From: Lutraria lutraria
Lineage: Eukaryota; Mollusca; Bivalvia; Venerida; Mactridae
Direction of reading: 5' to 3'
Assembly (NCBI GenBank): GCA_964023205.1
Contig: OZ026835.1
Span: forward strand, 17,504,414 to 17,568,413
Length of the DNA: 64,000 nucleotides
This document shows positions 1 to 64,000 of this stretch, piece after piece. Each line of letters opens with the position of its first letter. The first letter of the stretch is position 1. Both the position numbers and the translations under genes were made by a program. A model generated the notes under the pieces. The model had not been told where the DNA came from. It searched no databases and saw nothing but the letters and a program-made list of their open reading frames with translations.

Positions 1-145
1 GCCATCATGTAAATAAGGTCATACTTTTAAAAAGCGTCATTGATTACTTAGAACAGAATCTCTAAAAAAGACCACCTGTCAATAAAGACCATATTTTGCC
101 ATCATTATGTATGACCTTTGTTCACAGGTTTGACTAAAGTAAAGT
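1..145 (+). repeat. Dispersed repeat, GGCCACC-type family (copy 1, cut by window edge)
   Basis: Shares long blocks with 3033-3210 and with the reverse complement of 63700-63872. All have a run of AAAGACC or AAAGGCCACC words, a central GTCATTGATTAYTTAGAAYAGAA block and an ACAGGTT end. No coding capacity is visible. It is probably a non-autonomous DNA transposon or an ancient repeat. Confidence 0.55.
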
Positions 146-787
146 TAAGAGTTTAAAGCACCATTAGCATTTTGGATGTTAAAATTAAAGTAGGTCTTAT
201 TTTACCTACTAGAGAAAGATTTCTTATCAGTGAAACTGACTTTTACTTTCAATAAAAATATTCCGAATTTTTCTTTTTTAATTACAAAGTCCATATAGAA
301 ATATAGCACAGTATTTTTTTCAATGATATTGCAAAAAATAAGAAAAAGCGTCTGACAACATTGCTACGAGATGTGGCTAAAGAAAGGCATCGTGTAATAT
401 TGTTTTAAAGCAAATAAGATATATTTCTTATATTTTACTATCATTACATATATTGTTCTGTACTGTTAAATTTAAAAAGCTAATGGGGCTTTAAACATTC
501 TTCACAAATACATGTAGGTAAAAACATGCATCGGTAATATGATATTACCAGCCAACAGTAGTGTCAAAGCTCCGACACCAAGATGTATCCAATTAAACAA
601 CCATCGAAGACCATGATCAGCACTTGGTCGGAACAATGCCATGATCGGCTGAAAGAGCAAAGCACACTTGTTTTATATTTCAAGAAGCACTGCACACTTG
701 TCATGTGGAAACTGTTTTATTGTGACTACACGTACTTGAAATACTTTGTTGCATCGTTGAAATGTTTGTAGTAATCACATGATAATT

Positions 788-873
788 ACAGTGCAACCAA
801 CATACAACAGTCACTGATGGGAAAGACAAAATGGCTGTTGTTCCGAGGTGACCGTTCATGGAGGTTACACTGT
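788..873. repeat. Small fold-back repeat, ACAGTGYAACC family
   Basis: The ends are inverted: ACAGTGCAACC at about 791 and GGTTACACTGT at about 862-872. Related sequence lies at about 1060-1140, 53408-53584 and 57545-57725 with a shared block (AAAGC.ACACCCTTTG.GAG). It looks like a MITE family inserted in introns or 3' flanks. Confidence 0.45.
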
Positions 874-879
874 ATACAA

Positions 880-3800
880 AATACAGACCAAGTAAGAACG
901 CACATAAGATATTCAAACATGTAATAAGATAAATCATAAAGTGCCTATGCAAAAAATAAACGCGCCTTAATTTTTGCTTCATTTGATAAAATGAATTCAA
1001 CAATAGAGAATATGATGACCGAAAATGATAAATAATGTAAGCAATAAGAAAGTACAGTGAACTATCTTCAAAGCGACACCCTTTGGGAGTAGCAAAATTA
1101 TGTTGTTGTCGAGAGGTTGTTGCTTTAGAAAGGTTTAATTGATAGCTCATGCAATGTACACCTTGATATAACGAAATATAATCAGCTTCTATATCAACTG
1201 ATAAGTATTTCGTACTAAATTATTCCATTTCAAACAACTGTGAAATACTTCTTGTTAGAAAAATAAGAACGATATGATATACATCTGTACTTACATTTAG
1301 AAAACATAGGACAGTAACTATAATACCAAGTACAGGATGAACCGACACGATCTCTCTAGACTTCGGCGGTGATATCTATGTAATAATAAGATTATTAAAT
1401 TGGAGACTATGCTCTATAATTAGATAAAATTATTTTTTGTTGATAATTTCTAATTAAAAAACACCGAAGGCTACTTCGATACTACAAAAAAAGTTTGTTT
1501 CTGGTAATTCGGTCTAACCTAATATTTCTTCGCGACCTATATTTTTAATTAGCCCTGAGGAACAGAAAATCTTCTTTCTCCCACTCTTTCTACCTTTCCA
1601 TTGTAAGCTTTCAAGAGCCCTCTCCCACAAAACACGCCCCGATCTACCGACCCTGTTTTCAAATGAGCATATAACTAGAAACTAACAATTCTTTTTAGCC
1701 CTTAACACACATAAGTTGTTAGTAGTGTTTCATGTTTCGTAAAATGATGTATTTCATGTAGATGCGAAACAGTTTAAGTTATAATTAAAGATTATTTGAC
1801 AGGACATCACGTATATCAGTATATGTCATGCATCATGAGCATGTTTATCATAAATCATGTTTTAAATTAACTTTTTAGAACATACCTGACTGTAACCCAT
1901 ATTTTCTACGAATATTAAGATAAATCCAACAACAACAAACACTAATGTGGTTACCATAACTCCTCGGTGAACCTGCAATGTTAGTAAGAATCAGTATAAT
2001 TATACAGAACAATACTTATAGCCCCATCCCATATTTTGCGATGCACGTGATTGGAGCCAACTTTCATAAAATACACCGACCGTTCTATTTGGGTTCACCT
2101 GGACAAATGGCATGTGATTCACCAGTTTAGAGTGTTATTTCATTATATGCGTTTTCCCGACTCACTCATGCAGCAGTGCTTTAAAATAGTTCGCAAGAAC
2201 ATTTTTTGAGGTCCCAACGGGGTAACCCCGTTTATTTCACAAGTTCGCAAGAACATAATTATGATTTTAATGAATTGAAGAAATTATATAATACAAAACT
2301 CACCTGAAACCATATATTGGTACCAAGCAACTTTTTTCCTGGTAGCATACCTTTATTATATCTTGCTGTTACAATGCCAATAGTACAGAAGAAAAGCCAC
2401 GCGAATGTCATCATTATACCTGAAGACAGAGCATTCAATCCATGTATACCACACAGTATATTAATTAAAGCGAGGCGTGCTGTGAAACTATGCACGCAAA
2501 TGGACTTTAGTCTGTGATTTTAAAGGTAAACATATTAACAGGCAATATGGACATTCCTGAGGCTATTTTAAGCGATATCGCACTTCACGTGACATAATAA
2601 AACTTATTTCATACCTATGGATGATGCTAAATCTAACATTGTTCTGGTGTTTGTCATGATTGCAGTCCTTGTTAGAATTAATACATTTATACTGAAAGAA
2701 ACTTGTAATCACCATCCCATGTGATACTCGAGTCAAATTGCATAACAGTGCACCACCTGTTCCACTTGAGTATACCGTGACAAACGACATGTTATTTACC
2801 AGTTTAGAAATTTCGAAATCTATTTTTTAAAACATTCGTTAAATTGATCAATACTCTTTTAAGCAAGGGCCGATAAATCGCATTTGAATATACACTGGGC
2901 GGTGGAGGTGATAAATTTTGTTCAGTATATACTAGTTGAACCGAGTAAAAAAAAAATATGCAAAGACATTATTATTTCAAATATTTTTGATATGGTGCTA
3001 CTCTTTACTGCATAAGTACCTGCATAAACAGGTAAACCTGCTTTAATAGCCACCTCCCAATAAAGGCCAACCTTTGAATAAAGGTCGTTTTTACAGAAGC
3101 CGTCATTGATTATTTAGAATAGAATGACGTCCGAATGAAGACCACCTGCCAAAGAAGGTAATGTTTTATCCTACCCAAGGGTGACCATTGTTCACAGGTT
3201 AGGCTGTTTAACAATACGATCTGACATCAGTTGGTCAATATTATACAACTAAATAGTGGCAAAAATCCTTTCTGTATGACGTAAGCACACCGTATATCCC
3301 AGTTGCTCAGGCGAGCACAGTTGCCGATAAATTTAACACGTTCGAACGGAAATAAGTATCGGCTTAATTTATTGTTATCTTTAAGGATCCAAACAAAACC
3401 AATCATGTACATTTATTCGCTATTGAAAAAGGAATAAATACTCGAAATTGTGAAGAAAACCGTGCTTTTTTTCAGCGAGAAATCGCATGAAATGTCTGCT
3501 ATTTTTTAAAGAAAACGCGTCATCTGATGAATACCTATCCATAAATGCATTTTTACACAAAAGTGAACCTTTTTTAAGACACCATCATTTACTCCAATCT
3601 ATTTTCTCTCAATATGCGAAATTGGGATATACGGTGGGGTAAGGTTCTCCGACTTTTATGACGTCAGGTTCTAATGTAATGCTATATTCGACCACGGGTT
3701 TCGGAGCCGTTCGTTCATGAATGGCGTTTCTATCATAATTACATAATATACTTACCATGTAACTTTACTAGAACACTATTCAGTTTGTGTACATCATATA

Positions 3801-5804
3801 TGTTAGTTGACTTGAAATTAACTTTGGTGTCACTACTCCATGGTATCATGTAATGGTTATGTAGTTCTGTCTTACCTTCAAAACAAAGGTATGATAAAAT
3901 AATTTCTATCTTTAATTAATCTTTAAACAAAACAAGCAAAACCTTTTTCATGGACCGCAGAATGCTTTCTAGAAAAATACTTAGAAATGTTTACAGCATA
4001 TCTGTTAAGAATTGAGAAATAACCAACGTATTCAAGCCAGATTCTTCAACGTTTCAGTCATCTCAAGTATGTCAAAGACTTGTGTGAATACTAGTATACA
4101 CTTACTCGGTAGTATAGGCCAAATAGTTAAAACTGTAAAAATGGAAACAATGTACAGTAACCCTCCACCCGAAACTTGATTCCACGGTTGATATCTTTAT
4201 GGATTCGCGATTTCCAGATTAAAAGTTTTAAGATCGAAGATATTATGTTACCATGTTTGTTTTCCGTTTCTCCAATGACCAGCATGAGTATATACTCATT
4301 ATTTAGATCAAAGAACTGATCATTTGCTTCATTGTATGATCTTGTAAACAAACACGATATAACACCATTGTTAACCGTGACAGAAGGTGACGTGATTCCA
4401 AGGTTACTCTGCAATAAATGAACCATATAGTATATCGTTACAGGTACCAAAGTTATATTAAACTTGACAATAGTCTCAAAAGCTTGATTTGTTTAAGTTT
4501 GAACAATATATTGCTATCTAATATTCGTGTACATTCAACTCCCTATAACGTAGACAGCACAATGTGTAACAAATATCAGCGTTATCTTATCATGATAATT
4601 TCAGAACCATTAGATGATAAACTATGAGATCTGAGACCAATCTCAAGTTCCATAATCTTAGATCATGAGAGTTGATGATGATTATAAACGCCAAGAAACA
4701 CATTATTGTGTTTTGTAAAGAGTTTTGTAAAGAGACGGACGGTGCTTTAAATCAGGAAATAATTACAATGTTGTTCACTTTCGTGACACTTAAGTTTTGA
4801 GGCTATTTTGAGTTTTGAGTGTGTTATTCAGTACCCTGTATCTTTTTACCTGTTTTTTTTTTCAAATAGAATTTCAAAATCATTGCGAAATTCCAGTGCA
4901 TAACATTAAACCAGACAGACTATACGAGTACATTTTAGATAGACATTGAACCGATGTTATCTTTCGTACATGGACTGAAAACAGACGTCATAATGAGTCA
5001 AGATATTGATGAATGTAACGAAACGGTGTCAGTAGGTAAACAAATGAAACATGCAGAAAACTTTGGTTAGTCAGTATTCTGCGTATACGAGTCTGAAATG
5101 TACTTGATTATTTGGATCATTTGTGGGCGTGTCTTATGTAAATAGTTTTATCGTTAATCCCTGATAATAGAGATACACCTGGCATAACAACAGTACATAG
5201 TAGGATCGGTTAACTTACCGGCGATAAAATGTCTGAGTCTGTGTCATCATTATAGTAAGAACTAACTTTACTATTTGGTATTGAACAAGCTACAACACTG
5301 TCTTCACCCTGCAATATGACATGTAACTATTGAAAATCAGAACATAAAGTTATATATTATCATACACAGATTGACAATACACATTTTGTAAATATGAATT
5401 CATGCACAAAATTTAACAAACGATAAAGAAACGACATCACAACTGAACATACGCCTATCTAGACACTTTAGGTCACGTACGCGATGCTATGATTATTTTC
5501 TTTAAAAAATCACAAAAGATTAACGCATGAATCTTGCTTTAATATAAATTGTAAAGGGAGTCGCTAGAAATTCCAAAAAATTGATTAATTTCTTTTTGCC
5601 AATACTTGCCATGCGCCAATCGTTTGAGAATCCGATAGCTAGGTACTTATTTTGGCCCGTCTCTTCCGCTTGCAGAAAAAATGTGATTCCTGTACTTCCG
5701 GTGGCGTTCTTCCACGTGACCAGATATTGACATCCATTGGGACAGTTTGGAAAACAACCCTTAGTTTTTCCACATCCAGGATCCCATGTGATTGCCGTCG
5801 AGAA
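880..5804 (-). CDS. FRRS1: FRRS1-type DOMON + cytochrome b561 gene (3' exons; 5' end not found)
   Basis: Exons on the minus strand: 5804-5610, 5308-5219, 4408-4252, 3866-3756, 2419-2304, 1972-1886, 1375-1295 and a last one near 1080-880. All resolved junctions keep the reading frame. The first four encode a DOMON domain (TWDPGCGKTKGC, QYLVTWKN, LAIGFSNDWRM then GEDSVVACS). The later exons encode cytochrome b561 helices with the four expected haem histidines: HG before IMMTFAWLFF, VHRGVM, VHPVLGII and FLHRHF. Family members are membrane ferric/transplasma-membrane reductases of vesicles or plasma membrane. The first intron (5609-5309) has a GC donor (ATG|GCAAGT). Signal peptide and Reeler exons, expected upstream at higher coordinates, were not recognised. 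Boundaries of the last exon are uncertain: its frame runs into a dispersed repeat. Ferric reductase activity is inferred from family only. Confidence 0.8.
3033..3210 (+). repeat. Dispersed repeat, GGCCACC-type family (copy 2)
   Basis: Contains AATAGCCACCTCCCAATAAAGGCC and GTCATTGATTATTTAGAATAGAA-like blocks shared with 1-145 and 63700-63872. It lies in an intron of the FRRS1-type gene (between 3756 and 2419). Confidence 0.55.
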
Positions 5805-5837
5805 CTTTAAAAAATCAATTGCAAAATCAAAATACAT

Positions 5838-8800
5838 GTACTTTGTATTAATATTAATGTTCCATGCCGTTCAGTGAGACCAGGTGCGGACATTTGGACA
5901 CTCGAATATTGACCCGTATGGCACATGGTAGCCAATTCGAATCTAAAACGGGTGTGCCAAATTCTTCATATAAGGCGCTAGAACGGAAAATCAAATAAGC
6001 GAAATCAAGTCTACTTAAAGTACAAAAAAAAAACACGATAATTTGGCTGGAAAAATTATCACGGAACTGAAAAGTAAGGCGAAAAGGCATGGAAGTGTCG
6101 ATTTTGGATAATCATTTAACAAAAAGGGACATGATGAATATGAATGGTGCTGCTGGGAATGTTTGTAGATTAATTTCTCAATAACAATGATTCGAGGAAG
6201 TTTAATGACAATCAAAATAGGGCAATGAACAACCAGGTAACTTATTGTGTTGATTTTATACATGTATGCCGATAAAAAAAGTTGTACGTGCGTAGAACAA
6301 AACTCCGAATGTCCTGTTTATCTGAGTAGCGTTATTTATTTACTAAACATTGATACAATAACAAGGAAATTGTACATCTAATAACTTTCAGGCACACGGG
6401 TACCTGACAATTTGTGTGTGTGTCAAGTACATGTGCTTTCAGTTATTATTTTCAATAACATAATAAACTGTTATCAATAATCGTTAAATACTCCGTTGCA
6501 ATTAGAGCCAAATACTCAAAGTAAGCGTGTTTATTTGTCAGGTTGTTTGACAGACATGTAGATTATTCGAAGTGTAGTTGCCATTCTTTGAGAGTTGATC
6601 CTATTAAAACTATTACCTGTATTTAATCACAGAATACGTGTATACACTCGGAACATTTATATAGGTGCACATTGAGCATTTATCTTCACCAGTAAGTGCA
6701 AGTAAACAAGTTCTTATCAAACCTTCTTCTGCTACCAAGTTTTCACAATTCTGTTATCAAAATAATCAATGCATAGGTGCACCACAATAAATCGATTCAG
6801 AACAATGAAAATAATGTAATAGTATTCAGAATGTATTTGTTTATTATGGCCTTAAAGTGAAGACAAGAGTTTACAAGCAACACACATACATGTAATATAT
6901 ATATACTGCCAAATCTTATTTCCATTTCAGTGTATTTTACTTGAATATGCATGTTGATAACAATTAAGATACATATCACTCTCTTGTTATTTTTGCTTTT
7001 AATTCGTTTTTAGCTCTGTCAGGCTTGGTTTTTTTTGTGGATAGCAGAATCCATTTCATGAAGTGACAATTACTAAAACCAACACAATCTTTTTTATGTT
7101 ACAGTGTGTTTCTGCTTCACGCAACTAGATTCCCAATTTTAGTATTAATAAATTTCTTAAACGAAAGTAATTAATAAAAAGAATAAGACCGAGCTTAACT
7201 AGAAATATCCATTATTCAGCCTCTGCTCGGAATCTGAACCCCAACATATGTATTTAAAGATACACGTCCCATTGATTTATTAGTAATATGCTTTACATGT
7301 GTACGGTAAATGGCAATACTGAAGGTTACACTTAATTAACCTAGCACAAAGACTAATAACATACATTTACTTGTCTGCCTCAGTTGTAGTTTGTTCATTA
7401 TTAGTGTCAGTTATCATATCTTTCATATATCATCAATACATTGTGTAAATTACTTTATATAGTCTTTTATTGAAACCGGTTTAGCAAGTTGTATCTAAGA
7501 ATGACTCGTAGCAGGTCTTCTTTCCAATGGTACCATTTTTTATAATGGTACGATTAATAACAAGAAAGATGGCATTTTTTTGTAGACCGGATAAATCTTT
7601 TGTCCTATATAAGTATGACAAAATGAATGCATAGCATATACATGCGTATAACGTTGGTGAAATGATAACGTACGTAGTTAGTTGTGTGCAAAACATATAC
7701 ATTATATAATCAAATTTCAACAGACGTTTAGCAAACGTCTTATCACTGATATCATCCGTGTTTCGTTCTGAACTTAATACCAGTAACCTGGTTCAAACGT
7801 AGGAATGTCCGCTATGTCCATAAACGGTCTCATGTTATCAGTAAAATGTAAGCAAACCATTAAAATAGCTAAAACTTTATTCCTTCTCTTTGCACATAAA
7901 CATTTATTTGAAAAAGGTAACAAAAACATACATAATTACTTTAAATTTACTGAACTGTGATAACAAAATAAATGTAACTGTCACGTGCACGAGATTCGTT
8001 TAGATGGAGAAGATCTTCGAAGTATTCACTCTGTATCTAGAGTGATTCTTTCATTCAGACCAATAGGTGGATATTCCTTTCACCAAATGTATTTGTGTCA
8101 ATAAAAATTAGTCATGTTATCCTAAATGGATGATATCAATATTGACCTGTCAGAAATGTTAAAATAAAGCTACATTGTACATACCTGAATTATTGATAAG
8201 ATAACCAATACGTGAATATACATACTGTCCTCTGATGTTCAAATATAACCAGATTACCTCCAAAATAACACAGTCACAAAATTATCATATTATATTGTCA
8301 CGAAATGTTTCATCTGGTTGAATAAATTCAACGTCCGGAAGCGAGAGGCGAAGAATGAGTTTCATGTAACTTTAAACACAACTTTACATTATCAGTAACA
8401 TTGTACAGTACATGTATGTTCACATGAACTCAAATCACGTGATAACGATTTAACAAGTCAAACCTCTCGACCTTAAGCAACCATTTATCGTTCGATGAAA
8501 TTTATTTACGAAGGCTTAAACCACGATACAAATGCATGTTTTTTAACCTACAGGATTGAAATTTTGAAGAACTTATCTTATCATCAGTTATTTCCATTAA
8601 TACATTTGTTCATATGATTTAGTAAATATTCAGTTGTACTGAGGTCAAATGATGAACATGAAAAAAACAGTTCTCACTAAAAAACTTACAAGCTGTAATG
8701 AAAAACGAAAGTAGAAACGGAATCCCTTCATATCATTAAAACGGGGGGTGGGGGTCACTTATACCCCCTTATTGGGGGGGGGGGGGTTAAGCCACGACAC

Positions 8801-10998
8801 AATCATGTCATAGTCATCTTATTTTATGAGAAAATCAGCATCAGAAAGAACTTAACTCAGGATCTGGAATCAAAGGACTAGCCTACCTTAGTCATCTGGA
8901 CAGCTTCTTTAATCTGGGATTCAAACTTAGTAGTAGTCGACCATGTAGGCTCCACTTAATCTTACTAGACTTAAGGAATTACTGTGTTTGTTGTGTGTGT
9001 GAAATACGTGTATAACTGCTCCTGTAGAAACATCTATAGTAGATATCGGGATACCTGGTATATATGCTTCTTTAGTTGTTAATTTCATAAGGTATCGTGT
9101 TTCAAACTTTGCCTTACAGTTACACATATGTGCATAATTCATCATCCGTAACATCGATAAAAAATGCTTTCCGTTCGATTGAAGGAACGTTGAATTTTGA
9201 AGCTCCGAACAATTTCTTCCCTAATGTAACCAAATAAGGGACTGAAAATGGGAAAGGACACTTTGCCTGGTATTTCTTCAATATATGGTGGAGAATGTTC
9301 GTTCATTTCTTTATAATATTCAACAAATCTGGAACGATTCTTTATTATATTATTGTAATTATTTTTTGTCTAACCATTACAACTATGCACAACATTACTT
9401 AAGTCTAAAACACAACGTTAATAAGATTCAACCTTATACCAACATAATTATCATCATCTGAATCCTCCGGGCATGAAATGGTATCACTCTTTGCACAATG
9501 TCGTCTTTGTCATGTTAACGATGTATATCTCATTCCATGTTTTCCATAACGCGGTACTATCAGGGTAAGGCGGAACGCATTGTTGAAGGATTTGTTTGTT
9601 TTTACTTGTCAAGATATTAAATTATAGTCGTTTTTGAAAACACTGAAAACGAATCCTTAATTTCAACATAATGATCAAGATTCGGGTCATTGTGCTCTTA
9701 GGTTTGTTATGAATGCGTTGTAGTTCAAATACATCGTAAAAAACATTAGCTAGCCAATTTTTACTGAAAAATAGTCACACTGTCAGTATGGCTTTGGCAT
9801 GGTACTTTTATATTAACATGACACAACATTTCATTAGTATACCCGAACTCATTTGATTTCGAATGACCGTCATTTGACCGTATTTTGTCTTTCAATTTTA
9901 GTGTGCAAGAATGTGCCATGTCACGCACATAAATGTTTTAAACTTTCAACCACAATGTGTATACTGGTATCATATATTGCTGTGTCAAACCCAGCTTAAA
10001 TAAAACATATAACATGTATGTTTTACACGTAAAAACGTGATCTGGGATATCATTATCCCAGTACTGTAATAGAACATTAGTGGTTCATCTTTAAATCATT
10101 TGCTCAGTAGTTATCATCTTCTGGCTAACTGTTCCTGATCTGGTTGATTTTTAGTGCAAAAAGTGTTGCATAAAAACGATTTGACTCTAAAAGTGATAAG
10201 TACGTTAAGTGTATTTTCGGACAGCTATAGGTAATATGAATTTTGCAATCAATTTTGTCAAATAATCGTATGTGTCTATAATTGCTTATAAACAGATGTA
10301 CTCTGTACAACGTCTTGAAAATAAACGATGCTCGAACTTTCTTGGTAAAATACATTAGTCTGAAATAGATTTACATGTGGACTTGTAAAAGATAACTATA
10401 GATCTACATATCTACGTATATGAAAACATGTTGAACAAATCGATTCAAGTCTGTTCTGATTGATTAATTTCAATAATAAAGATAAGTTTGTTGAGATCGT
10501 AAGCGTGTCAAGTCGAGCGATGGTGACCGAGCCTAGCCAACAAAAAATCCAACGATCTTAATAACTGTAGGAGATCGCATCAACACCTTTTGGGAAAATA
10601 GGACAATGTAATTTATCCAGCTATCACGCTCTATTGAGAAATAGTCCTGCTGGATAAACTTATCCATCTCCCGTCAGTGCGTTACGTGATTAAAAACACG
10701 CGTAGAATACAAATCATTTTAAGATTCCCACGCTCTGTTAAAGCTAAAATAGAGATTTTTATACTTGTTGTCGTTTGTAAACTGCATTAATGATATTTTG
10801 AGTATTACAATTTTAAACTTTTAAATGCGTTGTTTCCATTTTAAAGAGTGTAAAGCTCCGTGTGACGTCATAAGTCACGCCACAAACGAAAAGACATTAG
10901 TGTACGTTACGTCACATATAATTTGGCGAAAAAGAACGGATTTCAGTAAAAAATGTAGTGTTGTACTAAACTTAATGAGAATAGCAGGATAAATTGAA
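5838..10998. other. Region with no recognised gene; 5' flank or introns of the FRRS1-type gene
   Basis: Only short ORFs without recognisable domains. The missing 5' exons of the minus-strand FRRS1-type gene probably lie here or were missed. A G-rich patch sits at 8743-8786: runs of 6 and 5 G, then 5 C, then 13 G. Confidence 0.5.
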
Positions 10999-11132
10999 TA
11001 CATGGTTGGTGCCGGAGATGGTGAAGGTTTATCCGGTTCGTTGCGAAAGCGAATCTTGGCTTTCTAAAGCTCGCCAAGATACAATTCTCACTCACCGGAT
11101 AAACCTTCTCCATCTACGGCACCAACCATGTA
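10999..11132. repeat. 134-bp fold-back element upstream of the nucleoside hydrolase
   Basis: The ends pair over about 37 bp with few mismatches: TACATGGTTGGTGCCGGAGA at the left, its complement ending ACCAACCATGTA at the right. A nested inner stem ATCTTGGC/GCCAAGAT lies at 11053-11081. This is a MITE-like palindrome ending about 160 bp before the start codon at 11293, so it sits in the probable promoter or 5' UTR. Confidence 0.7.
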
Positions 11133-11292
11133 TATTCCCTAAATATCTTTTGTCCATTAAACCAATAACGGATTTATATAGCTGGCACCACTTACTATAA
11201 TGAAGTCGCTGCAATGCATAAAAATGCTGTCGTAAATATCGGACTTGTTTATGAAAATGGCAGTTTAACACTTATTTAGTATAAGGTGCACA

Positions 11293-14200
11293 ATGCCTGA
11301 GAAGTTTATCATAGACGTGGATACAGGAGTAGACGATGCCCAGGCTCTGATGTTAGCACTATCTAGATCAGATGTTGATGTAGTTGCTGTAACATGCGTA
11401 TCAGGAAACACCCACGTAGACCAAGTTTGTATCAACACATTGAAAGTACTGAAACTTTGTGACAGGCTTGATGTAAGTACATTTTGTATTAGCGATTTTA
11501 TTAATTAGCCGAACCGAACAGAACCGAACAATACAATACAAAACAGATAGGAATGTATTGCATTATAGCTCATCATCCGAATAAAGTTATAGTTGGTAAT
11601 CGCTTGTATTAAGAAGTACTCATATAATATAACAATGGTATGGCTTCGATATGAGGGTAGTTAAGCGAATGCGGCAATACTCTTATTGTTTTTACTGTTT
11701 ACAGTTTTTTACTCAGAATCGTGCTAGTTTGACTGAATTTCATACGCGTCTGTAGGTCGAATAATATGTGCATTTGCCATTTTCTAAAGGGGAAGTATCT
11801 GCGAATAGTTTCGAAGTTTTTAGTGGATTCATGGTTTGTGTCTGAGTATCATTTGAAATTCTAGATTCCTGTGTATAAGGGATCCGAAACTCCACTAGAT
11901 AGAGAACTGCAAACGGCTCCATACTATCATGGGAACGATGGTTTAAGCGATGTTGACATTGACATTGAAGTAAGCTTAGATCAGACGCAAAAGGAACACG
12001 CCGTGAATGCTATGTTAAGATTGGTGAATGAACATCCTGGTATGAATATTAAAATTATTTACAATCATTATTAGATCTACTATTTGTCTCACTAATTAGT
12101 ACACAAACTATATATATTACGATGCCCTTCAACACGCACTACGAAATATTCGCTGCATTCCGTTCGATGCAGATATTGATATAATGGTGGAAATAATCGT
12201 ATTCAACAAAACTGTTTTATAGGCGAGATAACTCTAGTTGCTCTTGCACCTCTGACAAATGTGGCACTAGCTTTAAGACAAGATCCGAAGTTTGGAGAGA
12301 ATTTGAAGAGAATGATTGTTATGGGAGGCAACACTGAAGGTATTTACAAATATATGTATGCATAATTGACCAGTCTTTTACCAGTTTTCAAAGCATTTTC
12401 CTAAATTAGAATTGTTGTAGTCAATCATAATCTCTTTACAACATATATATTCATGCAATTATAGGCGTGACTTATGAAATTATATATATTCATGCAATTA
12501 TAGGCGTGACTTATGAAATTATATATATTCATGCAATTATAGGCGTGACTTATGAAATTATATATATTCATGCAATTATAGGCGTGACTTATGAAATTAT
12601 ATATATTCATGCAATTATAGGCGTGACTTATGAAATTATATATATTCATGCAATTATAGGCGTGACTTATGAAATTATACATTTCTGCATACTATGTTGT
12701 TTGCTCCAAAACTGCTTATCACTTTTCTCTTTTATCAACTTGAACTTTATTTGCTACGAATTACCATTATACTTATTATGAAATGTCTATTTACCACTAT
12801 CTTCTTTTTGCCCTCTTAAATATGTACTATTGTATTTTGTCATTTGTTGTATGCATGTGTTTGTGTATTACTGTATGTTGTATATATGATTGTGACGATG
12901 AGCTCAACGCTTAAGTCAATTAATAAATATTCTGTTCTGTTCTATAAAATTGATTAAACATATTGTGTCACGGATATACATTATGTATGTTTTCGTTATA
13001 GTATTGTGTTTAATCCTACAAAAACTTTCAGAAGAACAGCTCATCATAATCCTATCTTGTATTTATCCGTATTTTAGGTCGTGGTAATATTTCTTTATGT
13101 GCGGAATTCAACTTCTATAATGACCCCGAAGCAGTTCATATCATACTTGAAGAAATGAATGTTAAACTAATCATTGTACCATGGGAAATCAACCTTACTT
13201 CAGCGGCTGGCCAGTCCTGGGTATATTTTTATACTCCAAATCACTATATTTACTTCTATTGACTGTTAATAATGTTAATAATTTTATTATTTAACTATAG
13301 ACTATAGCAGTGTTTTCATAATGGCCGAGCTGGACAGCCAATCAGAATGACCAAATCTCATAATAGCCGAGTTTTGTTTTCATAATGTCTTGGTGAATTT
13401 CATATCGGCCCAGTATTTGAAGTGAAACCGCGCCTAATATTGAACATTTAATGAATAATAGTAGATAATAACTGACATACAAATGTATATATTTCGACAT
13501 CACTATGCAAAACGGTTGTAATTATTATTCAATATATGACACAAGTGAATGACACGGTATTTCTTTTTTCAAATATGGAAATATATACTTGGAGCCAATG
13601 AAAAGTTCCCACTGAATACAATCATAATGGAAATTAAATCAATGAAGCAATAGGCCTAATTATGGTATGATTGAAAAGAGGAATACAGCAGCAAAATGTT
13701 TTAAACAGCTACAATACAATTCAATGACTTGTAGAGCGTCAGGCGCAAGGGTAATAAACCAAAAGTCACAGACCTCAATAGTGAGTATGTCCACCATTGG
13801 CGTCGATGACTGCCTGGGTCCTACGTCGCATACTTAAAATGTGGTTTTGAAGGAAAGGAATCACTGTTGATTGTAACACCTCATCAACGTAACGTCTTGT
13901 CGTCAGACTTCCGTCAATGAATATAAATGGTGTCTTGTGTCTCCAGGATATCATAACGCTGCAACCTACACAGCGAGGGTCTTCACGTACACAATAGTTC
14001 ATGTACCGTTCACTTGCACGTCATCGGTCATAGCTGACAAGGCACAAAACGCGATTCATCAGTGAATAGTACACTTTGCCATCATCGCTGTGACTACCGT
14101 ACATGCCGTCTGCACCAAGTTAACCGGTAAGTGCTACATGCCGTCAAAGTGGAATTACGTAAACGCCGACGCACTGTCGATACACTTATCCGATGTCCGT

Positions 14201-16806
14201 TCGTTCCACGAGTATCCCGTGCTGTTTTTACGGCTGAGGTAAAGCGATCGCGGAGATACATGAGGACAATATACCGGTCCTGTTGACGCGTGGTCACACT
14301 TTGACGCCCTGGACGATGCCTGTCTACAACAGATCCCGTTGCTTTGTTTCTTATGACCTGGGCCCGTATTCACAAACCAACTAAGATGAAAAATTATCTA
14401 AGAATACCGAAATTATCTTAGTTTTCACCAAGTTTTGCTAACATTGTAAAATTTGTCTTAACTTTTGTCTAAGAGTGAAAAAAATCTTAAGTTAATTTCT
14501 TGGATTATGAACTTTTAAACACATTTCTGTCGTTATTTTGACTTGAACTTGGGTGGAGCAGTTGTCAAAATAACGTGTCAATTTCACTTACAAATATTGT
14601 GAAAAGATACATTAAATTTTGCCATCACAAGATAAGCAAAGATCCAGAAGATTGTAGACCTTTGGTGCTTAACTTGAAATGCATTGCCAGTGATCCAAGA
14701 TGCTTTTCACTGGACTTTATGATAGAACAATCAACAAGTACGTGTTATGTGACTATTTGCGCATATGTGGGATATTGTACGATTTTCGGATAGACATTGG
14801 TTCAAGTTAATTGTCATACAAGACAGTGCAATGTGAACTAAAATATCATTAAACCATATACCATTTAATATATTTCGTTGTTTATGTCGTTTTTTTTTTT
14901 GCTTCTTCATGAATAATTCAGCATCAGTTTCTGAGTTTATCAACTATGAAGACTTGCTATGAATTGAAAAGATGTACTTTGTATTCACAGATTCTTTTGA
15001 GGACTCCATGGAACAATTTTGGTGACATTAGTAAAGACAGATAACAGTGCTTAATGTGATTTTGATGTGATAAACATTTAGATAGATAAACATTGCTTTG
15101 CATGAATTTGGGTGCAAATATATTCAGCCAATGTTTTGCTGTATTAATGTTTGATATGAACACGAAATCCAAGAACAACAGTATAATCTTATATCTTTAT
15201 TACCTTGTTTACATATTCTTGTTAATGCACATATTGTGATAAAGTTTGTTCCAGCTGAAAGCACATGCATGCATTTTCTTCATTGTGACTTTAGTATATC
15301 ATCAATTATATTTTATTTATTATTTTGTGCTGTTTGTTGAGTAGAGTATGATACAGGTATAAGCAATTTTGAAACTACCAGTAAACATGCAATTGTATCC
15401 TTGACAATAGTGAAGCAAATGATATCAGTAAACTTTATAAAATTCGTTTGTATAAATTTGAAATTAATGCTGCACAACTGAAAGATGTTTTTGTTATTAA
15501 CCATCAATGTTCAGTTATGGATGATATATTCTACAGCTATACTGCATCTCTGTTATTATAAAACCTCCTAACTGTGAGTAATGATATGACATGCAGAAAT
15601 ATACCAGACAGTAAACAAAATACATACATGTATACATATTCCATAGCAAGAATCAATTAAAAACATGAGTGATCAATGATACTTGGGTTCTCATGTCCTA
15701 ATGTTACATATTTTTATTTTTGATACTACTGTTGCTGGAACTTTACCGAATTACTGCATACTTCATAAAATTACATAATATCAAAGATATTAATTTGAAT
15801 TGATATATCAGTGACACTGTTTGTAAGGAACATGTTTGTATTCTTGCAAACATGACCAACAATTATATTTGTGTCATCTGTGGCTGAAAAAATACAAATC
15901 GTATCCGTAAAATTGAGAAAGTGTATAACAGGTTAAAATAATCGCCAATCGTAAGTTATAACGCATGGGAATTCCGTGGAAAAAAACCCTGACAACGGTA
16001 AATTTTCAAAACTAAGATTTCTTCTCAAACTAAGAATAATTCCGTCTTAGTTTACGCTTAGAATAAATCTAAGATGAAGACTAAGAAATTTCTTATGTCT
16101 TAGTCAAAATTTAAGATAAAGAAAATTCTCAACTCGGAAAACTAAGAACGTTTGTGAATACGGGCCCAGATTTCTTATCGTCTTGTGGGAGCAATGAAAA
16201 GCACGTGATACGGCACGATATGACCCTTCTGCTGAACGTCACGAGGCAATTATGTTTAAATGAAAAAAATGCATGCCATCTTACATTGGATATAGGAAGT
16301 AGGTTGACTCTGAGTATATTAAATTTACACATTGATAGTTTAGGCTCTACGACTTTTTAGTTTATCAGTCATATCACTTAAAAGTTGTAGAGTCCAAACG
16401 CAGAAAAAAACGTTGATTACAACATTAGTGCAATATCCACACCCATCCCTCTTCTCTTCAGTTATAATGCATATTTCAGGAATGGTTCGATAAGTGGATG
16501 GAAACAGGTACCCCAAAAGGAAGGTTCAATAGAGGAATTACTAAAACTCCTGTTTACAGACAACTTATCAACAAACGACCTTTTTATATCTCATGCGATC
16601 TTGCCACCATGGCTGTAGCAGTAGATCCAAGTCTTGTAACCAGTTCTGAAGATGTTTATGCGACTGTGGAACTACATGGAACACATACACGCGGGATGAT
16701 GGTGATTGACTGGAGAGGAGTGCTCTCAAAGAAACCAAATGTGGCATTAATCAATACTATAGATACCAACAAAACACGAATGATGCTTGAAAACATGTTG
16801 AAATAA
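11293..16806 (+). CDS. Nucleoside hydrolase (inosine-uridine preferring type), five exons
   Basis: Exons 11293-11472, 11865-12039, 12223-12339, 13078-13220 and 16480-16806 join in frame to 942 nt (313 aa plus stop), the usual family length. All introns are GT-AG. Family enzymes cleave the N-glycosidic bond of ribonucleosides to free base and ribose in purine/pyrimidine salvage. Residues 8-15 carry the Ca2+-binding DxDxGxDD signature (DVDTGVDDAQA). GEITLVALAPLTNVALA and RMIVMGGNTEG follow in exon 3, VPWEINLTS in exon 4 and THTRGMMVIDW in exon 5. Where many members have catalytic His-Asp, this protein has Cys244-Asp245 (SCDLATMAVAVDP), as in the Cys-type subgroup. The start is the first ATG in frame with the signature. 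Intron 3 holds a 39-bp minisatellite; intron 4 holds nested transposons. Substrate preference is not predictable here. Confidence 0.93.
12440..12680. repeat. 39-bp minisatellite in intron 3 of the nucleoside hydrolase
   Basis: About six nearly perfect copies of a 39-bp unit containing TATATTCATGCAATTATAGG and CGTGACTTATGAAATTA. Because 39 is divisible by 3, open frames appear on both strands as 13-residue peptide repeats. These are by-products of the period, not genes. Confidence 0.95.
12780..12945 (+). repeat. Possible 3' tail of a non-LTR retrotransposon
   Basis: AT-rich sequence ending in a short oligomer tail (ATTCTGTTCTGTTCT), as seen at the 3' ends of CR1/L2-type LINEs. A similar tail (GCTCTGTTCTGTTC) lies near 51608. 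No reverse transcriptase is present. Low confidence. Confidence 0.3.
13775..14354 (-). pseudogene. Tc1-like transposase, central part (broken)
   Basis: Minus-strand remnants of a Tc1/mariner-type transposase. 14354-14094 reads ATGSVVDRHRPGRQ, then TTRQQDRYIVLMYLRDRF, then ISVSTVRRRLRNSTLTA, the usual linker and second helix-turn-helix. About 14060 contains the VLFTDESRF motif with one of the catalytic Asp residues. 14002-13775 contains SWRHKTPFIFIDGSL and RRYVDEVLQSTVIPFLQNH. The pieces lie in different frames and the final DNARPH/catalytic region is not visible. The 5' continuation lies at 16171-16238 beyond an inserted transposon. Dead copy inside intron 4 of the nucleoside hydrolase, opposite strand. 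Confidence 0.88.
14355..16170. mobile_element. Non-autonomous TIR DNA transposon inserted in the Tc1-like remnant (copy 1)
   Basis: Ends are inverted: CTGGGCCCGTATTCACAAAC (14358-14377) and its complement ending CGGGCCCAG at 16169. Further in, both ends are rich in ACTAAGA/TCTTAGT words. TTTCTTAT occurs immediately outside each end (14347-14354 and 16171-16178), a candidate 8-bp target duplication as made by hAT-like elements. Removing the insert with one TTTCTTAT re-unites the Tc1-like transposase. Nothing inside resembles a transposase. Related partial copies: about 19049-20340, and 27340-27624 plus 42280-43058. Confidence 0.85.
16171..16238 (-). pseudogene. Tc1-like transposase, N-terminal helix-turn-helix fragment
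   Basis: Minus-strand codons read AEGSYRAVSRAFHCSHKT, matching the first helix-turn-helix of Tc1-like transposases. The frame continues into 14354-14094 once the 14355-16170 insert is removed. An upstream in-frame stop shows decay beyond about 16238. Confidence 0.8.
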
Positions 16807-18500
16807 TATATTTTACCCGTACATGCAATTCCGATTATGTCATTGCTGTAAGATTTCTACTATTGAATTAATCCAGATTATGGCATACTATGTACATTTG
16901 TAAATAATTCAGCAATGTCTATCAACATTGTATTTAAACAGAGACATAGACAATATACATGAGTAACATGGTATGGTAAATTACTTTTTGATTTCATGAT
17001 CTACATACATTGTATATGACAGTGATGTATAAACAAATGTTTTATTGGCTTTCTGTTGGTTTTTTTTTGACAGTGTGATGCATAGTCGGTTTAAAACGGT
17101 AAAGTAATTCATTTGTATTTATGGGACAAGCGTGTTACAACTTTTAATGTTGTATAATTATGTATTTTCATTTCATTTCCGGTTCAAGAATTGACAACTA
17201 ACGAAAGCTAAAGCTGGAAAAACTAAAGGAATATTCGGTGTTGTAAATATACATGATACATATAGCCCAGATGTGTGCAATGTCGTGACATCGGTTATTA
17301 TACTACATTAGCTATTTGTGCATTATGTTGATATACATGAATTGTTTAATACAAGAAAATGTAACTATGTAATGAAGTTGTTTTATATATTGGTGTTTAA
17401 TTATATTTTTCATCTATTAACAGCTCGCATACTTAATTGTTGCCAATATTTCATAAACTAATCTTTTGACTGGATATATCTACCACAGTATATCTAGCAG
17501 CGTCAATCGTTGATCAAACTACGGCTCCATATGGGAGAAAACTCTAAAAGCAAAACTGCAAAAAGATGCGGGATTACGTCCCTTGTCGAAGGAAGATAAT
17601 AGTTCAACATGAAAGGCTGCGAAACGTACGGAAATTTTAGGCTTTGGAAGCCTGATTTCTATTGGTTACTTCAAAGTTAAGACCATTTCTCATCAGTCGG
17701 TCGGTTTTCAATTTTCCTTCATACGGAAGAGCTTCCATTAACCTTCCGCCTACGAACATAGTTCCATTTTTTCAATTCATAGGCATAAATACAAATTCAA
17801 ATTATATAAACGTTCATTCGAGTCAAAATCAGATGGCTAAGCAAAATAGTAAACGAGCAATACTTGTGAGTCAACCAGATATTTAAAAAAGTAGTTCATC
17901 GGGAATTTTTATTCGATTAATTTAATGCTTACATTATGTACCTTTTTTTTCGAGCGTGTCTTCATGTATGAGATATTACATTTTGTTTAAGTTGAGTATA
18001 CAAAGGGGCAGGTAATACAGACTATATACGATAGTTGCTGAACTACTTTTGGTGATCAGATGGGGAAACATAGATCAAAGTACTGAAAGCACATGGAACA
18101 GGAACTACTTCAACAATTGCATGGCGGGTGTAGAAAAGCGTAGTATTACCGGTCTGCATCAAAATGCATGTGCGAACTATCGTTCGGTTTCCAAAACTAA
18201 GCCCAATACCTCACCCTTCAAAGAAATTCAACTTTTGACTGCTTTTGAGTTTCGAACAGCAGCAGAACCTTCAGAGCTTCGATTACTGATAAAATAAGCT
18301 GAAATTCAGGTTGCTTCCAATTTTAGGAACGTTCGGTGTTCTAGATGTGTTTCATGTTGTTTTGGCAGTAAATTCCTGAGGTAACACCGGCCCGTCCCAT
18401 AACCTGACCCGAGACGACCGTTAACTATTCGCAGTGATGTCGCTTTACACAACAATAAGCCTTTTCCCATGCATTTCATACATGGGTCAAAACCAACTAT
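16807..18500. other. Intergenic; no gene recognised
   Basis: Starts with the 3' UTR of the nucleoside hydrolase. Short ORFs at 17662-17886 and 18049-18297 show no recognisable domain and no splice context. Confidence 0.5.
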
Positions 18501-18504
18501 GATG

Positions 18505-19048
18505 AACAAGAAAAACTACAACGAAAACGTTATAGGTAGACGAATTACAAGTTGCATTTGTTTATGTATTTTTTACGAAGTTGCTTTTCTCATAAAGGAT
18601 ATTGACTACATATAATTTTTTATTCAACCCTCCATTATGGAGAGTATAACATATTTACATGCTATGAATAATACACGTGCATTGACAATCGTGTATATAG
18701 TTCACAAGCACATGGCAATATCATACCCTACATCAATAGAATAGATAACACCCTAAATACTTCAAATAGCATTTCCGATATTATGCCACAACAACTTATC
18801 TAGGTCAACATCAGAGAGCAATGCCTGCATGACTTTCTATAAACAAAAGATCTCACGAACAGATTCAGTCAAACACGACAGGTTACGCGACGAATAGCCA
18901 GTCCAATGATTGACCAATCAAAATGACCGACATCACCATTAGCCAATCAAATGGCCAGGATTACCCAAATTGTAAATAGACACTTTACTTCAGTATATAA
19001 CCGCGAACAACTAAAATAAACTCGTACCCATGACTAAAATTCGTCTAG
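18505..19048 (+). repeat. Direct repeat R1
   Basis: About 540 bp similar (by eye) to 20605-21125. Shared blocks: ACGTTATAGGTAGAC, GAAGTTGCTTTT, GGAGAGTATAACATATTTA, TATCATACCCTACATCAAT, TTAGCCAATCAAATGG and a shared end ATTCGTCTAGAAAA. The two copies are about 2.1 kb apart in the same orientation. Could be decayed LTRs of a small element or a segmental duplication. Confidence 0.6.
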
Positions 19049-20340
19049 AAAATTATCTAAGAATACCTAAATTATCTTAGTTTTTGGCAAGTTTTGCTAA
19101 CTTTGTAAGATTTTTCTTAACTTTCGTCTTAGAGTGAAAAAATCATAGAAACATTCTTAGATTGACGATTTTATGTTAAAAGTTAAGTCAATGTACGAGG
19201 TGTCTTAAGAAAGTTTCTTATATAAAAAAACGAAAATGGATGCTACGTCGAAGTCATTATTTTTATGAAGATTCCGGATACTAATCGATTGATATTTTGG
19301 ATTATGAACTTAAACTGAAAGAAAATTATGACGAATTATTTAACAATAGCCTTCATTCAATACTGGATGGTTAAAAATTGGGGATGACTAAAATAGCCTT
19401 AAAACATATACCATTTACATTCAAAATAACTTATAAACCGCCACCTGATATCATTGGCTATAGATTGATTGTAAAAAGTATAAATCAATACATGTATGTA
19501 TACATATAATTTACGTATAATTTAAGTGTACGAATCGCCGGTTTATAAGTTGATTTGAGTGTATATGTACAATGTATATATATTTCGTAATTTATGTCGT
19601 TTTTGCTTCTTCATAAAATAATTCTCTATCAATTTCTGAATTTATCAGTCCAACTAATTTGAATACATGTGTGGGAAGAAAAACCTTTTTTTATTGGACA
19701 TCATCCTGCATAATTTAATGGATAGTCTGTCATATTCTAGTATGAATATCATAAAGGAAGGAACAAAAATAAGAAGGTTGTGAAAATAATAGCTGATTCG
19801 CTGTGTGTTATTTGATATAAAACTATTTTATTGTTGCTTACAGATTTCAACATGACTTACAGAATGAATGCTGTATCAACACATCTGAGGTTGACATAAT
19901 AATAAAATGCTATTAAATGATCTCAACATGCAACAATTCATTAGGAATCACCATTTTCATTCTTTATTTTTTAACAATTTGTTTAAAAATTTAAAAAAAA
20001 ATCATAAACTTAATCAATTATTTCATTGATTGAAAGTATGTTTTAGCATTGCTTATACATCATTATGATTATATCTTTATAAAACTATAGAGTTACTTAA
20101 AGTTACATTTTATATATTTCTCATGTATTTGCATATGTTTTGTGCTGTGATTTTCCTGCTATTTTTTGTTACAGGAAAATCACTCGTTTTGTTGTGTGTT
20201 TGCACCGACTCCGTATGACCCTCTTCCGAGATAGCTAAAATATCAAGAAAATGTGTCCTTTATATTTCTTTATTTTCAAAATAGTAGATAAAGCACATGT
20301 AAAATCAAATTGAAGAGTGACTTTACCAAAAAAGGACACA
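19049..20340 (+). mobile_element. Diverged copy 2 of the TIR transposon family
   Basis: Begins AATTATCTAAGAATACCTAA then CAAGTTTTGCTAACTTTGTAAG, as at 14391-14470. Around 19585 it shares TTTATGTCGTTTTTGCTTC with about 14883. It is more diverged than copy 1 and its right end is not clear. Confidence 0.5.
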
Positions 20341-20604
20341 TCTTGTAACAAGTTCCTTAACCGGGTTCGATCCAATGAAAATCCGCGTTACAAAATTGTT
20401 AAGAAACTTTATTCTAAAATTTACTGCATAAAACTTTCCCCTCCTTTATTCTAACTTCATTCCTACAAAGTACATGTATGTATCAACTGTCTATTTACAA
20501 AATATTTAACATGCAATAAGATCACATATGACTTAACTGTTGTTTGCATTAAGCAGTCAACTGGCTAAAATGGCCAAAATGAATTGACTATTAAACATAA
20601 ACAT

Positions 20605-21125
20605 AACAAGAACAACTATAACAAAACGTTATAGGTAGACTACAAGAAGCATATTGGTTTATGTTTTTTGTATGAAGTTGCTTTTTTCATAACGGATATT
20701 GACTGTATATTTTATTCAATCCTCCATTAAGGAGAGTATAACATATTTATATGATATGAGTAAGACACATTATAATGACAATCGTGAGTATTTGACAAAT
20801 GAATAAATTCATGTGTATAGTTCACAAGCACATGATAATATCATACCCTACATCAATCAAGTAGAATCAACCCTAAATGTTAACGAATTCACCATAAATC
20901 TGAGAACTATCATATATCATACAACCACATTGAACTTCAAATAGCCACACAACAACTTATCTAGGCAATACCTTCATGATTTAATTACCTATCAACTATT
21001 AATAGATTCAGTCATCACCATTAGCCAATCAAATGGTCAGGATAAGCCAAACTAGTAATAGACACTACACTTTATACTCACAAACAGCTATAATAAACTA
21101 ATACTCATAAGTTTAATTCGTCTAG
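20605..21125 (+). repeat. Direct repeat R2
   Basis: Partner of 18505-19048 (see that entry for shared blocks). Ends at ATTCGTCTAGAAAAAA. Divergence from R1 includes several indels, so the duplication is old. Confidence 0.6.
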
Positions 21126-23312
21126 AAAAAACTCTGTATGTTGTACATAAATTGACACAGTAACTGCATAATCTGACATGCAATTTCATTAGTGTAACAT
21201 ATATGAAAACTACCATAAAACATATGGTTTGTCAGCATTGCGACTACTGCCAACTGCAAACAATGAATACACACAACAATTCTTTTATATAAACAGAATG
21301 TAAGTACATGAAAATGTAGGTGACATCTATCGTCCCTTTATATACATGTATAGGGGCAAATATTCACATTTCTAAGGCAATGAGCTTTCCTTGTACATGT
21401 GTATTACTATTTTGGAATAAGCAAATTGTTTTTCTTTACATAGAAATGTACTGAATAAGTTTTTTTCATTAAATGCCACAACCGCGGTTCAATGGTTCAA
21501 AGACCACAACATAGTTCAAGCGCTGAAGCTCATTTGGTTGATTACCAGATACCGTATGGACACACAGAGCAATGAAGAAGAGAAACAGCATAATTCTATT
21601 CAATTCAACAAAAATATAAGAAATTGGCTGTTATTTACCCTGGAAGCAATACTGACTCACAAGCGGCACAACAATATTACACACAAAGCCTGCCCAGCCT
21701 TCACTGACTCTGAGAGAATTAGTGATTTATTCTAACATTTCCATTTATTAGGAATGAACGAAAAGACCTTACTGATTGATTCTCCTTCCTTAACTGACAG
21801 TAACTTTCTGATCCATATGCTTTAAAATACTTGCATAAAAATTTCAAAGAATAATAATTCGTTAAGGACAAAGCATTTGGCAATAAGTATCTGTGAGCTT
21901 TTAACAGCTATGAACACGTGGCTTCAGCCCATGTATACCTGTATGTATTCCATTGTAATATCATTTATTCACTTATAAGTCACACCTGCTTATAAGACGT
22001 TCTTGCTCATTAGACGTTCTCATTCATAAGACGCCCCTAGCATTTAACCGCTTTACATTATTTCAAATCTTATTATTATTTTTTGTTGTTGTGACAATTT
22101 ATTCAGACATAAATGTAATGCAATCGAAAATAAACTTTACAAGACACATTTCTTTATGATACAAGTACATGTACATAGTATTACTTAATCAATAAGCACT
22201 AACCGATGCACATTAGTCTAGTCAAGTTATGACAAATTTTGGTCGAACCCAGGACAAAATGGTACAGAAATGAAATATAGCTCATTTGAAAGCTTAGACT
22301 TTCTACAATATCAAGATTAAAATAGGACAAAATCGGATCGGCCGTTTTTCCAGAAATTCGTTTTAAGTATAGGCCATCATTTATCAAATAATACGCCAAT
22401 AGCATGTTAACTGATTCGATAACTTCGACAAATACATCAGATAAATTATAAATATCTATTAAATTTTACAAAACATGAATAATATCAGCCCTGCATAATA
22501 CAAAAATACAAAAAAATATAAGATGTTTAAGCATTTGTACTGTTTGAAGTCAAAATTAGATGTTAAATTACCCCACCCACTTATGGTAACATAGAAATTA
22601 GACTAATCTCGTGAAAGTTTATAAAATTTTACAGATCTTTACAACATAACCCGTAAGAAAGTAGATCTCTTTCAGATTCCTAAAAAATTAGTTATCCATT
22701 TTGAAGTCTGGTTGCCATGGCAACTAAAAATAGTTCAAAAATCATAAATTCCTCTCCAAAGCGAAAAGCCTATAGCTTTGTTATTTGACGCCATGTCTAA
22801 TGATCCTTCAATCTAAATCCAACATTTTTTACCTTAGAGTTAATATTGGCTACGCTCCTGGTCTCCATCATGATATGGTCTAACTAAGGTATTTGATTTG
22901 CATCCATCATGCATGGTGGGTCTTTGTTTCGATGCGTTTAACGCTGTTTTCAACGATATTCAACGACGGTCAGTTCACCAAACCAGTTTTCTCAGACTGC
23001 ATTCTAACAAGTACTTGCTTAATTACCATCCTACATGGAGTTGACAACTTCTCCACATAAGGAAATCAACAAGTCCAGCACACTTAACTACTGGATCACG
23101 ACCGCGGCCCATTGATTCTGTACCTCATGAAGTCCGAAAATTCACACTCCTTCAGTCCAGACTGACTGCATCCCTGATCATTCTTTGTTTTATATTGAGT
23201 TTCCTATGAAAATCTGGCAAAGCTTTGTAAATACGTACATGTATCAATGTAATGCACGTGTAGGCATTTCTAACCCGACACTAATAAAATGCCACCTACT
23301 ATGATTATTTAT
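21126..23312. other. Region with no recognised gene
   Basis: AT-rich. ORFs at 21538-21735 and 22199-22405 have no recognisable domain. I see no repeats of note before the MITE at 23313. Confidence 0.5.
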
Positions 23313-23800
23313 TAGGCCACACCAATTTAATAACTTGTTCATAAGATTTTTTTCTGACGAAAGCAAGCGAGCGAGCGATATATTTTTTTAATAATACTTT
23401 TTACTTTTCCGATTTTAGCGAGCGGGCGAAATATTTTTGAAAAATATCATCTTTAATTCCTTCTTTCAAACAAGAAAGTGGGAATGCGAATAAAAAGTCT
23501 GTGTTCATTTATTTCAATAACTGTTACCGTTTACCAGTAAAAACGCTTTTAATGTCCTTATTCAATTGTTTTCTGATGAAAATTGTTGAATCACCCGGAA
23601 CGAAAGGAGTCAGAATTTTTATCAGCCGAGACAAATGTGGATACCTTAAGACCAGCACTTATCTGTAAAAAAACATTGTGGGAATGAGCAAGCGATAATA
23701 TGAAGCAAAAATAAAAATATTATTTTTCTAATTTTGATAATAATAATAGGAGCGACAAATCGGATGAACAAGTACTGTCATTAAATTGGTGTGGCCTTAA
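23313..23800. mobile_element. TIR MITE (TTAGGCCACACC ends)
   Basis: Left end TTAGGCCACACCAATTTAAT followed by ACTTGTTCAT. Right end ATGAACAAGTACTGTCATTAAATTGGTGTGGCCTTAA is its complement. Interior is AT-rich with GCGAGCGAGCG runs and no coding capacity. Confidence 0.8.
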
Positions 23801-24066
23801 CGTGTTTTGTTTAAACTTTGAATATAGATAACTGAACACTGTAGTCATACTTCCCCATTATTTGGTCTCACTTGATAAACATACAGATATAAAACTTAAC
23901 AAATCAGAAATATAATTGTAAAATCCCGATTCACAAAATGGCTTATGACGCAAAATTCTAATAATCTGTAAAGTCAGTTAATTTAGCGGAACAGGTTATA
24001 CGTCCGAGGAATAATTATTAGTTCATAATGTATGTCCTCAAATGGCTCTCACAACATGAACATCTA

Positions 24067-24471
24067 AGGCCGGTTCAATTGGACTCTCGTAAGAAGAGAA
24101 TACGCCAGCTGAAAAAGCTAAGAAGAGAAACCCAATCGAACGCAATCGCGGCCGAAATGTCTGCATCCCAATAATCTTTGAATCATATGGATAAACTCTT
24201 GAACACGCTGACACTGTAAACAATGTATTTATTAAAACTTTCTTTTTTATTGTGAGTGGAAACAATAGGGTTTTTAAGAAAAGGCAATTTCAAACGGTAT
24301 TGTTTGTTTGGTCATGCTGTATGGTCATGTGAATAATATCTCGCCCCCCTCTTCTACCCATCGGGCGGAATAATTAGAAGAGCTTCTAAAATTAGAAGAC
24401 GATTAATCAAACAGTTCGGAAGAGCTCTGCCTCTTCCGATAGCTCTTCCATTAGACCAATCGAACTGGCCT
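24067..24471. mobile_element. TIR MITE (AGGCCGGTTCAATTGG ends)
   Basis: Left end AGGCCGGTTCAATTGGACTC at 24067. The right end, read on the other strand, is AGGCCAGTTCGATTGGTCTA starting at 24471. Interior carries repeated AGAAGAG/CTCTTCC words. No transposase. A minus-strand ORF across its left end is a chance frame. Confidence 0.75.
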
Positions 24472-27339
24472 CCTCTCTCTCATCGACAGCGCATACGATC
24501 AGAATACCCATTTGGGAATATTCCCCCATTCCTGCACAAGGGCCTACTTCAGATCATGGAGATTGCCAGGGGCTGCTGGTCGACTCTGAATATAAATTAA
24601 CTCAACTGTGCAGTTGTACTTGAATTTGTTGTATGCTATTGTGAAAAGATTAATTTTGTTCTTGCAGTAAAAATATCATTATCCTAATACATTCCTATTT
24701 ACTTATAGGTGTCTTAATAGTTCTAATCTTAATTTCAGCTTATTTCATTTATAAACACATCCATGTAAAATTTGAGATGGGTTATTTCATGGAAACAGAG
24801 TCTTAATTGGATGATTGGTCAGTAAAATTAACGAAACAACTTGTTCTGTTTGACCTCAGAGAATACTTGTAGATATATAATAATGCAATCGTATGAAGTG
24901 AACCATTTTTCAACTACTGCACTGACCGCGTAATAATCGCGTTTGAATGTATGTTTGTCATCGGCCGCAACAAATTATTGGTATTGTTGATCAACTGTTT
25001 TTGTAATGTCAGGTTTTATTTTGGCTTATCAGCTAAATATTTGTGTAGAAGGTCTCTTTAATTTTGCAATACAACTTCAATACATGTCAACTTTCAGCCT
25101 ATAATATCATGACATTAATAGATGCAGAAAGACAATGTTTTCGGATAACAATGTCAATTTAAAAAAAAATAACGAAAGTATAGATTTTAAAGTATATATC
25201 AAGAATATATTCGTCTGCTCAGGAAGTGTTTATCATAATTTTTCTTCAATACATAACATTTTATATTCTTTACTATCCATGATATATTAAACTATTTTAA
25301 AAATTGAAATGTCATACATACTTGGACTCAGTTGGTCTTCCTTAATAGATGAGACATTCGCTCAGAAATCTGATTTTATCCTGGTTATAAGTTTGAGTAA
25401 TAATCGGTGAAAATATTCAGCCTAAATCGAAAATTCCAAAGCATCTGCAGCTGCATGCGTGCATGCACGAAACAACCATGAACAGTATTGGACCAATCAT
25501 CATTTCTTTGCTGCAATTGGTTATGCTATGAAAACTAGTAATAACTTAAACTATTTTAATAGTAAGTTGATATATTTTGATTGTTTATTCTTTATTCATT
25601 CACATCAGATGTCTAGTTTTGAAATTAGTTACCTACTTGCGCAAAATGCGGATTGTTAAGCTGTCATATGTTTGATAGATCCCAATCTCAGTGATTATCG
25701 AAAAGCCAGTCGTTATCATTACTTTCTCATTGGTTTACATTTTTGGAAGTTTGCTACATTTATTTCTATTTGTATTTTCATAAAAAGTCATTTTTTCTGC
25801 AAGGAGTCACTCCTCATTGTTCACATATTTGATAAACATGAAGAAAACATATGTTCATTCTTTGTTTTTCTAGACAAATAAAAAGTCGGGAGTCCGTGAT
25901 ATAATATACATATTCACCACATGTACGGTTTTGCCACAAAAAGTGTGGTCTTATTTGATAGAAAGTGGGATACTAAACCAAAGATTCCTCTTTTGAAACG
26001 TTCAGTACAAAAACAGGCTCCAAAAGCCTTCAGTCGTGATCAACAATACATTAACGTAAGCCTGGTCAAGTATACATTAGGTTAGGACTCATTATTAATA
26101 ACCGACTATCAAAATCATACCTTACTATAGCTAGGTAGATATTCAGCTATATAGAGTGATTTCTTAGTATATCAACTCCTAAGACGTCAATACGATAGTA
26201 GGCTGATTTATTAGACGTCAATTAATGAAAACGACGCACTAAAGTACGAGGCAATACGGATTTTATACGCAACTGTACCAGTTTTCGGATAGTGAAATTA
26301 TCCGAAAATGAAAAGCTTATCTATTTTGTTAAAACTGGTCAGATTTTGGCCTATTTTATTTTTTATGTAAGTTATCATATACATGATCGTTTTATAACAA
26401 AATAAATTCTGTACCATTTAGTCCTACCCCATCTGTTAATTTGACTGGACTACATATTACATGATATTTGAGATTCATTGTTGTAGAGCAACATGTTGTT
26501 AATTTAATCTAAATTAAAATTCCTTTGTTTTAAATTCTCAATAGAATTACAGAATTAATTATCTGAATTAAAATTTACACTGAATTTATTTATATTTTGA
26601 AAATATTTTCAACCAATGATACGGCATTTTCTCTGACATACCCCAATATTTCTATATTCAATGACTAAGTTTCTCTGTATAATACTAATTCTAAACTAAC
26701 GTTTCAACTTTCTGACTAGTACATGTCCCTCGTATGATTCTTGATAGAATACATAAAAATATTTATGTACGCTATGACACAAAGACCAACTATTGATGAA
26801 CATATCTTATGTCTCACTATTTCTCCTTCTACACTTCTTGCTATTTCACTACCAACTTACATATCTAGGTATAATTAACACTATTGTATGTACAATATCA
26901 CTACTACACGTAATTGTATGGTTCAATGTCTGATTTACATTAATTAGTATAATCATTAATATTATACGAATCTACATCGAAGTTAAATCATTGCAGCTCT
27001 ATCGACAAACTACAAGATACCACTATGGAACTAAGAACAATGAAGATTTAAACAGCATCATAAGACTCTATAATTAGTACTTAGATCTTCATAATCTTTA
27101 TACAATTATGATTATTTTTTTAGCCCGCGTTCAATAAAATTTCATACATCCCTTGTTTTCTATGATGCTAAATATGGACATCAGGCCTCTCAACAACGAC
27201 ATAACAAGGTAATTCGCCTTCGTTGTCAGGGACTGTTCTATTAAACTTTTATTTATCAAAATTGCATAATGCTACCAATTATTATTTAAGAAAACTTGTT
27301 TAAGAAAATTTGTTCTAAAATTTACTGCATAAAATATGT
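24472..27339. other. Region with no recognised gene
   Basis: ORFs at 25459-25659 and 25672-25881 lack any recognisable domain. A short perfect stem TTTTCGGATA/TATCCGAAAA lies at about 26280-26308. Otherwise AT-rich unique sequence. Confidence 0.5.
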
Positions 27340-27624
27340 ATATACTATGAAGATATGCTATGAATTGAAATGATGTACTTTGTATTCATAGATTCTTTTG
27401 AAAACTGCATGAAACCATTTATGGTGACCTTAGTAAAGACAGATACCAGTGCTTAATGTGATTTTGATGTGATAAACATTTAGACAGGTAAACATTGCTT
27501 TACAAGAACACTTTAGGATGCAAATATATTCAACCACTGTATTGCAGTATCATTATTTTTATATGGACATAAAATTCATCTGTGTAATCTTAAATCTTTA
27601 TTACCTTGTAAACACTTTGTTGTG
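27340..27624 (+). mobile_element. Copy 3 of the TIR transposon family, left part (split by the Polinton)
   Basis: Matches 14946-15210: ATGCTATGAATTGAAA, GATGTACTTTGTATTCA, TTAGTAAAGACAGATA, GTGCTTAATGTGATTTTGAT, GTGATAAACATTTAGA. It stops at the Polinton end and resumes at 42280. Copy 1 therefore serves as a paralogous empty site. Confidence 0.8.
27619..27624. repeat. Target site duplication, left (GTTGTG)
   Basis: Six bases identical to 42274-42279 and immediately outside the inverted ends. Six-bp duplications are typical of Polinton/Maverick integration. Confidence 0.9.
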
Positions 27625-27837
27625 AGTAGTATATGGCGATACCCTGGGTACTAATCAACGTAATTGGTACCCAGAAGTTTTCAAAATTGTGACAAATTAG
27701 GACAAATTGGAAATCAATGTTGTACCCCAAAATAGTATGAAATGGATTTTAGGAATGTTCTGGGTACTGTGTGTGTTTTGTTATTTGTACTGTATAGACT
27801 TAGACAATGAGAGAATTTTCTTTCGAAAAGACATGGT

Positions 27838-27875
27838 GGCCCTGAAAAGGGCCGTTGGTGGTCCTGAAAAGGACC
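27838..27875 (-). terminator. Tandem histone-type 3' stem-loops after the Cys-rich gene, left arm
   Basis: On the minus strand SL1 is 27875-27860 and SL2 is 27853-27838, mirror copies of 42023-42060. The plus strand shows GGCCCTGAAAAGGGCC and GGTCCTGAAAAGGACC. A purine block (CGAAAGAAAA) follows at 27825-27816. Described in full at 42023. Confidence 0.8.
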
Positions 27876-27887
27876 GTTGATGGTTTT

Positions 27888-28421
27888 TTAAACCGTGTTT
27901 GCTGACTGATCTGGTTGGGTACATAGTTCGCATTGGCAGTCTGGTGGGGGATAGCAGTGCCTGCATGTTAGATCCCCACAGGACCATTCCTGTTCTGGTA
28001 CTGGTGGTTGTTCCGTGTACTCAACTTGAGCGGTAGAGCGCCAATGCTCTTCTTCTTGTTGTTGTTCCCGTTGTCTATTCGCCGTTCGTTCCCGAGCATC
28101 TCGCTGCCTTTCTCTGACTTGATCTCGATATTGCTCTGGCATTTGAGATAATTCTTCTTTATGATGAAATCGATTGGTTTCAATGCAATTCATAGTCTCA
28201 CCAATGGTTTGAAGATCTCGTTCCCTTTTTCTAACAATGCTAGCCGCTAAGCGACTGATTGAACGCCATACCCTGCTCTGTTTTTCAGTCAGTTGTTTTG
28301 CTGTTTTGAGTTCATTGAATAAAGCCTCCATCTTGAGTGTTTGAGTTCTCAGAATGAAATGAGGCATTGTAAGACGGAGTATTGTATTACACCCCCCACT
28401 CTCGTGGTTGGATGACGTCAT
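27888..28421 (-). CDS. Cys-rich C-terminal protein, left-arm copy
   Basis: Encodes the same 177 residues as 41477-42010; see that entry for the description. Ends 12 nt before the tandem stem-loops at 27875-27838. Confidence 0.6.
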   Translation of the reverse strand: MTSSNHESGGCNTILRLTMPHFILRTQTLKMEALFNELKTAKQLTEKQSRVWRSISRLAASIVRKRERDLQTIGETMNCIETNRFHHKEELSQMPEQYRDQVRERQRDARERTANRQREQQQEEEHWRSTAQVEYTEQPPVPEQEWSCGDLTCRHCYPPPDCQCELCTQPDQSANTV

Positions 28422-28460
28422 ATTGCTTGGATGACGTCACCCTAGGATTGGATGGCGTCA
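28413..28460 (-). promoter_or_regulatory. Three CRE-like sites upstream of the Cys-rich gene, left arm
   Basis: Mirror of 41438-41485: TGACGTCA at 28413-28420 and 28432-28439, TGACGCCA (read on the minus strand) at 28453-28460. Each is followed by TCCAA or CATCCAA in gene sense. Confidence 0.5.
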
Positions 28461-28604
28461 CGCGCCGATGCATGTGCGGAGCTTGATTTTTATGAACTTA
28501 GAAAAAAGACAACAGACACCTAGTTTCAGTTTTTCTAAACTTTTTTGTAACAAGAAACAAGAAACTACATGAAACATTTTATGAAACAGTAACATTGTTT
28601 ACAT

Positions 28605-29135
28605 TTAATGATCACCATAAAGAGTTGTATTTCTATGTATGATACTATGATACAAACGTCTGTGACCTTCTGGTCTAGAGTTACGTTGAGCAAAACATTT
28701 TTGTCCACACTTGTTCACATATTGAGCATGCATGTAATAAGTACCATAATATTGTTGAAACCAATGCGTCACATAAGTGTCATTTTTTCCATACATGTCC
28801 GGTTTGAATCGGGTTAACAGTATCTGGTTCAAGTCACATTCACGTGAGATAAAATCCAAAGCGAATAGACAATACACACCACACACCGGTAACATATCGC
28901 CTTGTATTCTCATGGCATTCCACAGATAAGTTTTGTTGGCATGTTTTTTCACAAAGGATAGAATCTCTTCGAAAGGTGGTAATCCGTAGGAATCAAAGTA
29001 CACTGCTTTATTGTCTTTTAAATAAAGAGCCACCCAGTGTTCTCCAGGTTGATTCCCGTTATGGGTATTCACAATATAGGCTTTCACGTCATGCGGTTTC
29101 TCTGAAGGTAATTGATCTTTAGCACAAACACGCAA
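28605..29135 (-). CDS. Adenain-like cysteine protease, left-arm copy (5' end missing)
   Basis: Identical in translation to 40763-41293, described there. As on the right, the frame opens at a TTG directly after a stop codon and a 38-bp array abuts the start. Confidence 0.8.
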   Translation of the reverse strand: MRVCAKDQLPSEKPHDVKAYIVNTHNGNQPGEHWVALYLKDNKAVYFDSYGLPPFEEILSFVKKHANKTYLWNAMRIQGDMLPVCGVYCLFALDFISRECDLNQILLTRFKPDMYGKNDTYVTHWFQQYYGTYYMHAQYVNKCGQKCFAQRNSRPEGHRRLYHSIIHRNTTLYGDH

Positions 29136-29145
29136 TTAGCAATTA

Positions 29146-29393
29146 GCGCAATTTGAACACTGTACACTTAATATATACTATCACAGCAATTTGAACACTG
29201 TACACTTAATATATACTATCACAGCAATTTGAACACTGTACACTTAATATATACTATCACAGCAATTTGAACACTGTACACTTAATATATACTATCACAG
29301 CAATTTGAACACTGTACACTTAATATATACTATCACAGCAATTTGAATACTGTATACTTAATATATACTATCACAGCAATTTGAATACTGTAT
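29146..29393. repeat. 38-bp tandem array, left arm
   Basis: Six to seven copies of a 38-bp unit (GCAATTTGAACACTGTACAC, then TTAATATATACTATCACA). Mirror of 40505-40752. Each unit contains a TATATTAA-like word in protease-gene sense. Confidence 0.9.
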
Positions 29394-29562
29394 ACATTTG
29401 TTGAAAATGATTGTACACATCATACTATCACAGCACTTTGTAGGAAATGTTTATAGAAAACTTACCTCACACCGTCTATTTGTATTTGGTGTTATCAGAT
29501 AGGAATGTAAATATACTAGTAATATTGACAATATGAGAGTGATTCTTTCTGAATTGTATGGG

Positions 29563-29600
29563 GGCCCTGAAAAGGGCCGTTGGTGGTCCTGAAAAGGACC
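29563..29600 (-). terminator. Tandem histone-type 3' stem-loops after the coiled-coil gene, left arm
   Basis: Minus strand SL1 29600-29585 and SL2 29578-29563, mirror copies of 40298-40335. They lie 19 nt after the stop codon of the minus-strand ORF 29943-29620. Confidence 0.8.
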
Positions 29601-29619
29601 GTTGGTACTTGTATGGGGA

Positions 29620-29943
29620 TTAATGGCGTTGACCGCATCTCCCCATATAAGCAGGACACCACTTGTCCCATTTCTGGACATCCTTGGGGTCCGGTGTGGG
29701 TTGATAGAGGTTCGAAGGAACCTCCGTGAGTTCATCTTCCCAGTTCTCTGGGGTTGATTCTTGAGGGGTATCCCCCCAGTCCTCTTCCCCAGAGCAGACC
29801 TCCACCTCCTCTGCGAACTTCTTCCCCTCTCTCAGGGTCTTCACCTCCAACCGCAGCTCTTCTAGCTGCATTTCCAGCTGTTCAATATACAACCCTAAGG
29901 TTGTATACTTTCTCTTAATAATGTTAAGCGTACGTTGAGACAT
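29620..29943 (-). CDS. Coiled-coil acidic protein, left-arm copy
   Basis: Identical in translation to 39955-40278, described there. Upstream (30008-30085) is the mirrored CCAAT repeat; downstream are the tandem stem-loops. Confidence 0.6.
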   Translation of the reverse strand: MSQRTLNIIKRKYTTLGLYIEQLEMQLEELRLEVKTLREGKKFAEEVEVCSGEEDWGDTPQESTPENWEDELTEVPSNLYQPTPDPKDVQKWDKWCPAYMGRCGQRH

Positions 29944-30007
29944 CTCGATACAGAATGAAACTAGATCAAGGTAAGGCCACTCACTGACTATGATACAAGG
30001 ACTCTGA

Positions 30008-30085
30008 TTTGTCCATTTTAACAGTATTTCATTGGTCCATTTTAACAGTATTTCATTGGTCTATTTTAACGGCATTTCATTGGTC
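30008..30085 (-). promoter_or_regulatory. Triple CCAAT-box repeat, left arm
   Basis: Three ATTGG words on the plus strand (CCAAT in gene sense), 24 bp apart, plus a degenerate fourth unit. Mirror of 39813-39890. Confidence 0.55.
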
Positions 30086-30162
30086 TGTTGTTTTCTAGGT
30101 CAGTTAGTGTTTTTTTTCATGTTCCATAGCTCATTTATGTTTCATGATTCAACATGGTCGAC

Positions 30163-31735
30163 ATTGTCATGATTTGATATTAGTATATACAGTCAGTGTC
30201 ATGATTTGATAAAAGTATAGACAATTAGTGTCATGATTTAATATTAGTATAGTCAGTCAGTGTCATGATATGATAAAGGCATATACAGTCAGTGTCATGA
30301 TTTGATATAGGCATAGAAAGTCAGTGTCATGATATGATAAAAGTATAGACAGTCAGTGTCATGATTTGATATTAGTGTAGACAGTCAGTGTCATGATTTG
30401 ATATAGGTATAGACACTCAGTGTCATGATATGATATAGGTATCGACAGTCAGTGTCAAGATTTGATATTAGTATAGACAGTCAATGTCATGATTTGATAA
30501 AAGTATAGACAGTCAGTGTCATGATTTGATATAGGTATAGACACTCAGTGTCATGATATGATATAGGTATCGACAGTCAGTGTCAAGATTTGATATTAGT
30601 ATAGACAGTCAATGTCATGATTTGATATTAGTATATACATTGTTATGATTTAATATAAGTAGATACAGTCAGTGTCATGATTTGATAAAAGTACAGACAG
30701 TCAGTGTCATGATTTGATATGGTATAGACAGTCAGTGTCATGATATGATATAGCTATCGACAGTCAGTGTCAAGATTTGATATTAGTATAGACAGTCAAT
30801 GTCATGATTTGATGTTAGTATAGACATTGTTATGATTTAATATAAGTAGATACAGTCAGTGTCATGATTTGATATTAGTGTAGACAGTCAGTGTCATGAT
30901 TTGATATGGTATAGACAGTCAGTGTCATGATATGATATAGGTATCGACAGTCAGTGTCAAGATTTGATATTAGTATAGACAGTCAATGTCATGATTTGAT
31001 ATTCGTATATACATTGTTATGATTTAATATAAGTAGATACAGTCAGTGTCATGATTTGATAAAAGTACAGACAGTCAGTGTCATGATTTGATATGGGCAT
31101 TGACAGTCAGTGTCATAATTTGATAAAGGTATAGACAGTCAGTTTCATGATATGATATAGGTATAGACAGTCAGTGTCATGATATGATATATGTATAGAC
31201 AGTCAGTTTCATGATATGATACAGGTATAGACAGTCAGTGGCATGATATGATATATGTATAGACAGTCAGTGTCATGATTTGATGTTGGTATAGACAGTC
31301 AGAGTCTTGATTTAATTTGAGTATATACAGTCAGTGTCATGATTTGATATCAGTATAGATAGTCAGTGTCATGATATGATAAAATTATAGAGAGTCAGTG
31401 TCATGATATGATATAGGTATAGACAGTCAGTGTCATGATTTGATATAAGTATAGACAGTCAGTGTCATGATATGATATGGTTATATACAGTCAGTGTCAT
31501 GATTTGATATTAGTATAGACAGTCAGTGCCATGATTTGAAAAAAGTATAGACAGTCAGTGTCATGATATGATATGGTATAGACAGTCAGTGTCATGATTT
31601 GATGTTATTATAGACATTCAGTGTCATGATTTGATATTGGTATAGACAGTCAGTGTTATGATATGATAAAAGTATAGACAAAAGTATAGACAGTCAGTGT
31701 CATGATTTGATTTAAGTATATACGGTCAGCAAGGT
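30163..31735. repeat. 32-bp tandem array, left arm
   Basis: About 50 imperfect copies of a unit near GACAGTCAGTGTCATGATTT followed by GATATTAGTATA. Mirror of 38163-39735 with the same length. Confidence 0.93.
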
Positions 31736-31775
31736 TTTATTTGTTCCAACACTTCAAGATTGTGTTAAATTCATG

Positions 31776-32187
31776 GTTATATTGTATAACTATTATATTA
31801 TATCACTGTTATATTGTATCACTGTTATACTGTATTACTGTTATATTGTATAACTATTATATTATATCACTGTTATATTGTATCACTATTATATTGTATC
31901 ACTGTTAAACTGTATTACTGTTATATTGTATCACTGTTAAACTGTATTACTGTTATATTGTATCATTGTTATATTGTATCATTGTTATATTGTATCACTG
32001 TTATATTGTATCACTGTTATATTGTATAACTGTTATATTGTATCATTGTTATATTGTATAACTATTATATTGTATCACTGTTATATTGTATCACTGTTAT
32101 ATTGTATCACTGTTATATTGTATCACTGTTATATTGTATAACTATTATATTGTATCACTGTTATATTGTATCACTGTTATACTTTGT
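31776..32187. repeat. 16-bp tandem array, left arm (short allele)
   Basis: About 26 copies of TTATATTGTATCACTG and variants. The corresponding array on the right (35968-38122) is about 1.74 kb longer. The long open frames here come from the period and are not genes. Confidence 0.95.
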
Positions 32188-32763
32188 AGAAAAATGTTAC
32201 ACATCACACAATCACATTATACATCACACTTTATACATGATTGAAAAAAATGTGACAGTCTCTTAAGGTTTTTGAAGTCTATTACGAAGTGTTAAGGATC
32301 GTATTCTAAATACTGTCAGAAATTCATAGTAAATTGATTTTCGTTAATTAACCATATATAAATTCCAATAAACTAGACCCAAAAAAATGGAATAAATATT
32401 TCCTTCCATATTACTGTATAAATTCATGTTATTAATAGGAAACATTACCTAAAAACTAAAAAAAGAGAAAAAAGTATGGTCCCAGTGGGGTTTGAACCCA
32501 TGATCCTAAGGAATATGTCAATATGTCAGTAAAATTCATGAAATTGAGTATTCTTCAAAAAGGAGGTTTCGAATTAGAGATTGAAATCCTTAACTCTTTG
32601 TATTATAAGTAGCAAACGTACACTTACCCCATAATATCTACGCACTAGCACATTAAGTTTATAAATGACGTCATGATTTGACGTCATCAGATAGGTATGT
32701 AAATATAGTATTATGATACTGACAATGTGAGAGTGATTTATTTATTTTTTGGAATGGTATGTT

Positions 32764-32779
32764 GGCCCTTATTTGAGCC
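32764..32779 (-). terminator. Degenerate stem-loop, left-arm copy
   Basis: Mirror of 35375-35390, described there. Confidence 0.4.
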
Positions 32780-32861
32780 ACCATGTGTTAGATTCGTTTT
32801 GTTTCTGAATCAAAGACAAAAGCATATTACATTGTATATCATTTATTTATATATAATTTCT

Positions 32862-33053
32862 TTAACTTAGTTTAAATAAGAAAGTACAAATAACAAAGTA
32901 CAGTATGACAATAAAAGCATTCATTGTTGAAGGGTTCCGTACAAACCGTAGAATTCCACAACGAAAACATTCTATATGATCCCAAATATGCTTTCGAAAC
33001 ACAAACTCTTCTTTTGTGAATTTCTCACATACTTCACAAACCAAGCCACACTG
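32862..33053 (-). pseudogene. C2H2 zinc-finger fragment, left-arm copy
   Basis: Mirror of 35101-35292, described there. Confidence 0.45.
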
Positions 33054-33213
33054 CTAGGTGCAGGAATCCGAATTCTATGGGAGTATTATTGTCCAGGGCA
33101 GAAATGGAATAATGCTCAGTCCATTGACCCTCTTGCATGGCTGTCATGGTAGGTGGCACAACAAACACATCCAACTCTGTCTTACTACATTCGCAGGAAC
33201 CGTGTTGCATCAT
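33034..33213 (-). pseudogene. Major capsid N-terminal fragment, left-arm copy
   Basis: Mirror of 34941-35120, described there. The left arm continues about 29 bp beyond this start into duplicated 3' sequence of the core-like gene and ends at 33242. Confidence 0.55.
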
Positions 33214-33361
33214 GATTAATCGAAAATATCAAGAGGTCTGGCTTAGCTATGTTTGTTCTTAACCGATGAACGTGTCTGTTCCTTATACATCGTGTCCGAA
33301 ATATGTTGCGTCCGAATACTATGCATGTTTCAGAAGAGAGCTTAACTATGAAATTTAATCA

Positions 33362-33472
33362 ATGCTCGCATATCGCCAGAGAAAGGTAGACGGAAGACGA
33401 GAAATTAAAGTGCATTGGAAAGGCTATCCTTCGAAATTTGACAGTTGGATTCCCGAATCCCATCTCGTTTGA
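33362..33472 (+). pseudogene. Integrase C-terminal chromodomain stump
   Basis: A 36-codon frame ending IKVHWKGYPSKFDSWIPES. This is the C-terminal half of a chromodomain (W-K-G-Y...W-I-P), as found at the end of Polinton integrases. A stop codon lies two codons upstream of the ATG, and nothing upstream resembles the zinc-binding or DDE catalytic domain. It is the 3' stump of a truncated integrase gene, 120 bp inside the unique centre. The next frame starts 20 nt later, showing the original close packing. Confidence 0.75.
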
Positions 33473-33491
33473 ACTGGTTAATAAATACATC

Positions 33492-33737
33492 ATGTCTCAA
33501 GCTGATACGGCCAGTGTGGAAGTGACTGCCTCAGAGCAAGCCAAATTGTGTGAACCTAAAAATAAGGTCGCTTTTTTGTCACAAATTGTAGTGGTATTTA
33601 TTATCATTACCGTATCGCTATTTAATTTGTGTTTTCAACGACCCGATCGGGAATTGTGGCTTCTGCTTTTAAGTAGTTCTTTAGGTTATATTCTACCGAA
33701 TCGCTCCTTGAAATTCAATAAACCTAAATCAACATGA
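33492..33737 (+). CDS. Small two-helix membrane protein of the Polinton core
   Basis: 81 aa from the ATG at 33492, chosen because it follows the integrase stop (33472); an in-frame ATG at 33438 would overlap the integrase. Residues about 28-47 (FLSQIVVVFIIITVSLFNLCF) form a hydrophobic helix. A second segment (ELWLLLLSSSLGYILPN) follows a short charged turn. Small proteins with a LLSSSLGYILP-like ending recur next to capsid genes in Polinton-type elements; that recognition is from memory. Function unknown; a virion or assembly membrane role is possible. The TGA stop overlaps the next ATG (ATGA, 33734-33737). Confidence 0.65.
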   Translation: MSQADTASVEVTASEQAKLCEPKNKVAFLSQIVVVFIIITVSLFNLCFQRPDRELWLLLLSSSLGYILPNRSLKFNKPKST

Positions 33738-34576
33738 GTTCGTTTTACATAACACTCATGAGTGATAGCTCTATGGATTTATTCCCAGACAATACGCAAT
33801 GTTGTTTTCGTACCAAACTGGCAAAACCCATCCATCTCAATAAACAAGACTGGGAAATTGCCTTAGTGGAAATGATTGTTCCTAGTCAGGTGATCAATGT
33901 CACTGAAGAAGAGCGACATTTCTGCATTGTTACACACGATCCTGTCCTGGCTAAGACCTTTGAATCCTTAATTTCCTATTGTACTCTCCCCAATAAAGAA
34001 GAAAAGGGTGTACGACTTTGTATTCCTGTAGGAACTTATGTCACACCACAACATTTGATCGAGACGATTGACTTTACCATTAAAGATAATCTGGGTAAAA
34101 TGTTTAAACAGAAAAATCTTCGATTTACCTTAGGTTTCTCGAGACAAAGTAAACGCGTGAAAATGGACAGTTCAGATAGTCTAGGCATTCAGTTTCATCC
34201 TCACATGTTTATTAAACTGGGTGGAGCTCCTGATAGTTCTCCTACCATCTTTTTAAAAGACACTCCGGAGCCGTTTCCTCATGGCGTAGATATTAACATG
34301 GGTCATAATCATTTGTTTGTTTATTCTGACCTCGCGGCTTATACCTATTTGGGAAACATAGAAGCCCCCATCTTACGTGTAGCTCCATTTGATCCGAGAA
34401 CGAAAGCAGGAACTAACCCCCATATTCATTTCGAGTTCTTGAATTTACACTATGTACCACTGGCTAAAACCGACTTTAACACCATCACTATCCATATAAG
34501 GGGTGACACTGGCCAGTCTATTCAGTTTATTCATGGGAAGTCTATGGTGAAACTACACCTACGCCAAAGACAATGA
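33734..34576 (+). CDS. Probable minor capsid (penton-like) protein
   Basis: 280 aa, single open frame with no introns. The N-terminus (FYITLMSDSSMDLFPDNTQ, then FRTKLAKPIHLNKQDWEIAL) resembles a family common in Polinton/Maverick elements of invertebrates: short beta-strand-rich start, a DxFPxNT motif, then a W-E-I/V-A-L strand. Its length and place between the membrane protein and the core/major-capsid genes fit the single-jelly-roll minor capsid protein. It lies only in the unique centre, so it is single-copy, unlike the arm genes. The frame is intact. It overlaps both neighbours by ATGA (33734-33737 and 34573-34576). The exact capsid role is an inference; a structure prediction would settle it. 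Confidence 0.6.
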   Translation: MSSFYITLMSDSSMDLFPDNTQCCFRTKLAKPIHLNKQDWEIALVEMIVPSQVINVTEEERHFCIVTHDPVLAKTFESLISYCTLPNKEEKGVRLCIPVGTYVTPQHLIETIDFTIKDNLGKMFKQKNLRFTLGFSRQSKRVKMDSSDSLGIQFHPHMFIKLGGAPDSSPTIFLKDTPEPFPHGVDINMGHNHLFVYSDLAAYTYLGNIEAPILRVAPFDPRTKAGTNPHIHFEFLNLHYVPLAKTDFNTITIHIRGDTGQSIQFIHGKSMVKLHLRQRQ

Positions 34577-34938
34577 TACCTACTTACCAAGGTCAACCTC
34601 GACAATATGGACACGGACTTGGATCCATGTTTAAGAAAGCCATGAAAAGAATCATGCCTTTACTGAGTCCATTGGTGAAATCTGGAGTTCACACCTTGAA
34701 AAAAGAAGGACTCCAGCAAGGAAGAGCCGCTATGCAAGATATCTTGACAGGATCAAACGCTAAAAAAGTAATACGAAAACGTGGAGCCTCTGTATTAAAA
34801 GATGTGGGTGAATCCTTGTTACGTGCCGTGGCCAGCCCTAAAAGACGTATAAATAGCAAACCAGTCAAGAAAAGACCTCATTCGAAACTTCATCGTCGCC
34901 GAGTTAAGCAGGCCAGACCTCTTGATATTTTCGATTAA
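34573..34938 (+). CDS. Basic core-like / capsid-associated protein
   Basis: 121 aa, strongly basic. The N-terminus has QYGHGLGSMFKKAMKRI then MPLLSPLVKSG, a Gly-rich amphipathic start. The C-terminal third is Lys/Arg-rich (KRRINSKPVKKRPHSK, LHRRRVKQARP) and suited to binding DNA. Proteins of this shape sit beside the capsid genes of Polintons and adenovirus-like elements and are thought to be virion core or membrane-active proteins. Its final 9 codons fall inside the right arm (from 34912), so that end is duplicated at 33242-33216. The stop at 34936-34938 is followed two bases later by the major-capsid ATG. Confidence 0.6.
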   Translation: MIPTYQGQPRQYGHGLGSMFKKAMKRIMPLLSPLVKSGVHTLKKEGLQQGRAAMQDILTGSNAKKVIRKRGASVLKDVGESLLRAVASPKRRINSKPVKKRPHSKLHRRRVKQARPLDIFD

Positions 34939-34940
34939 TC

Positions 34941-35120
34941 ATGATGCAACACGGTTCCTGCGAATGTAGTAAGACAGAGTTGGATGTGTTTGTTGTGCCA
35001 CCTACCATGACAGCCATGCAAGAGGGTCAATGGACTGAGCATTATTCCATTTCTGCCCTGGACAATAATACTCCCATAGAATTCGGATTCCTGCACCTAG
35101 CAGTGTGGCTTGGTTTGTGA
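34941..35120 (+). pseudogene. Major capsid protein, N-terminal fragment
   Basis: A 59-codon frame whose first ~50 residues match the start of Polinton double-jelly-roll major capsid proteins: SCECSKTELDVFVVPPTMT, then a GQW-E motif and NNTPIEFG. A full gene would be several hundred codons. Here the match stops near 35090 and the frame reads into unrelated sequence and a stop. The C2H2 fragment begins at about 35101, so a deletion joined the two. The break is the same in both arms, so it predates or accompanies the palindrome. Placed 2 nt after the core-like gene, as in a compact capsid cluster. Confidence 0.6.
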
Positions 35121-35292
35121 AGTATGTGAGAAATTCACAAAAGAAGAGTTTGTGTTTCGAAAGCATATTTGGGATCATATAGAATGTTTTCGTTGTGGAA
35201 TTCTACGGTTTGTACGGAACCCTTCAACAATGAATGCTTTTATTGTCATACTGTACTTTGTTATTTGTACTTTCTTATTTAAACTAAGTTAA
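35101..35292 (+). pseudogene. C2H2 zinc-finger fragment
   Basis: Open from just after a stop (35098-35100), with no ATG. It reads CGLVCEVCEKFTKEEFVFRK then HIWDH, a Cys-x2-Cys-x12-His-x3-His finger. A second Cys pair (CFRC) and a hydrophobic end (AFIVILYFVICTFLF) follow. Probably the 3' remnant of a gene joined to the capsid stump by deletion; the source gene is not recognised. AATAAA occurs at about 35305. Confidence 0.45.
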
Positions 35293-35374
35293 AGAAATTA
35301 TATATAAATAAATGATATACAATGTAATATGCTTTTGTCTTTGATTCAGAAACAAAACGAATCTAACACATGGT

Positions 35375-35390
35375 GGCTCAAATAAGGGCC
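35375..35390 (+). terminator. Degenerate histone-like stem-loop
   Basis: GGCTCAAATAAGGGCC: a 5-bp stem with one G-T pair and loop AAATAA instead of the TTTC core. The flanking sequence downstream (AATCACTCTCACATTGTCAG, then ACATACCTATCTGATGACGT) aligns with the region after the intact stem-loops at 40298-40335. AATAAA words follow at about 35407. Read as a decayed paralogue of the same 3' module. Confidence 0.45.
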
Positions 35391-35467
35391 AACATACCAT
35401 TCCAAAAAATAAATAAATCACTCTCACATTGTCAGTATCATAATACTATATTTACATACCTATCTGA

Positions 35468-35488
35468 TGACGTCAAATCATGACGTCA
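35468..35488. promoter_or_regulatory. Pair of CRE palindromes (TGACGTCA), right arm
   Basis: Two perfect TGACGTCA sites (35468-35475, 35481-35488) separated by AATCA; mirror copies at 32666-32686. These are consensus CREB/ATF sites. Which gene they would serve is unclear. Confidence 0.4.
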
Positions 35489-35967
35489 TTTATAAACTTA
35501 ATGTGCTAGTGCGTAGATATTATGGGGTAAGTGTACGTTTGCTACTTATAATACAAAGAGTTAAGGATTTCAATCTCTAATTCGAAACCTCCATTTTGAA
35601 GAATACTCAATTTCATGAATTTTACTGACATATTGACATATTCCTTAGGATCATGGGTTCAAACCCCACTGGGACCATACTTTTTTCTCTTTTTTTAGTT
35701 TTTAGGTAATGTTTCCTATTAATAACATGAATTTATACAGTAATATGGAAGGAAATATTTATTCCATTTTTTTGGGTCTAGTTTATTGGAATTTATATAT
35801 GGTTAATTAACGAAAATCAATTTACTATGAATTTCTGACAGTATTTAGAATACGATCCTTAACACTTCGTAATAGACTTCAAAAACCTTAAGAGACTGTC
35901 ACATTTTTTTCAATCATGTATAAAGTGTGATGTATAATGTGATTGTGTGATGTGTAACATTTTTCTA

Positions 35968-38122
35968 CAAAGTATAACAGTGATACAATATAACAGTGAT
36001 ACAATATAATAGTTATACAATATAACAGTGATACAATATAACAGTGATACAATATAACAGTGATACAATATAACAGTGATACAATATAATAGTTATACAA
36101 TATAACAATGATACAATATAACAGTTATACAATATAACAGTGATACAATATAACAGTGATACAATATAACAATGATACAATATAACAATGATACAATATA
36201 ACAGTAATACAGTTTAACAGTGATACAATATAATAGTGATACAATATAACAGTGATATAATATAATAGTTATACAATATAACAGTGATACAATATAATAG
36301 TTATACAATATAACAATGATACAATATAACAGTTATACAATATAACAGTAATACAATATAACAGTGATACAATATAACAGTAATACAATATAACAGTGAT
36401 ACAATATAACAGTGATACAATATAACAGTGATACAATATAACAGTGATACAATATAATAGTTATACAATATAACAATGATACAATATAACAGTTATACAA
36501 TATAACAGTAATACAATATAACAGTGATACAATATAACAGTGATACAATATAACAGTAATACAGTTTAACAGTGATACAATATAACAGTGATACAATATA
36601 ACAGTGATACAATATAACAGTGATACAATATAACAGTGATACAATATAACAGTAATACAGTTTAACAGTGATACAATATAATAGTGATACAGTTTAACAG
36701 TGATACAATATAACAGTGATACAATATAACAGTGATACAATATAACAGTAATACAGTTTAACAGTGATACAATATAACAGTAATACAGTTTAACAGTGAT
36801 ACAATATAACAGTGATACAATATAACAGTGATACAATATAACAGTGATACAATATAACAGTGATACAATATAACAGTGATACAATATAACAGTAATACAG
36901 TTTAACAGTGATACAATATAATAGTGATACAATATAACAGTGATATAATATAATAGTTATACAATATAACAGTTATACAATATAACAGTAATACAATATA
37001 ACAGTGATACAATATAACAGTAATACAATATAACAGTGATACAATATAACAGTGATACAATATAACAGTGATACAATATAACAGTGATACAATATAATAG
37101 TTATACAATATAACAATGATACAATATAACAGTTATACAATATAACAGTAATACAATATAACAGTGATACAATATAACAGTAATACAATATAACAGTGAT
37201 ACAATATAACAGTGATACAATATAACAGTGATACAATATAACAATGATACAATATAACAGTGATACAATATAACAGTGATACAATATAATAGTTATACAA
37301 TATAACAGTGATACAATATAACAGTGATACAATATAACAGTGATACAATATAACAGTGATACAATATAACAGTAATACAGTTTAACAGTGATACAATATA
37401 ACAGTGATACAATATAACAGTGATACAATATAACAGTGATACAATATAACAGTGATACAATATAACAGTAATACAGTTTAACAGTGATACAATATAATAG
37501 TGATACAGTTTAACAGTGATACAATATAACAGTGATACAATATAACAGTGATACAATATAACAGTAATACAGTTTAACAGTGATACAATATAACAGTAAT
37601 ACAGTTTAACAGTGATACAATATAACAGTGATACAATATAACAGTGATACAATATAACAGTGATACAATATAACAGTGATACAATATAACAGTGATACAA
37701 TATAACAGTAATACAGTTTAACAGTGATACAATATAATAGTGATACAATATAACAGTGATATAATATAATAGTTATACAATATAACAGTAATACAGTATA
37801 ACAGTGATACAATATAACAGTGATACAATATAACAGTGATACAATATAACAGTAATACAGTTTAACAGTGATACAATATAACAGTAATACAGTTTAACAG
37901 TGATACAATATAACAGTGATACAATATAACAGTGATACAATATAACAGTGATACAATATAACAGTGATACAATATAACAGTAATACAGTTTAACAGTGAT
38001 ACAATATAATAGTGATACAATATAACAGTGATATAATATAATAGTTATACAATATAACAGTAATACAGTATAACAGTGATACAATATAACAGTGATATAA
38101 TATAATAGTTATACAATATAAC
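35968..38122. repeat. 16-bp tandem array, right arm (expanded)
   Basis: About 134 copies of CAGTGATACAATATAA and variants (CAGTTTAA, TAATAC). Higher-order blocks of several hundred bp recur (for example around 36600-36900 and 37400-37700), so growth involved duplication of long segments. The long YCITVILYHCYIV-type frames on the minus strand come from the period. Confidence 0.95.
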
Positions 38123-38162
38123 CATGAATTTAACACAATCTTGAAGTGTTGGAACAAATAAA

Positions 38163-39735
38163 ACCTTGCTGACCGTATATACTTAAATCAAATCATGACA
38201 CTGACTGTCTATACTTTTGTCTATACTTTTATCATATCATAACACTGACTGTCTATACCAATATCAAATCATGACACTGAATGTCTATAATAACATCAAA
38301 TCATGACACTGACTGTCTATACCATATCATATCATGACACTGACTGTCTATACTTTTTTCAAATCATGGCACTGACTGTCTATACTAATATCAAATCATG
38401 ACACTGACTGTATATAACCATATCATATCATGACACTGACTGTCTATACTTATATCAAATCATGACACTGACTGTCTATACCTATATCATATCATGACAC
38501 TGACTCTCTATAATTTTATCATATCATGACACTGACTATCTATACTGATATCAAATCATGACACTGACTGTATATACTCAAATTAAATCAAGACTCTGAC
38601 TGTCTATACCAACATCAAATCATGACACTGACTGTCTATACATATATCATATCATGCCACTGACTGTCTATACCTGTATCATATCATGAAACTGACTGTC
38701 TATACATATATCATATCATGACACTGACTGTCTATACCTATATCATATCATGAAACTGACTGTCTATACCTTTATCAAATTATGACACTGACTGTCAATG
38801 CCCATATCAAATCATGACACTGACTGTCTGTACTTTTATCAAATCATGACACTGACTGTATCTACTTATATTAAATCATAACAATGTATATACGAATATC
38901 AAATCATGACATTGACTGTCTATACTAATATCAAATCTTGACACTGACTGTCGATACCTATATCATATCATGACACTGACTGTCTATACCATATCAAATC
39001 ATGACACTGACTGTCTACACTAATATCAAATCATGACACTGACTGTATCTACTTATATTAAATCATAACAATGTCTATACTAACATCAAATCATGACATT
39101 GACTGTCTATACTAATATCAAATCTTGACACTGACTGTCGATAGCTATATCATATCATGACACTGACTGTCTATACCATATCAAATCATGACACTGACTG
39201 TCTGTACTTTTATCAAATCATGACACTGACTGTATCTACTTATATTAAATCATAACAATGTATATACTAATATCAAATCATGACATTGACTGTCTATACT
39301 AATATCAAATCTTGACACTGACTGTCGATACCTATATCATATCATGACACTGAGTGTCTATACCTATATCAAATCATGACACTGACTGTCTATACTTTTA
39401 TCAAATCATGACATTGACTGTCTATACTAATATCAAATCTTGACACTGACTGTCGATACCTATATCATATCATGACACTGAGTGTCTATACCTATATCAA
39501 ATCATGACACTGACTGTCTACACTAATATCAAATCATGACACTGACTGTCTATACTTTTATCATATCATGACACTGACTTTCTATGCCTATATCAAATCA
39601 TGACACTGACTGTATATGCCTTTATCATATCATGACACTGACTGACTATACTAATATTAAATCATGACACTAATTGTCTATACTTTTATCAAATCATGAC
39701 ACTGACTGTATATACTAATATCAAATCATGACAAT
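38163..39735. repeat. 32-bp tandem array, right arm
   Basis: About 50 imperfect copies of the complement of the unit at 30163-31735. Length equals that of the left array, so only the 16-bp array changed size between arms. Confidence 0.93.
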
Positions 39736-39812
39736 GTCGACCATGTTGAATCATGAAACATAAATGAGCTATGGAACATGAAAAAAAACACTAACTGACC
39801 TAGAAAACAACA

Positions 39813-39890
39813 GACCAATGAAATGCCGTTAAAATAGACCAATGAAATACTGTTAAAATGGACCAATGAAATACTGTTAAAATGGACAAA
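39813..39890 (+). promoter_or_regulatory. Triple CCAAT-box repeat upstream of the coiled-coil gene
   Basis: Three 24-bp units (GACCAATGAAATACTGTTAA-like) place CCAAT at 39815-39819, 39839-39843 and 39863-39867; a fourth unit has GACAAAT. The array ends about 65 bp before the ATG at 39955 and no TATA box is seen between. Phased CCAAT boxes are common in histone and other S-phase promoters. Confidence 0.55.
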
Positions 39891-39954
39891 TCAGAGTCCT
39901 TGTATCATAGTCAGTGAGTGGCCTTACCTTGATCTAGTTTCATTCTGTATCGAG

Positions 39955-40278
39955 ATGTCTCAACGTACGCTTAACATTATTAAGAGAAAGTATACAACCT
40001 TAGGGTTGTATATTGAACAGCTGGAAATGCAGCTAGAAGAGCTGCGGTTGGAGGTGAAGACCCTGAGAGAGGGGAAGAAGTTCGCAGAGGAGGTGGAGGT
40101 CTGCTCTGGGGAAGAGGACTGGGGGGATACCCCTCAAGAATCAACCCCAGAGAACTGGGAAGATGAACTCACGGAGGTTCCTTCGAACCTCTATCAACCC
40201 ACACCGGACCCCAAGGATGTCCAGAAATGGGACAAGTGGTGTCCTGCTTATATGGGGAGATGCGGTCAACGCCATTAA
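39955..40278 (+). CDS. Coiled-coil acidic protein of the Polinton arm, right copy
   Basis: 107 aa. Residues about 1-45 (basic start, then LEMQLEELRLEVKTLREGKK) are predicted coiled coil with leucines at heptad-like spacing. The middle is strongly acidic (EEVEVCSGEEDW...ENWEDELTEVP). The C-terminus has WDKWCPAYMGRCG. I do not recognise the family. The codon and base content is GC-richer than the surroundings. The single ATG is preceded by the CCAAT repeat. The stop is followed after 19 nt by two histone-type stem-loops. Conserved identically in both arms, which argues for a real gene. A small regulatory or scaffold protein is possible; no function assigned. Confidence 0.6.
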   Translation: MSQRTLNIIKRKYTTLGLYIEQLEMQLEELRLEVKTLREGKKFAEEVEVCSGEEDWGDTPQESTPENWEDELTEVPSNLYQPTPDPKDVQKWDKWCPAYMGRCGQRH

Positions 40279-40297
40279 TCCCCATACAAGTACCAAC

Positions 40298-40335
40298 GGT
40301 CCTTTTCAGGACCACCAACGGCCCTTTTCAGGGCC
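40298..40335 (+). terminator. Tandem histone-type 3' stem-loops after the coiled-coil gene
   Basis: SL1 40298-40313 is GGTCCTTTTCAGGACC and SL2 40320-40335 is GGCCCTTTTCAGGGCC. Both have the 6-bp stem, 4-nt TTTC loop, GG start and CC end of the replication-dependent histone mRNA stem-loop (GGYYCUUUUCARRRCC). SL1 and SL2 differ by a compensating base-pair swap (T-A for C-G). The 5' flank is CCAAC and the spacer is ACCAAC, like histone flanks. CAGAAAGAA at 40347-40355, 11 nt past SL2, resembles a U7-binding downstream element. No AATAAA lies between stop and element. Same orientation as the gene. Confidence 0.82.
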
Positions 40336-40504
40336 CCCATACAATTCAGAAAGAATCACTCTCATATTGTCAATATTACTAGTATATTTACATTCCTATC
40401 TGATAACACCAAATACAAATAGACGGTGTGAGGTAAGTTTTCTATAAACATTTCCTACAAAGTGCTGTGATAGTATGATGTGTACAATCATTTTCAACAA
40501 ATGT

Positions 40505-40752
40505 ATACAGTATTCAAATTGCTGTGATAGTATATATTAAGTATACAGTATTCAAATTGCTGTGATAGTATATATTAAGTGTACAGTGTTCAAATTGCTG
40601 TGATAGTATATATTAAGTGTACAGTGTTCAAATTGCTGTGATAGTATATATTAAGTGTACAGTGTTCAAATTGCTGTGATAGTATATATTAAGTGTACAG
40701 TGTTCAAATTGCTGTGATAGTATATATTAAGTGTACAGTGTTCAAATTGCGC
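40505..40752. repeat. 38-bp tandem array abutting the protease frame, right arm
   Basis: Copies of GCTGTGATAGTATATATTAA plus GTGTACAGTGTTCAAATT. The last unit ends directly at the point where the protease frame opens, so the array appears to have replaced the gene's original 5' end. Each unit has TATATATTAA, a possible TATA box. Confidence 0.9.
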
Positions 40753-40762
40753 TAATTGCTAA

Positions 40763-41293
40763 TTGCGTGTTTGTGCTAAAGATCAATTACCTTCAGAGAA
40801 ACCGCATGACGTGAAAGCCTATATTGTGAATACCCATAACGGGAATCAACCTGGAGAACACTGGGTGGCTCTTTATTTAAAAGACAATAAAGCAGTGTAC
40901 TTTGATTCCTACGGATTACCACCTTTCGAAGAGATTCTATCCTTTGTGAAAAAACATGCCAACAAAACTTATCTGTGGAATGCCATGAGAATACAAGGCG
41001 ATATGTTACCGGTGTGTGGTGTGTATTGTCTATTCGCTTTGGATTTTATCTCACGTGAATGTGACTTGAACCAGATACTGTTAACCCGATTCAAACCGGA
41101 CATGTATGGAAAAAATGACACTTATGTGACGCATTGGTTTCAACAATATTATGGTACTTATTACATGCATGCTCAATATGTGAACAAGTGTGGACAAAAA
41201 TGTTTTGCTCAACGTAACTCTAGACCAGAAGGTCACAGACGTTTGTATCATAGTATCATACATAGAAATACAACTCTTTATGGTGATCATTAA
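40763..41293 (+). CDS. Adenain-like cysteine protease (Polinton PRO), 5' end missing
   Basis: 176 codons. The family matures capsid proteins in adenoviruses and Polintons. All active-site positions are present, numbered from the frame start: His33 (GEHWVALYL), Asp48 (VYFDSYGLPPF), Gln78 and Cys85 (QGDMLPVCGVYCLFALDF). The Gln-to-Cys spacing of 7 equals that of adenain. The frame opens with TTG directly after a TAA and has no usable ATG before residue 75. The usual N-terminal segment before the D-x-LP motif is cut short; the 38-bp array abuts it. Either the gene is 5'-truncated or it uses an upstream spliced exon. The 3' side has no stem-loop and no clear AATAAA. Both arms have the same defect. 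Confidence 0.85.
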   Translation: MRVCAKDQLPSEKPHDVKAYIVNTHNGNQPGEHWVALYLKDNKAVYFDSYGLPPFEEILSFVKKHANKTYLWNAMRIQGDMLPVCGVYCLFALDFISRECDLNQILLTRFKPDMYGKNDTYVTHWFQQYYGTYYMHAQYVNKCGQKCFAQRNSRPEGHRRLYHSIIHRNTTLYGDH

Positions 41294-41437
41294 ATGTAAA
41301 CAATGTTACTGTTTCATAAAATGTTTCATGTAGTTTCTTGTTTCTTGTTACAAAAAAGTTTAGAAAAACTGAAACTAGGTGTCTGTTGTCTTTTTTCTAA
41401 GTTCATAAAAATCAAGCTCCGCACATGCATCGGCGCG

Positions 41438-41485
41438 TGACGCCATCCAATCCTAGGGTGACGTCATCCAAGCAATATGACGTCA
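41438..41485 (+). promoter_or_regulatory. Three CRE-like sites upstream of the Cys-rich gene
   Basis: TGACGCCATCCAA (41438), TGACGTCATCCAA (41459) and TGACGTCATCCAA (41478): a 13-bp motif repeated at 19-21 bp spacing. TGACGTCA is the CREB/ATF consensus. The most upstream ATG of the following ORF (41477) lies inside the third motif, which argues that translation starts later (41531 or 41567). Confidence 0.5.
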
Positions 41486-42010
41486 TCCAACCACGAGAGT
41501 GGGGGGTGTAATACAATACTCCGTCTTACAATGCCTCATTTCATTCTGAGAACTCAAACACTCAAGATGGAGGCTTTATTCAATGAACTCAAAACAGCAA
41601 AACAACTGACTGAAAAACAGAGCAGGGTATGGCGTTCAATCAGTCGCTTAGCGGCTAGCATTGTTAGAAAAAGGGAACGAGATCTTCAAACCATTGGTGA
41701 GACTATGAATTGCATTGAAACCAATCGATTTCATCATAAAGAAGAATTATCTCAAATGCCAGAGCAATATCGAGATCAAGTCAGAGAAAGGCAGCGAGAT
41801 GCTCGGGAACGAACGGCGAATAGACAACGGGAACAACAACAAGAAGAAGAGCATTGGCGCTCTACCGCTCAAGTTGAGTACACGGAACAACCACCAGTAC
41901 CAGAACAGGAATGGTCCTGTGGGGATCTAACATGCAGGCACTGCTATCCCCCACCAGACTGCCAATGCGAACTATGTACCCAACCAGATCAGTCAGCAAA
42001 CACGGTTTAA
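41477..42010 (+). CDS. Cys-rich C-terminal protein of the Polinton arm, right copy
   Basis: Longest frame 177 aa. More likely starts are Met19 (41531, MPHFILRTQTLK) or Met31 (41567, MEALFNELKTAK), because the first ATG lies in a promoter-like repeat. The middle (about 45-130) is charged and helical, rich in Arg, Glu and Gln (RERQRDARERTANRQREQQQ), a likely long coiled coil. The C-terminus has six cysteines within 20 residues (CGDLTCRHCYPPPDCQCELC), a probable metal-binding knuckle. Not recognised as a named family; could be a nucleic-acid-binding regulator. The stop is followed after 12 nt by tandem histone-type stem-loops. Identical in both arms. Confidence 0.6.
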   Translation: MTSSNHESGGCNTILRLTMPHFILRTQTLKMEALFNELKTAKQLTEKQSRVWRSISRLAASIVRKRERDLQTIGETMNCIETNRFHHKEELSQMPEQYRDQVRERQRDARERTANRQREQQQEEEHWRSTAQVEYTEQPPVPEQEWSCGDLTCRHCYPPPDCQCELCTQPDQSANTV

Positions 42011-42022
42011 AAAACCATCAAC

Positions 42023-42060
42023 GGTCCTTTTCAGGACCACCAACGGCCCTTTTCAGGGCC
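42023..42060 (+). terminator. Tandem histone-type 3' stem-loops after the Cys-rich gene
   Basis: SL1 42023-42038 GGTCCTTTTCAGGACC, spacer ACCAAC, SL2 42045-42060 GGCCCTTTTCAGGGCC followed by ACCA. SL2 matches the metazoan histone consensus at every position. The 5' flank is ATCAAC, the 3' flank ACCA, and a purine block CGAAAGAAAA lies at 42073-42082, 12 nt downstream, where the U7 snRNP-binding element is expected. No AATAAA is seen downstream in the element. SL sequences and spacer are identical to those at 40298-40335 although the surrounding DNA differs, implying selection or recent copying. Confidence 0.82.
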
Positions 42061-42273
42061 ACCATGTCTTTTCGAAAGAAAATTCTCTCATTGTCTAAGT
42101 CTATACAGTACAAATAACAAAACACACACAGTACCCAGAACATTCCTAAAATCCATTTCATACTATTTTGGGGTACAACATTGATTTCCAATTTGTCCTA
42201 ATTTGTCACAATTTTGAAAACTTCTGGGTACCAATTACGTTGATTAGTACCCAGGGTATCGCCATATACTACT

Positions 42274-42279
42274 GTTGTG
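42274..42279. repeat. Target site duplication, right (GTTGTG)
   Basis: Identical to 27619-27624; directly follows the terminal ...ACT of the element. Confidence 0.9.
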
Positions 42280-43058
42280 AATGCCCATATTCTGATAAAG
42301 TTTGTTCCTGCTGTAAACACATGCATGCAAGTGTGTCATTATGACTATAGTTTATCATCTATTATAACTTATAATTAATTATTCTTTTGTGCAATTTGTT
42401 GAATATGGTAAAATATAGGTGTAATTTAAGCTACTTTGAAACTACAAGTAAACAGGCAATTGTATCCTTGACAATATGAATTCAATAAAGTAAATGATAA
42501 AAGAAATTCTTGAAATAACATGCTTTTGTATGAATTTAAAATAAATGTTGCATAACTGAAAGAGGTTTTTTTTGTTATTTATCATTATTGTTCAGTTATG
42601 GATAAAACATTTTACAGTCAAATTGAAAACATGACTGAACAATGCGACGTGGGTTTTGAGGCCCTAATGTTGCGCATTTGTATTTTTGATATTCCTGTTG
42701 CTGGAACTGTACCGAATTTCTGCATACTGCATGTCAAACACAATTATGTGAATTCATGATTACAATATTGTTCATGATTAATTTAATTGACTTTAATTGA
42801 TATATCAGTAACCCTGTTTATAATAAGGAACCTGTTTGTATTCTGCAAATATGACCAACACTTATATATGTGTCATCGACATCAGTACAATTTTGTGGCT
42901 GAAAAAGTACCAAACGTATCCATAAAATTGCAAAAAACGTGTGATAGGTTAAACCAATCACCAATTTAAAAGCGTGTGTAAGTTATGACGAGTGGGAATT
43001 CCATGGATTCACCCTGACAACGGTAAATTTACAAAACTAAGATCTTTTTTCAAACTAC
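42280..43058 (+). mobile_element. Copy 3 of the TIR transposon family, right part
   Basis: Continues the alignment to copy 1 from about 15230: GATAAAGTTTGTTCC.GCTG, CACATGCATGCA, CAATTGTATCCTTGACAAT, GTTGCTGGAACTGTACCGAA, then CTGACAACGGTAAATTT.CAAAACTAAGAT. It is cut off near 43058, where the 19-bp satellite starts. Confidence 0.8.
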
Positions 43059-43079
43059 ATGTACTATAATTTGTTTATT

Positions 43080-45622
43080 ATGTTATCTGTAGCACATGAT
43101 GTTATCTGCATTACATGATGTTATCTGTATTATATGATGTTATCTGTATTATATGATGTTATCTGTATTATATGATGTCATCTGTATTACATGATGTTAT
43201 CTGTATTATATGATGTTATCTGCATTACATGATGTTATCTGTATTATATGATGTTATCTGTATTATATGATGTCATCTGTATTACATGATGTTATCTGTA
43301 TTACATGATGTTATCTGCATTACATGATGTCATCTGTATTACATGATGTTATCTGTATTATATGATGTTATCTGCATTACATGATGTTATCTGTATTATA
43401 TGATGTTATCTGTATTATATGATGTCATCTGTATTACATGATGTTATCTGTATTATATGATGTTATCTGCATTACATGATGTTATCTGTATTATATGATG
43501 TTATCTGTATTATATGATGTTATCTGTATTATATGATGTCATCTGTATTACATGATGTTATCTGTATTATATGATGTTATCTGCATTACATGATGTTATC
43601 TGTATTATATGATGTTATCTGTATTATATGATGTCATCTGTATTACATGATGTTATCTGTATTACATGATGTTATCTGCATTACATGATGTTATCTGTAT
43701 TACATGATGTTATCTGTATTATATGATGTTATCTGTATTACATGATGTTATCTGTATTATATGATGTCATCTGTATTACATGATGTTATCTGTATTATAT
43801 GATGCTATCTGTATTACATGATGTTATCTGTATTACATGATGTTATCTGTATTATATGATGTTATCTGTATTACATGATGTTATCTGTATTATATGATGT
43901 CATCTGTATTACATGATGTCATCTGTATTACATGATGTTATCTGTATTACATGATGTCATCTGTATTATATGATGTTATCTGTATTACATGATGTTTTCT
44001 GTATTATATGATGTTATCTGTATTATATGATGTTATCTGTATTATATGATGTTATCTGTATTATATGATGTTATCTGTATTATATGATGTTATCTGTATT
44101 ATATGATGTTATCTGTATTACATGATGTTATCTGTATTATATGATGTCATCTGTATTACATGATGTCATCTGTATTATATGATGTTATCTGTATTACATG
44201 ATGTTTTCTGTATTATATGATGTTATCTGTATTACATGATGTTATCTGTATTACATGATGTTTTCTGTATTATATGATGTTATCTGTATTACATGATGTT
44301 ATCTGTATTATATGATGTTATCTGTATTACATGATGTCATCTGTATTATATGATGTTATCTGTATTACATGATGTCATCTGTATTATATGATGTTATCTG
44401 TATTACATGATGTTATCTGTATTATATGATGTTATCTGTATTACATGATGTTATCTGTATTATATGATGTCATCTGTATTACATGATGTCATCTGTATTA
44501 CATGATGTTATCTGTATTACATGATGTCATCTGTATTATATGATGTTATCTGTATTACATGATGTTTTCTGTATTATATGATGTTATCTGTATTATATGA
44601 TGTTATCTGTATTATATGATGTTATCTGTATTATATGATGTTATCTGTATTATATGATGTTATCTGTATTATATGATGTTATCTGTATTACATGATGTTA
44701 TCTGTATTACATGATGTTATCTGTATTATATGATGTTATCTGTATTATATGATGTTATCTGTATTACATGATGTTATCTGTATTATATGATGTTATCTGT
44801 ATTACATGATGTTATCTGTATTACATGATGTTATCTGTATTATATGATGTTATCTGTATTATATGATGTTATCTGTATCATATGATGTTATCTGCATTAC
44901 ATGATGCTATCTGTATTATATGATGTTATCTGTATTACATGATGTCATCTGTATTATATGATGTTATCTGTATTACATGATGTTATCTGTATTACATGAT
45001 GTTATCTGTATTATATGATGTTTTCTGTATTACATGATGTTATCTGTATTACATGATGTTATCTGTATTATATGATGTTATCTGTATTATATGATGTTAT
45101 CTGTATTATATGATATTATCTGTATTATATGATGTTATCTGTATTACATGATGTTATCTGTATTACATGATGTTATCTGTATTACATGATGTTATCTGTA
45201 TTATATGATGTTATCTGTATTATATGATGTTATCTGTATTACATGATGTTATCTGTATTATATGATGTTATCTGTATTACATGATGTTATCTGTATTACA
45301 TGATGTTATCTGTATTATATGATGTTATCTGTATTATATGATGTTATCTGTATTATATGATGTTATCTGCATTACATGATGCTATCTGTATTACATGATG
45401 TTATCTGTATTATATGATGTTATCTGTATTATATGATGTTTTCTGTATTATATGATGTCATCTGTATTATATGATGTTATCTGTATTACATGATGTTTTC
45501 TGTATTATATGATGTTATCTGTATTATATGATGTCATCTGTATTATATGATGTTATCTGTATTATATGATGTTATCTGTATTACATGATGTTTTCTGTAT
45601 TATATGATGTTATCTGTATTAT
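43080..45622. repeat. 19-bp satellite array
   Basis: About 134 copies of ATGATGTTATCTGTATTAC with few variants (TTAC/TTAT, GTTATC/GTCATC/GTTTTC). Higher-order blocks recur. Unrelated in sequence to the Polinton arrays. No coding potential. Confidence 0.97.
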
Positions 45623-46868
45623 AATATGTAATCGGTTCTAATAAGTTCTTATCGGTATCGTACCTGTATATTGGAACTATATGTCTTATTGGTAATGTCA
45701 TCTTCGAGATATATCCTGGTCTATATCGATCCCTTGGCAAACTGGGACAAGTTGGATTTATTATATTTACCGTTTTATCTAACTCGCTCAGACAAGTAAT
45801 GAAACCCATGTTAGGTTTGGTATGGTCTAAAATTGCTATTTTACCTATCATTTACATTAATTATAGTAGAAAGTAACAACAGGACATTATATTGCGGCCA
45901 TTATATTGACCACTTGTCATTAATGTATCATTATTCGTCGTTTTACAGCACATAGTGAATTTGTTCGCGGTCATGTCACCGACGGAAAATTATTACAATA
46001 AATTGTTTAGATCTAGTTTACATCAGACATGGAACCAGTCAGTGAACACTGTCCTTATAAACGTATATCGGAATGAGCGAATCACAAAAATAGGAGCGAA
46101 TGAGATAAAGCAACCAAATAAGCGACCATACCTCCATGCGGAACATTTCTGTAACTTGGCAAGTCTTATCGGCAAAGTTGTCTCCCTTGAAAACGTCTTA
46201 TCGATCACTCCGACAACGTTTATCGATAAACTGATTTACTATAGATTTATATAGGAGCTGTATGATTTAACACTAATAACTTGTTTATAACATTAAATGA
46301 GAAAACTGTATAACCTCGTGAAGTAATCTTCATTCTCTGCACTTTATTTCAATATAATTTTTATTAATGTGGTATGTGAACTTAATTATTGCTTCCATTT
46401 TTGTTTGAAGTTGATGACTATCGTTCGTTCATAATTCTATATGAAAACTGTCAAAATACTCTTAAACCTCGTTTTTGACAGGCCATAAAGTTGTTTTTAC
46501 TAAAATGACATTTTTTATAACCTCGTGAAGTATTCTGTGGTGTCCAAGCTTTATTACAATACATTTTTAAGAAAATTGAAAATGTGGAAATTGGTTCCAA
46601 TTTAGTTTGAAAACTACAATATTGTAGTAAGTACATTGTACATGTACAGTAGTCGATGTAGCAACTACCGAATTAGTTGTTGTTACTATGACCTTTCATA
46701 CATTTAACACGTGACTAATTGTTAAATTGCTTTAGCAGGTGTATAATAGTAGTGATCCACAGAAAGCACACACTGAAATAGACGACGGAAAGTATTTTAT
46801 TTCTTCCGGATTCTTCTTTCGGAAAGACTTTTAATGCATATAGCGATACACTCAACCAAGTTACATTG
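45623..46868. other. Region with no recognised gene
   Basis: A frame at 45955-46254 has no recognisable domain. A diverged tandem duplication is visible: TATAACCTCGTGAAGTA at about 46310 and again at about 46518, each followed by similar AT-rich sequence. Confidence 0.45.
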
Positions 46869-46870
46869 TA

Positions 46871-48395
46871 CAGTAGAAACTCCCTTATCCGAACCTCTCC
46901 AAACCGGATTCCTCCTCAATCCGAAAAATGTCCACGGCCCCGTTTCGTTCCTTCAATATCGCATATGAAAAAATCCTCCCCAATCCGGTACCTCCGTAGT
47001 CCGGACGACTTTTGCGGTCTGAAATGCTATTTTATACTGATTTTTAAACTCCTCAATCCGATATTTATGTTTAATCCGGAATTTATGCAAAAAGATATAC
47101 AACATGTCATACTGTTTATTTGATCAACAGTAGGTTCCCCAATTAGCCTCAGGGATTTACTGTTAGCATTTCCGTAGAGTACGTGGAAGGTGTCAGATTG
47201 TAAATAAATCTATCGTAAACAAAATAATACAACTCATAGGCACTCGATTTCGTGATTTTTATACGTTTATAGACGTTATTTTTCAATTTCACCCATCAAA
47301 CAACGCAAACCTGTCGAAAGAAAAATCTTCATGTTTTCCCTTATTGAGTCACGGTATAAAATATTCCAAGGTAGTGAACTCGCCATCTTTTCGTTTGACG
47401 GTAGTGACGAAAATAAGCGTGGGTCCCGGCTTTCCTTCTAACCTGCACGTGCTTTCCCGGAACCTTGCTTTCGTTGTAGTGTTCCCCAACTTTAAACGTT
47501 TTGACAGTTTTTACAAGGAAAGCCGGGACCCACGCTTATTTTCGTCACTACCGTAAACGAAAAGATGGCGAGTTAGTTTGACCTCTCAATACTGAAAACA
47601 ACTATATTTGTAGTCTTTAAACACTTTTACAAAATGAAATCAATTCGTACTTGCATTTTTATTGACATTTTAAGGTAAGATAGTTTGACAAGTCAGGAAA
47701 CATGTTTGTGAAATGTGAAAACATGCGGTAAAGCAAACTGATGACCCCAGGCAATCGGCAAATGGCAAATTAAAATTGAATTATCATGTGTAATGTTTTC
47801 GTCACAAGCTTCATGTCTGTACCAAGTTCACCAATAAAAATATTTGATTTTTGAGTAATTATTGCTTGATTAATCATTTAATGCAGCTCTAGACTTTTTA
47901 TTGTGCATCTTTTCACTTTAATATCGACAGTCGTTGTATATGGTTTCTTAAATTTTCGATTAAAAGCTCGAAATTTGATCAAGTCTTGTGTTTCAATTTG
48001 GTTTAACCTTCAGACGCTCTTTCATATGTGCTCATTTGTGTACACAGTGTATTTTTACAGTCAATGTTTACCAGTCTCTTGAGGGATGAGTTTTCCCCAT
48101 ACAAACATTTATCAATTATAGCCTTATTATAATATACATGTAATTGTAATAAAATACATCTAATGAACAATATAATTATATTATTTGTTCTGCATAAAAC
48201 AAGAACAATGCACAACTGCCGACAATTAAAGAACAGGAACTACAGTTGTACTTACATACCAAGAATGGCATACAATAGATAAAGTAAATCTTCCCTACAA
48301 ACTCTAAATGGACAAAACCTCTCTAATGCGAAATCCTCTCTAATCCGAACTTTTTGGTCAGTCCGAAGGGAGTTCGGATTAGGGAGTTTCTACTG
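46871..48395. mobile_element. Non-autonomous pogo/Tigger-like transposon
   Basis: Ends CAGTAGAAACTCCCTTATCC and, inverted, GGATTAGGGAGTTTCTACTG, flanked by TA on each side (46869-46870, 48396-48397), as for pogo/Tigger elements. Subterminal AATCCG words (about 46918, 46983, 47055, 48340) repeat near both ends, possibly transposase sites. No transposase. A separate MITE is nested at 47378-47574. Confidence 0.8.
47378..47574. mobile_element. Palindromic MITE nested in the pogo-like element
   Basis: Left arm AACTCGCCATCTTTTCGTTT, then GACGGTAGTGACGAAAATAA and GCGTGGGTCCCGGCTTTCCTT. The right arm is the near-perfect complement ending GATGGCGAGTT. Arms of about 65 bp flank a loop of about 65 bp. 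Confidence 0.85.
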
Positions 48396-48397
48396 TA

Positions 48398-51300
48398 TAT
48401 ACAAAGACGTTTTAGAATGGTCCCAAAATGTCATTTTCGTAGATTTTGTATCACTTAGTAAAAGACAAAGCTCATTATTAAATTCATCTGATCTCACCCC
48501 ACTCCCTCCCATCTCTGGTTGCGTCAGATGTCCCATGAAAATATGTATTTCAATACAACGTAAATCTAGTATAGCTACTTCCAGACGTATAATTATAAAA
48601 ATATATTTGTAAAAAAATAAAAAATAAACACAATCCGCATCTGGTGTAGATACGTATACATATTTTTTAAACTACATCTAGATGCATAATAATTAAAATT
48701 TATATATGAAATTATAAAAATAATAAGTAGATAAACACAACGCGTGTCTAACATAGCTGCTTCTTGATGTAAAGTAGTAAAACAGTATTTAAACAGATAA
48801 ATAAATATATCTTCTCCATGTGATAAATGTCTCATTGAAATTGAACATCATTAAACCAATGATTAATCAGGTGTTATAGGTTATGGTGTCGTGTCTGTCC
48901 AGTTTGCTGTATATTTATTCATTGATTAATCAACGTTTTCAGTACGAAGTTGTCAAGGACAGTCATTGTTGTATTCCTTTAAGAATGTTACATGATGACA
49001 TGTTCAGGTTTGACTGACAACCGTGAATGATGGATTGTCGTATGTTAAAATCTTACAACGTTATACTCTTAACAACATAGGATATTACAAGGGCCCGAAT
49101 AGGGTGAATATAATGGAAATAGACTTATTATGAAATAATCATAGAATCAAATGTTACATGCATAATACGTCAGCAATAATACTTAATGGTTTTATATAAT
49201 ATTGTTGTAAATCCTGAAGGAAAGCATCGCTCAGGAAATTTAAATAAGTAACTAAGTTACAACGTATGTACATTTGTCCTTTTATAGTCAAACTTCTAGA
49301 AACTTAACTTATTCTATCTATAATCGTATAGTCGTACAGCCAGAATTAAGTTATTACATTGACTAAAAGAGAACGTGTATGTGATAAGACACATGTAAGT
49401 TACCATATAATTACATATATGAAATAAGACACACGTTATAGTTATCATAAGATTATACTTATGAAATAAGAAACACGTTAGTTAGTATATTATAATATTA
49501 AAATTTATGAAATAAGACATTTGTGTGTCATTGATTAATCATTTAAACAGAGTAATATTTTCAATTTATTTTCATTCTTCTCCAAGTTACACGATGAGTC
49601 GTTCCTATTTCTAATTAGTGAATTATTTTGTCTTTGAATAAAACAATGATATAAGAAATAGATATTCTCGTTGATAAATAGCTGTACTCGCGAGATGCAG
49701 ATATCGTGCTGATAAGCATTCTCGCGCATGTGTGTATGCATTTAAACCCTGTGTAGAACCTCACTGTAGGAGGGAGAACGTATACACGCATTTTATCACC
49801 TGTATGCTGTCAGTTTACTATCAGAATCTAGATATACACTTTGTTAGCCATTTTGTTTCCATGGAATCCATTTTTAGGAAAACGATGATATTTTGAATAT
49901 ATCAATCAGTCATTTAGGATTTTATTCACAGATATTGACGGGATTAAACATACTGTTTGGTAAGTTTTTTGTCTGTGTTCAAGTAATTATGACGTTATTT
50001 CTAAACAAGAGAAATGTTCATTGTATATGTAAAGGTTTTAGAGATGAATGATAAAGAGTACACATTTATTTACGTGAAATTGTTGTTGGATGATATATTT
50101 TGCATAATTATATAAGCTTACCCACAACTAAAATAGGTTTAATCTTGGTCATTTTTTAAATTTTTATCCTGGTCAATTTTAGTTTTTATTTGGCCAGGTT
50201 TAGTTTTTACTTTAATCATTTTTAGTTTTCATCTTAATGATTTCTAATAAATGAGCAATGGATTTCGGTCCATATTGAAATTAACTGTTAAGTTTTATAT
50301 AATACATGAATATACATGTACATATATATAACTCAATAATGATACAATTTTACGGAAACATATAATTTACTTGTATAGGATGCGGATAGTGTAGGAAAAC
50401 TGGCTCATCGGGTAAAATGAATATATATACATAGTAAATAATATAGGTATGCCAAATATATGAGAATATGTAAGGGATTGAAAGATATAAATATCCAACC
50501 TATTAAAAAGATAATAATACATACAAAAAAAGTATGTATAAACATTGTTGGTATGCAAACATTAATAATTCCAATAGACTGGCATCATTTAGTATATTCA
50601 AACAATATTTTGAACAAGAAAAATATTTAAATGTAATCAATAATAACAGTCATAGACTATCACTTACTAGGTTAAGATTTTCAGCAAATAATTTAGAGAT
50701 TGACAGACATATTATGATGATATTATAACTATATACATATGTAGCAATATTCTGATATGCCTATGAATTAAAACATTTTTGTAACCATTATTGACAAATT
50801 TGACCTGTCTTTGGTTATGAAGATTTCAAAACACGACTTTGTTTAGGTTAGTATACACCGGGTTACAGAAGTACATTCACATTTTGAAAAACCTTGACTT
50901 TCAATCCATTTTCGTCAAATTGTCGTATTTAAGGCTTCAGGCCCACGAACAAAATACACACAATACATTGTCATAATACAATTATGGTGTATAACATATG
51001 AAACAAACAAAACATCTTGAAATGAATGATACAAAGTGATACGTTATCATGAGCGATTATATAAGTAAACAGCTAAATTTTGGTTCCAACGCTTATCTAT
51101 AGACGACTGAATATCAGGATAATCAGTAAATTGATTTGGAATGTAATCAGATCTATGAATTGAATATAACGGAGAGACTTGAACAAAATGCAGCTCATCC
51201 TTCACAATATAAACAAGTTCTAAACTCTTTTGAAATAACAAAATATCTACCACATTCAATCATTAATAACACGAAGCTCTAAATGAGGCTAGACAAGAGC

Positions 51301-53030
51301 GATATTTACTAATATCAATATCCAAAATATACGATTCTACTTTAAAATTCAGTTTTAATTATAATGACTATAATGCATAAGTTAAATGCTTTGAAGACAT
51401 TTAGTACTCCATGAATGTATATAATGGTCAGACAAGCGTCTTGTATAATGATTAAAAAGGATACCATCTGGTTCTCCAACGTAAGCCTTTGAAACCCAAT
51501 TTGTTTAACCCAAGCTATCGAAATGTACCAATATATTGTATTCGTTATATTATATATTACATACATGTATATAATTGTGACTATGTACTATGTACACGTC
51601 TTGAATAATGCTCTGTTCTGTTCATTATAGCAAAACTTTACAAAACGAGCATTTGGCATGCTTAAAATTCGAAGCCAGTATTTAATGCAATGCTTAGTAG
51701 AAAGGTAGTCTGTCCAAGTCACCTAAAATAGCATTATTACAAATATTTTAATGAACTTTGAAAAGCGCTTACATGCATAAAATTGCGCACTTTCAACATG
51801 TTTGACATTTAATAAATCCCCAAATCTCCGAATTATATTACAGTATAGAACTAATTTTTGAATCAAATACCTTGAAAAATATTTTATGCTGCATACACGA
51901 TATATTTTCAAAATGACATGACAATGTAAGAGAACTTTCTTAGCGTTGACTGATGTACTTTCTGTCGGACCTCGTAAATAATGACAATCTGTTGGTGAAA
52001 AGTAAACTAACAAGGTAACATGCTGAGATGTGTATGTTTAAATCAACTCTACCAATTTTTTTTAAAATTAGTTGTGTGACATACTATTTGACGTCTCTTA
52101 TACTGGTAGCTAAATCATTTTCTCGAATAAATATATTATTATGAGTATGCCACGTGTTCGACACAGATGACAATTCTGGTATGATCATTTATGTTTTTAC
52201 TGCGGGATAAGACATTATGCAAAGTGCATGGAACGGGAAACAACTCGTACATACTAAGCACACTAAACTGGTCCCCGTCGTACAAAGCCCGTTTGGTGTA
52301 CTGCAAAATGGAACAAGAAACCAGTTTATATTCACACTTGCATTATCCTTACGCCTTCAGTGAACGTAGTAATGTACAATATTCCGCGTCGTACTGTCTT
52401 CATAAATGCTTTCAACTGTTAATATTAACTTCTCTGTTAAACATACACCCAGATTTAGAAAATACATGTCACACACACTCATACATTGTTTTTTGTAAAT
52501 TGACTATTTTGTTGTAATAGCATATTTAATGTTGAATAAAAGTTTTTAAATTGTCAGTCGAATACATTTTTGTGATATGCTATCATAATTTGTAGAAAAT
52601 GCATCGATTTTAAAATTGTATGAAAAACAACAGAAGTAGGTAATACGTTTTCTTTTGCCTTTAAGTATTAAGTTTTAAATATGCAGATAGTCTTCATTGT
52701 GTATGACTTGTTTTCTGAGTGAGAGCTGGTTAGAAGCCATATTCATAATTCGTGATTGTTAGAGCACAAACACGTGATACGTCTTACCACAAGAACTGAT
52801 TTTACATCGTACTGAATTACAAATTATTGCCAACACATTTACTTGCGTGCTCTTTATTTAGTAACGATGGAATGCATGTAAATATATTCAACAAACCTTT
52901 TTTGTGTGATTTTATTTCAAGAATTAATTGATCAAGAACTATTTTAACCAACCGATTTATTGTGATTTTTTTCAGCAACGAATTGATCGAGAACTATGTT
53001 AACAAATCATTTTGTTGTTGTTATTTTTTC
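48398..53030. other. Region with no recognised gene; upstream of the glycosyltransferase
   Basis: ORFs such as 52191-52517 have no recognisable domain. A loose ~60-bp repeat (ATGAAATAAGACACACGTTA) occurs three times at 49370-49530. A LINE-like tail (GCTCTGTTCTGTTC) lies near 51608. 5' UTR exons of the downstream gene may lie here. Confidence 0.5.
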
Positions 53031-53034
53031 AGTA

Positions 53035-56000
53035 ATGCATTGGTCAAGAACTGTTGTAGCGAAATGCATTCTACTGATAGTTGTATTTTTGGTGGCTTTA
53101 CAATATCTTGTCAATGTTTGTTTGGTAAAGCAGACTGATTCTGTGATTTTATTCAACGTGGTTGATACTTCTATTGGAAAGCTATGGAACCAGGCCAACA
53201 ATTTTGTTCAAGAGAGAATGCGCAGTTCTGTGACAACATCACCCAAGAAACTGAAACACTGCGATGTCATTTCTCCACATTTAAGTAAGACCCGTTTTAC
53301 ACGCATTTACGATGTACATTTCTATGATAATTGCTTTAAGTTTGTACTAAATACCCTTGACATTGAAAACAAGCATCAGGAGTCCATTGCTACTTTGGAT
53401 ACAACAATACAGTGTAACCTCTACAAAACTACATCCTTTGGGAGAAGCAGAATTGTGTCGTTGTTGCTCTGGAGAGGCTAAATTAAAAATTAATAGTAAA
53501 ACCATATACAGTGGGAAACAGCATGCTGTTGTTGTAGAAAGGTTGTTGTTTAAGAGAGGGCCGCTCTAGAGAGGTTGCGTTGTATTTCAAATATACTAGT
53601 CAGTAATTGTGTACGACGTACATGCAATTTTTATGAATCATAAGTACTGTCATATACTTACATTTTGGAATCAAGTTAATCGATTGATACACTTCTATAT
53701 AAAAGTTTCTTAATTTTTACAATTGTTTTTACAGAAGGTCATATAAAAGTGAACACACAGATTGCAGCCTGGGCTCAAATAGAAGAAGAGAACTCCATGT
53801 TAGAACCTGGGGGTAGATATAGGCCGACTGATTGTATACCAAGAAATCGTGTTGCTATAGTTATACCCTTCAGAGATAGAGACATTCATTTGAAAATATT
53901 CATGAGAAATATCCATCCATTTTTACGAAGACAACAATTGGATTATGGAATATTTGTAATTGAGATGGTTAGTATAATTATACAATCATTATAACACAAC
54001 GAAACAAACACTAAAAATGCACAGTTTCTTCGTCATTGTAATTCGGTTCAAGCGTGGAACTCCAAACTGTTGTGTTAATTCGTTTGTAATTCGATTCATG
54101 GAAAGTTTAATTTCTTCAGTATTTAATAAATATAATACAATACTGATTGGAAATAATAGTCTTACAATTGTATACTTTGAGTTCTGCTCTTTTACTAAAC
54201 ATTTTCATTCACTTGGCTCTATGATTACACACTTTAGTACACGTGATTCTCTGACTGTACATCTTTATACACGTGCCTCTATGACTAAACACTATTGAAC
54301 ACTTGACTCCATGACTATTCACCATTGAACACGTGTCTCTTTGATTAAACACTATTGTAGAAGTGACTCTATAATCAAACACCAATGTACACGTGGCTCT
54401 ATGACTAAACACTATTGAACACGTGACTCCATGACTATTCACCATTGATCACGTGGCTCTATGACTAAACACTATTGAACACGTGACTCCATGACTATTC
54501 ACCATTGAACACGTGGCTCTATGATTAAACACTATAGTACAAGTGACTCTATAATCAAACACCAATGTACACGTGACTCTATGACTAAACACTATTGAAC
54601 ACGTGACTCCATGACTATTCACCATTGATCACGTGGCTCTATGACTAAACACTATTGTACAAGTGACTCTATAATCAAACAACATTGTACACGTGACTTT
54701 ATGACTAAACACTATTGTACACGTGACTCTATGACTAAACACTATTGTACACGTGACTCTATGACTAAACAATATTGTACACGTGACTCTATGATTAAAC
54801 ACTATTGTACACGTGACTCTATTATTAAACACCATTGTACACGTGACTCTATGACTAAACACTATTGTACACGTGACTCTATGATTAAACACTATTGTAC
54901 ACGTGGCTTCATCAGTATACATGTTTATATGTACACAATTGTACACGTTTCTGTTTCTTACAGGCAACAAATATAACATTTAATCGAGCACTATTGATGA
55001 ATGTTGGATTTGTGGAAGCAATGAAGAGATATGATTATCAATGTTTTATCTTCCATGACGTGGACTTACTTCCGGAAGATGATAGAAACTTATATACCTG
55101 TCCAACACAGCCAAGACATATGTCTGTAGCTATAGACAGTTTGAATTATAAGTAAGTTCTATCTTAGTCATATTTTAAATGTTCACTATTCATAAACGTA
55201 TCCATCTGTTTTCCCTTTCTTTTTAAAGATGATCATATCTTATTATTACCTATAATTAATAAGTATATGTTTCATAAACAATGATACTTATGTTGTTGTG
55301 AGATTATCATTTCTAACTATCACCTTTGATAAATATGTTTTAGAAACAATGATTTATAGTTGTAAGATTTTATTGTGAACTATTATCTTATTTGATCGTT
55401 TCTTTACAAAATGCTATTAACATTTCACTAAGATCATTAATGTAAATTAATGATAGATTAACAATCACATTATATACATAAGATCAAGACTCTGTGACTG
55501 TGTTGGGATTTACTTGTTAAACAAATACAATGGTAAACTTGTTTTTCATTCCGTCACGTGATTGTACACACTTTCATATCCTGTTATTAATCATCTTGGT
55601 TTTCATAAAACCTTCCCATGTATGACAGACGACTCGTGGTTGTCATAATAAAAACTTTATAATAATAATGTCAACAGACTACCTATAATGATCCTGCCCT
55701 TTATTACAAGATAAAATAAGTATTTAAAGAGTGTATTCATTCACAGCATCTTTTACGACATAGAGCACCAGGTCACGTGTACATGTCGGTACCGTCATGT
55801 CACTATGTGGCCCTTATACCAGGTGCTTTAGATGACACATAAGTGATATCACCATTTAATACACGTGTTGCTCAATTGTGCCCTATTTATGAGACAAGTG
55901 ATTTACATTCATTGCGCCATTGTTACAAACAAGTCGATGAGGATTGGAAGCATGGTTATGAAAATTAAATCTTAATTCATTATCATCATTTTGACCACCT

Positions 56001-58501
56001 TCATCATCTAAATGCTCAGCAGTGTCGTTTATATACCGTATATTAGTTTATATACCGTATACTAGTTTATATACCGTATACTAGTTTATATACCGTATAC
56101 TAGTTTATATACTAGTTTATATGCCGTATACTAGTTTATATACCGTATACTATTTTATATGCCGTATAATAGTTTATATACCGTATACTAGTTTATATAC
56201 CATATACTAGTTTGTACTAGTTTATATACCGTATACTATTTTATATACCGTATAATAGTTTATATACCGTATACTAGTTTATATACCATATACATGTTTG
56301 TACTAGTTTATATACCGTATACTAGTTTATATACCATATATTAGTTTGTTTTATTTTTTCCTTGTCTAGATTGCCATACCCACAAATATTTGGAGGAGTA
56401 AGTGCTATAAATACTCAGCAGTTCCAGAAAGTAAATGGATTTTCCAATATTTTCTTTGGTTGGGGAGGTGAAGATGATGACATGTACAGAAGGTTTGTAT
56501 ATCATTTACTTACAATGAAATAAATAACTCATGGAAAGTTAAGATGTCTGGTATCTTCCATTATACGGTACAGACTGTGGATCGTTTATTCCCTTACATG
56601 ATTCAATGACCGCTATAAAAGCGCGGCAACTTTCTCTTAATTTAATTGTTCTCGTTGCTTAATAAATACAATAAGAATAGGAAACCAATGTACCCGATGC
56701 GAGGTTCTGTTTACATTACCCTTTTTGTTTACACAAAAACAAAACTGCTACATAAAGTTACCTCAGTTATGCTATACTGAGATTGATGTAGCGCATTAAC
56801 TTCCACATATTTCACAAGAGAAGACAGGTTACTTCATACATCAACACGTGAATAAATTACATCGCTTATAATTCAGCATTACAAACCATATACATTTTGT
56901 AAATATATTACATGATTATATATTGTATTATGTATGTATTACATAATCATATACATTTGTATTGCATATATCACATTATTACTGATTGTACGATTTGTAT
57001 GTATCATAGGATGTCATACATGTATATATACAACATAATTAGTATTAATTACAGATTGTATACGAGTATATCACATAATTACATAATGTATATATAAAAT
57101 ATTTACAGATTCTATATATCACATAATTACTGGTTATATATATAACATAATTACAGATTCGATATATCACAGAATTGCAAATTGTATATTACATGATTAC
57201 AGATTGTTCTATGGGAATCTTACTGTAACAAGATATTCACCAGAAGTAGCTAGATATAAAATGTTAGTACATAAAAAAGATCATGGTAATCCACAGAGGT
57301 AGGGGATTTTCTTTTGTTGTTGTATTATGCTTCATACGAATACTGTCGTTTCATTATGCATGGACATTAATAATTTTCAATAGTTTATGTCAAGATAATG
57401 AATCAACGTTTAGAGTCACATACAATATATTGAAACAACTCAGTACAAAATATGATTTTTTTACATTAATTCGCGTAATTTGTTTTTAACTTTTTACGGA
57501 TATAACATGGTCTTTTGATTGTTTTTCGACAACTTCAACATTTATATCAATATAGATTGCAACCTTTTCAAAGCAACACCCTTTGTGAGTGGCAAAATTA
57601 TGTTGGTGTTGAGAGGCTTTGCTCTAGAGAGGTCAAATATATAGTTTAAATTGTTCAGTGGGAAAAACATGCTGTTAATTGTTGCATGTAGATTAGTGCT
57701 CAAGAGAGGGACGTACTGTATATGTATATATTTGATATAATTGTCACTCATTTGTCAGTCCGTATACATGTACTCGTAATCATGGTAAAGGATTTTTGTT
57801 CTGTTGTTTTACATATCTGGACTTTAAGGCAACAATTTCTGCAAGAGTGTCCATGTGTACATTCTTACAAATAAGTACATGTAATATGTTCCACTATTTT
57901 CAGACACACTCTCCTAAGGACAGTAAAGGCAAGACAACAAACTGATGGACTTGGTAGCCTGAAATATAATGTGATAAAACTTGAACTTCGACCCCTATAC
58001 ACATGGATTTTGATAAATGTTAATCAAAGTGAAATAATTGAAAATGAACCAATTCATAAACTTACTTTAAAAAATTTGAAAAATGTAAAACAACCTCAAA
58101 AACCGGTAATGGACAAGCCACAGAATGTGAACAAAGTCGAGAAAAAGAATGTAGCTCAAGTAGTTAGTGGAAACCAGGATTTATCAAACCAAAAGCAACA
58201 ACCTGCGCAAAAACAAAATTCGCTTCCTGCTTCTGACGTTGATAAAGCAAAAGTAGACATGAAATTAAAACCTGAGCAAAAAAAGGTATTCACGGTATCT
58301 ATCAGCGATTTGAAGTCGAAACGGCCTACTCAAATAAGTTGGATACCGAAAGATTTTAAAGGTATCTTACCGGCGAATTTAACGAAATTTCTACCATTGC
58401 CAGTGGTACGTAAAATTAAACCAACAGTTCGTAAAGAAGCCAAACAAAAAGTAGTCAAACGTCTAATAAAACCTCCTATAAAAGATGTACCTAAAAGATA
58501 G
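53035..58501 (+). CDS. B4GALT: Beta-1,4-galactosyltransferase family enzyme, probably GalNAc transferase, with Lys-rich tail
   Basis: Exons 53035-53284, 53735-53967, 54964-55151, 56370-56492, 57203-57298 and 57904-58501 join in frame to 1,488 nt (495 aa). The start ATG lies 2 nt after a splice acceptor, so a 5' UTR exon is expected upstream. Residues 11-31 form a type II Golgi membrane anchor after a short cytosolic tail. The catalytic domain has GGRYRPTDC (109-117), IPFRDRD (127-133), FNRA (167), DVD (193-195), WGGEDDD (255-261) and the metal-ligand MxxH (Met285, His288). The residue before FGG is Ile230, the position of Tyr289 in the vertebrate galactosyltransferase; Ile or Leu there accompanies UDP-GalNAc use in invertebrate enzymes. 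LacdiNAc synthesis is thus likely. Residues about 337-495 are an extra basic Lys/Gln/Pro-rich tail not usual in the family. Confidence 0.92.
53408..53584 (+). repeat. MITE copy, ACAGTGYAACC family (intron 1)
   Basis: Starts ACAGTGTAACCTCT and ends AGAGGTTGCGTTGTA, an imperfect inverted pair. Shares ACATCCTTTGGGAG with about 1080 and 57580. It extends the exon 1 reading frame artificially beyond the donor at 53285. Confidence 0.55.
54190..54925. repeat. 30-bp minisatellite in intron 2 of the glycosyltransferase
   Basis: About 24 copies of ACTATTGTACACGTGACTCT plus ATGACTAAAC. Nearly every unit contains CACGTG, or CACGTG changed by one base. The 30-bp period opens frames on both strands that are not genes. 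Ends about 40 bp before exon 3. Confidence 0.95.
56025..56350. repeat. 19-bp minisatellite in intron 3 of the glycosyltransferase
   Basis: About 17 copies of TAGTTTATATACCGTATAC with variants, ending about 20 bp before exon 4 (56370). Confidence 0.93.
57545..57725 (+). repeat. Dispersed repeat, ACAGTGYAACC family (intron 5)
   Basis: Shares AAAGCAACACCCTTTG.GAG, GGCAAAATTATGTTG and AGAGAGG blocks with 1060-1140 and 53408-53584. Confidence 0.5.
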
Positions 58502-59308
58502 ATAGTGTTGTTAAACGTAATTATGCACAACATTAAACTTTATAGCACGACTGTTAGACATAAGGAATGTAGCCAGTTGTTGGAACTTATGAATGTTGCA
58601 CTTTAAGATGTAGATCTTCATGAAATACTGTGATACGCTGAGGCTCTAGAACATTTCCATTGTACATTTTTATTTTATTATATTGTTTTATCATGTTCAT
58701 TTCTTCAGGTATGTCGTATTGTACATTTATCCCCGACATCAGTATTTCTCATTACATTTTGTATCTTGTCCGTAAGTACAACCAGTACTCAACGGTCAGC
58801 ATCCAATATCATTTTATCAAGTCTTGTTCGCATGCGTTTATAGATGGGAGCTTTCAATATAACTTTGAATGTCAAGTTGCTTAGACGCTAATAATTCATT
58901 TTGATTTTTTCTTCAAACTAGGGATCGATTAGTTCTAAGATTTTATGATAGTTACACTATTTGAGTACTAAGTACAAAAACAGTAGATTCGTGTAAAATC
59001 TTGAATGATCAAGACCGAAGAGAATATCTTGTAATCGGCATGCGCAGTAAGGTGGTCCATATTTACATATATGTATATTTACACTTATATTTAAACGTGT
59101 TTTTTTTTGTTTTGAGGGATGAATATAATTTTGATCTTATTTCGGACTTTTTCTTCTTTGATTACATTGTACATTAATAAAACTGTAAAATATTCTACAG
59201 TACTTATAAAATTTTTACTATAATTAAATATATTTATTTAAGTGTACTACAAATGTTTATTCCAAGTTTATATTTATTGTGCATGCACTGTTGTCTGAAT
59301 CTTGAGAC
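58502..59308. other. 3' flank of the glycosyltransferase gene
   Basis: AT-rich with ATTAAA at about 58532 and AATAAA at about 59177 as possible polyadenylation signals. No other gene seen. Confidence 0.45.
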
Positions 59309-59540
59309 GCGCTTCCGCGGTTGAGTGTAACCTTTCAATGACAGAGGGTCGTGGGTTCGAGCCTTGCTATCGATCATTTCTCTTCATGTGAGAAATTGGA
59401 GAGTTGCTTACGGAGGATGGGAGTCTAGTACTGGTTCTTCCCAGGAACGATGCCTAGGTGAACTGTCCACCTCACATGACTCTGACTGTTGAGAAGGGGC
59501 ATAAAACTCGATATAAACAAACAATCAAACAAAACAAACT
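59309..59540 (+). repeat. tRNA-derived SINE, copy 1 (deleted head)
   Basis: Shares GATGGGAGTCTAGTACTGGT, AGGTGAACTGTCC and the tail AAAACTCGATATAAACAAA with 60698-60952. A B-box-like GGGTTCGAGCC is present at about 59353. About 30 bp covering the A-box side of the tRNA head are missing relative to copy 2. Confidence 0.75.
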
Positions 59541-59594
59541 AAATCCTGAATTATTTAAACAGAAAAAAACACAACAATAATACACAAAAATACA

Positions 59595-59890
59595 TTGAAA
59601 AAACTTGAAATATGTGATCACCACGAAGTGTAGATGTGCAAGACACAATTTTCATTCCCAGCGATTCACTCATTCAGAGTTATGTGCCCTTGAACTTAGC
59701 CATATAGTGTAAAATGGCAGTCTTAGTTTGTGGTGCGAACTTCTTCCACATTTTTCAAGGGATGGAATTGAAACTTGAAATATATTATCAATATTAAATG
59801 TAGATGTGCAAGACACAATTTTCATGCCTAGTGATCCACTCATTACAGAGTTATGTCCCCTTGAACTTAGTCGTATAGTGTGCTATCACA
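59595..59890 (+). repeat. Diverged tandem duplication, unit about 165 bp
   Basis: TGTAGATGTGCAAGACACAA, TTTTCATKCC.AG.GAT.CACTCATT and CTTGAACTTAG.C.TATAGTG occur at 59625-59720 and again at 59795-59882. Confidence 0.7.
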
Positions 59891-60109
59891 TTCATTCAAG
59901 CGGCGGCGGGGGTATAAGTCACCTCTGTGACAACTCTAGTTTCAATTATAACTTGGCGGGGAGTTATCCTAACCACTTTCCCTGGACTTCATTTGGCCTT
60001 AACCAGTACTAACTACATTCAATCTGCAAGCTACTAACGAGCTACCCCACATAATTCAGAAATGGAGGGACAATTAAACACAGCATGTAATATATTCTGT
60101 CAAATTTGT

Positions 60110-60192
60110 CGCGGTCTCCAAGGGTTCGAACTCACAACCTCTTGATCTGTAGACTAACACTCTAACAATTGAACTTACCCGACGGGCTGATT
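60110..60192 (-). repeat. tRNA-like SINE head
   Basis: On the minus strand: GGGTAAGTTCAATTGTTAGA (A-box-like), then GTTAGTCTACAGATCAAGAG and GTGAGTTCGAACCC (B box). It reads like the 3' three-quarters of a tRNA but lacks a clean acceptor stem, so a tRNA-derived SINE is more likely than a tRNA gene. Confidence 0.5.
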
Positions 60193-60697
60193 TCTTTATC
60201 AAATATTTCATAAGATTATATGATAGAATATGAATTTATCTATCTATTTAGCAGCATGGAACTTATGTACGTATGACAGAAAGCAACTTATTGCGTGTCT
60301 GATCCTTTTGCGATGCCTTATTTATATTTTAATGCCCGTGACCTCATATTCTAAAATAAACATAACAATAAACATACCAAAACACACATTGTAAAAACAA
60401 TCCTCGGCTACGATTTTAGAGAGGTTCGCTCCAAAACAAACCAGAGTAATACAATCCAAAGGTGAATTAATTGTACTTCATTTGTATGTTTAAGATAATT
60501 CACAAAAACTAGTACTTGTCTTTCGTTGAGCAGACAAATCCATCATTAATGATAGGTGACACAATTCACGCTTCTTATAACTTTTCAGTTAATGAATAGT
60601 AGTACATTGTACACGCAGTTTTTATATAATTGGAAAGTAACCATATAAACACTCGTTTCCATCTCCCTTTATCCAAATGATTCAGATTCCTGAACCC

Positions 60698-60952
60698 GCC
60701 TCCGTGGTCTTGTGGTTAAGGTCGCTGACTTCAAATCACTGTAACCTCTCACTGATAGAGGGCCGTGGGTTCCAGTCCAGTTATCGACCATGTCTCTTTA
60801 TGTGAGAAAGTAGGCAGTCTCTTACGGAAGATGGGAGTCTAGTACTGGTTTTTCCCACGCAGGAGCGATGGTTAGGTGAACTGTCCGCCTCATAGTTTTT
60901 GACTTTGACTGTGAAAAGGGGCGTAAAACTCGATATAAACAAAATCAAATGC
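60698..60952 (+). repeat. tRNA-derived SINE, copy 2 (full head)
   Basis: The head begins GCCTCCGTGGTCTTGTGGTT with an A-box-like TGGTCTTGTGGTTAAGG. The B-box-like GGGTTCCAGTCC follows at about 60768. The body is shared with copy 1, and the tail ends ATATAAACAAAATCAAA. Confidence 0.8.
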
Positions 60953-62984
60953 CCCCAGAGTTATCTTATCTTCAACTGACTGTAGTTGTTGACTTGTACT
61001 TACTGGGAACACGTTCGCTTTGTAATAAAATAGATAAATATCTAAGAACTTATAAATTTTACTTTACGTTACACTTTTGATTGAGAAGACCATTCCATCA
61101 TGATCTGGGTAACTACGTGAAAACAAACCCGAGTTTAAATCACCCGTTACACAAATATACCAAACTTTGAAAAAATGTTTATATCTCGTCATACAATTGT
61201 TCTATATAACTAGCTGGCCTGTAACATATTGTGATCCATAGTGTTGTATTTTCATCTTTGATTACTGCATGCCAATATGCCAACCTCGTACAAAGAAAGG
61301 AATGGAAATAATATGAGAGTATATGTCTTATAAGCCAAGCGCATAGGAATAATGAGAGGGACTTTTAAAAGTCAATGATGTCATGGCGCAGAGATTGACT
61401 CTTGAAAGACTTTATAAAGATATGAGAGCTAAGGTATCAATTATTTGCTATTCAGATGTCTGAAATACTTGAAGGATAAATGTGACGGCTGGAACTACTT
61501 GAGATACATGATTCACTGCTGTTACACAAAATCACGTTGATTTTCTATCTCAGACAATAGTTGTTATGGAAACTCAGTACAAATAATGTTGACTGACATG
61601 TAAAAAAGTTAATATATTTTTTTAAACTTTTTATAGAAGTATCTCAATAAATTTCATGATATCATGGATGATAATTTTGACAATTAAACACGGACGAGTA
61701 GGACAGTGACAGTCATATGTTGAAGTCTTTTAATACATTTAGATACATTAAAGGTGGTACCAAACAATTGAAATTACGTCGTTTTCGACGTCAAAACAGT
61801 CATACATAAATACTGTAAAAATGACCGTTAGTCATTAATTTATAACGGTATTAGATGAATTAGTAAAGTATTTGTCAGTAATTTATAAATCACTATTAGA
61901 TATATAAGTGCAAGATAAATCAGTGGAATATTAGTCGGTGATTCATAAATTATCGTTATATATTAATTAGTTCACTATGAATTAGTGATCACATTTAGAT
62001 AAAAATCAATGAAGTACAAGTGAGTGATTTATTAATGAATGCTACGTAACATTTATTCAAAACTAATCGGCATTTTACACTAGCTATGCCTTAACAGTTT
62101 ACTATACAAAAAGTACAACATAGGCTTACTTAGAACATGTTATAAATAAACAGGACGAAATCTCTCTTTGTTAAAATACAAAATGTAATTGAATAAAGAT
62201 CTGTACGTACGAAATTGTAATCAAGATACATTTCATGTCTTATTTTATAGCATAGTTAATAAAAGTTGCTGAATTGACAATATTTTTAGTAACGGGTTAT
62301 TTGTGGGAATATTTAAAGAAACGCATGATAAATTATAAAGATATGTAGTTCGTACTTATCTCTACATAGGACACAAGTAGCAAATGATATTTAGTTTCAG
62401 CTAAATTTGAGGTGCTCAGTATTTTACACTCCCTATCTCAGTACTATGGGTATTATTTTATCCTCCGATTTCAATCTCCGTTAATAAGTGCTGAGATCTT
62501 GACCTGCATTAAGACCTTTCAAGTCTTACCTTTCATAAACTAACTATCATTTACCTTTCTTTCATAATTGTAGATATGTGTCTAATAGTATATTATTGTT
62601 GCAGGTGTTGCCATAACTTAACCGTTCGATATTAACTGCATGTCAATGATGATGCCCGACTTTTATTTCTATTTCGTACGTTCAAATTGATCTGTTCGTT
62701 GAAAATTAAGAGCATTAAAGAGTATGGAGATATCATAAGTTTGGTACAATGTTTCAATGATCGTTCGAGACAAATTATTAGATAAAAAGAGGAAATCGAC
62801 CCAATTCTCTATAGAATGTCACATATGATGTTTTGGGGTTTAACTTTCTAGGGTATTTTTACAAAACTTCAACATTCATTTTATCAACTTTTGTAAATTA
62901 TAAATACCATAGGCTCATTTCAGAGCCGCCACACCGAGAGAGGGTGGGTGGGGGGAGAGAAGATACAGAAGTACAGGTAATCTA
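60953..62984. other. Region with no recognised gene
   Basis: AT-rich, no ORF with recognisable domain, no clear repeats. Confidence 0.5.
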
Positions 62985-63215
62985 TATACCTATTCTTTTC
63001 GAATAGTTTTTCCTGGTTCTTTATCGTGCCCGGAATAAAGCACCGATACATGCCTCGTCCTTTTTCCCGTGATTTTCTAGATACAGGACTTAGTTCGGAA
63101 AATCGGACAGGGACACTGAAAAAAGCGTCTCTGAGAAATCAGCGGAGTCTAGAATCGAACCCACGATATTTCGTGTAGTAGTCCCGCACGTTACCACTTG
63201 ACCACCGATCAATCC
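62985..63215 (-). repeat. tRNA-derived SINE (different family)
   Basis: On the minus strand: CGGTGGTCAAGTGGTAACGT (A box) then CGTGGGTTCGATTCTAGACT (B box). A body with GTCCCTGTCCGATTTTCCGA and CGGTGCTTTATTCCGGGCAC follows. Head and body are unlike the SINEs at 59309 and 60698. Confidence 0.65.
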
Positions 63216-63339
63216 ATGGGGTGATTTAATGTTTGGATCTAGTTAGGTCATGATTACAGTTGGACTCTTTCTGGTCTGTGTTGACGTGTTCTGAATGCTA
63301 CTTCCCTTTAAAGACATTGAACAGCAACTATAGAAGTGA

Positions 63340-63355
63340 CCCCCCCCCCCCCCCC
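63340..63355. repeat. C16 homopolymer
   Basis: Sixteen consecutive C; its exact length may be a sequencing estimate. Confidence 0.9.
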
Positions 63356-63699
63356 AAATCCACACGAGGTCCAATCTCTTGTTTTATTGCCTCTAATCAA
63401 ATTAATGAAAAATAAGGTGGAGATTATCGTTGGTATACATACTCGTATACACTCTTTTTTCTTATCAACCGTCGAAATACTTAGATATCATTTTGATGTG
63501 ATAACAATTATATAATTAAATATTCCAATATTGTTTTTTTAATGATACAACTACATACATTATGTTTTATGTACATGTATTTGTAAAAAATCCTACATTT
63601 GTACTTTATATTACTACATGTATATCCCAGGAAATGTTTATTTAATTACGTTTCTGTAATATGTGAAATGTTGAACATGTCTTATTTCATACAAATAAT

Positions 63700-63872
63700 G
63701 TATGCAAAGGCCACCTTTAGGAAATATGTAATGTGGCCTTTAATGACAGGTGGCCTTTATTCGGAGATAATTTTTGTTCTAAATAATCAATAACGGTTTT
63801 AAAAATGAATTATCTTTACTCACAGGGTGGCCTGTTTTCGGAGGTGGCCGCTAACACAGGTTTGAGTTTGAT
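63700..63872 (-). repeat. Dispersed repeat, GGCCACC-type family (copy 3, inverted)
   Basis: The reverse complement shows TTAGCGGCCACCTCCGAAAA, GTTATTGATTATTTAGAACA and AATAAAGGCCACCTGTCATT, matching 3033-3210 and 1-145. Confidence 0.6.
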
Positions 63873-64000
63873 GAATAGTAATACTCGCTCTTAATAATCA
63901 GCAAAATCACGTGTGTTTTAAATATGTATTTGGCCGTGCCTGTTTTTATACGGTATCGTTATATCGAGCTAGTGCATAATGGGTGGAGCCTAGGTTTCCA

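Follow-up and report, generated by a model that had tools for sequence, protein, structure and literature searches.

Histone-type stem-loops behind accessory genes of a Polinton family in the genome of Lutraria lutraria

In the window analysed here, a stretch of 64,000 nucleotides from the genome of the bivalve Lutraria lutraria, a gene of a Polinton-type mobile element is followed by two tandem hairpins of the kind found at the 3' end of replication-dependent histone mRNAs, and in fuller copies of this element four different genes (designated A to D) end in histone-type stem-loops. Judging from sequence, we consider it very likely that these hairpins are genuine histone-type 3'-processing signals, which the stem-loop-binding protein (SLBP) and the U7 snRNP of the host would use on a subset of the genes of this Polinton family. 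To our knowledge, histone-type 3' ends are nearly exclusive to replication-dependent histone genes, and we know of no other mobile element or virus whose mRNAs end in this way, so that the Polinton family would be the first. Should this reading hold, a virus-like element, probably present in hundreds of copies, would hijack the histone 3'-end pathway on four of its genes, and nature would thereby have set up an experiment on the effects of the stem-loop by itself.

The Polinton copy in the window and its stem-loop arrays

The stem-loops are carried by a Polinton copy of 14.6 kb (27625..42273), which is largely palindromic: it consists of two inverted arms of 4559 nt (27625-32183 and 37715-42273; 99% complementary) together with an inner 1.47-kb inverted repeat (31776-33242 and 34912-36378). 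Its ends read AGTAGTATATGG... on the left and ...CCATATACTACT on the right, and by eye it is flanked on both sides by the target-site duplication GTTGTG (27619..27624 and 42274..42279). Terminal inverted repeats starting with AG and a 6-bp target duplication, which we take to be features of the Polinton family, are both present. Pfam searches with pieces of fuller copies recovered PolB (PF03175, 2.1e-38), an rve integrase (PF00665, 3.2e-12) with a chromodomain (PF00385, 1.3e-7), an A32-type ATPase (PF04665, 2.3e-8) and a zinc-knuckle protein (5.3e-8), while the capsid candidates were without a Pfam hit. PolB, the integrase with its chromodomain and the A32 ATPase, along with the inverted arms and the 6-bp duplication, bear out the Polinton identity that the initial annotation had assigned to the element.

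What remains in the centre of the window copy is the tail of an integrase together with a penton-like and a core-like gene, names that in part are our assumption. The tail, a remnant of the C-terminal chromodomain (33380..33472, plus strand), corresponds, on visual comparison, to the end of the complete integrase encoded in a fuller-copy piece (L079) and is all that was seen of PolB and integrase in the window copy. The putative capsid gene (33734..34576, plus strand; 280 aa), presumably penton-like, has 31 homologues and no Pfam hit. Given its inverted arms, duplicated target site and reduced centre, the window copy is a rearranged, non-autonomous Polinton. Since it is palindromic, gene A, gene B and a putative adenovirus-type protease ORF each occur twice; this ORF (40763..41293, plus strand) has a weak Peptidase_C5 match (E 0.035) which, like another one from the pieces of fuller copies (E 0.063), lies below the cut-off. 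No RF00032 match was found for a stem-loop at the end of the protease ORF. A basic protein with KSPAKRK/APARKPRK repeats like the tail of histone H1, perhaps a core protein, is encoded on the minus strand of another Polinton piece (L080, 1-786).

Gene B (39955..40278, plus strand; stop codon TAA at 40276-40278) codes for a protein of 107 aa with, by eye, a coiled-coil and acidic look. Nineteen nucleotides past its stop codon starts the first stem-loop, SL1 (GGTCCTTTTCAGGACC; 40298..40313, plus strand), which the spacer ACCAAC separates from the second, SL2 (GGCCCTTTTCAGGGCC; 40320..40335, plus strand). The sequence directly 3' of SL2 reads cccatacaattcaGAAAGAATcac and contains a U7-type, HDE-like purine block (GAAAGAAT; 40349..40356, plus strand), as read from the sequence. 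The initial annotation had reported these two tandem loops, and its sequences and coordinates proved exact; so did its observation of a compensating change that keeps the stem. The change lies in the third base pair, which is T-A in SL1 and C-G in SL2. When 82 nt of the 3' stretch of gene B were subjected to RNA folding, two clean hairpins with 6-bp stems and 4-nt loops and a weak third one were obtained (z -4.0). With these stems and loops, its histone-like flanks and its position shortly past the stop codon, the array is of the histone type. In a scan of 18 kb with the Rfam family RF00032, whose curated cut-off is 34 bits, it scored 31.7 bits on SL2 (E 9.4e-6); SL1 had no separate entry in the output, probably due to its overlap with the SL2 match.

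The initial annotation was incomplete: it had overlooked a second array behind gene A, the mirror copies of both arrays and the further stem-loop-ended genes of the fuller copies. Gene A (41531..42010, plus strand, within an open frame at 41462-42010) encodes 159 aa from the first ATG, with a Cys-rich C-terminus, and is followed on the same strand by SL1 (GGTCCTTTTCAGGACC; 42023..42038), SL2 (GGCCCTTTTCAGGGCC; 42045..42060) and a U7-type purine block (GAAAGAAA; 42074..42081). This array (42023-42060) passes the RF00032 cut-off, with 35.8 bits on SL2. Both arrays lie within the 4.56-kb inverted arms and are therefore repeated on the minus strand, that of gene A at 27838..27875 and that of gene B at 29563..29600. 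Several other repeats are present in this region: three copies of TGACGYCATCCAA upstream of gene A (41438-41490), two of them with CRE-like TGACGTCA cores; 6.4 copies of a 38-bp repeat between the gene B 3' end and the protease ORF (40506-40750); and, outside the element, a 19-bp satellite (43080-44000) with about 48 copies up to the end of the scan at 44000.

Calibration on the histone genes of the host

The histone cluster of the host, whose sequences have a lophotrochozoan look, comprises 12 full copies of the H4 gene and one partial copy. In a histone unit with five genes (L081), H2A, H2B, H3 and H4 all end in GGCCCTTTTTAGGGCC, while the stem-loop of H1 (L081, 6220) differs from that of the four core histones and reads GGTCCTTTTCAGGACC, identical to SL1 of the element. 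SL2 differs from the core-histone stem-loop in the last base of the loop alone, and in one element copy (L056) SL2 has the host core-histone loop. Against RF00032, the five host genes scored 34.5 (H4), 33.8 (H3), 31.9 (H2A), 31.7 (H2B) and 30.5 bits (H1); hence, with H1, H2A, H2B and H3 at 30.5-33.8 bits, the 34-bit cut-off fails to separate true members in this genome. The initial annotation had proposed the RF00032 scan and had named a score below threshold as evidence against its reading. Outcomes were split: the gene A array exceeds the threshold while the gene B array falls below it, but four of the five host histone genes fall below it as well. By sequence, the signals of the element are as histone-like as those of the host histone genes.

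Each of the five host genes in L081 has one loop and not two. We also considered a promoter link between the element and the host histone genes but rejected it as too weak: in 330 nt, CCAAT boxes were present in H2A (two) and H2B (one) and absent from H4 and H1, a comparison in which the pattern did not match the H3 start. In the element itself, a CCAAT-type repeat with 3.3 copies of a 24-bp unit containing GACCAAT lies upstream of gene B (39812..39891), and in a fuller copy (L010) GACCAAT boxes with a spacing of about 24 bp are located between the divergent genes D and B (1014-1098), in a shared-promoter-like arrangement.

That a purine block lies downstream of the loops at the distance expected for U7, as the initial annotation had stated for gene B, applies far beyond this one gene: an AAAG core follows the last loop at a distance of 14-16 nt in all 39 A, B and C arrays examined. 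The block behind gene D is weak. Among the five host histone genes, H2A (with AAAG, by eye, at the same 14-nt distance) and less clearly H3 are the only ones with a similar block; none is present behind H4, H2B and H1. In the mouse H2a gene, an AAAGAG core that pairs with U7 is positioned about 16 nt after the loop, a distance derived from a construct sequence (PMC7026596).

Stem-loop-ended genes in copies across the host genome

Exact matches to the stem-loop pattern GGYYCTTTTCAGRRCC number 2465 (1380 + 1085) in the 728.5-Mb host genome, as opposed to two (1 + 1) for the reversed control, so that the stem-loops are not chance occurrences. Besides the window copy, we read the copies at 100 of these 2465 matches, all of them on one contig (C1); by our own count they correspond to 17 elements with three arrays each, in which 99 of 102 expected loops were present, and to a lone diverged copy (L007). 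Dividing the 2465 matches by six suggests about 400 copies in the genome.

In the fuller copies, gene A follows the protease gene at one end of the element, whereas genes B and C, the latter with a frame of 294 aa, are found at the other end, each with two loops at its 3' side. A fourth gene, gene D, lies on the opposite strand, and its loop was revealed by Rfam (31.0 bits) rather than by the search pattern. Its 75-aa protein starts with MGNCLKSS, of which we presume MGNC to be a myristoylation-like motif, and the gene ends in the loop GGCCCTTATTAGGGCC with CCAAC and ACCA flanks. An internal repeat, MGNLYPDL, was noted in gene D of one copy (L010, 729-956, minus strand) and in its homologues. 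Pfam detected nothing above cut-off in genes A, B and C. Relatives outside the host genome are visible as proteins alone: two for gene A, two for gene B (at 85-86% identity) and 31 for the capsid gene. Sequence-pattern searches of IMG/VR for relatives gave no matches, save for one pattern that hit two phage-like contigs without an RF00032 match; a search of IMG/VR with a capsid alignment (24 sequences) gave 27 candidate stretches, none of which was confirmed.

Of the A, B and C arrays that we read, almost every one has two tandem loops; one C array has a single loop. Of the loops found, 76 of 77 pair fully (G-U allowed; the exception is a B loop), a count to be read in the light of a search pattern that itself requires most of the loop. 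The best loops of 11 other element loci scored 33.9-36.4 bits against RF00032, eight of them 34.7-36.4 bits; two (L003 and L010) print as 34 bits and one (L024) reached 33.9. In one copy (L061) in which a GGTCC loop alone is left, it scored 36.4 bits. The gene D loops among the matches listed (31.0 bits) and one first loop (L012; 28 bits) are below the cut-off. Loop number, order and spacing differ among copies (L024, 1501-1538; L012, 1501-1545; L061, 667; L007, 1501), with swapped order, a 13-nt spacer or a single loop as variants, as if loops had been exchanged or lost.

Conservation was assessed in aligned sets of 11 (A), 10 (B) and 12 (C) sequences, from which unclassified rows (L003 and L004, one array) were dropped and in which identical rows were merged. 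The purine block had no variable site among its 10 positions in any of the three sets. The mean minor frequency was 0.03-0.04 in the upstream coding region and 0.08-0.16 in the 50 nt past the block, compared with 0.019 (A), 0.002 (B) and 0.066 (C) in the stem-loop array with its flanks; these last values are biased towards conservation of the loops, since the A, B and C copies were chosen by the exact stem-loop pattern, a choice that did not extend to the purine block or the gene D loop. In set C, the array is no better conserved than the coding region (0.066 versus 0.035), and 37 of its 48 sites, flanks included, are variable, partly because a deletion (L061) and a spacer insertion (L012) disturb the alignment. 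Behind gene D, the loop and its 5-nt flanks are invariant in 17 of 17 copies, while the coding region varies at 21 of 147 sites.

The diverged copy L007, which has a single loop (36.3 bits), is identical to a main-family copy (L018) at 38 of the 39 positions that begin with AACGG and run through the purine block. Elsewhere, the two agree at 192 of 225 coding positions (85%), at 23 of 45 positions between stop codon and loop and at 75 of 122 in the next 140 columns, which amounts to 51-61% identity in the neighbouring non-coding DNA. L007 had been chosen by its loop and not by its purine block; after the loop, 19 of 20 positions are identical.

Proposed 3'-end processing, alternatives and known systems

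The histone-type reading put forward in the initial annotation is strengthened by RF00032 scores that match those of host histone genes, by the block at U7 distance, by the occurrence of the signal on four genes and by the diverged copy L007. SLBP is expected to be present in the host because its histone genes carry the loop. In the mechanism that we envisage, this protein would attach to one of the hairpins or to both, the GAAAGAA block would base-pair with the host U7 snRNP, and CPSF73 would cut a few nucleotides after SL2, leaving an mRNA with a double stem-loop and no poly(A) tail at its 3' end. SLBP and U7 use, the cleavage site and the tail-less mRNA are predictions from sequence. Such an mRNA would be stable and open to translation where SLBP is plentiful, as in S phase, the germ line or the early embryo, and we lean towards a coupling of the hairpin-ended genes to S phase.

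Signals of the conventional kind accompany some of the other genes. In the L079 piece, AATAAA starts 9 nt past the stop codon of the integrase gene, and the zinc-knuckle gene, which is convergent with gene D, has AATAAA after its stop codon. We favour, with some reserve, two 3'-end programmes within the element, in which the small accessory genes A to D would follow the histone pathway and S phase, with the tandem loops as a handle that offers SLBP two sites, and the others would rely on conventional ends; this idea is only partly backed, given that several other core genes have no clear 3' signal.

The alternative that the stem-loops are SLBP-binding sites, serving as a decoy or as an aid to translation, within transcripts that extend to a poly(A) site beyond them is in our view unlikely. 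Tandem loops would suit the binding of several SLBP molecules, and a U7 gene of the host was found neither with RF00066 (no hits in 65 of 192230 candidates scored, with the control genomes silent too) nor with the pattern TCTTTC-N2-16-AATTTNTCTAG, which gave 15 matches versus 13 in the control. By eye, these matches were without a U7-like 3' hairpin, and the sole strong hairpin (L078; -19.4 kcal/mol) was not judged to be U7. Against it stands the retention of a purine block at U7 distance along with the loop, and in the window copy neither AATAAA nor ATTAAA occurs from the gene A stop codon to the end of the element or from the gene B stop codon to the protease ORF. Moreover, C. elegans histone mRNAs end after the hairpin despite poly(A) signals further downstream (PMC1924863).

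The remaining alternatives are weaker still. Palindromic stems, and the location of the gene A and C arrays near the element ends with downstream sequence common to both, might be expected of a hairpin or protein-binding site that acts at the DNA level, within the terminal inverted repeats, in replication or integration and resembles histone signals by coincidence; yet genes B and D carry the signal internally, it follows closely on stop codons in the orientation of the gene, its flanks (CCAAC...ACC) are strand-asymmetric, a purine block lies downstream, and its RF00032 scores are like those of real histone genes, all of which makes such a function very improbable. We attach next to no weight to a hairpin polyadenylation signal of the virophage and giant-virus type inherited from relatives of the Polintons, since the hairpin, like that of the host histone genes, has the histone consensus, flanks and downstream block, and since L079 and L080, the pieces with core genes, yielded no RF00032 match up to E 1. 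The initial annotation had itself raised the objection that a hairpin might have arisen by chance and been multiplied as a single element was copied. Most copies read are indeed much alike, with sequence in common between the A and C arrays and a B array similar to them, but the excess of genomic matches over the control (2465 versus 2), the separate loop and context of gene D and the retention of loop and block in the diverged L007 leave amplification of a chance hairpin scarcely credible.

Use of the host's histone-type 3' processing, the reading that we prefer, would account for how the expression of Polinton genes could track S phase, and the hairpin-ended transcripts would then escape RNA-seq that selects for poly(A). 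In titles and the opening lines of abstracts, with subscription journals mostly outside this coverage, we found no earlier description of histone-type 3' ends in Polintons, mobile elements or viruses. The element signals resemble the 3' end of replication-dependent histone mRNAs in their 6-bp stem with a GG..CC base, their 4-nt U-rich loop, their CCAAC and ACC flanks, a purine block 14-16 nt downstream and bit scores similar to those of host histone genes. They differ in that a mobile element carries them, on genes that do not encode histones, in the tandem loops of all but a few of the A, B and C arrays read, and in a loop that reads UUUC (UAUU in gene D) in place of the UUUU of the four host core histones. 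With PolB, an rve integrase with chromodomain, an A32 ATPase, a protease-like ORF, inverted repeats and a 6-bp duplication, the element is like known Polintons/Mavericks of the adintovirus type, but it is set apart from them by histone-type 3' ends on four accessory genes. The nearest parallel is, by analogy, the Mimivirus-type hairpin polyadenylation signal that genes of the Sputnik virophage carry (PMC6723459). As in Sputnik, the 3'-end signal of a mobile dsDNA element would be that of whatever machinery transcribes the element; unlike Sputnik, which draws on the hairpin polyadenylation of its helper giant virus, the Polinton is proposed to draw on the histone pathway of its animal host.
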